Origin: Kocuria soli
Lineage (GTDB): Bacteria > Actinomycetota > Actinomycetes > Actinomycetales > Micrococcaceae
Length of the DNA stretch: 64,000 bases
Assembly: GCF_003797835.1 (NCBI RefSeq)
Contig: NZ_RKMF01000001.1
Coordinates: forward strand, 124,001 to 188,000
Direction: 5' to 3'
Shown: positions 1 through 64,000 of the stretch, in pieces
Position numbering within the stretch: position 1 is the stretch's first letter
Layout of the letters: the number at the start of each line of letters is the position of its first letter
The notes under the pieces: model-generated
Database searches by the model: none
The model's input: the letters and a program-made list of their open reading frames with translations, nothing else
What the model was told of the DNA's origin: nothing
Position numbers and translations under genes: made by a program

Positions 1-866
<866 letters not shown>

Positions 867-980
867 CGGTGTCCTAGTCAAATATGGAGAGCCGCATTCG
901 TCGTTGCCGTCAGGTTGACTCACGAGACCCGCGCTCGGGTTCCGCGCTCAAGATCCATGGCAAGACATGAAAGGAAGGTC

Positions 981-1574
981 GTGGCCACGGAAGCACCTAA
1001 ACTGAGGCGCATGTACCGCATCGCCACCGTGTGCACCGGTAACATCTGCCGGTCTCCCATGGCAGAACTCGCCCTCCGTCAGGCCTTCGATCAAGCAGGT
1101 CTGGGCGAGCGCGTCGTCGTCGACTCCGCAGGCATCTCCGAGGAAGAACTGGGAAATGGCGTGGACCCACGCGCCGCTCGTCTCCTGGAGCGCCTGGGTC
1201 TTGACCCCAGCGGGCACCGAGCCCAGACAATCGATGACGACTGGCTGCAGGATCACGACTTGGTCCTGGCCATGGACACACCACATCTCCGCGCCTTGAC
1301 CCGTTGGGTCGACCGCGCCGGGACGGGGCCAGAGGTCCACCTGTTCCGCTCCTTCGATGCCACCACGGCAGACCCGAAGGCTCCGACTCGCGACGACGCG
1401 GCGCTGGGCATCGCCGACCCCTGGTACGGAGACGAAGCGGGGTTCCAGGAAACCTGGGATCTCATCGCGGCGGCCGTGCCCGGGATCGTGGAACATGTGC
1501 GCGAACAGCTCGACCGTGTCCCGATCGAGGAACACGACCGGAACCTCTCCCGCACGACGACGGCCGGTGGTTGA
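981..1574 (+). CDS. Low-molecular-weight protein tyrosine phosphatase
   Basis: A cytosolic phosphatase that removes phosphate from protein phosphotyrosine through a cysteine intermediate. The CX5R loop CTGNICR (C18-R24 counted from GTG 981) is followed by SPMAE. The general-acid motif ADPWYGD lies near residues 145-151. The core from ATG 1011 is about 187 residues, slightly longer than the usual ~160 because of a C-terminal tail. GTG 981 is chosen because AAGGAAGG precedes it closely; ATG 957 and ATG 1011 are alternatives. The next gene begins almost at its stop codon, so the pair is probably co-transcribed. The cellular target cannot be read from the sequence; in actinobacteria such enzymes act on tyrosine kinases of polysaccharide export or are secreted. 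Confidence 0.88.
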   Translation: MATEAPKLRRMYRIATVCTGNICRSPMAELALRQAFDQAGLGERVVVDSAGISEEELGNGVDPRAARLLERLGLDPSGHRAQTIDDDWLQDHDLVLAMDTPHLRALTRWVDRAGTGPEVHLFRSFDATTADPKAPTRDDAALGIADPWYGDEAGFQETWDLIAAAVPGIVEHVREQLDRVPIEEHDRNLSRTTTAGG

Positions 1575-1576
1575 GC

Positions 1577-2170
1577 GTGCAGGACGTCGAACTGCTCATG
1601 GACCCGGCGATCGCGGAACGCAATCCGTCGGGACTCGCGCTGATGCACCAGCTCGAGAACCCCACCCGTCGCCCGCATCTGATCGGCATCGACGGTCGGT
1701 CCGGCGCGGGAAAGACGAGCCTGGCCGAGCAGCTCTCCTCCGTCCTGTCCGTCACCCGCGACGTGGTGACCTTCCATCTCGAGGACATCTACCCCGGCTG
1801 GGACGGTCTGGCCCAAGGCATCGAGACGTACAACGAATCCATCATGGCCGCCCTGCGCGAGGAACAGGACGCGTACTGGGCGGCCTGGGACTGGCTGGCC
1901 AATTCCTCCGGCGGTCCGCGGCTAACCCGGTGCGCCGAGATCGTGATCCTGGAAGGCGTGGGGGCATGCAACGCCGTGGCGCGCGAAGTCCTGGACGTTT
2001 CCGTCTGGGTCGAACTTCCGGAGAGCCAACGCCGGGCACGGGCGCTGAGCCGCGACGGCGCGTCCTACGAGCAGTACTGGGATCGTTGGGCCGCGCAAGA
2101 GGCGCTGTACCTGGAATCCGATCCCGTGTGGGAAGGCGCTGACATCATTCAGCCCGGCCCCACCGCCTGA
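1577..2170 (+). CDS. P-loop NTPase resembling uridine kinase family proteins
   Basis: A ~197-residue protein with a clear Walker A motif, GRSGAGKT (residues 40-47), after IGIDG. This arrangement is typical of small-molecule kinases of the uridine kinase/phosphoribulokinase type. A later VILEGVGA segment resembles the second strand of that fold. The substrate is unknown. GTG 1577 is chosen because GGTGG lies 6 nt before it; TTG 1571, which overlaps the upstream stop, and ATG 1598 are also possible. It is translationally close to the tyrosine phosphatase, but I infer no shared function beyond co-expression. Confidence 0.72.
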   Translation: MQDVELLMDPAIAERNPSGLALMHQLENPTRRPHLIGIDGRSGAGKTSLAEQLSSVLSVTRDVVTFHLEDIYPGWDGLAQGIETYNESIMAALREEQDAYWAAWDWLANSSGGPRLTRCAEIVILEGVGACNAVAREVLDVSVWVELPESQRRARALSRDGASYEQYWDRWAAQEALYLESDPVWEGADIIQPGPTA

Positions 2171-2189
2171 GTCCCCACCGCCTGAGTCC
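2161..2189. repeat. Short tandem duplication across a stop codon
   Basis: CACCGCCTGAGTCC occurs at 2161-2174 and again at 2176-2189, followed by a similar third block (GACTGCCTGACTCC). The first copy contains the stop codon of the P-loop gene, so TGA is repeated downstream. Confidence 0.8.
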
Positions 2190-2235
2190 GGACTGCCTGA
2201 CTCCGGCACCGTCGCTGCGCACTGTCCGCAAAGGT

Positions 2236-2253
2236 GCGGCGGCGTCCCGCCGC
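2236..2253. terminator. Hairpin between convergent genes, probable terminator
   Basis: GCGGCGG, CGTC loop, CCGCCGC. There is no T-run on either side. It lies between the convergent P-loop and ECF genes and could end both transcripts as a U-less actinobacterial terminator. Confidence 0.45.
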
Positions 2254-2260
2254 CGGCGCA

Positions 2261-4690
2261 TCACTGCCAGATGAAGCGCTGCGCCCCTGCCACGTGGGAG
2301 GCGATCGGGGCACCCACGGCGAGCGCCAGGGTGATCACGAGCAGCAGGGCATCTGCGGCACCACGGCGAATGGGCCGGGCCCAGGTGCGGTCCCGTGCCT
2401 CCACCACGGAGCCGAAACCCCTGGCCTCCATGGTCACCGCCAGTCGCGTCGCGCGTCGCAGAGCCTGGACAAGGAGCCCAAAGGCGCGGCCACCCCATTC
2501 CGCGAGAACCGTCCCTGGGTTCCGTGACGCCCCCGCACCCCGCGCGCGACGTGCCGTCACCAGAACCTGCCATTGCTTGATCATCACCGACATGAGCCGC
2601 AGCCCCACCAGGGCGGCGATCACGAACCGCGCGGGCAGGCGCAGGGTGCGGGCGAGTCCGTCCGCCAGGTCGGTGGGATCCGTGGTGAGGAGCAGCATCA
2701 GCCCGGGCAGCGCCAGGGCGAGCCCGCGCAGTGAGATCGCGGCCCCGGCCGCGACCGACCCCTGAGTCAGCGTCAGAGGCCCTACGGACACCAGCGGCGG
2801 GCCCGAGTCCTCGGCTAGGAGCGCGGTTCCCCACCCGGACAGCAGCGCGGCCAGGACCAGCGGCCAGGCGGCGAGCAACAGCCGCAGGGGACGTTGACCC
2901 GCCAGCGACAGTGCCGCGAGTTCGCCCAGCAGGATCAGCCCCGAGGTGATGGGGTCCGCCGAAAGGATCAGCGGGACAGTCAGTGCGACGGCGCACGCGA
3001 GCTTGGTGAGTGCGTCACGGCGTTCGAGCCAGCTTCCACCACCCCTGGTGGTCAGCGGAGCGGGAGCGTCCGGCTGCTCGACGGACGGCGCGGCGTGCAG
3101 CTCGATTTCCCGGGCACCCAGGGCGCGGATCAGGTCCCGGTCGTGGGTGACGACGACGACGGCTCGCCCCGCTCGCACCTGATCGGCCAGCAGGTCGACC
3201 ACCGACCACCACGTCCGTGAATCCTGCCCGAAGGTCGGTTCATCCAGAACCAGGATGTCGGGAGCAGCGGCCATGACGGTTCCCACCGACAACCGCCGCT
3301 TCTGCCCTCCGGAGAGGGTGAACGGATTGGCCTCGGCCAGGTCCGTGAGTTCCAGGCGTTGGAGCAGTTCCTCGACCGTGGAGTCGATCCGGTCCTGAGA
3401 CCACCCGGCTCGGCGGGGCCCCTCGGCCAGCTCGGCCCGGACGGATTGGGTGAGGAACTGGTGCTCGGGTTCCTGGAACACAGTGCCCACGCGGGTGACC
3501 AGTTCGCGGCCGGTCCACGCCGATGGATCCGCCACGGTGTCACCGGCCAGTGCGGGTTGCGCCTCGACCGTTCCGCCTGCCGGGACCAGAAGCCCCGCGA
3601 GGGTCAGGGCCAGGGTCGATTTCCCCACCCCGTTGTTCCCGGTCACCGCAGTTGCGCTCCCCCGGCGGACCGTGAGGTCCACGGGCCGCGCCGCGGGCGT
3701 TCCCGCGTTCAGGTGCTCTGGAACGGGCCTGCCACGGCGGGCCAGCCGTCGTCGTCCGGCGAGCGCCCGTGAGCCGGGCTGGTCCCGGGACACCTCGAGA
3801 CCGACGGCGCGCAGCAACGGTTCACCGTCCGTCGCCGGACTCACGACCGGTTCAGGTGCGGGCGCATCGGGAACCCACACGCCGCGCTCGAGCAGCACCC
3901 GGCGCCGCGCGGGGTCCCCGAAGACCTGCCCCGGGGTGCCGTCGTGCTCCACACCGCCCGCGCCGAGCACGACGACCCGCTCGACCAGGTCCGTCCAGAC
4001 CTCGGTGCGGTGCTCGACCACGATCAACGTCGCACCGGTCTGCACCGCGACCGCTTCGACGGCGTCGCGCACCGTGCGAACACCTTCGGGGTCGAGGTTG
4101 GCGGTGGGCTCGTCCAACAGGAGCAGCCTCGGCCGCATGGCGGTGACACCCGCCAGGGCGAGTCGCTGCTGTTGTCCACCGGACAGCGCCTCGGTGTCCC
4201 GGTCGAGCTCAACGGCCAGGCCGACGGCGTCCAGGGTCTCGGTGACCCTCGGCCAGATCTGCTCGGACGGGACGGCCAGGTTCTCCGGACCGAAGGCGAC
4301 GTCGTCGCCGACCCGCGCGAGCACGATCCCCGATTCGGGGTCCTGTTGGAGCAGCCCGGTCACGGTGGCCCGGTCGGCGGCCGGGGCGCCGTCGACGAGC
4401 AATTCTCCGAGCGGCCCCTCGGGGCCACCGGGCGCATCGCTTGCCCCTTGCTGAACCTCCAGCTCGTCGGTCTCGCGGCGTTCGAGGACACCGGCCAGGG
4501 CGTGGAGCAAGGTCGACTTGCCGACCCCGCTGGGGCCCACGAGCAGGACTTTCTCGCCCGGTCGGATCACCAGGTCCAGTCCACGGGGCGAGGGGAGAGC
4601 TCGCCCCGGATGCTGCCAGCCGAATCCCCGGGCTTCGACGAGTGCGCCCCGCGCCCCGTGAGCGGGTGTCTGTTCAGCGGAGCCCGACAC
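2261..4690 (-). CDS. Fused ECF transporter module: two ABC ATPases plus EcfT membrane domain (thiamine/HMP type)
   Basis: A ~809-residue energy-coupling factor protein. ATPase 1 has GPSGVGKST (about 52-60), LSGGQQQR (about 169) and LLLLDEPTANLD. ATPase 2 has GNNGVGKST (about 351-359), LSGGQKRR (about 460) and LVLDEPTFGQD. From about residue 560 to the end it is hydrophobic and EcfT-like, with the arginine-rich coupling region TARRARGAGAS. In Bacillus these parts are separate proteins (YkoD = A-A', YkoC = T). Here all three are on one chain. GTG 4690 lies 11 nt after the ykoE stop, and the reading frame upstream of it is non-coding ykoE antisense. With YkoE it would import thiamine or hydroxymethylpyrimidine. 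The TPP riboswitch upstream supports this. Confidence 0.9.
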   Translation of the reverse strand: MSGSAEQTPAHGARGALVEARGFGWQHPGRALPSPRGLDLVIRPGEKVLLVGPSGVGKSTLLHALAGVLERRETDELEVQQGASDAPGGPEGPLGELLVDGAPAADRATVTGLLQQDPESGIVLARVGDDVAFGPENLAVPSEQIWPRVTETLDAVGLAVELDRDTEALSGGQQQRLALAGVTAMRPRLLLLDEPTANLDPEGVRTVRDAVEAVAVQTGATLIVVEHRTEVWTDLVERVVVLGAGGVEHDGTPGQVFGDPARRRVLLERGVWVPDAPAPEPVVSPATDGEPLLRAVGLEVSRDQPGSRALAGRRRLARRGRPVPEHLNAGTPAARPVDLTVRRGSATAVTGNNGVGKSTLALTLAGLLVPAGGTVEAQPALAGDTVADPSAWTGRELVTRVGTVFQEPEHQFLTQSVRAELAEGPRRAGWSQDRIDSTVEELLQRLELTDLAEANPFTLSGGQKRRLSVGTVMAAAPDILVLDEPTFGQDSRTWWSVVDLLADQVRAGRAVVVVTHDRDLIRALGAREIELHAAPSVEQPDAPAPLTTRGGGSWLERRDALTKLACAVALTVPLILSADPITSGLILLGELAALSLAGQRPLRLLLAAWPLVLAALLSGWGTALLAEDSGPPLVSVGPLTLTQGSVAAGAAISLRGLALALPGLMLLLTTDPTDLADGLARTLRLPARFVIAALVGLRLMSVMIKQWQVLVTARRARGAGASRNPGTVLAEWGGRAFGLLVQALRRATRLAVTMEARGFGSVVEARDRTWARPIRRGAADALLLVITLALAVGAPIASHVAGAQRFIWQ

Positions 4691-4701
4691 CGCTGTTCCC
4701 G

Positions 4702-5337
4702 TCAACGCCCGGAAGCCAGGGCGGAAAGGACGCCGGTACCGCGCAGAGCCCGGACCAGCAGCCACATCGCCACACCCGCGATGACGGCACCCGAGAGGGT
4801 CGCCAGGGCCACGTACACCCCTTGGTGGGCAACAGGCCATTCGTAGTAGTAGAGCAGACACTCGGAGATGCTGCCGAACAGGCCGGACAAGGCACCCGCG
4901 GCCGCAGCCACGCCGAGGCCGGCCCGGCGGTACCGCACCGCGGCGAAGACCAGCTCGGCACCCAAACCTTGCACGATCCCGGAAATCACCACGGTCAGCC
5001 CGAAGTGAGTTCCCATGACACCTTCGAAGATCGCCGCGAGGAGTTCGCACAGCAGGGCGGCACCCGGTTTGCGGATGATGAGCCCGCCCAGGGTCCCGGC
5101 CACGAGCCATCCACCGAGCATCAGACCGGCGGCGGGCGGATACGCCACGGACGCACCGGTGATCACGGGGTAGATCAGATTGGACCAGGCCCAGAAGATC
5201 ACGCCACCGGCTGCGGCCAGGACGGCCAGCACCACCAGGTCCACCACCCGCCAGCGCAACGCGGCACCGGTGCGGGTCGCCCCGCGTGGAGAACCGTTCG
5301 AACCGGTTCCCGGGCTGTGAGATGTTGTTGAGGTCAT
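4702..5337 (-). CDS. ykoE: YkoE-type substrate-binding (S) component of the ECF thiamine/HMP transporter
   Basis: A 211-residue integral membrane protein with about six hydrophobic segments after a polar, low-complexity N-terminus of ~30 residues. Conserved YkoE features are visible: VIFWAWSNLIYP, AAGLMLGGWLVAG and a central FEGVMGTHFG segment that lines the substrate site in the family. ATG 5337 is preceded by AGGAGG with good spacing. It is the first gene after the TPP riboswitch and directly precedes the fused ECF engine. I infer uptake of thiamine or its pyrimidine precursor; the exact ligand is not decided by the sequence. Confidence 0.92.
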   Translation of the reverse strand: MTSTTSHSPGTGSNGSPRGATRTGAALRWRVVDLVVLAVLAAAGGVIFWAWSNLIYPVITGASVAYPPAAGLMLGGWLVAGTLGGLIIRKPGAALLCELLAAIFEGVMGTHFGLTVVISGIVQGLGAELVFAAVRYRRAGLGVAAAAGALSGLFGSISECLLYYYEWPVAHQGVYVALATLSGAVIAGVAMWLLVRALRGTGVLSALASGR

Positions 5338-5342
5338 GGTTT

Positions 5343-5386
5343 CCTCCTGCGGGGACGGACCGTCAGTCCGTCCCGGTCTCAGGAGG
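5343..5386 (-). promoter_or_regulatory. Shine-Dalgarno sequestering hairpin (riboswitch expression platform)
   Basis: On the minus strand CCTCCTG (5386-5380) can pair with CAGGAGG (5349-5343), which is the ribosome-binding site of ykoE. Between them is a perfect 9-bp hairpin, GGGACGGAC (5374-5366) with GTCCGTCCC (5360-5352), loop of 5. Together they form one interrupted stem that hides the ribosome-binding site, as expected for TPP control of translation. Confidence 0.75.
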
Positions 5387-5429
5387 GGGAGGTGGGAACC
5401 GGACGCAGCCGGTGCAACACCTCGAGATA

Positions 5430-5517
5430 CTCGACTCCCTTCGCCGGTACTAACCGGATCAGGTTCGAGGGTCTGCGGTCTCCCGCACTCTCAGCGCTCG
5501 CGCGCTCCCCTGTCGTT
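5430..5517 (-). ncRNA. TPP riboswitch (THI element)
   Basis: The minus strand contains the conserved core in order: CTGAGAG, a variable stem, ACCCTCGAACCTGATC, then CGGTTAGTACCGGCGAAGGGA. CGAC at the 5' end and GTCG at the 3' end close helix P1. This is the standard thiamine pyrophosphate aptamer. It lies about 95 nt upstream of ykoE, with a sequestering hairpin between. Confidence 0.96.
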
Positions 5518-5550
5518 CGTTTTCAGTGCTTGCCCACTCTACCAATGCGC

Positions 5551-5595
5551 GAGGGCCGGTTGCCGCCCGTTCTCACGGGTTGGCAACCGGCCCTC
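5551..5595. terminator. Long hairpin after the DUF4235 gene
   Basis: GAGGGCCGGTTGCC (5551-5564) pairs perfectly with GGCAACCGGCCCTC (5582-5595). A nested CCCGT/ACGGG stem fills the loop. There is no U-tract, so it would be a U-less terminator for the minus-strand gene. It also insulates the riboswitch promoter. Confidence 0.7.
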
Positions 5596-5621
5596 GACGA
5601 CCGTCTGCAAGGGGCCGAGTG

Positions 5622-5873
5622 TCAGGACTCGCCCTGGTTGCTTTGCATCTTGGTGACCTGACGGGTCACTGCCACACGCACCACCGTGGTGACCACGCCG
5701 GTGATCACGGCCCACAGCAGGATGTCAGCCCACCGCTCCTCAGGATCCGGGTTCTTGGCGGGCGGCGGGTTACCGGTGAGCTTTGCCCACACGGCACCCA
5801 GTCCCTTGTTCGCCGCCGTGACGCCCGCGAGGGACGCCGCGGTTCCGGCCAGGCCCACAACCTTGTCGTTCAT
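5622..5873 (-). CDS. DUF4235 family small membrane protein
   Basis: An 83-residue protein with two hydrophobic stretches: near the N-terminus (VVGLAGTAASLAGVTAA) and near residues 52-68 (ILLWAVITGVVTTVVRV). Between them is WAKLTGNPPPAKNPDPEE, which matches the W-x-x-x-TG-x-x-PP pattern of DUF4235. Function is unknown in the family. GGAGAG sits before ATG 5873. It lies just downstream of the mnh operon on the same strand, separated by a short hairpin. It may be read through from that operon or have its own promoter. Confidence 0.82.
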   Translation of the reverse strand: MNDKVVGLAGTAASLAGVTAANKGLGAVWAKLTGNPPPAKNPDPEERWADILLWAVITGVVTTVVRVAVTRQVTKMQSNQGES

Positions 5874-5921
5874 GTTCTCTCCTTACCCGGACGCGCAGGT
5901 CCGTGGTGGACGGGTGGCACG

Positions 5922-5942
5922 CCCAGTCCTTGCAGGACCGGG
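5922..5942 (-). terminator. Possible terminator after mnhG
   Basis: CCCAGTCC, TTGCA loop, GGACCGGG: an 8-bp stem with one A/C mismatch, 27 nt past the mnhG stop. No U-tract. Confidence 0.4.
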
Positions 5943-5968
5943 TGCACCAACGCGGTTCATGACAAACA

Positions 5969-6370
5969 CTAGCGCGACTGGTCCTCCGAGCCATCAGCCC
6001 ACTGCTCAAGTTGTGATTCGACCGGCGTGTTTTCGCGCAGAGCAATCGCCAGTTCGTCCTTGACCACGCCTTCCTCCTTGACGTGCTTGCTCCGGTAGCT
6101 GGCCCGTCCCACCATGTGAGCGCTGACGGGTGCCGTCAGGAGCATGAACACCCACCCCAGCAGGGCCAGCGGCAGCAGGGCCCACGCCCGGTTCATGACG
6201 ATCACGGCCAGCAGGACGCACAACAACCCGAGCACCTGGGGCTTGGTGGCCGCGTGCATACGCGTGAGGACATCCGGCAGTCGGACCAACCCCACCCCGG
6301 CGGCGAACGCCATGAGGCACCCCACCAGCAGTAATACGGATCCGACGACGTCCAGAACGGTCTGCATCAT
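5969..6370 (-). CDS. mnhG: Na+/H+ antiporter subunit G (MnhG/MrpG)
   Basis: The last subunit of the multi-protein Mrp antiporter in the plasma membrane. About 133 residues with three hydrophobic helices: VLDVVGSVLLLVGCLMAF, GLLCVLLAVIVMN and LPLALLGWVFMLLTAPVSAH. The family signature RLPDVLTRMHAATKPQVLG lies between helices 1 and 2. The charged C-terminal tail of ~40 residues is longer than in many homologues. ATG 6370 overlaps the mnhF stop (ATGA) and has GGAGGG upstream. Confidence 0.93.
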   Translation of the reverse strand: MMQTVLDVVGSVLLLVGCLMAFAAGVGLVRLPDVLTRMHAATKPQVLGLLCVLLAVIVMNRAWALLPLALLGWVFMLLTAPVSAHMVGRASYRSKHVKEEGVVKDELAIALRENTPVESQLEQWADGSEDQSR

Positions 6371-6723
6371 CGGCCCTCCGTCGCGGACGTGTCCTGCGTG
6401 CTCTGCCGCGGCGCCTCCGCGTCCTCCCAGGCCGAACCGCCACGACCCGCGTCCGGGTGTCGAGAGGGACGGGACTGCACGAATCGTGCGAAGGTCACGG
6501 AGGCCAGGAAACCCACCAGGGAGATCATCACCGTGAGAATCATGTAGTCCGTGGTGCCCTTCCACACCATGTCCACGCACACGGCCGCGGCCACGATGGC
6601 CAGCAGCACGTCACTGGCCAAGACACGGTCCAGCAGGGACGGCCCCTTGACCAGCCGGTACAGGACACCGACGGCGCCGCCGGAGAGCAGGAGCACCGCG
6701 GTCACCAGAACATAGGGGTTCAC
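6367..6723 (-). CDS. mnhF: Na+/H+ antiporter subunit F (MnhF/MrpF)
   Basis: A 118-residue membrane protein with three helices. It has the MrpF motif YRLVKGPSLLDRVLASDVL after helix 1, and VCVDMVWKGTTDYMILT between later helices. The tail after residue ~85 is polar. GTG 6723 overlaps the mnhE stop (GTGA), which shows translational coupling. It is one subunit of the hetero-oligomeric Mrp complex that exchanges cytoplasmic Na+ for H+. Confidence 0.92.
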   Translation of the reverse strand: MNPYVLVTAVLLLSGGAVGVLYRLVKGPSLLDRVLASDVLLAIVAAAVCVDMVWKGTTDYMILTVMISLVGFLASVTFARFVQSRPSRHPDAGRGGSAWEDAEAPRQSTQDTSATEGR

Positions 6724-7367
6724 GCTTCCACCTCCGAACGCCGGGGTGAGCTCAGGACGGCCAGGGGCCGACGTCGCCCCAGTCGTTGATCCTCCGCCTT
6801 GAGCAGGTCCAGCTCCTCCCGGGTGCCGATCACCCTGATCCACGCCGCCTCGGTCCGCAGCACACCGTTGCGGAAGGCTTCCACGTCGGCGTCGTCGTCG
6901 ACGTCCAGGGCATGGAAGTAGAGCGTTGCCGTGGATCGGTCGACCTCGATCAACACGGAACCCGGGATCACCCCCGTGGTGTTGCCGACGGCAGCGATCA
7001 TGAGGTCGTTGACCGTGCGGAGTTTGACCGCGACCAGTGCGCTCCGGACGTTGGGGCCCTTGCGGATCGCGACCCACAGAACCTGGAAGCTGGCCTTGAC
7101 CACCTGGTACAGGAACGTGACAGCCATGACCACGGCCTGGAGAACGTTGAAGCGATGGGACAGGGCGACCGGAGGCAGTGCCAGGACGCGGGTGACCAGC
7201 AGGGCGAAGATCACACCGACCACCAGGTTCTTGACCGTCAGCTCCCCCCACAGAACGGCCCAGACCACCACGAGCCACAGGATCAGGGGGATCTCGACGA
7301 CGAACCGGTGGGTGCGGCGCGGACCACCGCGGGACTCTGCTCCGGATTCGGCTCGGTTGCTGTTCAC
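6720..7367 (-). CDS. mnhE: Na+/H+ antiporter subunit E (MnhE/MrpE)
   Basis: 215 residues. Two or three hydrophobic helices occupy the N-terminal half (LILWLVVVWAVLWGELT and NLVVGVIFALLVTRVLAL), and a soluble domain follows. The MrpE features RKGPNVRSALVAVKL and TTGVIPGSVLIEVD are present. The C-terminal ~30 residues are basic and polar. GTG 7367 overlaps the mnhD stop. It assembles with subunits F and G at the end of the Mrp complex. Confidence 0.92.
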   Translation of the reverse strand: MNSNRAESGAESRGGPRRTHRFVVEIPLILWLVVVWAVLWGELTVKNLVVGVIFALLVTRVLALPPVALSHRFNVLQAVVMAVTFLYQVVKASFQVLWVAIRKGPNVRSALVAVKLRTVNDLMIAAVGNTTGVIPGSVLIEVDRSTATLYFHALDVDDDADVEAFRNGVLRTEAAWIRVIGTREELDLLKAEDQRLGRRRPLAVLSSPRRSEVEA

Positions 7368-9031
7368 GGTGCCACCTCCCGGCCGTCTGAGTCCCCGTCA
7401 CCGGCCGCTTGCTCCACCGGTCCCGACGGCGCCCCCTCCGGGCCCAGTACGGCTTCGACGTAGGCGCCCGGATTCACCAGGTTCTCGGCCGCGTTGTCCG
7501 CCACGGCGAACAACGGGCCGGCGAAGACGGTCAAGGCCACACCGATCACGACCAGCACGGCGGTCGGCCACACCATGAGGCGCGGGAGCAGGCTCACGGT
7601 CTGCCTGCCGCCCTCGTCCCGGGTGAGGGTCTGCACGGCCCCGGCACCCCAATGGCCTTCGCGGCTGGGGGCCAGGAGCACGGGGTCGGGGAAATCGGCG
7701 TCGTCCGTGGTGCGCAGGAACACGCGGTTCCACACGCGCATGAGTGCGATCAGCGTGAGCAGCGAGGTGAGCACCGCCCCGGAGATCACCACGTAGGTCT
7801 GCCACGTCGCGTTGTCCACACCGGCCTGGAACAACCCGATCTTGCCCAGGAACCCGGAGAACGGCGGGATGCCCCCCAGGTTGAGGGCTGGGATCATGTA
7901 GAGCACCGCCAGCACCGGGGCCAGCCGCGCCATGCCTCCCAGACGATCGGAGTTCGTGGACCCGCCCCGGCGTTCGATCAGCCCCGCGACCAGGAAGAGG
8001 CTGGTCTGGATGATGATGTGGTGGCCCACGTAGTAAACCACCGCGGCGAATCCCGCCGCCGTGCCCACCGCGATCCCGAAGACCATGTACCCGATGTGGC
8101 TCACCAGCGTGAACGACAACAGACGCTTGACGTCGATCTGGGCCAGCGCGCCCAGGATCCCCACGACCATGGTCAGCAGGGACACCCACATCAACAATCC
8201 GTTGATCTGCTCGCCGGGAAACAGCAGCGTCTCGGTCCGGATGATCGAGTACACGCCCACCTTGGTCAGCAGTCCGGCGAACACGGCCGTCACGGGCGCG
8301 GAGGCGGTCGGGTAGGAGTCGGGCAGCCAGAACGACAGCGGGAACACCGCGGCCTTGATCCCGAAGGCCACCAACAGCATCAGGTGCAGCTGCATCTGCG
8401 TCCCCACGGGCAGATCTGCGAGTTTCAGGCAGAGATCCGCCATGTTCACCGTTCCGGTGGCCGCGTAGACCATGGCGATTGCGATCAGGAACAGCACGGA
8501 GGAAATGATGGACACGACCACGTAGGTCACGCCCGCGCGGATGCGCTGGGTTGTGCCGCCCATGGTCATGAGCACGTAGGAGGCCACCAGGAAGATCTCG
8601 AACCCCACGTAGAGGTTGAACAGGTCCCCCGCCAGGAACGCGTTGGAGACACCGGCCACCAGGATCAGGTACGTGGGGTGGAAGATCGAAATGGGGCCCG
8701 CGGAATCGCCGTCAGCCACACCCTGTCCGGTGGCGTAGATCAGAACCGCCAGGGACACGATCGTGGAGACCACCAGCATCACGGCCGAGAGCTGGTCCAC
8801 GATCAGCACGATCCCGAACGGCGCCTCCCAGCCACCGAGGTTCACCGACGTGGGGGGCGCGTCCCAGGAGGTCGCCAGCACGAGCATTTCGACGGCGAGC
8901 GAGACCACCAGTGACCCGATGGCGACGAGGCGCTGCAACCGGTTGCGGTGGAAGAGCACCAGGGACAGGGCCGCGCCCACGAAGGGCACGATGATCGCCA
9001 GGGGGGCGAGCTGAGCGACGTCGATGCTCAT
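7364..9031 (-). CDS. mnhD: Na+/H+ antiporter subunit D (MnhD/MrpD), NuoN/NuoM-like
   Basis: A 555-residue polytopic membrane protein of the complex I antiporter-like family, with about 14 predicted helices. The core includes YVLMTMGGTTQRIRAGVTY, the lysine-bearing AAVFPLSFWLPDSYP segment and LLTKVGVYSIIRTETLLFP, all typical of MrpD. Conserved lysines and histidines in these helices carry protons in related subunits. The C-terminal ~100 residues add a soluble, acidic tail. ATG 9031 overlaps the mnhC stop. Confidence 0.95.
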   Translation of the reverse strand: MSIDVAQLAPLAIIVPFVGAALSLVLFHRNRLQRLVAIGSLVVSLAVEMLVLATSWDAPPTSVNLGGWEAPFGIVLIVDQLSAVMLVVSTIVSLAVLIYATGQGVADGDSAGPISIFHPTYLILVAGVSNAFLAGDLFNLYVGFEIFLVASYVLMTMGGTTQRIRAGVTYVVVSIISSVLFLIAIAMVYAATGTVNMADLCLKLADLPVGTQMQLHLMLLVAFGIKAAVFPLSFWLPDSYPTASAPVTAVFAGLLTKVGVYSIIRTETLLFPGEQINGLLMWVSLLTMVVGILGALAQIDVKRLLSFTLVSHIGYMVFGIAVGTAAGFAAVVYYVGHHIIIQTSLFLVAGLIERRGGSTNSDRLGGMARLAPVLAVLYMIPALNLGGIPPFSGFLGKIGLFQAGVDNATWQTYVVISGAVLTSLLTLIALMRVWNRVFLRTTDDADFPDPVLLAPSREGHWGAGAVQTLTRDEGGRQTVSLLPRLMVWPTAVLVVIGVALTVFAGPLFAVADNAAENLVNPGAYVEAVLGPEGAPSGPVEQAAGDGDSDGREVAP

Positions 9032-9537
9032 CGGCGGTCCTCCTGTTTCTGCTCCTGGTCGCGGTACTGCTGGTCACGCAGATGGCGTTGTTCGTTCTCG
9101 CGCTCGTGCGCCTCGAGTTGCTCGTCGTCGAATTCGGAGGTGTCCTGCGGCAGGTCCGCGTCCTCCTCGTCCACGAAGGCGGACTGCGTGGCCACGCGAC
9201 GGTCCTCGGCGTCGTCGGTGATCACGTCACGGCGGGACAGGGCCCAGGACCGGTAGATCAGGCCCAGCATGAACGCGGTCACGGCAAGGCCTATCACGAT
9301 GGCGGTCAACACGAGGGCCTGCGGAAGGGGATCCGTGTAGCTGCGGGGATCCGTGCCCTCGGTGTACAGCGGCGCCAGGCCGGGGATCCCGGCGGCGTGC
9401 AGGATCAGCAGATTCGTGGCGTTGGTGAGCAGCATGAGTCCCAAGACCACGCGGGTCAGGGAGCGTTCGAGCACCAGGTAGACGCCCACGGAGTAGAGGA
9501 CGCCCATCACGATCAGGAGGGTCAGATTGACGCTCAT
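9028..9537 (-). CDS. mnhC: Na+/H+ antiporter subunit C (MnhC/MrpC), NuoK-like
   Basis: The first ~110 residues contain three helices and match MrpC/NuoK: GVYLVLERSLTRVVLG, LLTNATNLLILHAAG and DPLPQALVLTAIVIG. The last ~55 residues are strongly charged (E, D, Q and R rich), which is unusual length for the family (commonly ~115-125 residues). ATG 9537 overlaps the mnhA stop. It sits between the large A and D subunits, as in most Mrp operons. Confidence 0.94.
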   Translation of the reverse strand: MSVNLTLLIVMGVLYSVGVYLVLERSLTRVVLGLMLLTNATNLLILHAAGIPGLAPLYTEGTDPRSYTDPLPQALVLTAIVIGLAVTAFMLGLIYRSWALSRRDVITDDAEDRRVATQSAFVDEEDADLPQDTSEFDDEQLEAHERENEQRHLRDQQYRDQEQKQEDRR

Positions 9538-12500
9538 CGGGGGTCTCCTCCTTCCAGTGGGTCGAGGATCAGGGCGCCGGTGGTGGGTTCTGCGATCTCT
9601 GCGGGGCCCTCTCCTGGTTCTTCCCTGGTCACGGTGACAGAGCCGGTGCTGCCGGAATCCGCCGTGGGGCCGCGGGTCACCTTGATCCGCGCCCCGCCGC
9701 GTCCCTGGTCCTGACGACGGCGCCGGGCGATCTCGTCCTCGTGCTGACGGTCAACGTGCCCGCCCAGTGCACGCAGGATGTCCAGAACCAGCCCGATGAC
9801 CACCAGATAGACACCGACGTCGAAGATCACGGAGGTCACCAGGTAGGCGTCACCGATCAACGGCAGCGTCGTCTCGAGCTTGTAGCTCTGCATGACGGAC
9901 CCGCCGAAGAACACGGGGACCACGGCGTAGAGGCCGCACACGGCCAGACCGAGCCCCAGCATGGTGCCGGCATTGAACGGGGTGGCCCGCTCCAGTTCGT
10001 AACGCCCGCCGGCCAGGTACCGGAGGGTCAGGGCGAGCCCCGCCGTGAGACCGGCCGCGAATCCACCGCCCGGGAGGTTGTGCCCCGCCACCAGCAGGTA
10101 CAGGGAGACCACCATGATCGTGTGGAACAGGAGCCGGGTGATCACCTCCAGCACGATCGAGCGGGATTCCGGGGCCATGGTGCGTCCCGCGATGATGTAG
10201 GGACTGCTCGTCTCCGATCGGAACACCCTTGCCGTCCGCGAGCCTTCCGACTGGATCGCCTGGGAGGCACGCTGCTGGATCTGCTGCAGCTGGGCGGTGT
10301 CCGGCACCGCGGCCCTACGGACCATGCGGTCCCCGCGGCCTTGTACGAACAGCAGTGAGGCCACACCCGTGGCCGCCACGACCACCACGGTGAGTTCACC
10401 GAAGGTGTCCCAGGCGCGGATGTCCACCAGGGTCACGTTGACGACGTTCGCGCCGTGGCCGATCTCGTAGGCGAGTTCCGGCATGTCCAGGGAGACGGGC
10501 GCGGCCGTGCGGGAGGCCATGGACATCGCGGTCAGCACGGTGATGAACGCGCCGAAGGTCACCGCGACCACGGCCCGCGGGAAACGCGTCCGATCTGATT
10601 TGGTGTCCCACACCGGGGCTGGCAGGGACCTGAGGGCCAAGACGAAGGCCACCAGGGCGATGGTCTCGACCAGGACCTGTGTCAGGGCCAGGTCCGGTGC
10701 GCCGTGCAGGGCGAAGATCATGACCATGCCGTACCCGGTCACGGACACCAGCAGGACCGCGAGGAACCGCTTCTGGACCTTGATCACGGCGATCGCCGCA
10801 ACCACCATGACGGCGCCGGCGATGACCTGTCCCCAGGAATCCGCGAGTCGCATGGCTCCCAACGGCGGGGTCTCCTCCACGAACAACGCGACCACGGGAA
10901 CCACGATGGCCGTGACCAGGATGACCGAGAGGTAGAAGCTCAGCGATCCGCGCTGGGTGCTGCCGGTGACCTTGACCGCGAATCGGTCGAGCTGGTCGAT
11001 GACGCCGCGGTACACGCGTTCCCCGGCGGGCAGTTGCGGAATGGCCTTCTGGATCCTGGACACCTGGATCCGCAGCACGAACATGAGCAGCCCGAGTCCC
11101 AGCACGGTCGCGGACAAACCGAGGGCCGGGGTCAGACCGTGCCACCAGGACAGATACGTGCTCGGTTCGCCGGCGAAGGTTTCGACCCATGGAGCGAGGA
11201 CGGCCCCCACGGGTTTCGGGTACAGCCCGTAGGCCACCGTGACCAGCGTCAGCACCGCGGCGGGTGCCTGGAACGCCCAGGACAGTCCGTGCGACGGCGT
11301 GCGCACGGGTCGGCCGTCGGAGCCCACGGGCAGGTCGGCGAACTCGCTTCGCTTGGGGGCAAAAGCGCCCCACACGAAGCGTGCGCTGTAGGCCACTGTG
11401 AGCACGGAGCCCAGCAGCACGCCCACCAGTCGGATCCAGGCGACGGCGGCGCCGTCGTGTTCGACGGCGTGCAGCAGGCCTTCCAGCACCGCCTCCTTGG
11501 CCACAAACCCTCCGAGCAGGGGGAATCCGGCCATGGAGGCGGCGGCGATCAGCGCGATCACGAACAGTCCCCGCATGGGCTGATGGAGACCCGAGAGCTT
11601 GCGGATGTCACGGCTACCGGTCTGGTGGTCGATGACGCCCACCACCAGGAACAGCGTTGCCTTGAAGCAACCGTGGGCGAGCATGAGCGCCAGCCCGCCC
11701 AGGGCGGCGTCGGCCGTGCCCTGCCCCAGCACCAGGATCAGGAACCCGAGTTGGCTCACGGTGCCGTAGGCCAGGATGAGCTTGAGGTCGTACTGCCGTA
11801 GCGCCACCCACCCGCCGAACAGCATGGTCCCCAGGCCCATGACCAGCAGCATGGGCTGCCAGGCGGCGGTCTGCGAATAGGCGGGCGCGAACCGCGCCAC
11901 GATGAAGACGCCGGCCTTGACCATGGCCGCGGCGTGCAGATACGCCGACACCGGGGTGGGGGCCGCCATGGCCGCGGGCAGCCAGAAGTGGAACGGAATG
12001 AGCGCGGACTTGGTCACCGCGCCGACCAGGAGCAGGGCCACCGCCGTGGAGACGAGTGACTCGTGGGCGGAGATGATCTGCGGGGCCTGCGCGATCAGTT
12101 CGGAGATCCGGTACGTGCCCCCGAGCTGGCCGAGCATCACCACACCCACGAGCATGGTCAACCCGCCGGCCGTGGTGATCACAAGTGCTTGCATGGCCGC
12201 GCGGCGCGCTGACATGCGCGTCCGGGCGTAGCCGATCAGCAGGAACGACAGGACGGAGGTGATCTCCCAGAAGATGAACATCAACATCAGGTCATCGGCG
12301 GTGACCAGGCCGAACATCACCCCGGCGAACACGACCAGCTGGGAGCCGAAGGATCCCTTGTCCGGTGAGTCCGCCGAGAAGTACCGCGCACAGTACGCCA
12401 GGACCAGCGACCCGACGCCCAGGACCAGCAGCGAGGTGGCCCAGGCCAGCGCATCCATTCGGAAGGCGAGTTCGAGGTCCAGGGCAGGCACCCAGTCCAT

Positions 12501-12671
12501 GACATGAGTGGGGCCCTCACCCACGGACACGGACGGCCACCGGGTCAGCAACCAGACGAACGACGCCGCGGGAACGGCCGCCAAGACATAGAACGCGTTA
12601 CGACCCAGGCGCCGGAAGATCACGGGCGCCAACAGTGCAGCCACGGCGTGGGCGACGAGCACTGTGAGCAT
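9534..12671 (-). CDS. mnhA: Na+/H+ antiporter subunit A with fused B domain (MnhA-MnhB)
   Basis: A 1045-residue protein starting the mnh operon. Residues ~1-500 are NuoL-like, with LMLMFIFWEITSVLSFLLIG and ALIPFHFWLPAAMAAPTPVSA. A middle hydrophobic region corresponds to the MrpA C-terminal part. From about residue 830, SPYIIAGRTMAPESRSIVLE and HNLPGGGFAAGL identify an MrpB domain, which is a separate gene in Bacillus. A-B fusion is the common form in actinobacteria. The gene order A(B)-C-D-E-F-G is complete. The complex expels Na+ and supports growth at high pH or salt. Confidence 0.96.
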   Translation of the reverse strand: MLTVLVAHAVAALLAPVIFRRLGRNAFYVLAAVPAASFVWLLTRWPSVSVGEGPTHVMDWVPALDLELAFRMDALAWATSLLVLGVGSLVLAYCARYFSADSPDKGSFGSQLVVFAGVMFGLVTADDLMLMFIFWEITSVLSFLLIGYARTRMSARRAAMQALVITTAGGLTMLVGVVMLGQLGGTYRISELIAQAPQIISAHESLVSTAVALLLVGAVTKSALIPFHFWLPAAMAAPTPVSAYLHAAAMVKAGVFIVARFAPAYSQTAAWQPMLLVMGLGTMLFGGWVALRQYDLKLILAYGTVSQLGFLILVLGQGTADAALGGLALMLAHGCFKATLFLVVGVIDHQTGSRDIRKLSGLHQPMRGLFVIALIAAASMAGFPLLGGFVAKEAVLEGLLHAVEHDGAAVAWIRLVGVLLGSVLTVAYSARFVWGAFAPKRSEFADLPVGSDGRPVRTPSHGLSWAFQAPAAVLTLVTVAYGLYPKPVGAVLAPWVETFAGEPSTYLSWWHGLTPALGLSATVLGLGLLMFVLRIQVSRIQKAIPQLPAGERVYRGVIDQLDRFAVKVTGSTQRGSLSFYLSVILVTAIVVPVVALFVEETPPLGAMRLADSWGQVIAGAVMVVAAIAVIKVQKRFLAVLLVSVTGYGMVMIFALHGAPDLALTQVLVETIALVAFVLALRSLPAPVWDTKSDRTRFPRAVVAVTFGAFITVLTAMSMASRTAAPVSLDMPELAYEIGHGANVVNVTLVDIRAWDTFGELTVVVVAATGVASLLFVQGRGDRMVRRAAVPDTAQLQQIQQRASQAIQSEGSRTARVFRSETSSPYIIAGRTMAPESRSIVLEVITRLLFHTIMVVSLYLLVAGHNLPGGGFAAGLTAGLALTLRYLAGGRYELERATPFNAGTMLGLGLAVCGLYAVVPVFFGGSVMQSYKLETTLPLIGDAYLVTSVIFDVGVYLVVIGLVLDILRALGGHVDRQHEDEIARRRRQDQGRGGARIKVTRGPTADSGSTGSVTVTREEPGEGPAEIAEPTTGALILDPLEGGDPR

Positions 12672-12881
12672 GGCACCTCCGAGGCCTACGCTGGGGCGGT
12701 TACACCCGGCTCCGGGAGACGTGGAGCGTCCACTCCGCTCGGGAGCGACAGTCTCGTGGTCCGGACAGGGGTGTGGGGCCCGGACGCCGAGCGAGCCGAC
12801 ACCGATCCTATCAATCGGACACTTTCAGCTTTTCGCCGGGTTACGCGATCGCTGTGATCCCGCGCACCGTAGCCTTGGCCC

Positions 12882-14225
12882 ATGAGCACCGCCCCAGTGC
12901 AGCCGACCCCCCTGGCCACATCGCCGTCGGCGCCCCGATCCACCGTGCTGTCCTGGTACCTCTACGACGTCGCGGTGTCCGTGATCGACGCTCTGATGAT
13001 CACGTTCGTCTTCACGACCTATCTGACCAGTTCCGCTTTCGGCACAACCGAGCACAACTCGAAGGTGCTGTCCGTCGGGACGGCCACGGCAGCCGTCCTG
13101 GTGGCCCTGCTGGCACCTGCGATCGGCAGGCTCTCCGACCGCTCCGGCCGCAGGGCCCCCGGGATCGCCCTGTTCGGAGGCCTGTGTGTGCTGGCCACCG
13201 CGGCCTGCTTCGTGGTCGCACCCCACGAACGGTTCCTGCTGCTCGGTGTGGCCCTGCTCAGCGTGGCCACGGCGGCCAAGGAACTGGCCAACGTCGACTA
13301 CTACGCGGTGCTCCCGACGCTGGCTCCGGCGGACAAGGTGGGCACGATCAGCGGCCGCGGCTGGGGTTTCGGGTACATCGGCTCGATCCTGGCGACGGCG
13401 TTCGTCCTGTTCGGCTTCATCAGCCCGGGCTTCCTGGGTCTCCCGACGCACGAAGCACTCAACGTTCGCGCGGTCGCACTGTTCTGTGCGCTCTGGTGCG
13501 CCGCACTTGCGGTACCACTGGTGGTGGCCCTCTGGCGCCGCGAGCGCGGCACGGCTCAGGGCCCGGGCGAAGGGCCCGCGAGGACTCGAGTCCCGCGGGC
13601 CGGGCTGGTCGAGGCCTACCGGGAGATCGCCGCCATGGTGGCCGACCTCTGGCGCAAGGACCGCACGGCCCTGTTCTTCCTGATGGCCTCGGCGGTCTTC
13701 CGCGACGGGCTCTCTGGCATCTTCACCTTCGGCGGTGTGATCGCCGCGGGGACGTTCGGATTCTCCCTGGCGCAGGTCATGACGTTCGCGATCGTGGCGA
13801 ACCTCGCGGCCGGCCTGGGAGCCCTGCTCGGTGGTCAGCTGGATGACCGGTTCGGACCCAAGTCCGTGATCGTCACGGCACTGGTCTGGGTGATCGCCTT
13901 CGCCACCCCGTTGTTGTTTCTGACCTCGCACCTGTCGTTCTGGGTGTGTGCGATCGCTCTGAGTCTTGCCGTCGGTCCCGCCCAGGCTTCGGCTCGGGCG
14001 TATCTCTCGCGGCTGACCACCCCCGGCACCGAAGGCGCGCTCTACGGCCTGTACGCGACCACGGGCCGCGCGGCGAGTTTCCTGGCTCCCGCGTTGTTCG
14101 GGCTGGCCATCCATTTCACGGGGCAACAGCGGTGGGGCATCCTCGGCATCATGCTCGTTGTGGCCCTGGGGCTGGCGATGCTGCTGCCCCTACCGGACCC
14201 TCGCCGTCGTACCGTGATCGACTGA
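12882..14225 (+). CDS. MFS transporter, UMF1/Atg22-like family
   Basis: A 447-residue membrane protein with about 12 predicted helices. SWYLYDVAVSVIDALMITFVFTTYL near the N-terminus corresponds to the W-x-x-YD-x-A-x-S motif of the UMF1 (Atg22-like) branch. GRLSDRSGRR is the MFS loop 2-3 motif, and GGQLDDRFGPK the equivalent in the second half. The substrate is unknown. It is transcribed away from the mnh operon across a 210-nt gap. No function can be inferred from its neighbours. Confidence 0.85.
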   Translation: MSTAPVQPTPLATSPSAPRSTVLSWYLYDVAVSVIDALMITFVFTTYLTSSAFGTTEHNSKVLSVGTATAAVLVALLAPAIGRLSDRSGRRAPGIALFGGLCVLATAACFVVAPHERFLLLGVALLSVATAAKELANVDYYAVLPTLAPADKVGTISGRGWGFGYIGSILATAFVLFGFISPGFLGLPTHEALNVRAVALFCALWCAALAVPLVVALWRRERGTAQGPGEGPARTRVPRAGLVEAYREIAAMVADLWRKDRTALFFLMASAVFRDGLSGIFTFGGVIAAGTFGFSLAQVMTFAIVANLAAGLGALLGGQLDDRFGPKSVIVTALVWVIAFATPLLFLTSHLSFWVCAIALSLAVGPAQASARAYLSRLTTPGTEGALYGLYATTGRAASFLAPALFGLAIHFTGQQRWGILGIMLVVALGLAMLLPLPDPRRRTVID

Positions 14226-14256
14226 ATGCCGTACCCACGGTGGTCGGCGGCGCCGG

Positions 14257-14832
14257 TCAGATCTTGGTGCGGTGGAAGTTGAGGTGAGAGCGCGAGGCCG
14301 TGGGGCCGCGCTGCCCCTGGTATCGGTTCTTGTGGTCTCCCGTCCCGTACGGGAAGTCGGCGGGTGAGGACAACCGGAAGAAGCACAGCTGCCCCACCTT
14401 GGACCCGGGCCACAGCTTGATGGGCAGGGTGGCCATGTTCGACAACTCCAGGGTCACGTGGCCGCTGAACCCCGGGTCGATGAATCCGGCGGTCGAATGG
14501 GTCAACAGACCGAGACGCCCCAGGGAGGACTTCCCTTCGAGGCGGGCGGCGACGTCGTCCGGCAGAGTCACCTTCTCGTAGGTGGCTCCCAGGACGAACT
14601 CCCCCGGATGCAGGACGAACGGCTCCTCGGGATCCACCTCGACCAGGCGGGTCAGATCGGGCTGGTCCTCCGCGGGGTCGATCACCGCGTACTTGTGGTT
14701 GTCGAACAGCCGGAACCAGCGGTCCAGGCGCACGTCGATGCTCGAAGGCTGGATCATCTCCGGAATGTAGGGGTCCAACTGGACCCGTCCGGCCTCGAGT
14801 TCCGCGCGAATGTCACGATCAGAGAGCAGCAC
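14257..14832 (-). CDS. dcd: dCTP deaminase
   Basis: Deaminates dCTP, feeding dUMP for thymidylate synthesis; actinobacterial enzymes may be bifunctional and release dUMP directly. Conserved segments: [45 protein letters not shown] and [10 protein letters not shown]. The start is placed at GTG 14832, giving [12 protein letters not shown], the usual N-terminus, and 191 residues, the usual actinobacterial length. GTG 14841 would add three residues. Neither has a strong ribosome-binding site. It lies next to a tRNA-Gly gene on the other strand. Confidence 0.95.
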
Positions 14833-14998
14833 GCGGCCCACGCTAGCGCACCGAGCGGCCGGGCGGTTGAGCCCTGGGCTGATCGAGTTGACGTGGTTGT
14901 CACGGGCTCACTAAAGTCGGGCAGTGCATTCAGGCACGTAAGAGGTTCTTCTCGTAAACCCGGTCCTCGGACCGTTGCGAACGCACCTCTGACACCTT

Positions 14999-15072
14999 GC
15001 GGCTGTAGCTCAATGGTAGAGCGCACGCTTCCCAAGCCTGATACGCGGGTTCGATTCCCGTCAGCCGCTCCA
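14999..15072 (+). tRNA. tRNA-Gly (anticodon CCC)
   Basis: The cloverleaf can be drawn completely: acceptor GCGGCTG/CAGCCGC with 7 pairs; D arm GCTC/GAGC; anticodon loop TTCCCAA with CCC at 34-36; variable loop ATAC; T arm GCGGG/CCCGT with TTCGATT; and encoded CCA at 15070-15072. The anticodon stem is CACGC/GCCTG, which leaves one C-C mismatch at pair 29-41. A terminator with five T residues follows. Confidence 0.95.
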
Positions 15073-15084
15073 CACCATGGAAAG

Positions 15085-15117
15085 CGCCCGTGGCCTCCCA
15101 GGTCGACGGGCGTTTTT
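15085..15117 (+). terminator. Intrinsic terminator after tRNA-Gly
   Basis: CGCCCGT (15085-15091) pairs with ACGGGCG (15106-15112), followed directly by TTTTT. Confidence 0.85.
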
Positions 15118-15236
15118 CATGCGGAGTGACCGACATTTCGGCACGGCACCCGCGGTGATGCGCGGCGCAAGTGCTGTGGATCGAGTGCCTGTGTCAAGTG
15201 CCGATATCAGGTGAGGTGGATCGGAAGGAGACCCGC

Positions 15237-15920
15237 GTGAGCCCCGAACTCGGCCTGCCCGACGTACCGGGCAACCTGGCGCCCAGCGGTGCCCCGGCAG
15301 ATCGGCTGACCACCCTGTGGGAGGCGGTCGTGGCCCGAGACCCGCGCCACTCCGACCGCTACATCCAGCGCTTCGAGACCATGCGCCAGGAAGGCGCTGA
15401 CCTCAACGGTGAAGCACGGCTCGTCGACGCCATGCTCGAACGCGGCAGCCGCGTGCTCGACGCCGGCTGCGGTCCGGGCCGGATCGGTGGCGAACTCGCC
15501 CGCCGCGGTCACTCGGTGGTCGGCGTCGACGTCGATCCCGTGCTCGTGGACGCGGCCCGCCGCGACCACCCGGAGGTGACCTGGGCCCACGGCGACCTGG
15601 CGCACCTGGACCTGCTGGACTCCGTTCTGAAGCCCGCGGGCACGCACGGATTCGACGCGATCGTGTGCGCGGGCAACGTCATGACTTTCCTGGCACCCGG
15701 CACCTACGGCGCGGTCCTCGACGGGTTCCGCGACCACCTTGCCCCCGACGGGCGTGCGGTGATCGGGTTCGGGAGCGGCCGCGGCTACGATCCTGAACAG
15801 TTCTTCGACGACGCCGCGGAAGCCGGCTTCACCTCGATCCAACGGTTCTCCACGTGGGACCTTCGCCCCTACCGCAGGAACAGCGACTTCCTCGTCGCCG
15901 TCCTCGGCACCGGGGCCTGA
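15237..15920 (+). CDS. Class I SAM-dependent methyltransferase, substrate unknown
   Basis: A 227-residue soluble protein. Motif [16 protein letters not shown] (about residues 73-87), followed by an acidic VVGVDVD, is the S-adenosylmethionine site. [13 protein letters not shown] fits motif IV. The N-terminal ~60 residues carry a helix and the pattern [15 protein letters not shown] seen in small actinobacterial methyltransferases. GTG 15237 has AAGGAG six nt upstream, which decides the start over an upstream ATG at 15171. Neighbouring genes give no clue to the substrate. Confidence 0.83.
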
Positions 15921-15941
15921 CCCGCCCCCTCTCGACCCGCT

Positions 15942-15980
15942 TCGGTCCAACCAGGTCCAAATCGGTCCAACCAGGTCCAG
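15942..15980. repeat. Two tandem 20-bp repeats upstream of panD
   Basis: TCGGTCCAACCAGGTCCAAA (15942-15961) is repeated at 15962-15980 with the last base changed. A degenerate third part (CCACCGTCCAG) follows. The array lies between the methyltransferase stop and panD. Confidence 0.85.
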
Positions 15981-16071
15981 CCACCGTCCAGCACCCCGCT
16001 CGTCAGAGCACTCCACCAACCGGCCGCCGCGCGCCACCCGCGCACCGGCCCAGTCGTTCTCGGGAGGCGCC

Positions 16072-16491
16072 ATGTTGCGCACCATGTTCACCGGCAAGAT
16101 CCACCGCGCCACGGTCACCCACGCGGACCTCGACTACGTCGGCTCCGTGACCATCGACCTCGACCTGCTCGAGGCCGCCGACATCCTTCCCGGCCAGCAG
16201 GTCCAGATCGTGGACGTCACCAACGGCGCCCGACTGGAGACCTACACCATCCCGGGTGAACGCGGGTCCGGCGTCATCGGCATCAACGGCGCCGCAGCAC
16301 ACCTGGTCCACCCGGGGGACGTGGTCATCCTGATCGCCTACGCCCAGATGGAGGACGCAGAGGCCCGGGCTTTCGTGCCCCACGTCGTCCATGTCGACGC
16401 GAAGAACCGGATGGTGCACCTCGGGGAGGACCCCGCGGAAGCAGTCCTCGACGACGTCCGCACCCCCGCGGGCGCCATCGTCAATCACTGA
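16072..16491 (+). CDS. panD: Aspartate 1-decarboxylase (pyruvoyl enzyme)
   Basis: Converts L-aspartate to beta-alanine for pantothenate and CoA synthesis. 139 residues, as expected. The self-cleavage site is YVGSVTID with Gly24-Ser25; Ser25 becomes the pyruvoyl group. Further conserved parts are [14 protein letters not shown] and [16 protein letters not shown] precedes ATG 16072. An AEC transporter gene starts 3 nt after its stop, so the two are likely one transcript. PanM, PanB and PanC are not in the window. Confidence 0.97.
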
Positions 16492-16494
16492 TCC

Positions 16495-17508
16495 GTGGCG
16501 GGGGTTCTGGCCGGTTTCGCGGTCATCTGGACGATCATCCTGGTCGGCGCCCTGGTCGGGCGCGCCGGGGTCCTCGGCGAGGGCGGCCAACGGACCATCA
16601 GCCAGTTCGCGTTCTGGGTCGCCTCCCCCTGCCTTCTGTTCCTGACCGTCTCCGAGGCGGACATCGCGGTCATCCTCTCGGCCCCACTGGCCGTGGCGAT
16701 GCTTTCCGCATGGGGCACGGCCGCACTGTGGTGGGGTCTGTACGGCACCTACCGGCGCGTGCGTCGTCGCGCCAACCACCCGGACACCCCCGCGACTTCC
16801 CGGCCCACGGTGCGCGACGGCGTCCGGATCCGGGACGAGGAGCACCGCCCCGGACTCGGTCAGATCGTGATGTCCGGCCAGACGGCATCGCAGGTCAACT
16901 CGGCGAACCTGGGCATCCCGTTGACCACGTTCGTGCTGGGCGACCCGTCCTACGTCGTACCCGTCATCCTGTTCCAGCTGGCCATCAACACCCCGGTGTA
17001 CCTGACGATCATGGACGTCGCCGTTCTGGGCCGACGCCCCAACATCGTCTCGATCCTGCGATCGGTGTTCACCAACCCCATGGTCATGGGTTCCCTCCTG
17101 GGAGTCCTGTTCGCGGCCATGGACTGGCACCTGCCCAGGATCGCGGAACAACCGGTCGAACTGATCGCCGGGGCGGCGATCCCGTGCATGCTCGCCGCCT
17201 TCGGCATGTCCCTGACGCAGCACCGTCCACTGGAGGGCTCACGGGCGCACAAGGTTCAGGTCGCGGTCCTCAGCGTCCTCAAACTCGTGGTGATGCCGGC
17301 ACTGGCCTGGCTGATCGGGCTGGCCATGGGGCTGGAGGGCACCACGTTGTACGGGGTCGTACTCATGGCGGCCCTGCCCACGGCGCAGAACATCTACGTT
17401 GCTGCGATTCGTTACCGCACCGCGGAAGCGGTGTCCCGCGACGTGGTCCTGGTGACCTCCGTGGTGGCCATGGCGACGATGGCCCTGGTCGCGCTGGTCC
17501 TGGCCTGA
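16495..17508 (+). CDS. AEC family transporter (auxin efflux carrier type)
   Basis: A 337-residue membrane protein with about ten helices in two halves. Halves of this type are found in AEC carriers, which move organic acids or amino acids. NSANLGIPLTTFVLGD (about residue 135) is the conserved N-x-x-x-x-G-x-P crossing motif. A cytoplasmic basic insert, YRRVRRRANHPD, lies near residues 83-94. GTG 16495 follows the panD stop by 3 nt without a clear ribosome-binding site, suggesting reinitiation. The pairing with panD hints at an acid or beta-alanine-related substrate, but that is inference. Confidence 0.8.
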   Translation: MAGVLAGFAVIWTIILVGALVGRAGVLGEGGQRTISQFAFWVASPCLLFLTVSEADIAVILSAPLAVAMLSAWGTAALWWGLYGTYRRVRRRANHPDTPATSRPTVRDGVRIRDEEHRPGLGQIVMSGQTASQVNSANLGIPLTTFVLGDPSYVVPVILFQLAINTPVYLTIMDVAVLGRRPNIVSILRSVFTNPMVMGSLLGVLFAAMDWHLPRIAEQPVELIAGAAIPCMLAAFGMSLTQHRPLEGSRAHKVQVAVLSVLKLVVMPALAWLIGLAMGLEGTTLYGVVLMAALPTAQNIYVAAIRYRTAEAVSRDVVLVTSVVAMATMALVALVLA

Positions 17509-17728
17509 CCCCGACCCGCCCCACTCCTCCGAGGCCCGGAACGGCGCCGCGTTACTAGCAGGTAGCGCCCACCTGAAGCAAACCTTGAAGTGACCTGAAC
17601 GCCACCTCGGAAACACGAAGTTCTCGATTGTGTTGAGATTCACAGTCCAGAGTAATCTGGCGTTTTGTCAGAGGGTGCGGCCGCCGTCGCGGCGAATTCC
17701 TCTGCGCTTGAAAACAACGGAGGAACTC

Positions 17729-19027
17729 GTGACAGCAAAACCCCACAGGCGTGCCCTGCGTGCGGTTGCGGTGGCCGCGGTCGGTGCATTCGTCATGGCA
17801 GGATGCGCATCCGACGACGGCGGACCGGTCCAACTGACCTGGTACATCAACCCGGACGCCGGCGGACAGGCAGAGCTTGCCAAGCAATGCTCTGACGCGT
17901 CGAACGGCGCCTACAACATCAGCACTTCACTTCTGCCGCGCGATGCCGCGAGCCAGCGTGAACAGCTTGCCCGCCGTCTGGCCGCCGGCGACACCACCAT
18001 GGACATCATGAGCCTGGACCCGCCCTTCATTCCCGAACTGGCGGAGCCGGGATTCCTGGCCACGCCACCGTCGGATCTGATCGACCGGACCACGAGCGAC
18101 ACCCTTGAGGGCGCAGCAGCCGGTGCACAGTGGAACGGTGAGTACGTGACCGTTCCGTTCTGGGCCAACACGCAGCTGCTCTTCTACCGGAAGTCCGTGG
18201 CGGAAGCCGCCGGTCTGGACATGTCCAAGCCGGTGACGTGGGACGAGATCATGGACGCCGCCGAGTCCCAGGACAAGTACCTGGGCGTGCAGGGCATCCA
18301 GGGCGAGTCCATGACCGTGTGGGTCAACGGCCTGATCGAATCGGCCGGGGGCTCGATCGTCGAAGGCGACGCCGCCAGCGTCGACGGCCTGTCGATCAAC
18401 CTCGACTCCGAGGAAGGCAAGAAGGCGGCCGAGATCGTCGGGGGCATCGGTGAGCGCGGGCTCGGTGGCCCGGGCATCTCCTCCCAGGACGAGAACGCGG
18501 CCATGGCCCAGTTCCAGGGCGACAAGGGTTCGTTCATGGTCAACTGGCCGTTCATCTACTCGGCCACCGCTGCAGCGGTGGAGGAGGGCTCCGTCGATCA
18601 GTCCGTCCTGGACGACATCGGGTGGACCACCTGGCCCGAGGTGGACAAGGGCACGGAGTCCGCACCGCCCCTGGGCGGCATCAACCTGGGTGTGGGCGCA
18701 GATTCCCAGCACCAGGAAGAGGCTTGGGACGCCATCGAGTGCATCACCACGCCCGAGAACCAGGCGCAGTACATGGTCTCCAACGGCAACCCCGCCGCGT
18801 CGTCGGCCGCCTATGACGATCCCGCCGTTCGGGAAGCGTTCCCCATGTACCAGACCATCAGGGATTCCCTGGACATGGCTGCCCCACGCCCCCAGACCCC
18901 GTACTACAACGAGGTCTCCTCGGGCATCCAGGAGACCTGGACGCCCATCAACGAGGTCAATGAGAACACCCCGGCCGAGTCCGAAGAGTTCATCATGTCC
19001 GTGCTGAACGGAGAGTCCCTGCTGTGA
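17729..19027 (+). CDS. lpqY: Trehalose ABC transporter lipoprotein, substrate-binding (LpqY-like)
   Basis: A 432-residue extracytoplasmic solute-binding lipoprotein. The signal peptide ends in the lipobox VMAG-C with C26 as the lipidated cysteine. The segment LPRDAASQREQLARRLAAGD followed by TTMDIMSLDPPFIPELAEPG is characteristic of mycobacterial LpqY, which binds recycled trehalose. GTG 17729 has GGAGGA 5 nt upstream. The gene overlaps sugA (GTGA) and is followed by sugB and sugC, the order of the LpqY-SugABC importer. In organisms without mycolic acids the system would take up external trehalose or related disaccharides. Confidence 0.9.
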   Translation: MTAKPHRRALRAVAVAAVGAFVMAGCASDDGGPVQLTWYINPDAGGQAELAKQCSDASNGAYNISTSLLPRDAASQREQLARRLAAGDTTMDIMSLDPPFIPELAEPGFLATPPSDLIDRTTSDTLEGAAAGAQWNGEYVTVPFWANTQLLFYRKSVAEAAGLDMSKPVTWDEIMDAAESQDKYLGVQGIQGESMTVWVNGLIESAGGSIVEGDAASVDGLSINLDSEEGKKAAEIVGGIGERGLGGPGISSQDENAAMAQFQGDKGSFMVNWPFIYSATAAAVEEGSVDQSVLDDIGWTTWPEVDKGTESAPPLGGINLGVGADSQHQEEAWDAIECITTPENQAQYMVSNGNPAASSAAYDDPAVREAFPMYQTIRDSLDMAAPRPQTPYYNEVSSGIQETWTPINEVNENTPAESEEFIMSVLNGESLL

Positions 19028-19974
19028 GCACCACAACTCAAAGCCCCTCCACGCGTCGTGACGCCCAGGGCAAGGCACCCCTCTCCGATCGCACCCGTGC
19101 CGAACGGCGCCTGGGATGGATGCTGGCCGGACCGGCCTTCCTGGTCATGCTGCTGGTGACCATGTACCCGATCGTCCAGGCGCTGTGGGATTCGCTGTTC
19201 TCCTACCGTCTGACCGCACCGGATGATCGCAGTTTCGTGTTCCTGCAGAACTACTGGACCGTACTGACAGACCCGGTGTTCCTGCGTGACCTGGGGGTGA
19301 CGGTCCTGATCACCGTCGTCACCGTGGCCGTGGAGCTGGTCCTGGGCTTCGCCCTGGCGCTGGTCATGAACAACGTGATCAAGTCCTTCCGCGGCGTCGT
19401 CCGCACCGCGATCCTGGTGCCCTACGGCATCATCACCGTGGTCTCGGCCTTCGCGTGGTTCTACGCCTTCGACATCAACACGGGCTACGTGAACAACTGG
19501 TTCGGCTGGCTGCCGATCATCGGCCCCGACTTCAACTGGTTCGGCCAGGGATGGTCCTCGTTGATCGTCATCATGGCTTCCGAGATCTGGAAGACCACCC
19601 CGTTCATCTCCCTGCTGCTGCTGGCCGGTCTGGCCCAGGTCCCGGGTGAGTTGAACGAGGCCGCCAAGGTGGACGGTGCCGGTTGGTGGCAGCGCATGTA
19701 CAAGGTCACGCTGCCCTCCATGAAGGCCGCCATCATGGTCGCGGTCGTCTTCCGCGCCTTGGACGCCTTCCGAATCTTCGACAACATCTTCATCATGACC
19801 AACGGTCAGTACGGCACCGAGACGCTCTCGCTGCTGGCCTACCGCACCTCCATCACGCGCCTGGAGATCGGCCTCGGTTCTGCCGTGTCCGTGATCCTGT
19901 TCATCTGCGTGCTGCTGATCGCCTTCGTGGCGATGAAGGTGTTCAAGGTCGACCTCGCGGGAGGAAAGGGCTGA
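19024..19974 (+). CDS. sugA: Trehalose ABC transporter permease (SugA-like)
   Basis: 316 residues, MalF-type membrane subunit with six core helices after a polar N-terminus of ~35 residues. The cytoplasmic EAA loop reads LNEAAKVDGAGWWQRMYKVT, with ELNEAAKVDGA docking on the ATPase. GTG 19024 overlaps the lpqY stop. It pairs with the SugB permease encoded one nucleotide after its stop. Confidence 0.92.
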   Translation: MSTTTQSPSTRRDAQGKAPLSDRTRAERRLGWMLAGPAFLVMLLVTMYPIVQALWDSLFSYRLTAPDDRSFVFLQNYWTVLTDPVFLRDLGVTVLITVVTVAVELVLGFALALVMNNVIKSFRGVVRTAILVPYGIITVVSAFAWFYAFDINTGYVNNWFGWLPIIGPDFNWFGQGWSSLIVIMASEIWKTTPFISLLLLAGLAQVPGELNEAAKVDGAGWWQRMYKVTLPSMKAAIMVAVVFRALDAFRIFDNIFIMTNGQYGTETLSLLAYRTSITRLEIGLGSAVSVILFICVLLIAFVAMKVFKVDLAGGKG

Positions 19975-19975
19975 C

Positions 19976-20812
19976 ATGTCTACCAAGCAGAAAATCGGTT
20001 GGGCGATCGCCCTTGTCGTCGTCCTGATCTGGAGCCTCTTCCCGGTTCTCTCGATCCTGATGAACTCGTTCAAGCCCGCGAGCGAGTTCGCCGGAGGCGG
20101 GACTCTGGTCCCCAAGACCTTCACCCTGGAGAACTACGAGATGATCTTCACGGGCGGTGCCCGTGACCTGTTCCTCCCGGCGTTGCGCAACTCGATCGGC
20201 ATCACGTTGATCGCCACCGCGGTCGCCGTCGTCCTGGCCACCCTGTGTGCCTACGCGATTGCGCGCCTGGACTTCCCGGGCAAGCGGATCATCCTGATCA
20301 CCGCCCTGGCGGTCTCGATGTTCCCCGTGGTCTCGATCGTGACCCCGCTGTTCAACGTGTGGCGTCAGATCGGCCTGTACGACACCTGGCTGGGCCTGAT
20401 CCTGCCGTACCTGTCGTTGACCCTGCCGATCTCCATCTGGACCCTCGCGGCGTTCTTCCAGCAGATTCCGTGGGATCTGGAGCGCGCCGCCCAGGTGGAC
20501 GGTGCAACCTCGTTCCAGGCCTTCCGGAAGGTCATCGTGCCGCTGGCGGCACCGGGCGTGTTCACCACCGCGATCATCGCGTTCTTCATCGCGTGGAACG
20601 ACTTCGTGTTCGGCATCGGCCTGACCTCCACGGGTGCTGCGCGCCCGGTCCCGGCGGCCCTGGCCTTCTTCACCGGCGCCTCGCAGTTCGAGGACCCCGC
20701 CGGTGCCATCTCCGCCGCCGCGATCGTGGTGACCATCCCGGTGGTCATCCTGGTGCTGGCCTTCCAGCGTCAGATCGTCGCCGGCCTGACCCAGGGTGCG
20801 GTCAAGGGCTGA
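19976..20812 (+). CDS. sugB: Trehalose ABC transporter permease (SugB-like)
   Basis: 278 residues, MalG-type subunit with six predicted helices. The EAA loop is DLERAAQVDGATSFQAFRKV. GGGAGGAAAGG lies upstream of ATG 19976, inside the end of sugA. It forms a heterodimer with SugA; SugC supplies energy. Confidence 0.92.
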   Translation: MSTKQKIGWAIALVVVLIWSLFPVLSILMNSFKPASEFAGGGTLVPKTFTLENYEMIFTGGARDLFLPALRNSIGITLIATAVAVVLATLCAYAIARLDFPGKRIILITALAVSMFPVVSIVTPLFNVWRQIGLYDTWLGLILPYLSLTLPISIWTLAAFFQQIPWDLERAAQVDGATSFQAFRKVIVPLAAPGVFTTAIIAFFIAWNDFVFGIGLTSTGAARPVPAALAFFTGASQFEDPAGAISAAAIVVTIPVVILVLAFQRQIVAGLTQGAVKG

Positions 20813-20870
20813 GGCCCCCCCGCTCACCCCTTCCGACACCTCACTTTGAGTCTTTGAGAGGCAACACAAA

Positions 20871-22124
20871 ATGGCATCCATCACGATGAACAACATCGTC
20901 AAGAAGTACGACGACGGATTCCCCGCCGTCAACGACGTCTCGATCGACGTCGCCGACGGCGAGTTCCTGATCCTGGTCGGCCCCTCCGGCTGTGGCAAGT
21001 CCACCCTGCTGCGCATGGTCGTGGGCCTCGAGGACATCACCTCGGGTGACCTCCTGATCGACGGACAGCGCGTCAACGAGAAGGAACCGCGTCAGCGCAA
21101 CCTGTCGATGGTGTTCCAGAACTACGCGCTCTACCCGTTCCTGACGGTGTACGAGAACATCGCGTTCCCGCTGCGCCTGGCCAAGGGCAAGTTCTCCGAC
21201 CAGGAGATCGATCAGAAGGTCCGCGTGGCCTCCGACCTTCTGGACCTCAACGATCACCTGGAGCGCAAGCCGGGCAACCTCTCCGGTGGTCAGCGTCAGC
21301 GTGTGGCCATGGGCCGTGCGATCGTGCGTGACGCGGACGCGTTCCTGTTCGACGAGCCGCTGTCCAACCTGGACGCCAAGCTGCGTGGACAGATGCGTAC
21401 CGAGATCGCGCAACTGCAGCGCCGCTTGGGCATCACCTCGATCTACGTGACCCACGACCAGACCGAGGCCATGACCCTGGGCGACCGCGTTGCGGTGCTC
21501 AAGAAGGGTCGCCTGCAGCAGATCGCCTCCCCGCGTGAGCTCTACGAGCAGCCGGCCAACCTGTTCGTGGCGGGCTTCATCGGAGCCCCGTCCATGAACT
21601 TCCTGCCGGCGCGCCGTGATGGCGACGTGTTCCACACGCCCATCGGTGACATCCCCGTCCCCGAGCACGCTCAGGGCAAGCTGGACAAGTCCGGTGACCT
21701 GCTGATCCTGGGTGTCCGTCCCGAGCACTTCGCGGACGCCAAGGATGTGCAGGACAGCCCGTGGGCCTCCCGCGGTGCCACCTTCGACGCCGAGCTGACC
21801 CACACCGAGTGGCTGGGCAACCAGCAGTACGGCTACGTCCGCTACGAGCAGGACCAGGACGTCAAGGCCAAGCTGGACGAGTTGGCCAAGGACCTGGACG
21901 CGGACGAGATGCCCGCCCAGGTGGTCGTGGAACTCGACGCGTCCTCCCGCATCCGCGGTGGCAGCCAGGCCACCCTGTGGGTCAACACCCGCAAGATGCA
22001 TGTCTTCGATCCCGAGTCCGGCATCAACCTGACCCGTGACGAGGAGGCCGGTGCGGAACTGACCCGCGAGGCCAACGAAGAGCGGAAGGCAGAGATCGAG
22101 CGCCTGAAGACCCAGGACGTCTGA
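20871..22124 (+). CDS. sugC: Trehalose ABC transporter ATPase (SugC/UgpC type)
   Basis: 417 residues. Walker A GPSGCGKST (37-45), Q-loop MVFQNYALYP, signature NLSGGQRQRVAMGRA and Walker B AFLFDEPLSNLDAK are intact. The switch histidine is in VTHDQTEAMTL. The C-terminal ~170 residues form the regulatory OB-fold region of the UgpC/MalK class. It is longer than the usual ~370-390 residues because of an acidic coiled tail ending in REANEERKAEIERLKTQ. ATPases of this class can serve several sugar importers. A strong terminator follows. Confidence 0.94.
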   Translation: MASITMNNIVKKYDDGFPAVNDVSIDVADGEFLILVGPSGCGKSTLLRMVVGLEDITSGDLLIDGQRVNEKEPRQRNLSMVFQNYALYPFLTVYENIAFPLRLAKGKFSDQEIDQKVRVASDLLDLNDHLERKPGNLSGGQRQRVAMGRAIVRDADAFLFDEPLSNLDAKLRGQMRTEIAQLQRRLGITSIYVTHDQTEAMTLGDRVAVLKKGRLQQIASPRELYEQPANLFVAGFIGAPSMNFLPARRDGDVFHTPIGDIPVPEHAQGKLDKSGDLLILGVRPEHFADAKDVQDSPWASRGATFDAELTHTEWLGNQQYGYVRYEQDQDVKAKLDELAKDLDADEMPAQVVVELDASSRIRGGSQATLWVNTRKMHVFDPESGINLTRDEEAGAELTREANEERKAEIERLKTQDV

Positions 22125-22143
22125 GTCGCCTGACCTGCCCGAT

Positions 22144-22186
22144 ACGACGGCGCCCCTTCCGGATCATCCGGGAGGGGCGCCGTCGT
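22144..22186. terminator. Very strong hairpin terminator after sugC
   Basis: A 20-bp stem with one G-U pair, arms 22144-22163 and 22167-22186, starting ACGACGGCGCCCC, with a 3-nt loop. It lies between sugC (+) and a convergent minus-strand gene and can serve both. T-run is minimal. Confidence 0.85.
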
Positions 22187-22237
22187 CGTTGGGTCACCTA
22201 CGGCTGTGGGCCATCTGTGGGCTCGGGCGATCGCGGA

Positions 22238-22924
22238 TCAGGGCTGCCAGGCCATCCAGTACACGGCGGCCACGGTGGCAATCAGCAGGGCGCCGGAGAG
22301 CACGGACTTGATCCACGGATGGCGCATGAACAGCCCGACCACCTTGGGCCAGGCGTGGGCCACTTCACCGGCCGTGGCCCGCGGGAACCTGTCGACCGGG
22401 ACACCCGCGTACTCGACGATCGCGGTCAGCGACTTGAGGTCCCACACGGTGCCGTCCAGGCGGAAGAGGCGGCGTCCGGCGTCGTCGACCAGCCAGAGAT
22501 AGGGACGGGTGAGGCCCCTCCTGCGGGACTTCCCGCCCGGATCGGTCGGGCCACGGGACCCCACTTCGAGCGCTTCGACCAGGACGGCGCGGGCAATTCG
22601 GTCCCGGCGCACCGTGTGGAAACCCACGGCACGGGACCCCAGCAGGTGGGAGGCCGTGGCGACCACGGTGTTGGGCCGCAGCCACACCCAGCACAGGGCC
22701 AGGCAGACCAGGATGACCACCACGATGATGATCGAGACCACCGGAGCCGGTCGCCGGAACCACAGGACGCCCAGGCAGATCAGCCCCAGGGCGGCCGCCG
22801 GAAGACAGGCGACCAAGCGCCTGCCCATGGACGTGATCCGCGGGTGCCACACCTGCTGAACCGGACCGAATCGTTCGGGGACGTGGCGGATGTTGTCGGC
22901 CACCTGCGGCTCCTCGGAGCTCAT
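22238..22924 (-). CDS. Hypothetical membrane protein
   Basis: A 228-residue protein I do not recognise. Two hydrophobic helices near residues 35-53 and 60-82 are followed by a soluble part resembling a PH-like bacterial fold: WLRPNTVVATASHLLG, then PYLWLVDDAGRRLFRLDG. A last helix lies near the C-terminus (SGALLIATVAAVYWMAW). Start ATG 22924 lacks a good ribosome-binding site, so the true start could be slightly upstream (ATG 22945). It diverges from another unknown membrane-anchored protein. Confidence 0.62.
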   Translation of the reverse strand: MSSEEPQVADNIRHVPERFGPVQQVWHPRITSMGRRLVACLPAAALGLICLGVLWFRRPAPVVSIIIVVVILVCLALCWVWLRPNTVVATASHLLGSRAVGFHTVRRDRIARAVLVEALEVGSRGPTDPGGKSRRRGLTRPYLWLVDDAGRRLFRLDGTVWDLKSLTAIVEYAGVPVDRFPRATAGEVAHAWPKVVGLFMRHPWIKSVLSGALLIATVAAVYWMAWQP

Positions 22925-23059
22925 TCGAGGCGCAACGTGCACCATCGGTGAGCGTGGTCTGATCTCAAGTGCCCCGGGACGTTCCCGGGCAGGTCCGACC
23001 CTAGCAACAGCGGCGTCACCGAATCCTGGATGCCCGGTTCTTGGGTTAGCGTGGTGCGG

Positions 23060-24040
23060 ATGAAGCGCAACGATCGTCTGGGCCCTGCGGTGGCCCTCTG
23101 GGTCTTTCTGGTGCTGCTTGCCGTCGCCGCCGCGTGGGTGACCATTGCCCTGGTCAACAAGTACATGTACGGCCCGGAAACCGACGTGCGCGCTTACTTC
23201 CACCACCTGGAGGAGGGTGACGGGGCTCGGGCGCTGGGTGCCCTGAACGCCCAGGTCCCCGAGGGCACGGACGCCACGCTGCTGGACGGCGACGCCCTGC
23301 GCACGGCCACCGAATCCCTGGAAGACGTGGAGGTCAGCACGGTCTCCCAGGACTCCGAGAGCGCCGTGGTCCGTGCCGACTACACACTCGAAGGCGAACG
23401 CCACTCGACCGAGTACCACTTGCACCCCGCCGAGACCCAGTGGGGGTTCTTCACCGTCTGGGACTTCGACGAGACACCGTTGCCCACCCTGGAAGTTTCC
23501 ATGTCAGGGGTGAGTTCGGCCGACATCAACGGAACCTCCGCGGCCCTGCCGGATTCCAGGCAGTCCTTCGCCGCGCTGCCCCCGGGCAACTACACCGCGT
23601 CCTACGCGTCCAAGTACATCGACACGGAGCCGAAGTCCGTGGCCCTCACCGCCCCCGACCAGGACGAATCCGTGACCTTGACCGCCCGCCCGTCTCAAAC
23701 TCTCGAGGACGAGGTCCAGTCCTCGATCGGCGAGGACCTCAAGGAGTGCACCGACCAGAAGACGCTCTACCCGACGGACTGCCCGTTCTCCTATGAGTTC
23801 TCCGGACGCGTGCAGGGCACACCGACGTGGAAGATCGTTGAGCAGCCGGAACCCGAGATCTCGGTGTCGACCAAGGTCAAGTCCGAATGGTCCCTGTCCT
23901 CGGCCGAGGGCGTCGCCCAGGTCAGCTTCACGTCCGTGAACCTCTTCGACGGCTCCACCAAGAAGGTCACGGAGAAGGTGCCGTTCACCTACGAGGCCGA
24001 CGTCGAATTCACCGACGACCAGGTCACCGTCACCCGCTGA
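23060..24040 (+). CDS. Hypothetical membrane-anchored extracellular protein
   Basis: 326 residues. One N-terminal transmembrane helix (WVFLVLLAVAAAWVTIALV) is followed by a polar, acidic domain outside the cell. The N-terminal topology resembles actinobacterial surface proteins with a DUF4878/NTF2-like first part (YFHHLEEGDGARALGALNAQV) and beta-rich parts after it. Two cysteines, in KECTDQ and TDCPFSYEF, could form a disulfide. Start ATG 23060 gives MKRNDRLGP; GTG 23051 is possible. Function is unknown. Confidence 0.65.
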   Translation: MKRNDRLGPAVALWVFLVLLAVAAAWVTIALVNKYMYGPETDVRAYFHHLEEGDGARALGALNAQVPEGTDATLLDGDALRTATESLEDVEVSTVSQDSESAVVRADYTLEGERHSTEYHLHPAETQWGFFTVWDFDETPLPTLEVSMSGVSSADINGTSAALPDSRQSFAALPPGNYTASYASKYIDTEPKSVALTAPDQDESVTLTARPSQTLEDEVQSSIGEDLKECTDQKTLYPTDCPFSYEFSGRVQGTPTWKIVEQPEPEISVSTKVKSEWSLSSAEGVAQVSFTSVNLFDGSTKKVTEKVPFTYEADVEFTDDQVTVTR

Positions 24041-24123
24041 TCCCTCTGCGACAGCTCACGCCCCCGCCCGCCTCCGCCCGCTTCCTCGTTGCGGCCGGGC
24101 GTGCCCGGTTGCGGAAGGGTGGC

Positions 24124-26031
24124 TCAGTTCAGGCCGCGCAACTCCAGGGTCAGGGAGTCCGCTGCGCCGTCGACGACGCTGAAAGGGATCCCCCAGTCCT
24201 GTTGGTAGAGGTGGCAGGCGGCGTGATCCGGAATCTCGCCCCCGGGTTTCCCGTCGCAGGCTGCGGCGCGGGCCGTGATGTGCAGGATGCCTTCCGTCAC
24301 GCCATCGGCCAGGACCAGCTCCCGCTGAAGTCCTTGGGCCGTACCGGCCCCGGCGGTCAACGCGTCGGCCGGTGAGGTGGAAATCTTGAGCTGGGTGGGG
24401 TCGCCCCACCGGTCGTCGAGTTTCTGTCCGGCCGGGGCCGCGAACCGCACGTCCACCGTGACCCGTCCCCCTGCGATCGGGGTGCGCTGCCGTTGCGACA
24501 CCGAGGCTCCCTCGTCCACGGCCTCGAGTGCCTGCGCCGGGACGGGAACGCGCACCAACCGGTGCTGGTTGGTCTCGACCACGATCAGGACGGGGGTCTC
24601 GGCGGTCTGGTCCAGCAGGAGGTCCGAAGGCTCGTCCAGCCCTCGGGTCAGCGTGGAGAGCTGTCCCGCCGCGTCCTCCGTGGCCGGCTGCCAGCGTCGA
24701 ATCCCACCGTTGTAGGTGTCAGCCACGGCCACGGAACCGTCCGGCAGAGCCGCGACGCCCAGGGGGTGCTGCAACCGTGCGTGTTCGGGACTGCCGTCGC
24801 GGAACCCGAAGTCGTAGAGGCCGAGGCCCACGGCCGTCTCCGCTCGGAGCTCGCCATCGGTGTGCCGAAGGCAACGCAGCGCCGAGGACTCGGAGTCGGC
24901 CAACCACACGGTCCCGTCCGGGGCCTGGGAGAGCCCGGAGGTCTGGGCGAACCACGCTTCGCGCGCGGGTCCGTCCAGCAGACCCTCGTCCCCAGTGCCC
25001 GCCACCACGCGCAGGCGACCGCTCCTGGGGTCGAAGTCGAAGAGCTGGTGGGTTCCGGCCATGGCCACGACCAGCCGGTCCGCGGCCTCCGACCAGGCCA
25101 CGTCCCACGGGGAGGACAGGGCGACGTCCAGGGGGTCGGCGTCGTCAGCGATGAAGTCCGGGTCGATGCCGCGGGCCCGCTCGGAGTCCAACAGGCGCTG
25201 CACGCCGTTGCCCGCCAGAGTGGTGACCTCCCCCGTGGACAGGGCCAGGCCGCGCAGGCGGTGGTTGACCGTGTCCGCGACCACCAGGTCGTAACCCACC
25301 TGCGTCGCCACGGCCTCGGGCAACAACGCAAGGCCACGGGGTTCGTTGAACTGGGCGGTCTCCACCGCGCCGTCGCGGTGACCCTTGACGCCCGTTCCGA
25401 AGACGGCCCGCACGGTGCTCAGGTCAGGTTCGAGCTGCACCAGCCGGTGGTGCCCGGTGTCGGCCACCAGAACGCTCCCGTCCAGGAGGATCACGGCCTT
25501 TTCCGGGAACCGCAGGTCCCCTTCGGGCTGCGGCCTCGGCACGTAGGGCCCGTCACCACGGTGCAGCGTCCCCTTGGCCTCATGCTCCGCCACAAGTTCC
25601 TCGACCAGCGACACCAGACCCTGGACGTGCCCCTCCCCCGAAAGGTGCGCCACGATGTAGCCCTCCGGGTCGACGACCACCAGCGTTGGCCAGGCCCGCG
25701 CGGTGAAAGCGTCCCAGGTGCCCAGTTCGGGGTCGTCGAGCACGGGGTGGTGGATCTCGTACCGGTCCACGGCCGCGGCCAGCGCCTGCGGGTCCGCTTC
25801 GTGCTCGAACTTGGGTGAATGGACGCCCACGGTGACCAGCACGTCGCCGTAGCGCTCCTCAAGGGGGCGCAGCTCGTCCAGCACGTGCAAGCAGTTGATG
25901 CAGCAGAAGGACCAGAAGTCCAGGATCACGATCTTGCCGCGCAGCTTCTGCCAGTCCAGTTCCTCCCCGCCGGTGTTCAGCCAGGCGCGGCCGGTCAGCT
26001 CGGAGGCTCGCACGCGCGAGATGGCGGTCAT
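24124..26031 (-). CDS. Thioredoxin-like protein with NHL beta-propeller (NHLRC2-like)
   Basis: 635 residues without a signal peptide. The N-terminal ~160 residues are a TlpA-like thioredoxin fold. It has WSFCCINCLHVL (C43-C44-I-N-C47), so the active site is CINC preceded by another cysteine. This CCINC motif is also found in NHLRC2. From about residue 165 to 500, repeated units such as VLVADTGHHRLVQLEPD, LVVADTVNHRLRGL and VAVADTYNGGIRRW form an NHL beta-propeller. The remaining ~130 residues are beta-rich. AAAGGA precedes ATG 26031, which excludes an upstream ATG at 26130. It is next to copper/oxidase assembly genes, but with no export signal its role there is uncertain. Confidence 0.88.
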   Translation of the reverse strand: MTAISRVRASELTGRAWLNTGGEELDWQKLRGKIVILDFWSFCCINCLHVLDELRPLEERYGDVLVTVGVHSPKFEHEADPQALAAAVDRYEIHHPVLDDPELGTWDAFTARAWPTLVVVDPEGYIVAHLSGEGHVQGLVSLVEELVAEHEAKGTLHRGDGPYVPRPQPEGDLRFPEKAVILLDGSVLVADTGHHRLVQLEPDLSTVRAVFGTGVKGHRDGAVETAQFNEPRGLALLPEAVATQVGYDLVVADTVNHRLRGLALSTGEVTTLAGNGVQRLLDSERARGIDPDFIADDADPLDVALSSPWDVAWSEAADRLVVAMAGTHQLFDFDPRSGRLRVVAGTGDEGLLDGPAREAWFAQTSGLSQAPDGTVWLADSESSALRCLRHTDGELRAETAVGLGLYDFGFRDGSPEHARLQHPLGVAALPDGSVAVADTYNGGIRRWQPATEDAAGQLSTLTRGLDEPSDLLLDQTAETPVLIVVETNQHRLVRVPVPAQALEAVDEGASVSQRQRTPIAGGRVTVDVRFAAPAGQKLDDRWGDPTQLKISTSPADALTAGAGTAQGLQRELVLADGVTEGILHITARAAACDGKPGGEIPDHAACHLYQQDWGIPFSVVDGAADSLTLELRGLN

Positions 26032-26189
26032 GGTGGTCCTTTCGGTACGGCGGGATCGGTCGGTGTGGGTGGGGTGCGTTGTGGTCCGTGGGGTTGTTCG
26101 GTCCAGCGATCGGGCCGACGACGGGTGCAACCACGCTCCCGGGGAGAACTATTCCACCACCCGGGACGGTGGATCAGACGCGCTGGTTC

Positions 26190-28394
26190 TCAGCGTCGCT
26201 GGGCGTCATCCTCGGCCAGGCGTTCCATCATCTCGTTGTAGGCCTTGAGCTCCGCGTCGTCGGTGCGGTCGGCCTCCCGGTCCACCCGCCGGTTCTCCCG
26301 GTTGCCCGCGATGGCCCACTGGATCCCGACGACGACGGCGAGCAGCGCCGTCGGCAATTCGCCGATGCCCCACATCAGGGCGCCACCGCGTTGCTGGTCC
26401 TCGATGGCGGAGAGGCCCCAGTCGCGGCCCATGTTGCCGAACCAGGAGGCCTCCAGCAGGACGTCCATGCCCATGATCGCCACGCCCACGAACGCGTGGT
26501 AGGCCATGGTCGCGATCAACATGACCAGTCGCATGAAGTGCGCGGGCCGGTGCGGGATCGGATCCTGACCGACCAGCACCAGGGCGAACATGTACCCGGT
26601 GAACAGGAAGTGCGCCATCATGAATTCGTGGCCCACGTGCGTGCGCAGGGTGAAGCCCAGCAGCGGCGTGAAGTAGAACAGCACGATGGACCCCGCAAAG
26701 TTCACGGCCGCGAAGATCGGGTTGGTCACGATCTTGCCCCAGGTCGAATGCACCAGGCGCAGGATCCATTCGCGGGGTCCGCGCGTGCCGTCCCGGCGCG
26801 GTTCCAGTGCCTTCAACAGGAGGGTCACGGGTGAGCCGAGCACCATGAACACGGGGATGACCATGGTCAGGGACATGTGCTCGACCATGTGCCAGCTGAA
26901 CAGGACGCGCGCGTACACGGCCACGGGGCCGGAGGTCGCCAGGAAGAGCAGGGCCAGTCCCACGAACCAGGAGATCGCACGCAGCGGTGACCACGTGCCC
27001 CCGGTACGCCGGACTTTCCAGATCGCCCAGGCGTAGCTCACCGCGAAGACCACGATGATGGCCACCCACAACCAGTCGGGACGCCACTGCGCCACGGCAT
27101 TGGCCAAGGTGGGCTCGGGTGGGAGTTCGTAGAAGGTCAGGATGCGGGCGGGGCTCGCGTCAGGTTCCAGGTCCTCGGGGACCGGCGGAGCCGAGTTGCC
27201 CAGCGCCACGGCCACCCCGATCAGCCCACCCATGATGGCCAGCTCTCCGATGATGATCTGCCACACCGCGCGTCGACCGCTGACCTTGTCGGCGACCAGC
27301 GCGGGAATCACGGCCCGGCGGTGGACGTACCCGGCCACGCCGAGCGCCAAGGTCAGCACCAGCTTGACGATCACCAGGGTTCCGTACGCGCTGGTCAGTT
27401 GCGCCACGGTGCCGATGCGCACCGCAGCGTTGATCACCCCGGAAGCCAGCACCAACACGAAGCACCACAGGGCCACGTTGGAGAACCGGCTCAGGACAAC
27501 GGCCACCAGTGGTACCTCACGCCCCTGCGCGGCATGCTGGGCGTCGGATGCACGACGGGTGCGGGCGCCGATGGGCAGCCTCGCCCTGGACCGATCACCG
27601 GCCAGCAGGGGCGATAACCAGGCCAGCGCGATCAGGCCACCGGCCCAGGCACACACGCCCAGAAGGTGCAGGCCCAGGGAGTTGACCGCTCCCATGTGGT
27701 CGTCACCGCCCGCCGAGTGGCCGTTGAGCGCCATGGTCACCAAGGCGATGTCGGCCAACGCCATGGTCAACAGCAACCCGAGCAGGGAACGCAGCCCGAA
27801 TACGAACGTGGTGACCACCGCTGCCACGATCACCCCGACGCCCAGGGCCTGGCCGGTCGGGATGTCCGTGACGAAGCTGATGAGCTGCTGGGTGTAGGCC
27901 GCGCTGGCACTCAGCCGGACGCCGGAGACCTCCGCGTACGTGAACACGACGACCACGGCGGCCGCCACGGTCCAGACCACGGAGGTGGCACCGGCCAGTT
28001 GCAGCAGCCGAGTGAACAGCGGATGCTCCTGGGGCGTCCCGGTGGACTCGCCATCCTGCTTGGCTTTGCGGACGCGGTCCTTGTGCCGGACCCGCGTCGA
28101 CCGTTCCTGGATCTTGTTCGGGACCACCCCCACGGCCAGCAGCAGGGACCCGATCGTGGCGACCAGCGCAAGGTCACGGACGGCTTCGGAGATCGGCAGC
28201 CCCCACCGCACCAGGGCGCCGGGATCTGCAACCTCCTTCGCGGCCGCCGCCCCCGAGAAGCTCAGGGCCGCCACCAGTGCCAGCAGCATGACGACCACGG
28301 GCGCTGCCAACCACCATGGCGAGAGGCCCGAGGGCAGCACCTGCCGACCCGAACCGTCGGTTGCACTCCGGGTCTCAGCCGTCCGTGTACTCAT
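26190..28394 (-). CDS. CopD-CtaG fusion: copper import and cytochrome c oxidase assembly membrane protein
   Basis: 734 residues with many helices. The N-terminal half, to about residue 420, is CopD-like: paired helices and GLHLLGVCAWAGGLIALAWL, a conserved histidine-bearing helix. The C-terminal half matches caa3-type oxidase assembly factor CtaG: FSWHMVEHMSLTMVIPVFM, THVGHEFMMAHFLFTGYMF and DPIPHRPAHFMRL, rich in histidine and methionine. Fusion of the two is common in actinobacteria. It would bring copper into or across the membrane and deliver it to the CuB centre. Genes for CopC, PCuAC and a DyP peroxidase lie upstream on the same strand. Confidence 0.92.
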   Translation of the reverse strand: MSTRTAETRSATDGSGRQVLPSGLSPWWLAAPVVVMLLALVAALSFSGAAAAKEVADPGALVRWGLPISEAVRDLALVATIGSLLLAVGVVPNKIQERSTRVRHKDRVRKAKQDGESTGTPQEHPLFTRLLQLAGATSVVWTVAAAVVVVFTYAEVSGVRLSASAAYTQQLISFVTDIPTGQALGVGVIVAAVVTTFVFGLRSLLGLLLTMALADIALVTMALNGHSAGGDDHMGAVNSLGLHLLGVCAWAGGLIALAWLSPLLAGDRSRARLPIGARTRRASDAQHAAQGREVPLVAVVLSRFSNVALWCFVLVLASGVINAAVRIGTVAQLTSAYGTLVIVKLVLTLALGVAGYVHRRAVIPALVADKVSGRRAVWQIIIGELAIMGGLIGVAVALGNSAPPVPEDLEPDASPARILTFYELPPEPTLANAVAQWRPDWLWVAIIVVFAVSYAWAIWKVRRTGGTWSPLRAISWFVGLALLFLATSGPVAVYARVLFSWHMVEHMSLTMVIPVFMVLGSPVTLLLKALEPRRDGTRGPREWILRLVHSTWGKIVTNPIFAAVNFAGSIVLFYFTPLLGFTLRTHVGHEFMMAHFLFTGYMFALVLVGQDPIPHRPAHFMRLVMLIATMAYHAFVGVAIMGMDVLLEASWFGNMGRDWGLSAIEDQQRGGALMWGIGELPTALLAVVVGIQWAIAGNRENRRVDREADRTDDAELKAYNEMMERLAEDDAQRR

Positions 28395-28442
28395 ACGTCG
28401 TCTTTTCCTCTCTTGAAGTCCTCAGGCCCCTGCCAGCGGGCC

Positions 28443-29783
28443 TCAGAACAGAACGTCGCCGATGAAGCCGCCTTCGGCGCATCCGGGTGGGATGGCGAAA
28501 ACCGCGGAACCCACGGGCACGGTCCACACGTTGAGCATGTCCAGGTCGTCCAGCCGACGCTGGATCGGGACGAACTGCTCGTTCACATCGGCCTGGTAGG
28601 AGGCGAACAACAGCCCCGAATCACTCACGCCGCCCGAGCTGGATCCCGCCTTGGCCAGACCCGAGGCATCGGACACGGGAAGGTCGTAGTTGTACGGACG
28701 CCGGTGGATCCGCACCCGGTCGTCCGGGTGGCGTGCCCGACGCATGTGCGAGTACTCCGGAATCACCTTGAAACCTAGGGTGCCCACGGCCTCGAAGTCC
28801 GGTTCGTCGCGTTCCTTCGTACCGGTCAGGGGCGCGCCCGTGTCCAGTTTCCGGCCGACGGCGTCTTCCCGGGCCGGACGATCCGCTTCGTCCCACGTGT
28901 CCAGGTTCATGTGGATCCGCCGCAGCACCAGGGACGTCCCGTCCGTGATCCACGGTTCGAAGGCTCCATCCCCCCGGCCCCACACGATCCGTTCGTGCTC
29001 GTCCGTGCCGGGCTGGGTGTCGACCGTCCCGTCCACCTGCCCGAACAGGTTGCGCATGCTCGGCGGGTCGGCCGCCTCCGCCCCGGGGACGGAGCGGAAT
29101 CCGTTCTGGACCCACCGCACGGACCCGAAGCCCCGCACGTCCTTGAGCAGCAACCGCTGCGCGTGGGCCAGGGTCACGGTGTCCTCGCAGGCCAGTTGGA
29201 TCAGCAGGTCGCCGTCGTTCCAACGGTCCTCGAGCTGGTCGATGCCGAAAGCCGGCAGGGGACCTGCCCACGACGGCGCCCGGTCGGGTGCGACGATCTC
29301 GAAGACCCGCGCCCCGAACCCGAAGGTCACGCTCAACCGGGAGGGGTTGAGGGCAAGTTCAGGTTCCTGGTCGTGGACCGGAGCCTCCCCCACGGTGAGT
29401 TTCGCGGCGTCCGCCGTCAGGACACGCATCATGCGGCGTACCGTCTCGCGTTGCGTGTCCTCCGAGAGATCGATCGCGATGAACGTCGCGAAGGACTGCG
29501 GGAGGGTGTCGATGCCCGCTTGGCGCAGCCCGTAATAGGGTTCCGCGCGGGCACCCACGGGAGTCTCGGCTGTGTTTTCACCCGCGCTGCCGGCGTCCGC
29601 GGAACCGGTGTCCTGCCCCAAGAGCCCCGCGCGCTGGGCGGCCCCCAGCCCGATTCCGGCGGCGGCCCCGGCTCCCGCCGTACCACCGGCGATCAGAAAA
29701 CCCCGGCGGCCGACACCTCGCCGACCGGCCGGGCCGGTGGCCACGGAGTCCTCCGTGGCCACCGGCTCAGGATCCTTGGTCAC
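28443..29783 (-). CDS. Tat-exported DyP-type heme peroxidase
   Basis: 446 residues. The signal peptide has the twin arginine RRGFLIAGG, so it folds with heme in the cytosol and is exported by Tat. The catalytic GxxDG motif is GQVDG (about 248-252), with Asp as distal residue. The proximal heme ligand is the His in EYSHMRRARHPDD (about residue 346). GTG 29783 overlaps the stop of the PCuAC gene (GTGA) and has GAGGAG upstream. In Streptomyces lividans a DyP enzyme (DtpA) is encoded beside the copper chaperones ECuC and Sco and works in copper trafficking. A parallel role is inferred here; an EfeB-like iron role is less likely without efeU or efeO. Confidence 0.93.
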   Translation of the reverse strand: MTKDPEPVATEDSVATGPAGRRGVGRRGFLIAGGTAGAGAAAGIGLGAAQRAGLLGQDTGSADAGSAGENTAETPVGARAEPYYGLRQAGIDTLPQSFATFIAIDLSEDTQRETVRRMMRVLTADAAKLTVGEAPVHDQEPELALNPSRLSVTFGFGARVFEIVAPDRAPSWAGPLPAFGIDQLEDRWNDGDLLIQLACEDTVTLAHAQRLLLKDVRGFGSVRWVQNGFRSVPGAEAADPPSMRNLFGQVDGTVDTQPGTDEHERIVWGRGDGAFEPWITDGTSLVLRRIHMNLDTWDEADRPAREDAVGRKLDTGAPLTGTKERDEPDFEAVGTLGFKVIPEYSHMRRARHPDDRVRIHRRPYNYDLPVSDASGLAKAGSSSGGVSDSGLLFASYQADVNEQFVPIQRRLDDLDMLNVWTVPVGSAVFAIPPGCAEGGFIGDVLF

Positions 29784-30508
29784 GCGGACTCCTCGCACAT
29801 GGGCAGTTCCCCGTGGTCCATGCCTTCCATCCCCTCCATGCTGTCGTCAGCCGTGGGGCTCTGGGAGGCACCGGCGTGGCCACCTTCGTGGGAGTACTCC
29901 TCTTGTGCACCCTGGTAGTCCCGGACCTCCACGTCGACCTTCTGGGTCCGGCCGTCCTCGAACGTGAGCTCGAGGGGAAGGGTCTGTCCCGCCATGGGCG
30001 CGCATTCGAGGTCCATCAACATGATGTGATCCCCGCCGGGCTCCGGTGTCACGCTCTCACCGGGTTCGATGACCAACGGTTCGGCCATCTTCTGCATCAC
30101 GGTCGAGCCCGAGGACTCGTCCATGACCGTTTCGTGCAGTTCTACCTCCCCGGCGATTCCTTCCGCGGTCGCACCGCTGAGGGTCACGGCCTCGTCACCG
30201 TCGTTGGTGAGGGTCCCGAAGACGCCGGTCATGCCGGAGTCCTTGGCCTTCATCCACTGCTGGTCGACGGTGAGCACCTGCTCCCCCGTGGACGCAGACC
30301 CGGAGGCCGCCCCGTCGGTGGACTCACCGGACTGGGCCGAGCCCGTGGAGGCCGCCGGCGACGGCACGTCGGGGCCGCCATTGCTCTGCCCGCTGCCGCA
30401 GCCGGTCAGCGCGAACGCTCCCACGGCCGCCAGGGCCAGCAGGGACCGCGTCGCCGGGCGGTCACCCGCGAGTTCGATGATTGTCTTGCGGTTCATGATG
30501 GTTCTCAT
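29780..30508 (-). CDS. PCuAC-type copper chaperone lipoprotein
   Basis: 242 residues. The lipobox is ALTGC with C37 lipidated, followed by a Ser/Gly-rich linker to about residue 75. The PCuAC domain shows the Cu(I) ligand pattern: H125 (VELHE), M138 or M141, and H161-x-M163 (GGDHIMLMD). A C-terminal extension rich in Met, His and Glu (MEGMEGMDHGELPM) may add copper sites. It would hand copper outside the membrane to oxidase or peroxidase maturation. ATG 30508 is used; ATG 30496 is an alternative. The stop overlaps the DyP start. Confidence 0.93.
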   Translation of the reverse strand: MRTIMNRKTIIELAGDRPATRSLLALAAVGAFALTGCGSGQSNGGPDVPSPAASTGSAQSGESTDGAASGSASTGEQVLTVDQQWMKAKDSGMTGVFGTLTNDGDEAVTLSGATAEGIAGEVELHETVMDESSGSTVMQKMAEPLVIEPGESVTPEPGGDHIMLMDLECAPMAGQTLPLELTFEDGRTQKVDVEVRDYQGAQEEYSHEGGHAGASQSPTADDSMEGMEGMDHGELPMCEESA

Positions 30509-30538
30509 TTCGTTCTGGTCCGAGCCCCGCCAGGGGGC

Positions 30539-31237
30539 TCAGTGATCTGATGGATGTCCCCCGATCCGACGAACGGCAACCACAGCCCCCAACACCACCA
30601 GGGCCAACACTGCCCCACCTCCGGCATAGAGCCACAGGGGTGCGCCACCCGATTCTTGGCCGGTCTCCTCCGCAGCCGCCGGTGCTCCCGCTGAGGAGGT
30701 CTCCGTGGCCTCGCCACCGGTCGTGGCCTGCGGAGAGCCGGAGCTGTCTGCGGCTGCGGCCGTATCGGTTGCGGAGGGCCCGCCCGAGGCGCTTCCCTCA
30801 CCGAGGTCATAGGTGAAGGTGCCTTCGATGGGGTGCCCGTCGGAGGAGACCACGCGCCACACCACGGTGTAGGTCTCGTCCTGGGCGTCCGAGGCAGTGA
30901 GTTCTTGGGTGACGGTGGATCCCTCCACCGTCGGTTCGCCGTCGGTCACGTCGGCTCCCGAGGAATCTGTGACGCGCACTTGATGGCCGACGTCGAGCAG
31001 ATCGGCCGAGAACGTCATCTCGACCTCATCGGGGGCCTCCGAGACCCGGGCGTCGTCGCCCGGGGTCGATGACAACAGTGAGTCGTGCGCCCAGACGGGT
31101 GACGGAAGAGCAACGAGCGCAGCAACGGCCACACCCGCACCCACTCGGCCCCCGCTCGATCTCAACGCGCGTCTCCCTCGGGAGTCGGGCCGCCGATCGG
31201 TCGCGGTTGTGGGCTGGGCGATGCTTGGGTTGGGCAT
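30539..31237 (-). CDS. CopC/YobA-type periplasmic copper-binding protein with C-terminal anchor
   Basis: 232 residues. A long signal peptide ends PSPVWA, so the mature protein starts with H51. N-terminal His, Asp133 and His135 (SSDGHPIEG) are the Cu(II) ligands of the CopC family. A ~60-residue Ala/Ser/Thr/Gly linker leads to one transmembrane helix near the end (GGAVLALVVLGAVVAV). ATG 31237 has GGGAGG upstream; an upstream ATG at 31291 would break the signal peptide. It likely passes copper to the CopD domain encoded three genes downstream. Confidence 0.92.
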   Translation of the reverse strand: MPNPSIAQPTTATDRRPDSRGRRALRSSGGRVGAGVAVAALVALPSPVWAHDSLLSSTPGDDARVSEAPDEVEMTFSADLLDVGHQVRVTDSSGADVTDGEPTVEGSTVTQELTASDAQDETYTVVWRVVSSDGHPIEGTFTYDLGEGSASGGPSATDTAAAADSSGSPQATTGGEATETSSAGAPAAAEETGQESGGAPLWLYAGGGAVLALVVLGAVVAVRRIGGHPSDH

Positions 31238-31406
31238 GGTTCTGCTTTCCTCCCTGTCCGCGCCACCGGATTCGGGGCATGGCGCGGGCAAGTGTGTCTT
31301 CCGTGGGTCGTGGCGCCTCGTCCCTCGATCATGACGACGACGCGCCGCACCACCCGTTTCCCTCGACTACTGGGTACGGGTTCAACGGATGTGGCAGACG
31401 ATGCCG

Positions 31407-32111
31407 TCAGGCGAGGGCAACGGTCATCGGCGGGCCGCGGTACCTGAGCCCGGAACGGACCAGGCTGAGGACCCTCGCGGGCACCGGTGCGATGAACCCT
31501 GGCTTCCAGGGGCGCGCCGTGGCCGGGGGTATGACAGCAGCCAGGACCAGCTGAGCCGCACGGACCAACAGGGCAGCGAGAACGGCAAGGACACCCTTCT
31601 CCCCGTGGCGCAGGACCAGCACCGTGAGCACGGCGGCGGCCAGGTGCATGGCCAGCATTCCGGTGCCACCCGCTGCAAGCCCGTGCAGACCGGAGGCGGA
31701 GGACAAGGCTGAGTCCGAAAGCGTTGCGCCCGTGTGCCCCGCATGGGACATCATCGGGGCGGCTCCGTCGGTCGCTGCCGGAACCAGGACCAGGTCGGGC
31801 CCGACCGAAGCATCAGAGTGGAGATGTCCCGCGTGACCGGTTCGGTCCACGGCGGTGACGTACCCGCCGGACAGCGCGAGCAGACCGTGGAACAACGCCT
31901 GCGAGACGCCCACGGCCAACGACAGTCCGATCAGCGGAATCCGAACCCCCGCCAGCAGCATGCACAGCGGGGCGGAGACGCAGATGCACAGGAGCATGAG
32001 CATGGCCGAGGGCCACTGTCCACCGGCCACGGTGTGCGCGAGGACCGCCGCCGTGGTTGCGGTGAACGCGGCGATCCACCCGCGGAGCAGGCGCAAAGCA
32101 CGATCGGTCAT
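31407..32111 (-). CDS. Membrane protein with histidine/methionine-rich external loop
   Basis: A 234-residue protein I cannot assign with certainty. Four to six hydrophobic helices surround a polar central loop (about 85-145) carrying GHAGHLHSD (H93, H96, H98) and MMSHAGHTG (M120, M121, H123, H126). The loop is suitable for metal binding. The C-terminus is basic. AGGAGT precedes ATG 32111. It is first in the copper-related minus-strand series, 170 nt before copC. It could be a copper or other metal transporter accessory protein; its position and ligands suggest this but do not prove it. Confidence 0.65.
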   Translation of the reverse strand: MTDRALRLLRGWIAAFTATTAAVLAHTVAGGQWPSAMLMLLCICVSAPLCMLLAGVRIPLIGLSLAVGVSQALFHGLLALSGGYVTAVDRTGHAGHLHSDASVGPDLVLVPAATDGAAPMMSHAGHTGATLSDSALSSASGLHGLAAGGTGMLAMHLAAAVLTVLVLRHGEKGVLAVLAALLVRAAQLVLAAVIPPATARPWKPGFIAPVPARVLSLVRSGLRYRGPPMTVALA

Positions 32112-32163
32112 GCTCACTCCTGTCCTTGGGGCTCGGTCCACGCGGACTCGCAACGGTGGTGCG

Positions 32164-32181
32164 CCCGGGTCGTCACCCGGG
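32164..32181. repeat. Inverted repeat upstream of the His-rich membrane protein gene
   Basis: CCCGGGT, CGTC, ACCCGGG: a perfect 7-bp inverted repeat about 53 nt before the start of the minus-strand gene. It may be an operator or leader hairpin. Confidence 0.5.
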
Positions 32182-32317
32182 TACGTGTTTTGGGCACACT
32201 CCGTAAGTACCTCGTCCCATTATGCCGCCGTCGTCAAACCGCCCTGACAGCACGACCGGACGGGCGAACCGCTGGACCGGAGGACCGGACCGGGGTGGCG
32301 GGGAAAGTGTGGCAGAC

Positions 32318-32361
32318 AAAAAGACGAGCGGTGGAACCCAGTGTGGATTCCACCGCTCGTC
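32318..32361 (-). terminator. Intrinsic terminator of hup
   Basis: A perfect 14-bp stem, GACGAGCGGTGGAA (32323-32336) with TTCCACCGCTCGTC (32348-32361). On the minus strand TTTTT follows directly at 32322-32318. Confidence 0.92.
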
Positions 32362-32388
32362 TCGGTGGCCGGGGAACCGGCCGGGACA

Positions 32389-32673
32389 TCACTTGCCGGA
32401 AGCAGCAGCCTTCAGCTTGGAGCCTGCGGACAGCTTGACGCTGTGACCGGCGGGGATGTTGATGGTCTCGCCGGTCTGCGGGTTACGGCCGGTGCGGGCC
32501 TTGCGCTCCGTGCGCTCGACGGAGAGCCAGCCCGGGATGGTGACCTTCTCGCCGTTGGAGACGGAGGTCTCCAGGGTCTGGAACAGCGCATCCAACACGC
32601 CGTTGACCTGAGCCTGAGTGGTGCCTGCCTTCTCGGCAACCTCGGCCACGATCTCGCTGCGGTTCTTAGCCAT
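32389..32673 (-). CDS. hup: Histone-like DNA-binding protein HU
   Basis: A 94-residue nucleoid protein that bends DNA as a dimer. MAKNRSEIVAEVAEKAGTT is the N-terminal helix pair. The beta-arm includes GRNPQTGETINIPAGHSVKL, the HU signature. It lacks the long lysine/alanine tail of mycobacterial HupB and resembles the short HU of other bacteria (HupA/HupS class in Streptomyces terms). AGGAGG precedes ATG 32673. A strong terminator follows. It is 66 nt downstream of rpsN and may be partly co-transcribed. Confidence 0.96.
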   Translation of the reverse strand: MAKNRSEIVAEVAEKAGTTQAQVNGVLDALFQTLETSVSNGEKVTIPGWLSVERTERKARTGRNPQTGETINIPAGHSVKLSAGSKLKAAASGK

Positions 32674-32739
32674 CTTGATGTCCTCCTGGACGTCGGGTCT
32701 GTGTTGGAGCCCCTGGTGGGGACCCACTACAGGTGGAAA

Positions 32740-33045
32740 TTACCAGCTGGACTTGGTGATTCCCGGCAATTCGCCCCGGTGTGCCATTTCACGGAAGCGC
32801 ACGCGGGAGATGCCGAACTTCTGGAAGGTGCCACGCGGACGGCCGTCGATCTGGTCGCGGTTGCGAACGCGAGCCGGGGAAGCGTCACGGGGAAGCTTCT
32901 GCAGGCCCAGGCGTGCGGCCTCGCGGTCCTCGGGGCTGGCGTTCTCGTCGACCAGGGTCTTCTTGAGCTCCGCGCGCTTTGCGGCGTAGCGGGCCACGAG
33001 GACCTTGCGCTGCTCGTTCTTGGCGATCTTGGACTTCTTGGCCAT
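32740..33045 (-). CDS. rpsN: 30S ribosomal protein uS14, zinc-independent form
   Basis: 101 residues, the long form of uS14. It contains [20 protein letters not shown] and ends LPGITKSSW. There are no cysteines, so this is the version without a zinc ribbon. It follows rpmG by 3 nt and is the third gene of rpmB-rpmG-rpsN. In Streptomyces and Mycobacterium such zinc-free paralogues are induced by zinc starvation through Zur. Confidence 0.97.
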
Positions 33046-33048
33046 TCC

Positions 33049-33216
<168 letters not shown>

Positions 33217-33217
33217 G

Positions 33218-33454
33218 TCAGAACTTCTCCCCTCGGGCAGTCATTTCTGCGACCACGGCGTCGATGCCGCGGGCGTCGATGACCTTGATGCCCTTGGCGC
33301 TGACGTTCAGCGTGATGGTGCGGCGCAGGGACGGAACCCAGTAACGCTTCTTCTGGATGTTGGGGTCGAACCGACGCTTGGTGCGTCGGTGCGAGTGCGA
33401 AATGCTGTGCCCGAAGCCCGGCTTGGCCCCGGTCACCTGGCAGTGCGCTGCCAT
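33218..33454 (-). CDS. rpmB: 50S ribosomal protein bL28
   Basis: 78 residues: [20 protein letters not shown] at the start, [20 protein letters not shown] next, and [20 protein letters not shown] near the end. It has one cysteine only, so no zinc-binding pairs. GGAGGAGAG precedes ATG 33454. It is the first gene of the rpmB-rpmG-rpsN unit, behind a long non-coding leader. Confidence 0.96.
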
Positions 33455-33832
33455 AGTGCTCTCCTCCAAATGTCGACGAATGACGGCACGCTAACGGTGC
33501 TTGCTGATGAATGAATCACCGGTGCAGCGGCCGAAGCGTCCCGTCACCCTTGGTTGCAACCACCGTTCATGAACCCGGGGTCTGTCCAACAGACCTCCGC
33601 ACGGTGGCTACCGGTTCGGGTTCGCCACGACGACGGTGAAGATCTTGGTGTCGGGTGCGGACTCCACCACACGACAGCCCAAAATCATAGGCTTGTGCCG
33701 GTGTGTCCGCAACTTTTTGTGCCCTCGCAACAGCGGTCGCACCGGCAGATTCGCGGCGCAACCGACCATGGTGAGGGACAAGTGGCAAGTCTAGACGACG
33801 CGATCACCTCGGCCAACCAGCGGTGGCCGGAA
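33455..33832 (-). other. Intergenic region: promoter and long leader of rpmB
   Basis: 378 nt without a convincing gene. It holds a probable promoter (see 33684-33712) and about 220 nt of leader containing TGGTTGCAACCA (33551-33562, perfect palindrome) and GGTCTGT/ACAGACC (33579-33585 and 33589-33595, loop CCA). I searched by eye for a Zur box and saw none. Confidence 0.6.
33684..33712 (-). promoter_or_regulatory. Probable promoter of rpmB-rpmG-rpsN
   Basis: On the minus strand TTGCGG (33712-33707), spacer of 17 nt, TATGAT (33689-33684). Both hexamers are close to consensus. The start of transcription would be near 33677, giving a leader of about 220 nt. Confidence 0.7.
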
Positions 33833-36136
33833 TCACCTCGCGGGGGGCGCTGCGGTGTCGGTGGTGCTCGGCTGCTCCGGAGCCGCGACCCCCCGGTGTC
33901 TGCGTTCCTCGGAGCCCAGCACCTCGTTCATCACCCGGGACAGTGAGCGCACGCGCTCGGACTGCTCGATGCCTTCCACGAGCACGACCTCGCCGTTCTC
34001 GTCGGCCAGCGGGATCTGCCAGTTGGGGTACTCGTCCGAGGTCCCGGGCTGGTTCTGGACCCGCTTCTCCCCCACCGCGTCCACGAGCTGGACGCAGTGC
34101 AGCAGTGAGGGAGCGCGTCCGAGATATCGGTACAACCCCTCGATCTGCTGCCTGACCGTGGCGTCCTGCGGAACCAATCCTTCGGCCCGGGCTGCGGCGA
34201 GCCAGCGGTCCACGCGTTGCTGGGCCTCTTCCCGTTCGACCCCGACCGGCCGCTCCAGCAGGCCCAGACCGTCCCGCAGATCCACCTGCACGCTTTCCAG
34301 GAAGCCCGCGGTGGGCGGCAGGTCATGCGTGCCCACGGAGGCGAACGCCTCCTGCCGGTAGTTCCGGGGATCCCTGGGCCCGTCGCCCTCCTGCTCGAAC
34401 CACAGGACGGAGGTCCCCAGGACGCCCCGGGCCGCGAGGAATTCCCGCGCCGATGGTTCCACCGTCCCAAGGTCCTCGCCGACCACGACGACGCCCGCCC
34501 GTTGCGCCTCCAGAGCCAGGATCCCGACCATCGCCTCGTGGTCGTAGTACACGTAGGCACCGTCCGAGGCCTTGTTGCCGTCCGGAATCCACCAGAGCCG
34601 GAAGAGCCCGATCACGTGGTCGACGCGGATGCCGCCGGCGTGACGGAATATGGTGCGCAGCATTTCCCGCCAGGGCCGGTACCCGGCGTCTTCGAGTCGT
34701 TGCGGATGCCACGGGGGTTGGGACCAGTTCTGGCCCTGCTGGTTGTACATGTCTGCCGGGGCGCCCACGGAAACGCCGGGGGCCATAACCTCCTGCAGTG
34801 TCCAGGCGTCAGCACCGTCCTTCGTGACGCCGACGGCCAGATCGTGCATGACGCCGATCTGCATCCCCGCGGATTCGGCCGCGCGCTGGGCCGCCGCCAG
34901 CTGGTTGTCCAACAGCCACTGGATCCACACGTAGAAGTTGATGCGGTCCTTGAGGCGCTCCCTGGCCTCCGCGGCGTAGGGCGAGTCCGGGGTTGCGGCC
35001 TCCCCCGACCATAGTTCGTTGTCGACCCCGAGTTCCTCACGCAGCGCACACCAGAGCCCGAAGTCCTGGAGGTGCTGCCCACCTTCCCGGACGAACCGTT
35101 CGAGCTGCTGCTGACGTTGCGGAGAGCGCCGCACGGTGTAGAGCAGTTCCAGGCTCTTGAGCTTCGCGGCGAAAATGCCGTCACGGTCGATGCTCTCCGG
35201 ATCCAGCACCTTGCGCCGTTGGATCGCCGCCAGGGTGGAGACCACTTCCAGGTCGCTGGGCCGCAGGTACGCGTACTCCCGGATGTCCGCGATCCGCAGG
35301 TAGAGCGGGTTGAAGAACCGTCGGGTGGTGGGCAGGTACGGCGAAGGCTCGATCGGCGGCACGGGTTCAGAGGCGTGCAGGGGGTTCACCAGGATGTAGT
35401 CGGCCCCTTGCTCGCCGCCGATCGCCGCCAATGCGGCCAGGTCGTTGATGTCGCCCACGCCCCACGACCTGTTGGAGGCCACCGAGTAGAGCTGGGCCGC
35501 CCATCCCCACCGCCTGGCCCCCTGGAGGCGGTCCGTCGTCGTCAGCCGAGCGGGAGTCACGGCGACCTCGATCGTCACGTCCTGCTCGGCACCCGGCGCC
35601 GCTGCGTCGCCTGCGGCCTCGGCTGGTGCCGTCGCGCGCAACCGGTACCACTCGGACGGAAGGTCCGTGGGAAGTTCGAAGAACAACCGTTCGACGTCGG
35701 CGCCGTCGATGGTTCGGGTCTCGACCTCACCCGGAGTCTGGGTGAGTTGGACCGGCGCACCGTCCACCATGATCTCGACGGTCACCTGTGTTCCCGGGGA
35801 CACGTGGATCGGAATGCGGGTGGCAACGTTCTCGGTCGCGATCACCACAGGCGGTAGGAACCGGCGCCACGGCTGTTCCTCCCGGCGCTCAAGGCTTTCG
35901 CGCGCGGCGGCCTCACCGGAGACATCGGCGCCGAGTGCGGTGAGCACGGATCGCAGGGTCTCGTCCGGGACACCGACCTCTCCGCCGTCGAACCCGTTGT
36001 AGCGTGTGCGCACCCCGTGCGCTTCTGCCAGGGCCTGGAGAAGGTCTCGACCCACCGCGCCCTGTTCCGGGGTGGAGCCAGGCCCGGAGGCGGGCGGAAC
36101 GGAGGATTCTGAGGCGGAGGACTGCATGGACACCAT
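33833..36136 (-). CDS. malQ: 4-alpha-glucanotransferase (amylomaltase)
   Basis: About 767 residues, GH77. It transfers glucan segments between maltooligosaccharides in the cytosol. The catalytic parts are visible: GGIRVDHVIGLFRLWWIPD (nucleophile Asp), VGEDLGTV (acid/base Glu) and GTHDLPPTAGF (third acid). SWGVGDINDL and YILVNPLHASEPVPPIEPSP are family signatures. An N-terminal domain of ~200 residues resembles that of other actinobacterial MalQ proteins. The start is uncertain: ATG 36136 or ATG 36127, neither with a clear ribosome-binding site. It diverges from the HAD phosphatase gene. Confidence 0.94.
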   Translation of the reverse strand: MVSMQSSASESSVPPASGPGSTPEQGAVGRDLLQALAEAHGVRTRYNGFDGGEVGVPDETLRSVLTALGADVSGEAAARESLERREEQPWRRFLPPVVIATENVATRIPIHVSPGTQVTVEIMVDGAPVQLTQTPGEVETRTIDGADVERLFFELPTDLPSEWYRLRATAPAEAAGDAAAPGAEQDVTIEVAVTPARLTTTDRLQGARRWGWAAQLYSVASNRSWGVGDINDLAALAAIGGEQGADYILVNPLHASEPVPPIEPSPYLPTTRRFFNPLYLRIADIREYAYLRPSDLEVVSTLAAIQRRKVLDPESIDRDGIFAAKLKSLELLYTVRRSPQRQQQLERFVREGGQHLQDFGLWCALREELGVDNELWSGEAATPDSPYAAEARERLKDRINFYVWIQWLLDNQLAAAQRAAESAGMQIGVMHDLAVGVTKDGADAWTLQEVMAPGVSVGAPADMYNQQGQNWSQPPWHPQRLEDAGYRPWREMLRTIFRHAGGIRVDHVIGLFRLWWIPDGNKASDGAYVYYDHEAMVGILALEAQRAGVVVVGEDLGTVEPSAREFLAARGVLGTSVLWFEQEGDGPRDPRNYRQEAFASVGTHDLPPTAGFLESVQVDLRDGLGLLERPVGVEREEAQQRVDRWLAAARAEGLVPQDATVRQQIEGLYRYLGRAPSLLHCVQLVDAVGEKRVQNQPGTSDEYPNWQIPLADENGEVVLVEGIEQSERVRSLSRVMNEVLGSEERRHRGVAAPEQPSTTDTAAPPAR

Positions 36137-36209
36137 GCTATCGACGCTTGGCACCCGGCCGGACCGTTCTGCGCCACGAGCACCCGCTCGATTGCGGCAT
36201 GCTGGAGGC

Positions 36210-36971
36210 ATGTCAGAGCCCACCGCCGCAGACCCCGTGACCGCCGGCTCCCCCCGGCCCCGCCCCTTGACGGCAGAGTTCCGGCCCGTGGCGGTGATCT
36301 TCGACTGCGACGGCGTCCTGCTGGACACCGAGACCGCGTGGGGTGAAGTCCAGGCCGAGGTGTTCCGGCGCCACGACCTTGCCTACGGGCCGGCGGAGGA
36401 ACGCGGCCTGAAGGGCTGGTCGGCACGCGCTGTCGCGGAGGAAGTGGTCCGCCGGTGCGGTGAAGCACACCCCGCAGCAGATACATCAGCCGCGAAGAGG
36501 GACGTGCAGCACGGCATCACCATCGAGGAAGCCCTTGCCGAGATCATCGACGTCGAGGCCCGCCTGTTGACGGGCAACATGCCCGTGATCGACGGCGCCT
36601 TGGAGCTGGTCCGACGCATTGCCGACCATGTTCCGGTTGCGGTGGCCTCGAACTCCACAGCGAGCATCCTGCAGACCAAGATGACCACCAGCGGCATCGC
36701 GGATCACGTGCAGACCTGGGTCTCCTCCGACGACGTGGCCGTCGGCAAGCCGGCTCCGGACATCTACCTGGAAGCAGCTGCGCGGCTCGGGGTCGATCCC
36801 ACCGAGTGTCTGGCCGTCGAGGACTCCCCCGCGGGGGCGACAGCCGCCCTCGACGCGGGCATGATCACACTGGGCATCTCGTGGGACGGCGAGCCGGTGC
36901 CGTCGTCGTTGCTGCTCGACTCCGTGACCGACCCGCGCCTGGATGAGCTGCTCACCGCCTGGAGGTGGTGA
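36210..36971 (+). CDS. HAD family phosphatase (beta-phosphoglucomutase-like)
   Basis: 253 residues. Motif I is IFDCDGVLLDTE, with the nucleophile and acid Asp. Motif II is VAVASNST, and motif III/IV is VGKPAPDIYLEAAARLG followed by CLAVEDSPAGATAA. The cap region is helical, as in subfamily I phosphatases of the beta-phosphoglucomutase/sugar-phosphate group. ATG 36210 has GGAGG just before it. Sitting beside malQ it could act on a sugar phosphate, but the substrate is not fixed by sequence. Confidence 0.87.
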   Translation: MSEPTAADPVTAGSPRPRPLTAEFRPVAVIFDCDGVLLDTETAWGEVQAEVFRRHDLAYGPAEERGLKGWSARAVAEEVVRRCGEAHPAADTSAAKRDVQHGITIEEALAEIIDVEARLLTGNMPVIDGALELVRRIADHVPVAVASNSTASILQTKMTTSGIADHVQTWVSSDDVAVGKPAPDIYLEAAARLGVDPTECLAVEDSPAGATAALDAGMITLGISWDGEPVPSSLLLDSVTDPRLDELLTAWRW

Positions 36972-36995
36972 GCCCGCGCTCACAGGCGTCAGCGA

Positions 36996-37844
36996 TCAGC
37001 GGTTCCAGAGCCCGTAGGTCTTGGCCAGGTCGGAGACCTTGCGAGCGCGCGCCAGGCGGGGCAGGTAGCTGCCGTCCATGGTTCCGGTCGCCCCGGTCTC
37101 GAAATTATCGATCAGTTCACGGGCCCAGGCGATCTCCTGCTCGGAAGGTGCCAGCCCTGTGTTGATCCCGTCGGCCTGGTTCGGATCCAACGTGAGCTTT
37201 CCGGTCATGCCCATGGACTGGGTGACTCGGCAGGCCTCGGCGAGGTCCTCGCCGTGCGCTCCGACCGAAGGGCCGTCGATCGGCCCGGGCAAGAGCCCGA
37301 CGCGAGAAGCGACCACCAGCACGGAGCGGGCGTGGGCCAGCGCCATGGGATCACCGGAGGCGCCCGTGTCACGGCGGAAGTCACCGACGCCGAAGGCCAG
37401 CCGGAAGACCCCGGGAGCCCGGGCGATGTCGTTGGCGTTCATGAGCCCCACCGCGGACTCGATCAGCGCGATCACGGGCGTACCGGCGGGCATCATCATG
37501 GCCGTCCGGGTGATGTGGTCCGGATGCTCGGTCTTGGCCAGCATCAGACCGCGCAGGTTCTTGGCCTCGGCCAGGGCTTCCAGGTCCTCGCGCCAGTGCT
37601 CGGAGGTGATGTCGTTGATCCGCACCCAGGCCCCCGCACCGCCGTTGAGGGCGTCCACGACAGCCGCTCGTCCTTGCGCCTTCTGCGCCTCCGGCAGCCC
37701 GTCTTCGATGTCGAAGATCACGGAGTCCGCTTCGGAAGCCAACGCCGCGGGGAAAACCGAAGGATCGGAGGCACCGACCAGCAGAACGGATCGGGACAGG
37801 CGGGCAGGCAGCGCAGCGGCGCGCTGGTTGCGGAAGGGGCTCAC
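36996..37844 (-). CDS. HpcH/HpaI aldolase/citrate lyase beta-like (CitE-like) protein
   Basis: 282 residues of the CitE-like group that cleaves or hydrolyses (acyl-)CoA esters such as malyl- or citramalyl-CoA. SVIFDIEDGLPEAQK, PVIALIESAVGLMNANDIAR (magnesium Glu) and LAFGVGDFRRDTG (Asp) are typical metal and substrate segments. GTG 37844 has AAGGA 5 nt upstream and is preferred over an upstream ATG at 37895. No citrate lyase alpha or gamma genes are near, so it is a stand-alone member. Its specific substrate is unknown. Confidence 0.84.
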   Translation of the reverse strand: MSPFRNQRAAALPARLSRSVLLVGASDPSVFPAALASEADSVIFDIEDGLPEAQKAQGRAAVVDALNGGAGAWVRINDITSEHWREDLEALAEAKNLRGLMLAKTEHPDHITRTAMMMPAGTPVIALIESAVGLMNANDIARAPGVFRLAFGVGDFRRDTGASGDPMALAHARSVLVVASRVGLLPGPIDGPSVGAHGEDLAEACRVTQSMGMTGKLTLDPNQADGINTGLAPSEQEIAWARELIDNFETGATGTMDGSYLPRLARARKVSDLAKTYGLWNR

Positions 37845-37918
37845 GTGGGTCCTTCGGGTTCGGTTCCGACAATCAGCCCTGACGGGCGCCTCCATGGTAT
37901 GGGGTCAGCGGTACGAGT

Positions 37919-39007
37919 TCACTGCGGCAGCGGCGTGTGATCGGGCACCACGCGTTCGCTCTCCCGTACCGGCCCGGGAGCCGTTCCGCGACCGAACGGT
38001 GCGTCACCGAGCGCCTCACGGCCGTGCGGTTCGAGCCAGTTCTGCAGGTCCGGTCCCACCGGCACGATGCGGGTGGGATTGATGTCTCCATGAACCACGT
38101 AGTAGTGCTGCTTGATCTGTTCGAAATCCACGGTGTCGCCGAACCCCGGGGTGGTGAACAGGTCGCGCGCGTACGCCCAGAGGTTGGGCATCTCCGTGAG
38201 TTTGTTGCGTGAGCACTTGAAGTGGCCGTGGTAGACGGGGTCGAAGCGGACCAGGGTGGTGAACAGGCGGACATCGGCCTCCGTGATGTGCGGCCCCATG
38301 AGAAAGCGTCGGTCGGCCAGTCTCTCCTCCAGCCAGTCCATGGCCGTCCACAACCGGTCGTAAGCCGCCTCGTAGGCCTCCTGAGAGCCTGCGAACCCGC
38401 ACCGGTACACGCCGTTGTTGACCTCGGTGTAGACGCGTCGCATGACCTCCCGCATCTCGTCCTCGAGCTCGGTCGGCCACAGATCGGGCGCGCCCTCCCG
38501 GTGGAAGTCCGTCCATTCCTTGGCGAAGTCCTCCGTGATCTGCGGGAAGTTGTTGGTGACCACCTGCCCGGAGGCGATGTCCACCACCGCCGGGACGGTG
38601 ATCCCACGCGGGTAGTCCGGGAATCGCGCGAAGTAGGCCTCCTGCAGACGTTCGATGCCCAGAACGGGGTCCTTGCCCTCCGGGTCCAACTGGAAGTTCC
38701 ACGACCGCACGTCATGGGTCGGTCCCGGCAGTCCCACCGAGATCACCCCCTCCAGCCCCAGGAGACGGCGGACGATCAGGGTTCGGTTCGCCCACGGGCA
38801 GGCACGCGCAGCAACCAACCGGTAGCGGTCCCGCTCGACCGGCCAGGCCTCGGCCCCCTCGGAGAGCTGGGCCGTGGCGGGGTCCCGGACAATCCGGTCC
38901 TCGATGTAGTTGGTGTCCCGATCGAAGGACTCTCCGGCGTGCACGTAGGCACCCTTGGTGCTGTGCTCGTCCTGGCCGACCGCCGCCTCTGTCACGCCCT
39001 CATTCAT
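37919..39007 (-). CDS. Glutathionyl-hydroquinone reductase-like GST family protein
   Basis: 362 residues of the Xi-class/YqjG-PcpF-like glutathione transferase family. The catalytic cysteine is C70 in ARACPWANRTLIVR. ITVPAVVDIASGQVVTNNFP and ADVRLFTTLVRFDPVYHGHF are highly conserved in this class. Proteobacterial members reduce S-glutathionyl-hydroquinones. Actinobacteria generally use mycothiol instead of glutathione, so the thiol partner here may differ. GGAGGACACC precedes ATG 39007. The ben/cat region 2-5 kb away produces ring diols and catechol, so a role in quinone detoxification is plausible. Confidence 0.9.
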   Translation of the reverse strand: MNEGVTEAAVGQDEHSTKGAYVHAGESFDRDTNYIEDRIVRDPATAQLSEGAEAWPVERDRYRLVAARACPWANRTLIVRRLLGLEGVISVGLPGPTHDVRSWNFQLDPEGKDPVLGIERLQEAYFARFPDYPRGITVPAVVDIASGQVVTNNFPQITEDFAKEWTDFHREGAPDLWPTELEDEMREVMRRVYTEVNNGVYRCGFAGSQEAYEAAYDRLWTAMDWLEERLADRRFLMGPHITEADVRLFTTLVRFDPVYHGHFKCSRNKLTEMPNLWAYARDLFTTPGFGDTVDFEQIKQHYYVVHGDINPTRIVPVGPDLQNWLEPHGREALGDAPFGRGTAPGPVRESERVVPDHTPLPQ

Positions 39008-39161
39008 GGTGTCCTCCAAACCCGTCCTCCAAACCGTTCGACTAACCTCTCACCACTTTAGATGATACGTCACTAAACCGGTCGGGCCACCCCCTCCAGC
39101 GCCGCTCCGCAGTAAGCTGGGACCCTCAGGCACACGAAATGCCCGGTCTGGAGGCCACGAC

Positions 39162-39899
39162 ATGACTCCCCCCGAACAGAACGGACGACAGGCCGAAAAC
39201 GGATCGGACGACGGCCACCTTCCGCAGTGGGGCCGGATGCGCTCGGAAGGCTCGACGCCGCCAGAATCACCCGGGCCACCGGCACCGGATGCTGAACCCC
39301 GGACGGACCCCCGGGATGTAGCCGCCAGACGCCGAGCTGTTCGGGGCCTGTCGTTCGCCCTGGTCTTGCTCGGAATCCTATTGGCGTCCGGCATGGCCGC
39401 CATGGGGCACCCATTCCTGGGTGCTGTCGGCGTTCTCCCGGCGCTGGTCGGCCTCTCAGGATTCGTGGCGGTGCACCTGGGCATCCCACGGCCTCTTCGC
39501 CCGACCCCAAACCCCCCGCCCCACCCCGGCCGCGCGTGGTGGTGGCTTCCCGTTACCCTGCTGGCCATGGGCCTCGCAGCCATCCTCGGCGCTTTCGTCG
39601 CCGACGCCTCGGCACCGGCAACCGGCAGCTCCTGGACAATGTTCTGGCTGGTCGCGGGGGCCACCCTGCTAACCGCGGCCGGCCTGGGGTTCGGCCTGGT
39701 TGCGGTCTCACGGCTTTCCGTCACGGACGACGACGACGCCCCACTTCGCCGAGTGGACTGGAGCCAGGAGTACCCCCGACGCTACGCAGATTCGCCGCGA
39801 CACCCAGGTGGCTTCTACGACTCCTCCTGGATCACCCGGGACGCGAACGCGTCACACTCTCGCAAGAACAACCCGGACGGGGACCGAGACGACCCCTGA
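39162..39899 (+). CDS. Hypothetical membrane protein
   Basis: 245 residues, not recognised. The first ~60 residues are polar and Pro-rich. Four hydrophobic helices follow (SFALVLLGILLASGMA, FLGAVGVLPALVGLSGFVAV, WWWLPVTLLAMGLAAILGAF and WLVAGATLLTAAGLGFGLVAV). An acidic, Arg-rich tail ends DGDRDDP. ATG 39162 has GGAGG near position 39150, with long spacing. The downstream marR gene starts 110 nt later. Confidence 0.6.
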   Translation: MTPPEQNGRQAENGSDDGHLPQWGRMRSEGSTPPESPGPPAPDAEPRTDPRDVAARRRAVRGLSFALVLLGILLASGMAAMGHPFLGAVGVLPALVGLSGFVAVHLGIPRPLRPTPNPPPHPGRAWWWLPVTLLAMGLAAILGAFVADASAPATGSSWTMFWLVAGATLLTAAGLGFGLVAVSRLSVTDDDDAPLRRVDWSQEYPRRYADSPRHPGGFYDSSWITRDANASHSRKNNPDGDRDDP

Positions 39900-40009
39900 T
39901 GTGCGATCCTTTTTTGACCACCGAACCACCGAGGAACTGCCACCTTCGCAGGTCACTGCGTGCTAGTTGACGAGCGGGGCGACCTGGCCGGGCACAGAAA
40001 GCGACACCC

Positions 40010-40516
40010 ATGAGCACGACCGACCCGGAGCGAGATCAGACCCCACCCTCAGACGTTCCGCGCTGGCTCACGGAGCAGGAACAGCGGACCTGGCGCAATT
40101 TTCTGTTCGGCGCCCGCAGCCTGCTCCGAGGAATCGATCGACAGCTCTTGCGAGACAGCGACCTCTCGGGCGCGGAGTACGACGTGCTCGTACCGTTGTC
40201 CGAATCCCCGAGTGGCCGCATGCGGTCGCGGGACCTCTTGGAGTTCCTCGGCTGGGAACGCAGTCGTCTTTCTCATCTGCTGACGCGCATGAGTCGCCGC
40301 GGTCTGGTGGCACGACTCCCATGCCCCGACGACGCGCGCGGGCTCGACGTGCTCATCACCCCAAAGGGGACACAGGCGATCGAGTCCGCCGCACCAGCGC
40401 ATCTGGCCATGGTCAGGGCAGTCCTCATGGACGAGCTCACGGATGAGGAAGCAGCCGCCATCAACAGCATCAACGCCAAGATGACGGCACGCCTCAAGGA
40501 GTTGGACCTGGACTGA
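40010..40516 (+). CDS. MarR family transcriptional regulator
   Basis: 168 residues, a winged-helix dimeric repressor. The recognition helix region is MRSRDLLEFLGWERSRLSHLLTRM. The wing follows in GLVARLPCPDDARGLDVLIT, with an Arg/Asp pair typical of the family. One cysteine in the wing (CPDDARG) is unusual. GGCACAGAAAG stands before ATG 40010, a weak ribosome-binding site. MarR proteins commonly sense phenolic compounds; catA and ben lie 0.5-2 kb further on, so it might respond to those aromatics, but no target site is evident. Confidence 0.88.
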   Translation: MSTTDPERDQTPPSDVPRWLTEQEQRTWRNFLFGARSLLRGIDRQLLRDSDLSGAEYDVLVPLSESPSGRMRSRDLLEFLGWERSRLSHLLTRMSRRGLVARLPCPDDARGLDVLITPKGTQAIESAAPAHLAMVRAVLMDELTDEEAAAINSINAKMTARLKELDLD

Positions 40517-40561
40517 GCGCCCGAAGGTCTTAGGCGGTGACGAAATCCACCGGAAAACAGG

Positions 40562-40598
40562 GACGGGCCCTGCCACTTGGGGAATGGCAGGGCCCGTC
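40562..40598. terminator. Terminator after marR
   Basis: A perfect 14-bp stem, GACGGGCCCTGCCA (40562-40575) with TGGCAGGGCCCGTC (40585-40598), loop of 9. AAAA follows on plus, and TTTT precedes on the minus strand. Confidence 0.85.
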
Positions 40599-40703
40599 AA
40601 AACGTCCGTATCGGGGGAACAGGACGTCAGCCACGCGCGGGAATCATCCGGCGGCACATTGGGGGATCACCACCGGGCCAATACGCGCAACGCTTTCAAT
40701 ATA

Positions 40704-40720
40704 GGGGACACGATGTCCCC
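40704..40720. repeat. Inverted repeat in the marR-catA interval
   Basis: GGGGACA, CGA, TGTCCCC: a perfect 7-bp inverted repeat next to the A+T-rich CAATATA. It may be an operator or the base of a small RNA. Confidence 0.5.
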
Positions 40721-40919
40721 ACACAAGTGGTCGATTTATCATTGGACTGATCTTTTGATGTGTCCGGCACATTGCCGCGACCAGGGGCGGCAGCGGATAG
40801 CCCCAGGCGACTGCACTTCAGGGACAGCTCGTAGGAGGACGGACCCCTGGCCCCCTTTCGGCCCACACTTGCATACAGGTTCATGTGGGACACGTTGAGG
40901 CCCGAAACGAGGCGCGCAT

Positions 40920-40959
40920 GGAAGTGCCCGCCACCCGGGATGGGGTGGCGGGCACTTCC
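40920..40959 (-). terminator. Terminator of catA
   Basis: A 17-bp stem, arms 40920-40936 and 40943-40959 (GGAAGTGCCCGCCACCC and its complement), loop of 6. It begins about 84 nt past the catA stop. There is no U-tract. Confidence 0.85.
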
Positions 40960-41042
40960 GCACCGGCCGTCAACGGCTCTTGGTCTTCCGTCGAATCTGC
41001 GCCTGAACCGCACCCGCGGTACGCGATTCGAGCAGTCCGACC

Positions 41043-41927
41043 TCAGGCGGTCTCTCCCTCACGGGCCAGCACGTAGTTGTAGACAGCCTCTTCACCCTCG
41101 CCGCCGTCGGTCCGCGGCTTGGGTTCGAGCATCAACTCGGGCTTCACGGCCGATGCGATGTCGTCCTCGTTGTGCGGATCGCCCGGGAAGTAGAGCTGCT
41201 GCGTGACCAACTGGAAGCCGGGGGCGTAGACCTTGATGTGGATGTGGGCCGGACGCCAGGCGTGCCATCCGGCCGCCGCGATCAACTGGCCGCAGGCGCC
41301 GTCGGTGGGAATCTGGTACGGAGCCGGCCGCATGGTGTTGATCTCGAAGTTGCCGTCCTCGTCGGCAAGGACCACACCTCGGAACAGCCACTTGGGCAGC
41401 TCAGGGGCGTACTGGGAGTAGAAGCCCATGGCGTCGGCGTGCCAGATCTCGACCACCGCGTCCTTGATGGGCTGGCCCGATGTGTCCTTGAACGAGCCGG
41501 TGAACTTCAGGGGCGTGCCCTCCTCGTCCTCACGCATCTCCAAGGTGGCGGGGGTTGCCATCTCAGGAGCGTTGGGCACGTAGTAGGGACCTTCGATGGT
41601 CCCGATCGCGCCGGGGCGCTCGACGGAGTTGATCTCCTCGATGGTGTGTTCGAGCCAGACGTCCAGGAACAGCGGCCATTCACCGTCGGTACCGACCTTG
41701 ATCAGCCAGGCCTTCAGGGCGTTGTACTCGTCGTAGGTGACGCTGTGCTTGACGGCGACGTCGTTGATCGCCTGAATCGCTTCGCCGGCGATGGCCGACA
41801 CGCGCTCCTGAGACACGTCCATGCCGTGCAGTTTGCCGGACTCGCTGAAGCGCTGAGTCGCGAGGGTGCCCGCCTCGACAGCGGTACCTTCGTCCTCCCT
41901 GCGGGCATCGGTGCTGGATTCGCTCAT
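41043..41927 (-). CDS. catA: Catechol 1,2-dioxygenase (intradiol)
   Basis: 294 residues. It cleaves catechol between the hydroxyls to cis,cis-muconate using Fe(III). Iron ligands can be assigned by spacing: Y170 (MGFYSQY), Y204 (RPAPYQIP), H228 and H230 (PAHIHIKV). EIWHADAMGFYS is a family signature. The N-terminal helices that form the dimer in this class occupy residues ~35-105. GGAGG lies 5 nt before ATG 41927. The open frame continues upstream to 42236, but those codons look non-coding. It is divergent from benA, whose pathway supplies catechol. Confidence 0.96.
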   Translation of the reverse strand: MSESSTDARREDEGTAVEAGTLATQRFSESGKLHGMDVSQERVSAIAGEAIQAINDVAVKHSVTYDEYNALKAWLIKVGTDGEWPLFLDVWLEHTIEEINSVERPGAIGTIEGPYYVPNAPEMATPATLEMREDEEGTPLKFTGSFKDTSGQPIKDAVVEIWHADAMGFYSQYAPELPKWLFRGVVLADEDGNFEINTMRPAPYQIPTDGACGQLIAAAGWHAWRPAHIHIKVYAPGFQLVTQQLYFPGDPHNEDDIASAVKPELMLEPKPRTDGGEGEEAVYNYVLAREGETA

Positions 41928-42117
41928 GTCATCCTCCACGTCTTCGTCATTGGATGGTTGGTCTTTGATGGGTTGGTCAACTTGGGCTGGTGACCGCGAA
42001 CGGACCCGCCTCTTCACTTGGATCTTGGTGACCGGCACAACCGCCTCGGTGTCCGGGCACTCACGGCGCGGGCCGTTCTCCCACCCGGAGCATCGAATGT
42101 GACGTGCGCTACATCCC

Positions 42118-42147
42118 ACTGTAGAACCCTCATTCCCAGGGTGACAA
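42118..42147 (-). promoter_or_regulatory. Probable catA promoter
   Basis: On the minus strand TTGTCA (42147-42142), spacer of 18 nt, TACAGT (42123-42118). The leader would be about 185 nt. Confidence 0.5.
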
Positions 42148-42167
42148 ATATCAATCAAGTGTGATTT

Positions 42168-42213
42168 ATGCCTAATCGAGAGGGTCGATACCCCCTGGGT
42201 TCCCACTAGGCAT
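42168..42213. repeat. Inverted repeat ATGCCTA ... TAGGCAT
   Basis: ATGCCTA at 42168-42174 and TAGGCAT at 42207-42213, perfect arms. Their centres are 39 bp apart, about four helical turns, so both lie on one face. It is a candidate two-site operator between catA and benA. Confidence 0.5.
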
Positions 42214-42224
42214 TCACCTGATGT

Positions 42225-42240
42225 GCCTGAGATCACAGGC
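42225..42240 (+). promoter_or_regulatory. Inverted repeat over the benA -35 region
   Basis: GCCTG, AGATCA, CAGGC. It lies about 17 nt upstream of TAATAG (42257-42262), the best -10-like sequence for benA. No consensus -35 is present, as expected for a promoter that needs an activator. Confidence 0.45.
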
Positions 42241-42328
42241 TCGCAGACTGTCTTCTTAATAGCTGTCGGCCGGCCCGGGAATCCCCTGGGTCACCCACCG
42301 ATCAAGAGCCGATCACGAGGGAGCAGTC

Positions 42329-43714
42329 ATGACCGAGAACCTGAGCCACCTGCGAGATGTCCTGACCGACGCCGTCGTCGATGACCGCGACAAGGGCATC
42401 ATCCGCGCCAAGCGCGAGATCTTCACCGACGAGGAGATCTTCGAACTCGAGATGAAGTACATCTTCGAGGGCAACTGGATCTACCTGGCCCACGAGTCCC
42501 AGATCCCGAACGTCGGCGACTACTTCACCAACTACATCGGCCGTACGCCCGTGGTCATCACCCGCGACAAGGACGAGAACCTCAACTGCCTGGTGAACGC
42601 CTGTGCGCACCGTGGAGCCATGCTGTGCCGCCGCAAGACTGACAACCGCACCACGTTCACCTGCCCGTTCCACGGTTGGACCTTCCGCAACTCGGGCGAG
42701 CTGCTCAAGGTCAAGGACGGCCGCAACGGTGCCTACCCCGAGTCCTTCAACAAGGAGGGCTCGCACGACCTCACCAAGGTCGCACGCTTCGAGTCCTACC
42801 GCGGGTTCCTGTTCGGTTCCCTCAACCCGGACGTCAAGCCGCTCGAGGAGCACCTGGGCGACGCCACCAAGGTGATCGACTCGATCGTCGACCAGTCCCC
42901 CGACGGCCTGGAGGTCCTGCGCGGTGCCTCGACCTACACCTACGACGGCAACTGGAAGGTCCAGGCCGAGAACGGCGCCGACGGCTACCACGTGACCTCG
43001 GTGCACTGGAACTACGCCGCGACCACGTCCCGCCGGTCCTCCGGGGATTCGACCAACACCACCAAGGCCATGGACGCCGGCAAGTGGGGCAAGCAGAAGG
43101 GCGGGTTCTACTCCTTCGAGCACGGTCACCTGCTGCTGTGGCAGGAGTGGGGCAACCCGCAGGACCGCCCGCTGTGGGACCGCCGTGAGGAGCTCGTGGA
43201 GAAGTACGGGGATGAGATGGCCAACTTCATGGTCAACATCTCGCGCAACCTGTGCCTCTACCCGAACGTCTACATCATGGATCAGTTCTCCTCGCAGATC
43301 CGCACGTTCCGTCCGATCTCCGCCGACAAGACCGAGGTCACCATCTACTGCATCGCCCCCGAGGGCGAGTCCCCGGCGAACCGGGCCAACCGCATCCGTC
43401 AGTACGAGGACTTCTTCAACGCCTCCGGCATGGCGACCCCGGACGACCTCGAAGAGTTCCGCTCCTGCAACAAGACCTACTGGGCCACCAGCGCACCGTG
43501 GAACGACATGACCCGCGGCATGGAGCACGAGATCCAGGGCCCCGACGAGCAGGCCACCGCCCTGGGCATGACCCGGGTGCTGGCCTCCGGTGTCAAGACC
43601 GAGGACGAAGGGCTCTACCCGATCCAGCACGGCTACTGGCACGAGGTCATGGAGGCGGGGCTGTCCACCGAGGAAGATGCCGAAGCCGCCGAACCGAGCA
43701 CCGCCACGGCCTGA
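42329..43714 (+). CDS. benA: Benzoate 1,2-dioxygenase, large (alpha) subunit
   Basis: 461 residues. With BenB and the reductase BenC it adds O2 to benzoate, giving the cis-1,2-diol carboxylate. The Rieske centre is C92-x-H94 (ACAHRG) and C112-x2-H115 (TCPFHGW). The mononuclear iron site is [14 protein letters not shown], with D218, H221 and H226. Length and segments such as [14 protein letters not shown] match BenA/XylX. GAGGGAGCAG precedes ATG 42329. It is first in benABCDR. Confidence 0.97.
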
Positions 43715-43747
43715 GGCCGCACGGCTTCCGTACCGAGGAGACATCAC

Positions 43748-44293
43748 ATGACTGACACCGCCGTTAAGGAGACCACCATGGCCGCGCTGATGAGCGTTGA
43801 GGACATCCAGGTGCTGGAGACCGTCCGGGCCTTCCTGCACCGCGAGGCACGACTGCTCGACGACCGCGACTTCGACGCGTGGATCGAGTGCTACCACCCG
43901 GACGCCGAGTACTGGATGCCGTCCTGGGACGTCGACGACACCCTGGTCACCGATCCGCAAACCGAGATCTCGCTGGTCTACTACCCCAACCGGGGTGGCC
44001 TCGAGGACCGCGTGTTCCGCATCAAGACCGACCGGTCATCGGCGACGTCGCTGCCCGAGCCCCGGCACAACCACAACCTCACGGACATCGAAGTCCTGGG
44101 TCGTGACGGGGACACCGTGCACGTCCGCTACAACTGGCTGACCGGCTACTTCCGTTACAACACGAACATGTACTACTGGGGCTACACCGAGGTCGACATC
44201 GACCTGGGCGGGGCACAGCCGCAGATCACCAAGAAGAAGGTCGTTCTGAAGAACGACTACATCCATCAGGTCATCGACATCTACATGACCTGA
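43748..44293 (+). CDS. benB: Benzoate 1,2-dioxygenase, small (beta) subunit
   Basis: 181 residues of the NTF2-like ring-hydroxylating beta subunit family, a structural partner of BenA. FLHREARLLDDRDFDAWIEC and DAEYWMPSWDVDD are typical. GAGGAG stands 7 nt before ATG 43748. A second ATG at 43778 would drop ten residues. It lies 33 nt after benA. Confidence 0.96.
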   Translation: MTDTAVKETTMAALMSVEDIQVLETVRAFLHREARLLDDRDFDAWIECYHPDAEYWMPSWDVDDTLVTDPQTEISLVYYPNRGGLEDRVFRIKTDRSSATSLPEPRHNHNLTDIEVLGRDGDTVHVRYNWLTGYFRYNTNMYYWGYTEVDIDLGGAQPQITKKKVVLKNDYIHQVIDIYMT

Positions 44294-44372
44294 TCCGCCG
44301 CCCGGCCGCGTACGCACCCACCGGGTGAGTAGCGGCCGTGTTGTTCGGCCCACGACTTTCCAGGAGATCCCC

Positions 44373-45986
44373 ATGGCACATCAAGTAGCACTGAATTTCG
44401 AGGACGGCGTCACCAAGGTGATCCGCGTCGGCGATTTCGAGACCATCATGGACGCCGCGTACAAGGCGCGCATCAACATTCCCTCGGACTGCCGCGACGG
44501 CGCGTGTGGCACGTGCAAGTCCTTCTGCGATTCGGGCTCCTTCGATCCCGGCGACTTCGTGGACGACGCCATGACCGAGGAGGAGCTGGACAAGGGCTAC
44601 CTCCTGACCTGCCAGGCCCTCCCGGAATCCGACATGTCCGTGAACATCGCGGGGACCTCCGAGGCCGCGAAGACCTCGGCCGCGTCCTTCGCCTCCACGG
44701 TCACGACCCTCGATCGTCACTCGGACTCCACGATCTCGTTCTCCCTGGACGTCGAGAACCGGGGCGACCTGGCCTTCCTGCCCGGTCAGTACGTTAACAT
44801 CAAGGTCCCGGGCACCGACGAGGTCCGGTCCTATTCGATGTCCAGCGGCCCGGAGGTGGACGCGGCCTCCTTCATGGTCCGGATCTCCCCGCAGGGTGCG
44901 ATGTCCGAGTACCTGCGGGACCGCGCCGAGGTCGGCGACGCCGTCGAATTCACCGGCCCGTTCGGCTCCTTCTTCCTGCGTGAGCCGAAGCGCCCCCTCC
45001 TGCTGCTGGCCGGCGGCACCGGCCTGGCACCGCTGCTGTCGATCCTCGAGAAGCTCACCCAGAATCCTCCCGGTCACCCCGTTCACCTGATCTACGGGGT
45101 CACGCGTGAGGCCGACATCGTGGGTCTGGACTGGTTGCGTGACTACGAGTCGCGGCTGCCGGACTTCACCTGGGATCTCATCGCCTCCGAGGAGGGCACG
45201 TCCGCACCCCACACGGGCTACGTCACTGCGCTCATCGGCCCCGAGCACCTGCACGACGGCGACGTCGACATCTATCTGTGCGGTCCCCCACCCATGGTCA
45301 ACGCCGTGTCCTCGTGGATGGACGCCGAGGGTGTGAGCCCGGCCAACTTCTACTTCGAGCGCTTCGCTCCCAAGGAGAAGACCGGTGGCGACGCCGAGAC
45401 GGGCGCCCCCGTGCCCTCGGAGACCGTTGCCCACCGGGGCGAAGAGATTTCCGGAGCCGAGGCCGTCTCCTCGATGGAGACCGGGCGCCTGCAGTTCGGT
45501 GCCGCGGACACCGCCGCCCATCTCGACGCGCGGGCGGGGCTGGAGTCGGCGATCGTTCAGTTGATGATCGGCAAGACCACCGACGAACAGTTCCACAACT
45601 GGGAGCGTCTGGCCTCCGCCGTGGATTCCACGGTGGAGGACGGCAAGGTCGTGGACGCGGAGCAGTTCGTCACCACGAACTTCGCGTTCCACGAATACCT
45701 GTTCACCGTCGCCGAGAACCCCGTGCTGCTCGAGGCCTACCGGGGACTGGACACGCAACAGCAGATGTCGGCCACCATCTGGGACGGTTCCCCCATCCTC
45801 GAATCCGTCGCCCGGGACCACCACGACCTGGTCGAGGCGTTCCGCCGCCAGGACCTGGCTGCCGCCCTGGAGATCGTCCAGCGACACACCAGTGCCGCCA
45901 AGGACACCATGGAGACCGCTGTCGAATCCGCGCAGTCCGGCGAGCAGCAGTCGGGCGGGCAGCAGGATGGTGAGCAGAGCTCATGA
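44373..45986 (+). CDS. benC: Benzoate 1,2-dioxygenase reductase with C-terminal FCD-like domain
   Basis: 537 residues, about 200 longer than proteobacterial BenC (~340). Residues 1-95 are a plant-type [2Fe-2S] ferredoxin with C40, C45, C48 and C80. Residues ~105-335 are the FAD/NADH reductase: RSYSMSSGP (152-160), GGTGLAP (214-220), and CGPPPMV (303-309). It passes electrons from NADH to BenA. After a linker, residues ~380-515 resemble the FCD ligand-sensing domain of GntR/FadR regulators: LDARAGLESAIVQL, FAFHEYLFTVAENPVLLEAY and DHHDLVEAFRRQDLAAALEI with H440, H483/H484 and H505. No helix-turn-helix is attached. CAGGAG precedes ATG 44373. It overlaps benD (ATGA). Confidence 0.93.
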   Translation: MAHQVALNFEDGVTKVIRVGDFETIMDAAYKARINIPSDCRDGACGTCKSFCDSGSFDPGDFVDDAMTEEELDKGYLLTCQALPESDMSVNIAGTSEAAKTSAASFASTVTTLDRHSDSTISFSLDVENRGDLAFLPGQYVNIKVPGTDEVRSYSMSSGPEVDAASFMVRISPQGAMSEYLRDRAEVGDAVEFTGPFGSFFLREPKRPLLLLAGGTGLAPLLSILEKLTQNPPGHPVHLIYGVTREADIVGLDWLRDYESRLPDFTWDLIASEEGTSAPHTGYVTALIGPEHLHDGDVDIYLCGPPPMVNAVSSWMDAEGVSPANFYFERFAPKEKTGGDAETGAPVPSETVAHRGEEISGAEAVSSMETGRLQFGAADTAAHLDARAGLESAIVQLMIGKTTDEQFHNWERLASAVDSTVEDGKVVDAEQFVTTNFAFHEYLFTVAENPVLLEAYRGLDTQQQMSATIWDGSPILESVARDHHDLVEAFRRQDLAAALEIVQRHTSAAKDTMETAVESAQSGEQQSGGQQDGEQSS

Positions 45987-46930
45987 CCCGGGACTCCGAC
46001 GGGGCCGAGGCACCCGCACCCGAGGGCACCTCCGAGAACTCCTCGGGTGCACCCGCGGGCGGTACGGGGACAGATGTCTCCGGCATGCCGACGGTTGACG
46101 GGGCACCGGCAGCTCCCCGGGTCATCACGCCCGGTCGCTTCGCCGGGAAGGCCGTCGTCGTGACCGGTGCCGCTCAGGGCATCGGCCGTGCCGTGGCCGA
46201 ACGGATCGCGGCCGAAGGCGGCGAGGTGTTACTGGTGGACCGCTCCCCGGTCGTCGAGGACGTCGCAGCGGAGATCAACGCGCGAGCCGAGTCGTCCTCC
46301 GGCGGTTACGGGTACGCCTTGGCCCTGGCCGGGGTGGATCTCGAGCAGGAAGCAGGTGCCCGGAAGTTCGTCGAGGTGGCGCTGAAGGACTACGGGCGCA
46401 TCGACGTCCTGATCAACAACGTGGGCGGAACCATCTGGGCCCGGCCCTTCGAGGCCTACGACGCCGAGAAGATCCAGCGGGAGATCCAGAGGTCCCTGTT
46501 CCCCACGCTGTACTCCTGCCACGCGGTCCTGCCGACCATGCTGGAAGCAGGCAGCGGGACCATCGTGAACGTGTCCTCCATCGCCACGGGTGGCGTCAAC
46601 CGCGTGCCCTACGCCGCGGCCAAGGGTGGGGTCAATGCTTTGACCAAGGCCCTGGCCCTCGAGGTCGGCCGGCGAGGAGTCCGCGTCGTCGCGACGGCCC
46701 CGGGTGGCACGCTGGCCCCGCCACGGACGGTTCAGCGGGGTCCCGGACCGGAGGGTGAGCGGGAAGAGGCCTGGTACCGGGAGATCGTGGATCAGACCGT
46801 CGATTCGTCGTACATGAAGCGCTACGGAACCTTGGAGGAGCAAGCCGCGCCCATCGTGTTCATGGCCTCCGACGAAGCCTCGTACATCACGGGTTCGGTG
46901 CTCCCCGTCGGCGGTGGCGATCAGGGGTAG
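45983..46930 (+). CDS. benD: Benzoate cis-diol dehydrogenase (SDR)
   Basis: 315 residues. It oxidises and decarboxylates 1,6-dihydroxycyclohexa-2,4-diene-1-carboxylate to catechol with NAD+. The NAD site is VVVTGAAQGIGRAVAE (about 58-73). NNVGG and the catalytic S with Y-x3-K (VPYAAAKGG) are present. Residues 1-~48 form an Ala/Pro/Glu/Gly-rich extension absent from usual BenD (~260 residues); an internal ATG at 46085 could give a shorter form. ATG 45983 overlaps the benC stop, which supports the long form. Confidence 0.94.
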   Translation: MTRDSDGAEAPAPEGTSENSSGAPAGGTGTDVSGMPTVDGAPAAPRVITPGRFAGKAVVVTGAAQGIGRAVAERIAAEGGEVLLVDRSPVVEDVAAEINARAESSSGGYGYALALAGVDLEQEAGARKFVEVALKDYGRIDVLINNVGGTIWARPFEAYDAEKIQREIQRSLFPTLYSCHAVLPTMLEAGSGTIVNVSSIATGGVNRVPYAAAKGGVNALTKALALEVGRRGVRVVATAPGGTLAPPRTVQRGPGPEGEREEAWYREIVDQTVDSSYMKRYGTLEEQAAPIVFMASDEASYITGSVLPVGGGDQG

Positions 46931-46934
46931 GACC

Positions 46935-49799
46935 GTGAGCCCGGTGACCCTGGATACCATCTGGCTCATGGTCGACGACGCCGCTCCCTCCACGCTCAAC
47001 CACCCCATGGTGGGGCGTGAGGGTGAGTTGGACGTGCTGCGGGAGCTCTACCGGGACGTCAAGAAGGGGATGAGCCGCGCCGTGGTCCTGCACGGGCCGT
47101 TGGGCAGCGGCAAGTCGCGGCTGGTCGCCGAGTTCCTGGCCGAGGTGCGCACACGCTCCACCACGGTGCTGTCCATGGTCGGTGACGAATGGGAATCCTC
47201 GCTTCCGCTGGCCGGGTACACCCAGTTGATGTCCACCGCCCCGCTGCGCAGCTCCAAGGGCTTCGACGGCGGCGCCCTCCCGCCGTCGACCGTGAGCGTG
47301 GACCTGAGCGCCGATCAGGCGGTCAATTACGCCCAGACGTTGCAGATCCACCTGGAGCAACTGCAGAAGCGCGGCCCCGTGATTGTGGTCGTGGACGACC
47401 TCCAGTGGGTGGACGAGGCGACATTGCGCATTCTGGTGTTCACGGCCCGACGGCTGCACGGCGCCAAGGTCATGTTCGTGTTCACCATGGACACGGAACA
47501 GACGGAAAAGATCCCCGTGGGGGTCCTCGACTACGTGGCCGGGCACCAGGTGCGCGCGATCGTCCTGCCACCGCTGACGGTCGAGGCCGTGGGACAGCTG
47601 GGCCGCAACCTGTTGGGAACGGACCTGGACGTGACCACGGTGCGTTCCTTGATCGAGCACACCGAGGGCAGGCCGCTGCGCCTGGTGGAGCTCATGCGAG
47701 AGATCCCCCATGACCACTGGCAGGGCCGGTTGCCCGATCTCCCGCCGAGCCGGCGGGTACGAGCACGGGTGAGAGCCCAACTCGCACGGGCCTCCGAAGA
47801 CCTGGTCACCGTGGCCCGTGCGGTGTCGGTGCTCGGGCCGAGTGCCCAACTGCACGCCGTGGCCGAGATCGCCCAGGTTCCGGACGCCTTGGCCTGTCTG
47901 GACGAAGGCCACGAGCTGCACCTGCTGCGATTCACGGTGTCCCAGACGCACAGCGAGGTGACCTTCACGGAGCCCGGCGCTGCACAAGCCGTGTACGACT
48001 CCATCCCGCCAACCGTGCGCATCGAACTGCACCGCACGGCGGCCCGCGTGGTCACGGACCCGGGCGAGCAACTCAACCACCGGGTCTCGGCAACGCCCGG
48101 CCCTGACGCCGAGCTGGCCGACGCCCTGGAGTCCTACGCCACCGTTCAGGCGCGCGCGGGTGCGTGGGCCGACGTCGCCACCGCGATGCTGGCCGCCTCC
48201 CGCCTGTCCGGCGACCGACGTCAGAAGGACCTTCGCCTGCTGCAGGCCGTGGACGCCATGGTCGGTTCCGGGGACCTGACCCAGGCCGCCACCTACCTGG
48301 GCACGATCGAGTCCCTGCCCTCCTCGCCCCTCCGATCGACCGTTCTGGGCTACCTGGCCGTGGTGACGGGTCAGTTCGCCAGCGCCAAAGCACACCTGGA
48401 CATGGCCTGGCGCACCGTCCGCCCCGAGCACGACCCCTCCACGGCAGCGCGCATCGCCCAGCGTCAGGTGCTGCACGGTCTGGCCAATTGGGACGGTCCG
48501 GCCATGGTCGACTGGGCGCACCAGACGTTGGCATTGGTCGATCGGGCCGAACCCGTGTGGGTCGAGGCCGAAGCGATCCACGGGCTCGGCCTGTTCGCGA
48601 ACCACCAGGTGGCCGAGACGGACGCCCTCTACCGCAGGCACATGTCCGAAGTTGCCGAGACGGCCCAGAAGCAGCGGATCCAGATGGGCTACGCCTGGTT
48701 CGCGTTGCGCACCGACGACGTCGAAGCCGCTCACCTGCACTTCGAGGCCGCCGTCCCCACGGAGTACCGCGGCGGTTCGCTCAGGATCTCCCTGTGGGCC
48801 GAGGCCTGGCTGGCCCGGTGCCAGCTCGTGCTCGGCGACTGGGACGCCGCTGCTGCCACCATCGCCCGCGCGTCAGTGCGGTTGGAGGGCTCCGGCATGC
48901 GTCTGATCCGTCCCCTGCTGTACTGGACCGCGGCCGAACTGTACGCGATGCGCGGCGACTGGGCCCGGTCCCAGCACTACGTCCAGCTGACCACGGCTCC
49001 CTCCGACGGATACCGCGCCATGGCAGTCCCCGCGGCGCTGGCCCGCGCCCGGTATCACGAGGCCCGGGCGGACTACGAAAGCGCCTACGAGGCCATTCAC
49101 CCGTTGTTGACCTCCGACCCTCAGACGCACGAGCGCTCGTCGTTCTGGCCGTGGCAGGACACGATGGTCAACGTCTTGGTCATGACCGACCGGCTGGAGG
49201 CTGCGCAGGAGTTCTTGGGTTCGATCGAGGCCGCATCTCCGGAAACACAGTCGGATACCGACAAAGCACGTCTTGCCTGGGCCCGGGGTCGGTTGCTGGC
49301 AGCCCAAGGCGATGCCGACGAGGCGCGTGAACACTTCGAAAGAGCCCTCGAGTACCTGCACCCGCACCACCGGCCCTACCTCAAGGCCAGGATCTGCTTC
49401 GCCTTCGGGCAGAGCATGCGCCGGGCCGGCAAACGCCGACTGGCCTCCTCGGTGCTGCGGACGGCCCGGGAGTTGTACGTCGCACTCGGCGCCAAGACCT
49501 ACGTCGCGCGCTGCGATCGGGAGCTCAAGGCCGCCGGTGTCGACACCGATGCCGGAGTCCTGGCCCAGGAACTCGGTGCCGACGGCCCTCGATTGTCGCA
49601 ACGCCCGGACACCGTGTCCTTGACGCCCCAGGAGCAGGCGGTTGCGCAGTTCGTGGCGAAGGGCGCGACGAACAAGGAGGTGGCACGGGCGCTGTTCATC
49701 GCCGAGAAGACGGTGCAGTACCACCTGACGCGCATCTACGGGAAGTACGGCATCCGCTCACGCAGCGAACTCGCGGCGCTCTACCGGCCGCAACAGTGA
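46935..49799 (+). CDS. benR: LuxR-family ATPase regulator, probable activator of ben genes (BenR-like)
   Basis: About 954 residues, the MalT-like large LuxR (LAL/STAND) class. Walker A is GPLGSGKS (about 54-61) and Walker B VVVDDLQWVDE (about 150-160). A long helical repeat region follows. The C-terminal LuxR DNA-binding domain is LTPQEQAVAQFVAKGATNKE followed by VARALFIAEKTVQYHLTRIY. Corynebacterium glutamicum has a BenR of the LuxR family at the same position after benABCD, so it is likely the benzoate-responsive activator. GTG 46935 starts 4 nt after the benD stop with AGGGG upstream; GTG 46914 and ATG 46968 are alternatives. Confidence 0.88.
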   Translation: MSPVTLDTIWLMVDDAAPSTLNHPMVGREGELDVLRELYRDVKKGMSRAVVLHGPLGSGKSRLVAEFLAEVRTRSTTVLSMVGDEWESSLPLAGYTQLMSTAPLRSSKGFDGGALPPSTVSVDLSADQAVNYAQTLQIHLEQLQKRGPVIVVVDDLQWVDEATLRILVFTARRLHGAKVMFVFTMDTEQTEKIPVGVLDYVAGHQVRAIVLPPLTVEAVGQLGRNLLGTDLDVTTVRSLIEHTEGRPLRLVELMREIPHDHWQGRLPDLPPSRRVRARVRAQLARASEDLVTVARAVSVLGPSAQLHAVAEIAQVPDALACLDEGHELHLLRFTVSQTHSEVTFTEPGAAQAVYDSIPPTVRIELHRTAARVVTDPGEQLNHRVSATPGPDAELADALESYATVQARAGAWADVATAMLAASRLSGDRRQKDLRLLQAVDAMVGSGDLTQAATYLGTIESLPSSPLRSTVLGYLAVVTGQFASAKAHLDMAWRTVRPEHDPSTAARIAQRQVLHGLANWDGPAMVDWAHQTLALVDRAEPVWVEAEAIHGLGLFANHQVAETDALYRRHMSEVAETAQKQRIQMGYAWFALRTDDVEAAHLHFEAAVPTEYRGGSLRISLWAEAWLARCQLVLGDWDAAAATIARASVRLEGSGMRLIRPLLYWTAAELYAMRGDWARSQHYVQLTTAPSDGYRAMAVPAALARARYHEARADYESAYEAIHPLLTSDPQTHERSSFWPWQDTMVNVLVMTDRLEAAQEFLGSIEAASPETQSDTDKARLAWARGRLLAAQGDADEAREHFERALEYLHPHHRPYLKARICFAFGQSMRRAGKRRLASSVLRTARELYVALGAKTYVARCDRELKAAGVDTDAGVLAQELGADGPRLSQRPDTVSLTPQEQAVAQFVAKGATNKEVARALFIAEKTVQYHLTRIYGKYGIRSRSELAALYRPQQ

Positions 49800-49850
49800 C
49801 ACCCGCGTTGGGCCGGTCCGCGGCGGTGACCGCCGCGGGCAGCCCTGCCG

Positions 49851-50951
49851 TCAGCGCAGCCGGTACTTCTCGAGTTTGTCGGGATCGATCTGCGTCCCCA
49901 CCCCGGCGACCTCCGGGACCCGGATGGCCCCGTCCTTGATGGTCAGGGGCTCTGCCAGCAGGTCGTCGGTCATGTCCAGGAAGTTGGACAGTTCACCGGC
50001 CCGGCGCGCGGTGTGGGCTAAGGCCGCCCCGAAGACGACGGAGGCCACGGTGCCGACCTGGGTGTCGATCTGGTTGCCCACGTAGACGTCCACACCGGCG
50101 GCTTCGGCGAAGGCCACGACCTTCGCGGACTCCGTGAAACCGGTCCGAGCGGTCTTCACCGCAAGCATGTTCGCCCCACCCGTGAGAATCTCCCGGGCGG
50201 CCTCCCCCATGTTCGGAGCCGATTCGTCCGCGGTGATGGGGATCCGGGACTGGGTGACCAGACGACGGCGACCGAGCACCTCGCGGGCGTCGTCGGGCTC
50301 CTCCAGGAACGTGAGGCCGAGGTCATCGGTGCGCCGCAGCACCTCCGCCGCGTCGTTGGCGGACCAGCCGCGGTTGGCGTCCATGTAGATCTCGACGTCC
50401 TCCCCCAGGCCTTCGCGCAGGACCCGCGCAGCCTCAACGTCCAGACCGATGGGGTGACGTCCGGTCTTGAGCTTGAACGTGGTGATGCCGTACCGCTCGC
50501 GGAACCCCAGGGCCAACTCCAGCAGTTCCTCTGCCGGTTTGAACCCGAGCATGTGTGACACGCGCATGTGATCGGTGAAACCACCGAGCAGGCGGCTCAC
50601 GGGCTGTCCCAGAATCTTGCCGATGCAGTCCCACATGGCGATGTCCACGGCACCCTTGGCGCATTCGTTGTGAATCGTCCGGGCCATGATCCGCTGGGCC
50701 TTTTCGCGGTCGAAGACCGAGAGTCCGACCAATTCGGGCGCGAAGACGTCTTCGACTACGGCCACGATCGAGCGCTGGGTCTCCCCGTAGGTATACGGGC
50801 GCGGCGGGGCATCGGCCCAACCAACCACTCCGCCCTCCGTGGTCACCTTGACCAGGACGTGGTCGGCCTCGTGCACCGCACCGGAGGCAAAATGCAACGG
50901 CGTGCGGTACGGAATGGAATAGGAAATTGCCTCCACGGCCACGATCTTCAT
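49851..50951 (-). CDS. catB: Muconate cycloisomerase (enolase superfamily)
   Basis: 366 residues. It would convert cis,cis-muconate to muconolactone. The muconate-lactonizing (MLE) subgroup residues are in place: K160-x-K162 (TFKLKTG), D191 (MDANRGW), E217 (FLEEPD), D242 (ITADES) and K266 (AVKTARTG). The family also contains dipeptide epimerases and other lactonizing enzymes; the nearby catA, ben genes and LysR regulator favour catB. AAAGG lies about 11 nt before ATG 50951. No catC gene is visible in the window. Confidence 0.85.
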   Translation of the reverse strand: MKIVAVEAISYSIPYRTPLHFASGAVHEADHVLVKVTTEGGVVGWADAPPRPYTYGETQRSIVAVVEDVFAPELVGLSVFDREKAQRIMARTIHNECAKGAVDIAMWDCIGKILGQPVSRLLGGFTDHMRVSHMLGFKPAEELLELALGFRERYGITTFKLKTGRHPIGLDVEAARVLREGLGEDVEIYMDANRGWSANDAAEVLRRTDDLGLTFLEEPDDAREVLGRRRLVTQSRIPITADESAPNMGEAAREILTGGANMLAVKTARTGFTESAKVVAFAEAAGVDVYVGNQIDTQVGTVASVVFGAALAHTARRAGELSNFLDMTDDLLAEPLTIKDGAIRVPEVAGVGTQIDPDKLEKYRLR

Positions 50952-50987
50952 CGGTGAAGCGGCCTTTCATTCAGAGCTGTCGTCAGC

Positions 50988-51905
50988 TTATTGTTCTGGA
51001 TTAAATACTGAATCCCCACCAACATCTAGGTTAGGCATATCAGTTGTTACCAGTGTGACGAAATTCGCCAGAAGTTGCGAGCGTTCTTCACGCCTCCAGG
51101 CAATTGCCAGCTCGACTTCCGGGGCCTCTTCCAACTGCCGGTAGTGCACTGAACGCAGTTGCACGGCGGCGACGCTGGCCGGAACCACCGCGACTCCCGC
51201 TCCCGCCGCCACGAAGGACAGGATCGTGGAGGTCTCCTGGGCAATGTGGGCAACTCGGTGCCGGAACCCGGCCTGCCTGCACAGTTCGACGGTCTGCCGA
51301 TAGACGACCGAGTCGGGCGGGTAGGTCACGAACTGCTGGTCGGTGAGTTCCTGCATGGCCACGGGCCGGTCCTCGGCCAGGGGACTGTGGGACGGGATGG
51401 CCACGATCAGCGGCTCCCGCTGAATGATGCGGTACTCGATGTCCTGGCTGGTCACGGGCGGGCGCAGAATGGCCGCGTCCAGGCTCCGGTCCAACAGTGC
51501 GGCCTCCATGGCCGGCGTGAGCATCTCACCGTGGAGGTCCAGGTTGAGACCCGGGTACGACTCCCCGGCCAGACGGACCATGCTCGGCATCACGCTGTAG
51601 GTCGCCGACCCTGAGAACCCCACGCGCAGGACGCCCGTGGCGCCCGCGCCCACCTGGTAGACGTCGGCCTTGAGGGACTCGACCTCGTTGACGATGGCGC
51701 GGCCGCGTTCCAGCAGCAGCTCCCCCGCCGCCGTGAGATCGACCCGACGGGTGGTCCGGTCGAAGAGCCTGACGCCCAGTTGCTCCTCAAGCTGGCGGAT
51801 CTGTTGGGACAGGGGCGGCTGGGCGATGTGCAACCGCTTGGCTGCGCGCCCGAAATGACGCTCCTCGGCCACCGCAATGAAGTAGTTCAGCTGCCGCAGT
51901 TCCAT
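50988..51905 (-). CDS. LysR family transcriptional regulator, probable CatR
   Basis: 305 residues. The N-terminal helix-turn-helix has MELRQLNYFIAVAEERHFGR and LHIAQPPLSQQIRQLEEQLG. The effector domain follows, as in the CatR/BenM group that senses muconate. It is encoded directly upstream of catB in the same direction (37-nt gap) rather than divergently as usual. AGGGGAC precedes ATG 51905. Likely targets are catB and perhaps the catA-benA region; this is inferred from position. Confidence 0.88.
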   Translation of the reverse strand: MELRQLNYFIAVAEERHFGRAAKRLHIAQPPLSQQIRQLEEQLGVRLFDRTTRRVDLTAAGELLLERGRAIVNEVESLKADVYQVGAGATGVLRVGFSGSATYSVMPSMVRLAGESYPGLNLDLHGEMLTPAMEAALLDRSLDAAILRPPVTSQDIEYRIIQREPLIVAIPSHSPLAEDRPVAMQELTDQQFVTYPPDSVVYRQTVELCRQAGFRHRVAHIAQETSTILSFVAAGAGVAVVPASVAAVQLRSVHYRQLEEAPEVELAIAWRREERSQLLANFVTLVTTDMPNLDVGGDSVFNPEQ

Positions 51906-51917
51906 GTCCCCTGCCCC

Positions 51918-53663
51918 TCAGCCCTTGTGGCCCAGGTCGATCTCACGACCCTGCAGATCCTCCCTGACCAGACGGCGCTGGATCTTGCCCAGCATGGTCC
52001 GGGGAAGGTCGTCGACCGAGACAATGCGCCGCGGCACCTTGTATCGGGTGACCTTGGAATAGCAGTGCTCCCGCAGGGCGTGTTCGTCGAACTCGTGACC
52101 AGGAGTGGGAATCACGGCGGCCACCACGACCTCGGTGCCGTCATCAGCGCGCAGGCCCACGACGGCGGCGTCCTCGACCGTGTCGTTCATGCGCAGAGCC
52201 GCCTCGACCTCGCTCGGTGCCACATTGAAACCACCCGTGATGATGATTTCCTTGAGCCGGTCGACCACCTCGATGAAGCCGTCGTCGTCGATCTTCACGA
52301 TGTCGCCGGTCCGCAGCCAGCCGTCGACCAAGGACTCGGCGGTGGCGTCCGGTCGCTTCCAGTAGCCCTGGAAGACCTGGGGGCCGGAGACCCACAGCTC
52401 GCCCTCCTCGCCCCTGGCGACGTCCTCGTGCGTCTCGGGGTTCACCGTGCGCAGGTCGGTCGACGGGAAGGCGATCCCGATCGTGCCGGCCTTACGCAGT
52501 CCGCTGAGCGGGTTGCAGGAGACCAACGGAGAACACTCCGTGAGGCCGTAGCCCTCCACGAGCATGCCGTGCGTCCGGGTCTCCCATTCGTTGACCAGGT
52601 GCACGGGCAGCGCCATCGCCCCGGAGACTCCAACCTTGACTCCTTCCAGGGATGCACCCTTCCGGTCCGCGAGCTCCATGACCTTCTGGTACACAGGCGG
52701 CACCGCCGGCAGCACCGTGGCCTGGCGCTTCTTCATGGCCCCCACGATCAGATCGGGTCGAGGGGTTGGGAAGAGAACCAGAGTCGCGCCCAATGACATC
52801 GCCAGGGTCATGCCCAAGGTCAGACCGAAGGCATGGAACAACGGCAATGCACCGTAGAAGACCTCCTCCGAACTCGCGTGGAGCCATTGGGAGCCCATGG
52901 CCGCGTTGGACTCGAGGTTGCGGTGGGTCAGCATCGCACCCTTGGGCAACCCCGTGGTCCCCGACGTGTACTGCAGGACCGCGAGGTCGTGGGCACCGGG
53001 ATAGGGGTGGTCGTGAGCAATGGGTTCGTGGTCCAGTAGCTCCTTCCACGGGGTGGTGCCGGGCGCGACGGCTGTGAGACTCGCGCGCTGCTCACGAAGC
53101 TTCTTGACCGGCAGCCGAAGGGCCGCCCGCATCCGGCGGGGCATGGCCGCGGTGATGTCCACGGAGATGATGTGTTCCAGCTCGATGTCCTTGGGCAAGG
53201 ACTGCACAGCAGCCGCCGCCTTGTCCCATACGATCGCGACTCGGGCACCGTGGTCCTCGAACTGGTGGCGCAGCTCCGGTGCCGTGTACAGGGGGTTGTG
53301 TTCGACGACGATCGCTCCCAGTCGCATGACCGCATAGAACGCCACGATGTGTTGGGGGCTGTTCGGCAACACAAGAGCGACCCGGTCGCCGGCCTTGACA
53401 CCGAGCTCCCGAAGCCCCTCGGCAACCCGCTCCACGTCCCTGCCCAGGGAGTCGTAGGAGACGTCCGCCCCGAAGAAACTGACGGCCGCCTTGGGTCCGA
53501 ACTGGGCAACGGACTTCTCGAACATGTGGCTCAGGGAGGTTTCGGGCAGGTCGAGGTCACGCGCCACGCCGTCGTCGTAGCTCTTGGTCCAGGGCCTCGT
53601 GGCCAGGAACTCGCGGGATGAGCCGGAAGCCGCGGAGTGGGGGGCGCTGTGGTGCTCAGACAT
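51918..53663 (-). CDS. AMP-forming acyl-CoA ligase
   Basis: About 581 residues of the ANL superfamily, FadD-like. The P-loop YTSGTTGLPKGAMLTHRN, YGLTECSPLVSCNP, TGDIVKIDDDGFIEV and the C-terminal lysine segment LPRTMLGKIQRR are intact. It activates a carboxylate to its CoA thioester. FadD-type enzymes use long-chain fatty acids, but the operon position before a LysR gene and catB leaves aromatic or other acids possible. The start is ATG 53663; GTG 53669 is also possible. Confidence 0.87.
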   Translation of the reverse strand: MSEHHSAPHSAASGSSREFLATRPWTKSYDDGVARDLDLPETSLSHMFEKSVAQFGPKAAVSFFGADVSYDSLGRDVERVAEGLRELGVKAGDRVALVLPNSPQHIVAFYAVMRLGAIVVEHNPLYTAPELRHQFEDHGARVAIVWDKAAAAVQSLPKDIELEHIISVDITAAMPRRMRAALRLPVKKLREQRASLTAVAPGTTPWKELLDHEPIAHDHPYPGAHDLAVLQYTSGTTGLPKGAMLTHRNLESNAAMGSQWLHASSEEVFYGALPLFHAFGLTLGMTLAMSLGATLVLFPTPRPDLIVGAMKKRQATVLPAVPPVYQKVMELADRKGASLEGVKVGVSGAMALPVHLVNEWETRTHGMLVEGYGLTECSPLVSCNPLSGLRKAGTIGIAFPSTDLRTVNPETHEDVARGEEGELWVSGPQVFQGYWKRPDATAESLVDGWLRTGDIVKIDDDGFIEVVDRLKEIIITGGFNVAPSEVEAALRMNDTVEDAAVVGLRADDGTEVVVAAVIPTPGHEFDEHALREHCYSKVTRYKVPRRIVSVDDLPRTMLGKIQRRLVREDLQGREIDLGHKG

Positions 53664-53742
53664 GGGCACGAGCCTACCGCCGCAGTCGCCGACGAGCCCG
53701 CTTGCATGTCATCCAGATCGCCGACGCAGGTCAAACCCGATT

Positions 53743-53805
53743 TTGTGACAACTTCATCTATATGAAGGTATCAGCAGGTCATCGCACATCTGTGCGTCGT
53801 ATAGT
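53743..53805 (+). promoter_or_regulatory. Promoter/operator region of the two-component cassette
   Basis: TATAGT (53800-53805) is a good -10. Just upstream is CGCACATCTGTGCG (53783-53796), a 6-2-6 palindrome. Further up are CTTCAT/ATGAAG (53752-53757, 53762-53767) and TTGTGACAA (53743-53751). No strong -35 is seen, which fits activator dependence. Confidence 0.45.
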
Positions 53806-53942
53806 GAGCCCTATCCACGAGATCGGATCCAACCGTTTGGGAGACGGAGGGAACCGTGGGGGCTCGATGGAGTCGAGGTCCTCGGCACCACCGGGGCTCC
53901 GCACGTGCCGCTCGGCCTCCCCCAATCGACCCGAGGTGCAAC

Positions 53943-54659
53943 ATGCCATCCACCCTCGTTGCCGTCGTTGACGACCACGAAGTCGTTCGCGAAGGCATCC
54001 GCCTTGTCTCCATGACCTCCCAGGCGGACGTCAAGTTGGTGGGCGCTGCAGCCACCGTCCCGGCGTTGCTCGACCAGCTGGGGCGAGACCCGGAGAACGC
54101 CGCACTGACCGCCTACGGCGCCAAGCGCATCGAGTGTGAAGTGGTGTTGTTGGACCTCTCCCTCACTGACCGCTCACGCCCGTCCGAGAACGTAGAGAAG
54201 CTGCGCCAGGCCGGGATGAAGGTCCTGATCTTCTCCGTCGGGGAGAATGCCGCTCTGATTCGTGAGGCGTTGCGGGCCGGGGCCCTGGGGCTGGTCCGGA
54301 AGTCCGAACCACTCGAGCACGCCATCGAAGAGGCTCGGAACATCGCTGAGGGCAAACCAGTGATCACCAAAGAACTCGCGGCAGCCATTGACGGTGACAT
54401 CGAGTTCGCCCGCGCGAACCTCTCGCCGCGCGAACAGGAGACACTGCGGCTCTACGCATCGGGCTTCGCCCAGGTACAGGTCGCGCGACGGATGGGGATC
54501 AAGCAGTCCGCGGTCAAGACGAACATCGACCGCATCCGCGAGAAGTACGCCCGCATCGGGCGCCCTGCACCGACCAAGATCGACCTTCGGATCCGGGCGA
54601 TCGAAGACGGACTCGTGGAACCCGAGGCTGACATCAACACGTTAGAAATTCGCCACTGA
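53943..54659 (+). CDS. Response regulator with LuxR/NarL-type HTH
   Basis: 238 residues. The receiver domain has the acidic pair D10-D11 (VVDDHE), phosphoacceptor D71 (VVLLDLSL) and K120 (LVRKSEP). A 15-residue insert (ENAALTAYGAKRIEC) lies before the phosphoacceptor strand. The output HTH starts near residue 160 with LSPREQETLRLYASGFAQVQ; the recognition helix is QSAVKTNIDRIREKY. GAGGTG precedes ATG 53943. A kinase gene follows 53 nt after its stop. Confidence 0.9.
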   Translation: MPSTLVAVVDDHEVVREGIRLVSMTSQADVKLVGAAATVPALLDQLGRDPENAALTAYGAKRIECEVVLLDLSLTDRSRPSENVEKLRQAGMKVLIFSVGENAALIREALRAGALGLVRKSEPLEHAIEEARNIAEGKPVITKELAAAIDGDIEFARANLSPREQETLRLYASGFAQVQVARRMGIKQSAVKTNIDRIREKYARIGRPAPTKIDLRIRAIEDGLVEPEADINTLEIRH

Positions 54660-54712
54660 CCGTTCACGGATACGGAGAGGCATCCCCTTTCCGAACCGAG
54701 ACAGCCGCCCAC

Positions 54713-56014
54713 GTGAGTCATTCCAGCAGTCCTCCCCAGCTCAATTACAAACGGGTCCCGTCGCGACTTCGGCGTTCCGGCCTGCCCTCCACCACCTCGC
54801 CTGCAGCCCTGGGCCCGTACGCCTATCGCCTGTTCTGGTTGGCTGAGATCTGCGTCGCCGGGTTCTCGTTCAGCTTGATCATCGGGAGCCTGCCGCGGCT
54901 GCACCAGACAGGCGCCGGAGCCTCGTCCTGGAGTCTGGCGTTCCTCCTGGCCCACCTGGTGAACACCGTGGTCATGTTGTTCTTCGGCGTGCAACGCAAA
55001 GTGGTGGTCTGGCCGTTGACCGTGATCGCCACGTTGTCGTTGCTGGCCGTGCTCCTCATGCCGGTCACGGTCCCGCACGACGCAGCAGCCCTGCAGCCCT
55101 GGCTTCCCTCGTTCTTCATGGTCGCGTCGATGGCTGTGGTCTTCGTGTGGGGCCTGACCACTGCGCTGGTGTACGCCGCGGTGTCCACGGGCTTGTACGT
55201 GGTGTTCAGGATCGCCCTCACCGATCAGTTCGCCGATGTCCATTCCGTCGCGCAGCTGATCGCGCGATTGGGGTTCATGGTCGTTGCGATTGCGCTCATG
55301 GCCACCATCCGCCGGGTGGCCGACAACGCCGACGAGGCGTACAACGATGCATTGGCTCAGGCCACCGCCCTCAAGCGGTCGCACAGCCAGGCCGAGGACC
55401 AGGAGCGGCTGGACCGCCTGATCCACGACAACGTCATGGCGGCATTGCTCGATGCCTCCCGGACCACCGGGGTGGTCTCACGGCAGACGAAAGAGTTGGC
55501 TCAGCGTGCTCTCGGCGTGCTCGCCTTCGAGGAGAAGCGGGCCTCGGGCACCGCGACCACTTTGGTCCATCTCCTCGAGGACGAATTGCTCGAGGCCCTG
55601 ACACCGTGGCGGGCCCGGGTGCGTTTCACCTCGCTCACCCTGAGCATCCGGCCGGACGGTCAGCCCCGCGCCTTCCTCTCGACCGAGATCGCCCAGGCCC
55701 TGGTCCAGGCCGTGACGGAGGCAGTGGCCAACAGTGCGCGGCACTCGGGTTCCGAGATCACCTACGTGACCATGGGCGGCAGTTCCTGCCCGCCGACCCG
55801 CTTGAACCCTCAGGGCTTCTACCTCAATTTCGAGGTCCAGGACAACGGGCGGGGATTCCAGATGCGCGCCATGGACGAACGTCGCCTGGGCGTCCGGGTC
55901 TCCATCATCGGCAACGTCCAGAACGTCGGTGGCGCCGTCCAGATTCATTCGCTCCCGCACCGCGGGACCCGTGTCTCCATCACCTGGCCTCGCGATGCCA
56001 AGCTCCCGCAGTGA
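54713..56014 (+). CDS. Membrane sensor histidine kinase
   Basis: 433 residues. About six transmembrane helices lie between residues 38 and 200. The dimerisation helix has LDRLIHDNVMAALLDASR with H238 as the phosphoacceptor, the HisKA_3 pattern. The ATPase has an N-box EAVANSARHS (N340), G1 DNGRGF (377-382) and a final HRGTRVSITWP. There is no large extracellular domain, so the signal is likely sensed in the membrane. GTG 54713 is used without a strong ribosome-binding site. Cognate partner is most probably the regulator just upstream. Confidence 0.87.
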   Translation: MSHSSSPPQLNYKRVPSRLRRSGLPSTTSPAALGPYAYRLFWLAEICVAGFSFSLIIGSLPRLHQTGAGASSWSLAFLLAHLVNTVVMLFFGVQRKVVVWPLTVIATLSLLAVLLMPVTVPHDAAALQPWLPSFFMVASMAVVFVWGLTTALVYAAVSTGLYVVFRIALTDQFADVHSVAQLIARLGFMVVAIALMATIRRVADNADEAYNDALAQATALKRSHSQAEDQERLDRLIHDNVMAALLDASRTTGVVSRQTKELAQRALGVLAFEEKRASGTATTLVHLLEDELLEALTPWRARVRFTSLTLSIRPDGQPRAFLSTEIAQALVQAVTEAVANSARHSGSEITYVTMGGSSCPPTRLNPQGFYLNFEVQDNGRGFQMRAMDERRLGVRVSIIGNVQNVGGAVQIHSLPHRGTRVSITWPRDAKLPQ

Positions 56015-57095
56015 CTCACACAGGCGTGGAGGTCTGCGCCAACGGATCCAGCGCAGGTGGGAGCGCCGCCGAGCAGGCAGCGGTTTCGATGCGGCCTTCG
56101 AACAACCGTGGATGTATGCCGCGGCCGCCCTGCTCTTCTTCCCGCCGATCGCGGTGGGGGTGACCGAGATCCACACGGCTTTCAACCCGGCCGCCCAGGT
56201 GGCGGCGGTCGTCTGCTACTGTCTGAGCGTGCTCCTCGCGGCCACCCGTCCGGGACCACGCCAGATGGGCGATCTGGCGGTCGTGACGTCGTCGTTGTTG
56301 ATGGTGCTCTGCGTGTGTCTGTCCTACGAGGCCTCTCCGTCCGCAATGCAGGACTGGAACGCGCCGTGGTACTCGCTGGGAATCCACTCGTACCTGGCCA
56401 CTCTGGTGGTCCGCAAAAGAGCCGGGTGGGCCTGGGTGACCTTGTGCGTGGCACTCGCCTTCGCGGCGACCTACGGTGCCCGCACGGAGCGCGGTCCGTT
56501 GTACGGCGCACTGACCCTGGTGTCTCTGGTCGGTCTCCTGGCGGCCGCCCAGATCTTGACCTCCGAGATGGAGCGGCTGTTCACCCGGCGCAGGGAGGCC
56601 TGGTGCTTGGGGGCCTCGGCCAAGACCACGGACGAGGAGAACCAGGACCTGGTCAACGCCTCGATCCGCAGGATCCAGGAGGTCCGGCGTATGGCCGGCG
56701 GGTTGCTCGAGCGCATCGCGCAGGACAGCTCTCCCGTGACCGACTACGACATCAGCCAGTTCCGGTTGACCGAGGCCCAGCTGCGAGATTCGATCCGCGG
56801 GCGTTCCATCGCCAATCCCCGGTTGTTGGAGGTCACGCGCAACGCCCGTGCCCGCGGGGTCACCGTGGACATTCTCGACGAACGCGGGGTCCCAGTACCG
56901 CCGCACATCATGGAGATCGTGACGGACCAGGCGGTCGACGTGCTCGACGCAGCGCAGGCCGGTGCCGTGACCATCCGAGCCTTCCCGGAGGACGACCCCA
57001 CCGCGGTGTTCATCGTTCACGACCCGGGTGACGAGGACTCGGATGCCGTCGCCATTGAAATCGCCCAAGGCACTGGCGAGGTCTCCGTGTTCTAG
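55995..57095 (+). CDS. Membrane protein related to histidine kinases but lacking ATPase motifs
   Basis: 366 residues. The N-terminal ~200 residues contain about six helices in the same layout as the preceding kinase. A coiled segment (SIRRIQEVRRMAGGLLERIA) follows, where a kinase would have its H-box, but no HD/HE pair is present. The C-terminal part (ARARGVTVDILDERGVPVPP to the end) has the beta-alpha rhythm of the ATPase fold without an N-box or DxGxG. It is likely a pseudokinase that modulates the system. ATG 55995 overlaps the kinase gene by 20 nt. Confidence 0.7.
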   Translation: MPSSRSDSHRRGGLRQRIQRRWERRRAGSGFDAAFEQPWMYAAAALLFFPPIAVGVTEIHTAFNPAAQVAAVVCYCLSVLLAATRPGPRQMGDLAVVTSSLLMVLCVCLSYEASPSAMQDWNAPWYSLGIHSYLATLVVRKRAGWAWVTLCVALAFAATYGARTERGPLYGALTLVSLVGLLAAAQILTSEMERLFTRRREAWCLGASAKTTDEENQDLVNASIRRIQEVRRMAGGLLERIAQDSSPVTDYDISQFRLTEAQLRDSIRGRSIANPRLLEVTRNARARGVTVDILDERGVPVPPHIMEIVTDQAVDVLDAAQAGAVTIRAFPEDDPTAVFIVHDPGDEDSDAVAIEIAQGTGEVSVF

Positions 57096-57214
57096 GCGGC
57101 CACGGTGGCACGAGTGGCTCCACAGGTCGCCATTGCCCTGAACCACCCGCACCTCCGTCCACATCCGAACTGTCCCGAGCCTTCTGTGCCGATTCCCGAC
57201 CGTAATCTCCGGTC

Positions 57215-57835
57215 ATGAACACACCCGAGCCGGGCACCGCCGACCTCCTGCGGACCGCACTCCCCGAAGACCCCTGGCCGACGTCGACCGCGGAGGGCCA
57301 CCGCGTGCTGGATTATCCGGTCGTCTGCGCCGACACGCTCAGCCGATGCCCCTGGGCTCTCACCGGCCCGTCGGTTCTGCGTGACCACGACGAGCGCTGG
57401 GGCGACCGGCCGCGCGGCTCCCGGGAGTGGTTCGAGTCCTTGTGCTTGGAGATCTTCCAATCCGGGTTGGCCCCTGGAACCGCGGTCGCCAAGCACGGGG
57501 CGCTCAAGGAAGCGCTGCGGGACTTCCACCCGGACCAAACGGCGTTGTTGCAGGACGACGACGTGGACGAGCTACTGCTGGACCGGGGCCTGATTCGCAA
57601 CCGAGCCAAGTTCGTGGCCGTGATCCAGGCGGCTCGCGTCCTGCAGGGGTGGGACACGGAGAATTGGGAGGAACTCACCGACTCCGCCGTGCGGGACACC
57701 GAGAATCCGGCTGCCCACGTGGCACAACGGCTGCGCGACCTGGGACTGAGCCACGTGGGCGAAGGAACCGCTGCGCGGTTCCTTGCCCGCACCGGCGCAA
57801 CGGTGGCCCACGTCGAGGGATGTTTCCGCAGCTGA
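57215..57835 (+). CDS. DNA-3-methyladenine glycosylase I-like protein, divergent base pocket
   Basis: 206 residues of the TagI helix-hairpin-helix glycosylase family, base-excision repair of alkylated purines. The zinc site is conserved: C45 (RCPW), H58 (RDHDERWG), and H199/C203 (HVEGCF). RGLIRNRAKFVAVIQAARVL matches the family core. Compared with E. coli Tag, catalytic-pocket E38 is kept as E79, but W46 is replaced by P87 and Y16 by D57. About 40 extra residues precede the usual start. Activity toward 3-methyladenine is therefore uncertain. Confidence 0.8.
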   Translation: MNTPEPGTADLLRTALPEDPWPTSTAEGHRVLDYPVVCADTLSRCPWALTGPSVLRDHDERWGDRPRGSREWFESLCLEIFQSGLAPGTAVAKHGALKEALRDFHPDQTALLQDDDVDELLLDRGLIRNRAKFVAVIQAARVLQGWDTENWEELTDSAVRDTENPAAHVAQRLRDLGLSHVGEGTAARFLARTGATVAHVEGCFRS

Positions 57836-57870
57836 CCCGGCCCCACCGAGGTCGGTCTGGAGGGAACGCA

Positions 57871-57900
57871 ACGGCGCCCCGGTTGGTACCGGGGCGCCGT
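57871..57900. terminator. Bidirectional hairpin between tag-like gene and bkdC
   Basis: ACGGCGCCCCGGT (57871-57883), loop TGGT, ACCGGGGCGCCGT (57888-57900). It serves two convergent genes. Confidence 0.85.
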
Positions 57901-57920
57901 CGGGCAAGTCCAGCAGCAGG

Positions 57921-59474
57921 TCAGTCCAGCAACAGGGCGGGTTCCTCCAAGATCTTCGCCACGTCAGCCATGAAACGCGCCGACAGGTCACCGTCGACCA
58001 CCCGGTGATCGAAGGATCCGCCGAGGGTCGTGATCCACCGCGGAATGATCTCCCCGTCGACCACCCAGGGCTTCTGCTTGATGGTGCCGAATGCCACGAT
58101 CGCGACCTCGCCCGGGTTGATGATCGGGGTACCGATGTCGATTCCCAGCGAACCGATGTTCGTGATGGAGATGGTTCCGTTCTGCATGTCACCGGGCTGG
58201 GTCTTGCCGGCCCGCGCGGTCTTGGTCAGATCGTCCAGTGCAACGGCCAGTTCGCGCAGGTTCATGTCCTGGGCGTCCTTGATGTTGGGCACCATCAGGC
58301 CTCGGGGCGTGGCCGCGGCGATACCCAGGTTCATGTAGCGCTTGACGATGATCTCGTTGTCCGTCCAGGTCGCATTGACCTGGGGGTTGCGCGCGGTGGC
58401 CCAGATGATGGCCTTCGCCAGGATGAGTAGCGGGGTGACCTTGACGCCGTCGAAGTAGTCGGCCTGCTTGAGCCGCTTGACGAACTCCATGGTGCGAGAA
58501 GCGTCCACGTCCACGAAGATCGAGACGTGCGGCGCGCTGAAGGCGCTCTTGACCATGTTCTGGGCGGTCAGCTTCCGCACACCCTTCACGGGGATCCGCT
58601 GTGTACGGTCCCCAGCCCCCGGCGCGTTCGCCGAGACCCAGAACGAGTCCGGGCCGTCGGGGATCTCCCGCAGGTGGGCGGCATAGGCCAACAGATCGCG
58701 TTTGGTAATCTGCCCCGAGTCCCCGGTGCCCGTGACCTCCGCCAGGTCGATACCCATCTCCTTGGCGACCTTGCGCACGGGAGGTTTGGCCAGAGCGGGG
58801 GGCTTGGGTGCCTCGTCGGTTCGCGGCGTCTCCGCGGTCTCGCCACGGCGTCCACCCAGCCATGCGGGGCGGTCCGCGGCACCTTGGCCGCGTCTGGTCC
58901 GGGACAGCAGGTCGGCAATGCCTTCACCGAACGACGAGCGTCCGGCCACCGCCTCCGACCGATCGGCCTGCGACTGAGCCGCCTCCTGCGACTCGACGGG
59001 GCTCTGGGTCTGATCCCCGGTCCCCGGACGAGCGCGACGACGTCGTCGGACCACGGGATCCGCCTTGGGGCCGGATCCGACCAGCGCCTGGCTCCCGGCG
59101 CTCCCGGTCCCCTCCACCTGCTGTTGGTGGGATCCGGCCTTGCCGTCCTGGTTGTCACCGGATCGTTCGGAAGCCCGGGAGGCGGCGTCCACCTCGCCCG
59201 TGTAGCCGGGGTCGGGGACGTTGCCCGGGGCCTCGGCGCTGTCGCCGATGACGATCAAGGGAGTCCCGACTTCCACGGTCCGTCCCTCGTCGACCAACAG
59301 GTCCAGGACGGTGCCGTCCCAGGGGGAGGGCAGTTCGACCAGGGACTTGGCGGTCTCGATCTCCACCAGGACCTGGTCGACCACCACTTCCTGGCCGGCG
59401 CTGACCTTCCAACTGACGATTTCTGCCTCGGTGAGTCCCTCACCGACATCGGGCAGTGCGAAAACCTCAGACAT
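57921..59474 (-). CDS. bkdC: Dihydrolipoamide acyltransferase (E2), branched-chain keto acid dehydrogenase
   Basis: 517 residues. The lipoyl domain carries K43 in [13 protein letters not shown] ~120-residue Ser/Gln/Arg-rich linker follows. The peripheral subunit-binding domain is [18 protein letters not shown] with [17 protein letters not shown] (about 230-270). The catalytic domain ends with [15 protein letters not shown], the HxxxDG motif. It accepts the acyl group from E1 and passes it to CoA. The E3 gene is not in the window. It is last in bkdA-bkdB-bkdC and ends at a strong terminator. Confidence 0.94.
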
Positions 59475-59555
59475 TCAAGGCTCCTTCCGGACCACAGATT
59501 GCATCGCCACAGGCGACGGCCCGCAACACATCAACACGCGTCATGAGCACGGTCA

Positions 59556-60554
59556 TCAGTACGCGAACGCTCGGTCGATCGCATCCAGGATGCGATCGAG
59601 ATCGGGAACGTATTCCTCTTCGACTCCGGCCGGCGGGTACGGCAGGTGGTACCCACCGACCCGCTGCACCGGGGCTTCCAGGCTGTAGAAGCACCGGTCG
59701 GTGATCCTGGAGGCGATTTCCCCACCCAGGCCGCCGAAGACGGGGGCTTCGTGTGCGATCACCATGCGGCCCGTGTGGTTCACGGAGGCCTCCAAGGTGT
59801 CAAAGTCGACCGGTGACAACGACCTGAGATCCACGACCTCCACGGACCGCCCGTCCTGAGAGGCGGCTTCCGCCGCGGCCATGGCCACGGGCACCAGCGG
59901 CCCCCAGGCGACCAACGTCAGCTGTTCGCCTTCGCGGACCACCTGCGCGCTGAACGGGTCCGGCGTGTTCGGTTGGAGCAGGTTCACTTCGCCCTTGAGC
60001 CAGTAGCGGCGCTTGGGTTCCAGGAAAATCACGGGGTCGGGGCAAGCGATCGACTGTTGGATCATCCAGTAGGCGTCCTGCGGGGTCGACGGCGTCACGA
60101 TGCGCAGGCCGGCCGTGTGGGCGAACAACGCCTCCGGGGATTCGGAGTGGTGCTCGACCGACCCGATCACGCCGCCGTTCGGGATCCTGATCGTGACCGG
60201 AACCGCGACGTCACCGTTGGTGCGAGCGTGCATCTTGGCCAGTTGGGTGGTGATCTGGTTGAACGCGGGGAACGTGAAACCGTCGAACTGGATCTCGCAC
60301 ACGGGCCGGTAGCCGCGCATGGCCATGCCGATCGCCGTGCCCACGATCCCGGCTTCGCCCAGCGGGGTGTCCCGCACCCGGTGCGCGCCGAAGTCGGCTT
60401 TGAGGCCTTCGGTCACCCGGTACACGCCGCCCAGGGACCCGATGTCCTCTCCCATGAGCAGAACGGACCGGTCCTCCGACATGGCCCGCCGCATTCCAAG
60501 GGTCAGGGCTTTGGCCATCGTCGTGCGCAATGTCGACTCCTTGGTGTCGCTCAT
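59556..60554 (-). CDS. bkdB: 2-oxo acid dehydrogenase E1 beta subunit
   Basis: 332 residues, usual length. MGEDIGSLGGVYRVTEGL, RVRDTPLGEAGIVGTAIGMA and GGVIGSVEHHSESPEALFAH are typical of branched-chain E1 beta. The N-terminal half binds the pyrimidine of thiamine diphosphate through the conserved Glu. GGGAGG precedes ATG 60554, which overlaps the bkdA stop (ATGA). Confidence 0.95.
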   Translation of the reverse strand: MSDTKESTLRTTMAKALTLGMRRAMSEDRSVLLMGEDIGSLGGVYRVTEGLKADFGAHRVRDTPLGEAGIVGTAIGMAMRGYRPVCEIQFDGFTFPAFNQITTQLAKMHARTNGDVAVPVTIRIPNGGVIGSVEHHSESPEALFAHTAGLRIVTPSTPQDAYWMIQQSIACPDPVIFLEPKRRYWLKGEVNLLQPNTPDPFSAQVVREGEQLTLVAWGPLVPVAMAAAEAASQDGRSVEVVDLRSLSPVDFDTLEASVNHTGRMVIAHEAPVFGGLGGEIASRITDRCFYSLEAPVQRVGGYHLPYPPAGVEEEYVPDLDRILDAIDRAFAY

Positions 60555-61816
60555 GCCTGTTCCTCCCGCCCGAGTCCCCGGGGACCGGATGCGTCCGCGG
60601 CGTCGTCGTTGTCCTCCTCGACGAAGGAGTCCTGGTATTCGCGGTACCACCCGCGTTCCTCCGCCACGAGCGGGTGATCCGTCGCGTAGACGACGTCGAA
60701 TCGCTGCTCGAGATCCACCGGCCCACCGGCCAGGATCCCGGCGCGCGTGGCCTTGATCCACTCGGAGGTTTCGTCCTCCACGCCCTGGAACCACACGTCC
60801 TCGGCACCGTACTCGCGTTCGAGCAGGTTCCGGGTGCGCAACAGCGGGTCCCGCGGGGCCCATAGCTGTTCCTCGTCCGTGCGACGGTACTTGGTGGGGT
60901 CATCGGCCGTGGTGTGCGCTCCGAGCCGGAAGGTTTCGGCCTCGATCATCACCGGGCCACGCCCCTGGCGGGCTTCCGCGAGGGCCCACCGGGTGACGGC
61001 CAGGACGGCCAGGGGGTCGTTGCCGTCCACGCGCACACCTTCGAATCCGTAGCCGGCGGCGCGGGTGGCCAATGGCACGCGGGACTGGGTGGAGAACGGC
61101 ACGGAGATCGCCCACTGGTTGTTCTGGACGAAGAAGACCACGGGGGCGTCGTAGGAGGCTGCGAAGACCATGGATTCGTGCACCTCGCCCTCCGTGGACG
61201 CACCGTCGCCGTAGTAGACCAGCACGGCCGCCTCGGGCGGCGGGTTCTGCCCCTCCTCCGCGGCGAGCTTCTGGTCCTGGGTGATACCCATGGCATAACC
61301 CACGGCGTGCGGGACCTGGGCTCCCAGGACCAACGAATAGATCTGGGTCCGCGTCTCCGAGGGCTTCCAGCTCGAGGCCGTGTGTCCACGGAACTGCGTC
61401 ATCATCTCCTCGGCCGGGATCCCCCGTTCCAGGATCACGGCGTGCTCCCGGTAGGACGGGAACACGTAGTCCTCGGTTCCGAGCGCCCGGGCGGATGCCA
61501 CCTGCGCAGCTTCCTGCCCTCTCAGCGGCGGCCAGAGGACCATCTGCCCTTGACGCTGCAAGGACGTGGCCATCTCGTCCAGTCGCCGCGCGCGCAGCAT
61601 AGAACGGTAGATCTCTTCGATCTCCTGCCGCCCGAGGTCCTCTATCCACGGGGAGAACCGGGAGTCCTGGACCCGGGCACCCGTCTCGTCCAACAACCCG
61701 ACCACGGGCAACGTGGACTCAACGGTCGCGGGGTGCGCGCCGGTCCCCGCCGTTGCCCTCGCATCGTGGGGATCCGTGGGCTCGGGCTTCCCGGAGGTGT
61801 TCTCGGTTGGTGTCAC
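60551..61816 (-). CDS. bkdA: 2-oxo acid dehydrogenase E1 alpha subunit
   Basis: About 421 residues. The thiamine diphosphate motif starts YYGDGASTEGEVHESM and ends QNNQWAIS (GDG...NN). The phosphorylation-loop region RRTDEEQLW is present. FPSYREHAVILERG is typical of branched-chain rather than pyruvate E1. GTG 61816 has GGGAG six nt upstream and is preferred over ATG 61852. With E1 beta it decarboxylates keto acids of Val, Leu and Ile to acyl-CoA starters for iso- and anteiso-fatty acids, dominant lipids in many Micrococcales. Confidence 0.94.
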   Translation of the reverse strand: MTPTENTSGKPEPTDPHDARATAGTGAHPATVESTLPVVGLLDETGARVQDSRFSPWIEDLGRQEIEEIYRSMLRARRLDEMATSLQRQGQMVLWPPLRGQEAAQVASARALGTEDYVFPSYREHAVILERGIPAEEMMTQFRGHTASSWKPSETRTQIYSLVLGAQVPHAVGYAMGITQDQKLAAEEGQNPPPEAAVLVYYGDGASTEGEVHESMVFAASYDAPVVFFVQNNQWAISVPFSTQSRVPLATRAAGYGFEGVRVDGNDPLAVLAVTRWALAEARQGRGPVMIEAETFRLGAHTTADDPTKYRRTDEEQLWAPRDPLLRTRNLLEREYGAEDVWFQGVEDETSEWIKATRAGILAGGPVDLEQRFDVVYATDHPLVAEERGWYREYQDSFVEEDNDDAADASGPRGLGREEQA

Positions 61817-61917
61817 AGGTGACTCCCGTTGGTGTGACGGTTGGATGGTCATGGCCGGTGCCACGCTTCGACCGAGCCGCAGTGGACCCGACCTGGACTT
61901 TCAGTGTGCATCGGAGC

Positions 61918-63033
61918 TTACGGGACGGCCACGGCCGGCGCGGACGGCAGGGGTGAGAACGCGGAACACACGGCGAGGAACCGGTCATTGGCCTCGGGCT
62001 CTCCGATGGTGACTCGCACGCCCTCGCCCGCGAAGGCACGGACCGCGAGCGCCTGAGCGGCACAGGCACGGGCGAACCTGTCCGTCTCGGCACCCAGTGC
62101 GAGCCAGACGAAGTTCGCCTGGGTGGCGGGAACCCAGCAACCCATGCGTTCGAGTTCGGCCTGGACCCTGTCCCGTTCGGAGGTGATCCGGTCCACGCGT
62201 TCCTGGACCTGATCGGGGTTGCGCAACGTGGCCACTGCCGCTGCTTGGGCCAGTTCGGTCACGGCGAAGGGGACGGTGACCTTGCGCAGTTGTTCCGTGA
62301 CGGGCTGCTGGGCGAGGCAGAACCCCACGCGCAAACCGGCCAGGCCGTGGGCCTTGGAGAAGGTGCGCAGCGCCACGACGTTCGGGTGGGACCGGTAGGT
62401 GCGGATCCCGTCCACGACCTCCGGGTCGGACTGGAATTCCCGGTAGGCCTCGTCCACGACCACGACGACGTCCTCGGGAACCTCGGCCAGGAAGTCGTCC
62501 ACGGCCGCCTGGGTCAGGGAGGGGCCGGTGGGGTTGTTGGGTGAGCACAGCAGGATCACCCGCGTGCGGTCCGTGACCGCGGCCAACATGGCCTGGAGGT
62601 CGTGAGACCCGTCCGGCAGGTTGGGCACCTGGACGTTTCTGGCCCCGGCGGTGGTCACCAGAATGGGATAGGCCTCGAACGAGCGCCACGCGTAGAGGAC
62701 TTCGTCCCCGGCGCCGTCCTCGTCAGTTCCTGCGAACGCTGCCAGGATCTGGGCGAGGGCTCCCAGGCTCCCGGCGCCCGTGACGATGTCCTCGACGGGA
62801 ACCTCGAGCGATTCGGCGATCTGCGCACGTAGTTTCACGGTGGCGGGATCGGGATAGCGGTGCACCCCGGCGGCCGCTTCGGCAATAGCTTGCTGCGCGG
62901 CGGGGACCGGTCCCCAGGGGTTCTCGTTGGAGGACAGCTTGTAGGGGGTCAGACCTTCGACGGGGGTCGGTGGCTTCCCCGCGGCATAGGCGGGCAGCGC
63001 TCCGAGGGCGGTGCGGGGGCGGATCGGGCTCAT
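61918..63033 (-). CDS. hisC: HisC-like class II aminotransferase (histidinol-phosphate or aromatic amino acid type)
   Basis: 371 residues, PLP fold type I. KLSSNENPWGP at the N-terminus, CSPNNPTG, DEAYREF (D194) and the PLP lysine K227 in RTFSKAHGLAGLRVG are conserved. The start MSPIRPRTALGALPAYAAGK matches the actinobacterial 'HisC2/Pat' group, which prefers aromatic amino acids over histidinol phosphate. No other his genes are near. It runs in the same direction as bkdABC with a 101-nt gap, so it may make keto acids for it, but that is inference. Confidence 0.88.
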   Translation of the reverse strand: MSPIRPRTALGALPAYAAGKPPTPVEGLTPYKLSSNENPWGPVPAAQQAIAEAAAGVHRYPDPATVKLRAQIAESLEVPVEDIVTGAGSLGALAQILAAFAGTDEDGAGDEVLYAWRSFEAYPILVTTAGARNVQVPNLPDGSHDLQAMLAAVTDRTRVILLCSPNNPTGPSLTQAAVDDFLAEVPEDVVVVVDEAYREFQSDPEVVDGIRTYRSHPNVVALRTFSKAHGLAGLRVGFCLAQQPVTEQLRKVTVPFAVTELAQAAAVATLRNPDQVQERVDRITSERDRVQAELERMGCWVPATQANFVWLALGAETDRFARACAAQALAVRAFAGEGVRVTIGEPEANDRFLAVCSAFSPLPSAPAVAVP

Positions 63034-63126
63034 GGGCTCACTGTAGCCGTGCCCGGTGCCGCGTAACCCGTCACGGAACTTCAGATTCCTGCGCTCTTCG
63101 TGGGCCGGCCGTCACGAGGTGGCGCC

Positions 63127-64000
63127 ATGACCGCCGACGCTGCCCGGGATGGAACAATGTCGACCATGGCCGAGACCTCACCTGCTTCCGTCCCCAGCCG
63201 TCGCCCGTTGGCTCAAGCCGATCCGCCCATTGCCCTGGGCGCTCTCGACGGGCGTTACCGCCCCGCCGTGGCACCTCTGGTGGAGCACCTGTCGGAAGCA
63301 GCGCTGAACCGCAACCGCATACACGTCGAGGTCGAGTGGTTCATCCACCTGTGTGCGCGGCAGGTTCTTCCCGGCCTGTCACCGCTGAGCTCCGAGCAAA
63401 TCGAGGGCCTGCGCAGGATCGTGGCCGATTTCGACGCCGCCGCCGTGGCCGAACTGGCCGAGATCGAAGCGGTCACGGTGCACGACGTGAAGGCCGTGGA
63501 GTACTTCATCGGGCGGCGGCTGGCGGACCTGGGCCTGGAGCACCTCAAGCCCCTGGTGCACTTCGCCTGCACCTCGGAGGACATCAACAACCTGGCCTAC
63601 GCCGTGGGCGTGCGCGACGCCGTCGTGGGGGTCTGGGCCCCGGCCGCCCAGGAACTGGTCGGGCAGATCAGGAACATGGCCGAGACGTCGTCCCAGGTCT
63701 CCATGCTGTCCCGGACCCACGGGCAGCCGGCCACGCCCACGACGCTTGGCAAGGAACTCGCGGTCTTCACGCACCGCCTGGGCCGGCAGCTCGAACGGGT
63801 GCGCGCCACTCAGTTCCTGGGAAAGATCAACGGCGCCACCGGCACCTACGCCGCCCATGTCTCAGCGGCCCCAACCGCGGACTGGCAGGACATCTCCCGG
63901 ACGTTCGTGGAGGGCCTCGGACTCACCTGGAACCCCCTGACCACCCAGATCGAGTCGCACGACTGGCAGGCCGAGCTGTACGCAGACGTTGCACGGTTCA
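63127..64000 (+). CDS. purB: Adenylosuccinate lyase, N-terminal part, runs off the right edge
   Basis: The window has about 290 residues of this purine-pathway enzyme, which removes fumarate from SAICAR and adenylosuccinate. ALGALDGRYRPAVAPLVEHL, HFACTSEDINNLAYAVG and MLSRTHGQPATPTTLGKELA are conserved, with the catalytic His in SRTHGQPATP. The SS-loop (SSxMPHKxNP) would lie beyond the edge. The start is uncertain: ATG 63127 has GAGGTGG upstream, while ATG 63157 and ATG 63166 are closer to the conserved part. It diverges from the HisC-like gene. Confidence 0.93.
   Translation, partial: MTADAARDGTMSTMAETSPASVPSRRPLAQADPPIALGALDGRYRPAVAPLVEHLSEAALNRNRIHVEVEWFIHLCARQVLPGLSPLSSEQIEGLRRIVADFDAAAVAELAEIEAVTVHDVKAVEYFIGRRLADLGLEHLKPLVHFACTSEDINNLAYAVGVRDAVVGVWAPAAQELVGQIRNMAETSSQVSMLSRTHGQPATPTTLGKELAVFTHRLGRQLERVRATQFLGKINGATGTYAAHVSAAPTADWQDISRTFVEGLGLTWNPLTTQIESHDWQAELYADVARF

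Follow-up and report, generated by a model that had tools for sequence, protein, structure and literature searches.

The window, by which we mean the whole 64,000-nucleotide stretch of Kocuria soli DNA that was analysed, holds a ben cluster in which five genes, from benA to a regulator gene, lie on the forward strand. The genes for the large and small oxygenase subunits, benA (42329..43714; TIGR03229, 819.2 bits against a cut-off of 780.95) and benB (43748..44293; TIGR03232, 240.6 bits against 225.55), are followed by benC (44373..45986), by benD for the diol dehydrogenase (45983..46930; NF040811, 404.7 bits against 380), and then by a large gene for a LuxR-type ATPase regulator with the Pfam domains AAA_16, TPR and GerE (46914..49799). 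Both catA and a gene like that for muconate cycloisomerase belong to the same cluster, and a LysR gene is nearby. The benD frame overlaps the benC stop, and the BenD match begins only at its residue 50-52; the true start may lie later.

A Shine-Dalgarno-like aggag stands immediately 5′ of the benC ATG, and the open frame encodes 537 amino acids. Residues 3-333 are covered by the NCBIfam model for BenC, NF040810 (468.5 bits against a cut-off of 430; model positions 1-332 of 333). Within them lie a [2Fe-2S] ferredoxin domain (residues 9-84, 44397..44624; PF00111, E 1.3e-14), whose cysteines C40, C45, C48 and C80 are invariant in 28 of 28 rows of an alignment (A2), an FAD-binding domain (residues 110-200, 44700..44972; PF00970, E 1.9e-16) and an NAD-binding domain (residues 211-313, 45003..45311; PF00175, E 1.5e-19). 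Residues 1-333 are like the BenC/XylZ reductases (NF040810), with the three cofactor domains in the same order and the gene in a benABCD cluster, but the window protein is about 200 residues longer. An earlier note on this DNA had called the reductase too long by that amount; the reductase part is of normal length, and the excess is indeed about 200 residues.

A linker (residues 334-375, 45372..45497) lies between the BenC match and that of an FCD effector-binding domain (residues 376-515, 45498..45917, a boundary taken from the profile of fused FCDs). The Pfam match (PF07729) spans residues 384-506 and model positions 3-123 of 125, with E 8.5e-17 and 62.2 bits against a gathering cut-off of 24.3; the C-terminal 188 amino acids searched alone gave E 1.2e-17. 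In the linker a conserved ETG stretch directly precedes the FCD, and its G is invariant in 14 of 14 rows (alignment A3). The FCD that the earlier note had read from the C terminus is borne out by this match, and so is its statement that a DNA-binding domain is lacking: neither the whole protein nor its C-terminal part matched GntR or another helix-turn-helix family at E up to 1. A misread frame, a frameshift or contamination can be set aside, since the frame is single and open, GC3 is equal in the two parts (0.90 in the FCD, 0.89 in the reductase) and the architecture is repeated in many genomes. Phage families gave no match. The best named homologues of the window BenC belong to Kocuria (84% identity over the best segment).

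By the Nei-Gojobori method, 19 overlapping pairs gave dN/dS values of 0.037-0.329 for the FCD (median 0.107) and 0.045-0.216 for the reductase (median 0.084), the FCD lying above the reductase in 14 pairs and below it in 5. The linker (12-56 codons) lay below the FCD in 9 pairs and above it in 10, and is not simply free. Many genera have the module at the corresponding place, with dN/dS below 1 in 19 of 19 pairs, and chance does not account for the tail. It is real, conserved and under selection.

The predicted effector site

The metal-binding subgroup of FCDs is marked by an Asp or Asn together with three His, and the window domain has Asn436 (45678..45680), His440 (45690..45692), His483 (45819..45821) and His505 (45885..45887) as its expected metal ligands. 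Arg387 (45531..45533), at the position of NanR Arg128 and Atu1419 Arg86, is the residue expected to meet the carboxylate of a ligand, and Thr512 (45906..45908) falls where Atu1419 has its citrate-contacting Asn221. This mapping comes from a profile alignment to NanR, which covers the central and C-terminal part, with Arg387, Phe432 and Thr512 placed by spacing only. According to published accounts, NanR is a dimer with a site for Zn and sialic acid, in which Asp172, His176, His222 and His244 hold the Zn and Arg128 takes the ligand carboxylate; in Atu1419, Asn137, His141, His192 and His214 bind Zn, Arg86, Tyr133 and Asn221 also contact bound citrate, and changing the three metal His lowers the Tm by almost 20 degrees. 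The Asn or Asp is 4 residues from the first His, and the second His 22 from the third, in all three proteins; the distance from first to second His is 43 in the window FCD, 46 in NanR and 51 in Atu1419. Thus the Asn-His-His-His set of Atu1419, an FCD-GntR regulator of the VanR group, maps by spacing onto N436, H440, H483 and H505, and its citrate-contacting Arg and Tyr onto R387 and F432, although Atu1419 has a DNA-binding domain of its own and no enzyme part. A search of PDB sequences gave two weak matches with the single domain and nine with a profile (E 9.5e-5 to 0.0044).

These residues are closely kept among 122 distinct fused FCDs, which come from 131 loci with Arthrobacter relatives heavily sampled. 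His440, His483, His505 and Thr512 are each present in all 122, Arg387 in 121, and Asn436 in 119 (Thr in the other three); position 432 is always Phe or Tyr, the mean pairwise identity of the domains being 0.51 (1500 sampled pairs). Six His occur in the window FCD, and the three that are invariant are among the histidines to which the earlier note had drawn attention. The chance that three preassigned positions all fall among the 10 invariant ones of 149 columns is 2e-4 if relatedness is ignored. Thr512 is found on the BenC and P450 types and on three of four flavin reductase types (see below), with another residue in 14 of 14 aligned GntR FCDs; Asn at the 436 position also occurs in 10 of the 14.

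The same note had remarked that Asn436 replaces the usual metal Asp. The residue does align with NanR Asp172, but the exchange is an ordinary functional variant and no defect. We reject a dead metal site, since Atu1419 binds Zn with Asn-His-His-His and since Asn144 of PS5454 is described as involved in Ni binding. CitO was dropped as a further parallel, its Asn147 seeming, as we read its description, to occupy the first-His position. Judged by its residues, the metal and effector site of the window FCD looks complete, not degraded.

Distribution and descent of the fused domain

In the Micrococcaceae, the family of the window, a BenC-like match (E 1e-60 or better) was obtained in 41 of 197 genomes. 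The match spans the FCD, reaching residue 517 or beyond, in 25 of the 41, the window's own genome included, and ends at residue 333-367 in the other 16. Nine of these 16 were read to the stop codon and seven judged by the end of the alignment; the 10 loci read in the nine genomes encode 342-363 amino acids and no FCD. A second actinobacterial family (f6) has a BenC match in 82 of 251 genomes, and at least 64 of the 82 are fused to an FCD: 28 are of the form BenC-FCD, 6 BenC-long linker-FCD, 29 BenC-linker-FCD-BenD and one (G808) is fused by alignment only, with 3 unfused, one outlier (L104) and 14 unclassified (10 long frames and 4 at a contig start). BenC itself is patchy, since a phylum-wide draw found it in just 5 of 396 genomes, the window and L104 among them. 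Named carriers of the fused form include Kocuria, Micrococcus, Arthrobacter, Pseudarthrobacter, Citricoccus, Nesterenkonia, Brevibacterium, Corynebacterium lubricantis and Enemella. The suggestion that the tail is general in actinobacterial BenC thus describes many carriers in both families but not all, unfused BenCs being present inside the same clade. The FCD is absent from the 21 proteobacterial BenC loci examined, the P450 type excepted. The counts retain L001, which is the window copy, and leave out L089 (broken between frames), L099 and L100 (truncated duplicates of L102 and L103), L101 (a duplicate of L104) and L138 (at a contig edge).

Unfused BenCs measure 333-363 amino acids (34 loci, L104 aside). 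The fused proteins come in four architectures: BenC-FCD (511-556 amino acids), BenC-long linker-FCD (636-707), BenC-linker-FCD-BenD (860-945) and, in Burkholderiaceae, BenC-like reductase-FCD-cytochrome P450 (929-933 in the three measured, L069 6001-8802, L070 894-3683 and L135 10001-12790). The BenD fusions (L102, L103, L144-L170 and L071) join an NADH-using and an NADH-making step in one chain. Their linkers before the FCD run to 113-197 residues, are rich in Ala, Pro and Glu where examined, and in several cases have a loose GQ..F motif. A helix-turn-helix hidden in the linkers was sought and none was found, either in the window protein at E 1 or in L069, L070, L071, L099, L100 and L067 at E 0.001. 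Two loci stand apart. L104 (4298-6817) encodes a BenC-like reductase of 839 residues (35% identity) that ends in an FAD_binding_2-like part and lacks an FCD; L089 (about 6001-7558), from Pseudarthrobacter sp. Fe7, is a benC-FCD broken between frames, either a pseudogene or a sequencing error.

The P450 fusions were found in 10 of 249 Burkholderiaceae genomes, with at most 16 candidates scored per genome, and all three parts were matched in 10 of 10; L216-L223 are known from matched parts only. Such fusions also occur on five Paraburkholderia plasmids (86.6-87.5% identity). Identity to L069 is 87-93% for the FCD, 89-93% for the P450 part and 83-89% for the reductase. The layout is unusual for a self-sufficient P450 in having a sensor-type domain in the middle. 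One of these genes is annotated plainly as benC; its neighbours encode a helix-turn-helix protein, an SDR and an FAD-dependent oxidoreductase, and no benA or benB match was found in the 22.8 kb around it. A split version of the fusion was considered for a Rhodococcus USK10 P450 (49% identical) and rejected, there being no BenC-FCD match in the 17 kb around it.

In a tree of the reductase parts, the 37 actinobacterial BenCs (L104 aside) form one clade (support 100/97). Unfused BenCs lie inside it, with four changes of label in the best tree, two of them forced by well-supported branches. From these sequences the pattern reads most simply as one gain of the tail and repeated loss, on counts that cannot tell gain from loss. 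The P450-type reductases fall outside the clade, which leaves two histories: two separate joinings of the module, or loss of an older fusion in other lineages. A first tree of the FCDs, from which the partial L201 and L205 were excluded, placed 35 fused domains on one side of a branch and 19 GntR FCDs on the other (90/99, below the starred level of support). A wider tree with relatives from deeper in the actinobacteria gave a clade (100/99) of BenC-FCD, reductase-FCD-P450, four flavin reductase-FCD proteins and two GntRs, which were confirmed as plain GntR; its rows were picked as nearest to the fused-FCD profile, which favours such a clade. Its internal branching order is weak, and in this tree the domains of the BenC and P450 types are no longer united in one group.

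The nearest other FCDs to that of BenC are on flavin reductases (396 genomes drawn, with at most 10 candidates scored per genome), and proteins of this type account for 4 of the 12 matched genomes among the 396. In L234 (protein 6102-7280 and region 4610-6058, both on the reverse strand) the matches are Flavin_Reduct (E 5e-44), GntR (4e-9) and FCD (3e-18), and an HpaB oxygenase adjoins. A Dietzia plasmid protein annotated "flavin reductase" (L243, 4953-6143) likewise has the flavin reductase, GntR and FCD parts. GntR is over the cut-off in L234, L237 and L243, under it in L235, the same gene as L209 (16.5 against 27 bits), and not listed for L236 at E 1e-5. An HpaB-like stretch (31%) lies near L235, on the opposite strand. 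The five proteins L234, L235, L236, L237 and L243, from deep actinobacteria and, in the last case, the Dietzia plasmid, are like BenC-FCD in their N-terminal reductase and in having the same metal-site residues, with one beside HpaB, but the reductase fold is another one and a GntR helix-turn-helix scores over the cut-off in three of them. On a Pseudarthrobacter chlorophenolicus A6 plasmid with aromatic-degradation genes, L244 (4968-5747) encodes a flavin reductase that matches residues 16-236 of the L234 protein and has neither GntR nor FCD (Pfam, E 1e-5), possibly a shortened relative of L234.

Electron delivery as a possible point of control

When electrons flow in the absence of substrate, ring-hydroxylating dioxygenases can squander NADH and produce peroxide, and control of the benzoate pathway has been described mainly as transcriptional. 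A long BenC is not new. Haddad, Eby and Neidle are said to have described in 2001 a BenC homologue, BopZ of Rhodococcus sp. 19070, that is 201 residues longer than BenC/XylZ and about 60 kDa in size; its C terminus was reportedly called unlike known sequences, and BopZ made in E. coli reportedly raised cytochrome c reductase activity. The window tail differs from what is reported of BopZ in being assigned to the FCD family with a complete set of effector-site residues. Genera g287 and g291, which we take to be Rhodococcus, hold BenC-FCD proteins of 511-548 amino acids. We know of no biochemistry of the BenC tail, and a search of the open-licence literature, where absence is weak evidence, found no functional study of it. 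The accessible part of a paper on Rhodococcus TG-1 prints the benC product as "FCD domain-containing protein" and there passes over the tail without comment. As far as we have seen, then, the tail is partly known already, through annotation and through a reportedly unexplained extension, and functionally unstudied in the literature searched.

There is also a precedent for a sensor domain on such an enzyme. HpaC of Acinetobacter baumannii, the C1 component of 4-hydroxyphenylacetate 3-hydroxylase, joins a flavin reductase to a MarR domain at its C terminus; according to a review, 4-hydroxyphenylacetate bound to the MarR tail lifts self-inhibition, and flavin reduction becomes at least 30-fold faster (PMC10816480). 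HpaC and BenC-FCD share a layout, in that each serves an aromatic hydroxylase as its reductase and ends in a domain of transcription-factor type. They differ in both parts (MarR on a flavin reductase, FCD on an iron-sulfur flavoprotein), and BenC-FCD may work as HpaC does but is no member of its family. The flavin reductase-GntR-FCD proteins seem to parallel HpaC, with an FCD where HpaC has its MarR tail. The earlier note had presented allosteric control of electron flow as a novel arrangement, which goes too far given the printed FCD annotation and the substrate-sensing tail of HpaC.

With these likenesses in mind, we place just on the probable side the reading that the window BenC is an effector-gated reductase, probably one that senses benzoate. 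Its N-terminal part would act as that of every BenC does, passing electrons from NADH through FAD and the [2Fe-2S] centre to the BenAB oxygenase. The FCD would hold a buried divalent metal through Asn436, His440, His483 and His505, and the metal, Arg387 and Thr512 would bind a small carboxylate, most probably benzoate and less probably a pathway product. Benzoate is the first candidate, since regulators use both Arg387 and the metal for carboxylates. The ligand would close the helical bundle, which would alter the contact of the FCD with the FAD/NAD part and release autoinhibition; NADH would then be spent only when something to hydroxylate is present. We infer each of these elements, namely occupancy by metal and ligand, the identity of the ligand, and the existence and direction of the gating. 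Effector-gated electron delivery seems the best reading because the layout of HpaC is shared, the effector-site residues are complete and the nearest kin sit on flavin reductases; in addition, the occurrence of the module behind reductases that serve BenAB, BenAB with a fused BenD, and P450 suggests that what is controlled is electron delivery. Several points tell against the reading. Unfused BenCs are nested among fused ones, so the FCD is not essential to the reaction itself. The FCD evolves faster than the reductase in most pairs, and in 9 of 19 its dN/dS exceeds even that of the linker. The cytochrome c reductase activity reported for BopZ in E. coli gives no sign that the enzyme is fully blocked when ligand is absent.

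It also speaks against gating that FCDs form dimers, and that the metal site could be kept for a structural role. The domain might serve dimerisation or docking, with a structural metal and no sensing, and might pair reductases or bring the reductase to its oxygenase, BenD or P450. FCD regulators are dimers (NanR) or tetramers and the metal stabilises the fold (Atu1419), the FCD sits between the reductase and a second enzyme in the BenD and P450 fusions, and the long Ala/Pro/Glu-rich linkers of the former would fit a tether. A structural metal, however, needs no ligand-facing Arg387 or Thr512, residues kept in 121 and 122 of the 122 domains; the fixation of Thr512 on the BenC and P450 types, set against its replacement in every aligned GntR FCD, tells in the same direction, and plain BenC-FCD has nothing fused behind the FCD. 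We regard this explanation as the main rival and on balance rather unlikely. It is improbable, in our view, that the FCD responds to catechol or cis,cis-muconate by closing the reductase down, which would make it a device of feedback inhibition instead of one opened by benzoate. Genes for catA and a muconate cycloisomerase-like enzyme do stand in the same cluster, and since FCDs bind tricarboxylates (citrate in Atu1419 and CitO, by published accounts), the dicarboxylate muconate could fit; yet the module also occurs on P450 and HpaB-type systems, where muconate is not an obvious product, and the precedent, HpaC, responds to substrate.

Two further explanations carry far less weight. Descent shared with GntR regulators could suggest that the tail reports to transcription, by competing for an effector or pairing with such regulators, but the benC product has no helix-turn-helix, and relatives of the LuxR-type regulator occur alongside 69 of the 75 fused loci from actinobacteria (those over 7 kb that hold benA) and alongside 6 of 6 unfused ben clusters, the one at L139 being weak (28% over 236 amino acids). 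Nor did the A1 profile (E 1e-3), which distant FCDs could escape, find a second FCD gene in 107 loci over 7 kb, save in the frame-broken L089. We think this explanation very improbable. The LuxR-type counts have no pattern, and a swap of regulators was dropped as the cause of tail absence. That the tail is a functionless relic is hardly credible: it is missing from several lineages nested among fused ones, as a relic might be, but dN/dS below 1 in all 19 pairs and invariant effector residues across four architectures contradict it.

A broader proposal extends the effector-gated reading of BenC, and we offer it tentatively, as something that may well not hold. The FCD would be a portable metal-and-carboxylate gate, derived from a GntR regulator fused to a flavin reductase and passed among unrelated reductases with its DNA-binding part shed, that controls electron delivery in Rieske dioxygenases (BenC-FCD and BenC-FCD-BenD), in reductase-FCD-P450 proteins and in two-component hydroxylases. 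From the flavin reductase types to BenC-FCD, the GntR part forms a series, over the cut-off, under it and then absent.

If the FCD is an effector gate, it adds a fast second gate to the textbook benzoate pathway, and it would explain a 200-residue extension that has no described function in the literature searched. Unfused BenCs nested among the fused ones are natural controls, and the tail offers a ready sensor for the engineering of oxygenases and P450s. Many actinobacteria may switch the flow of electrons to their benzoate oxygenase directly, by means of a small molecule, beside the control of its genes.
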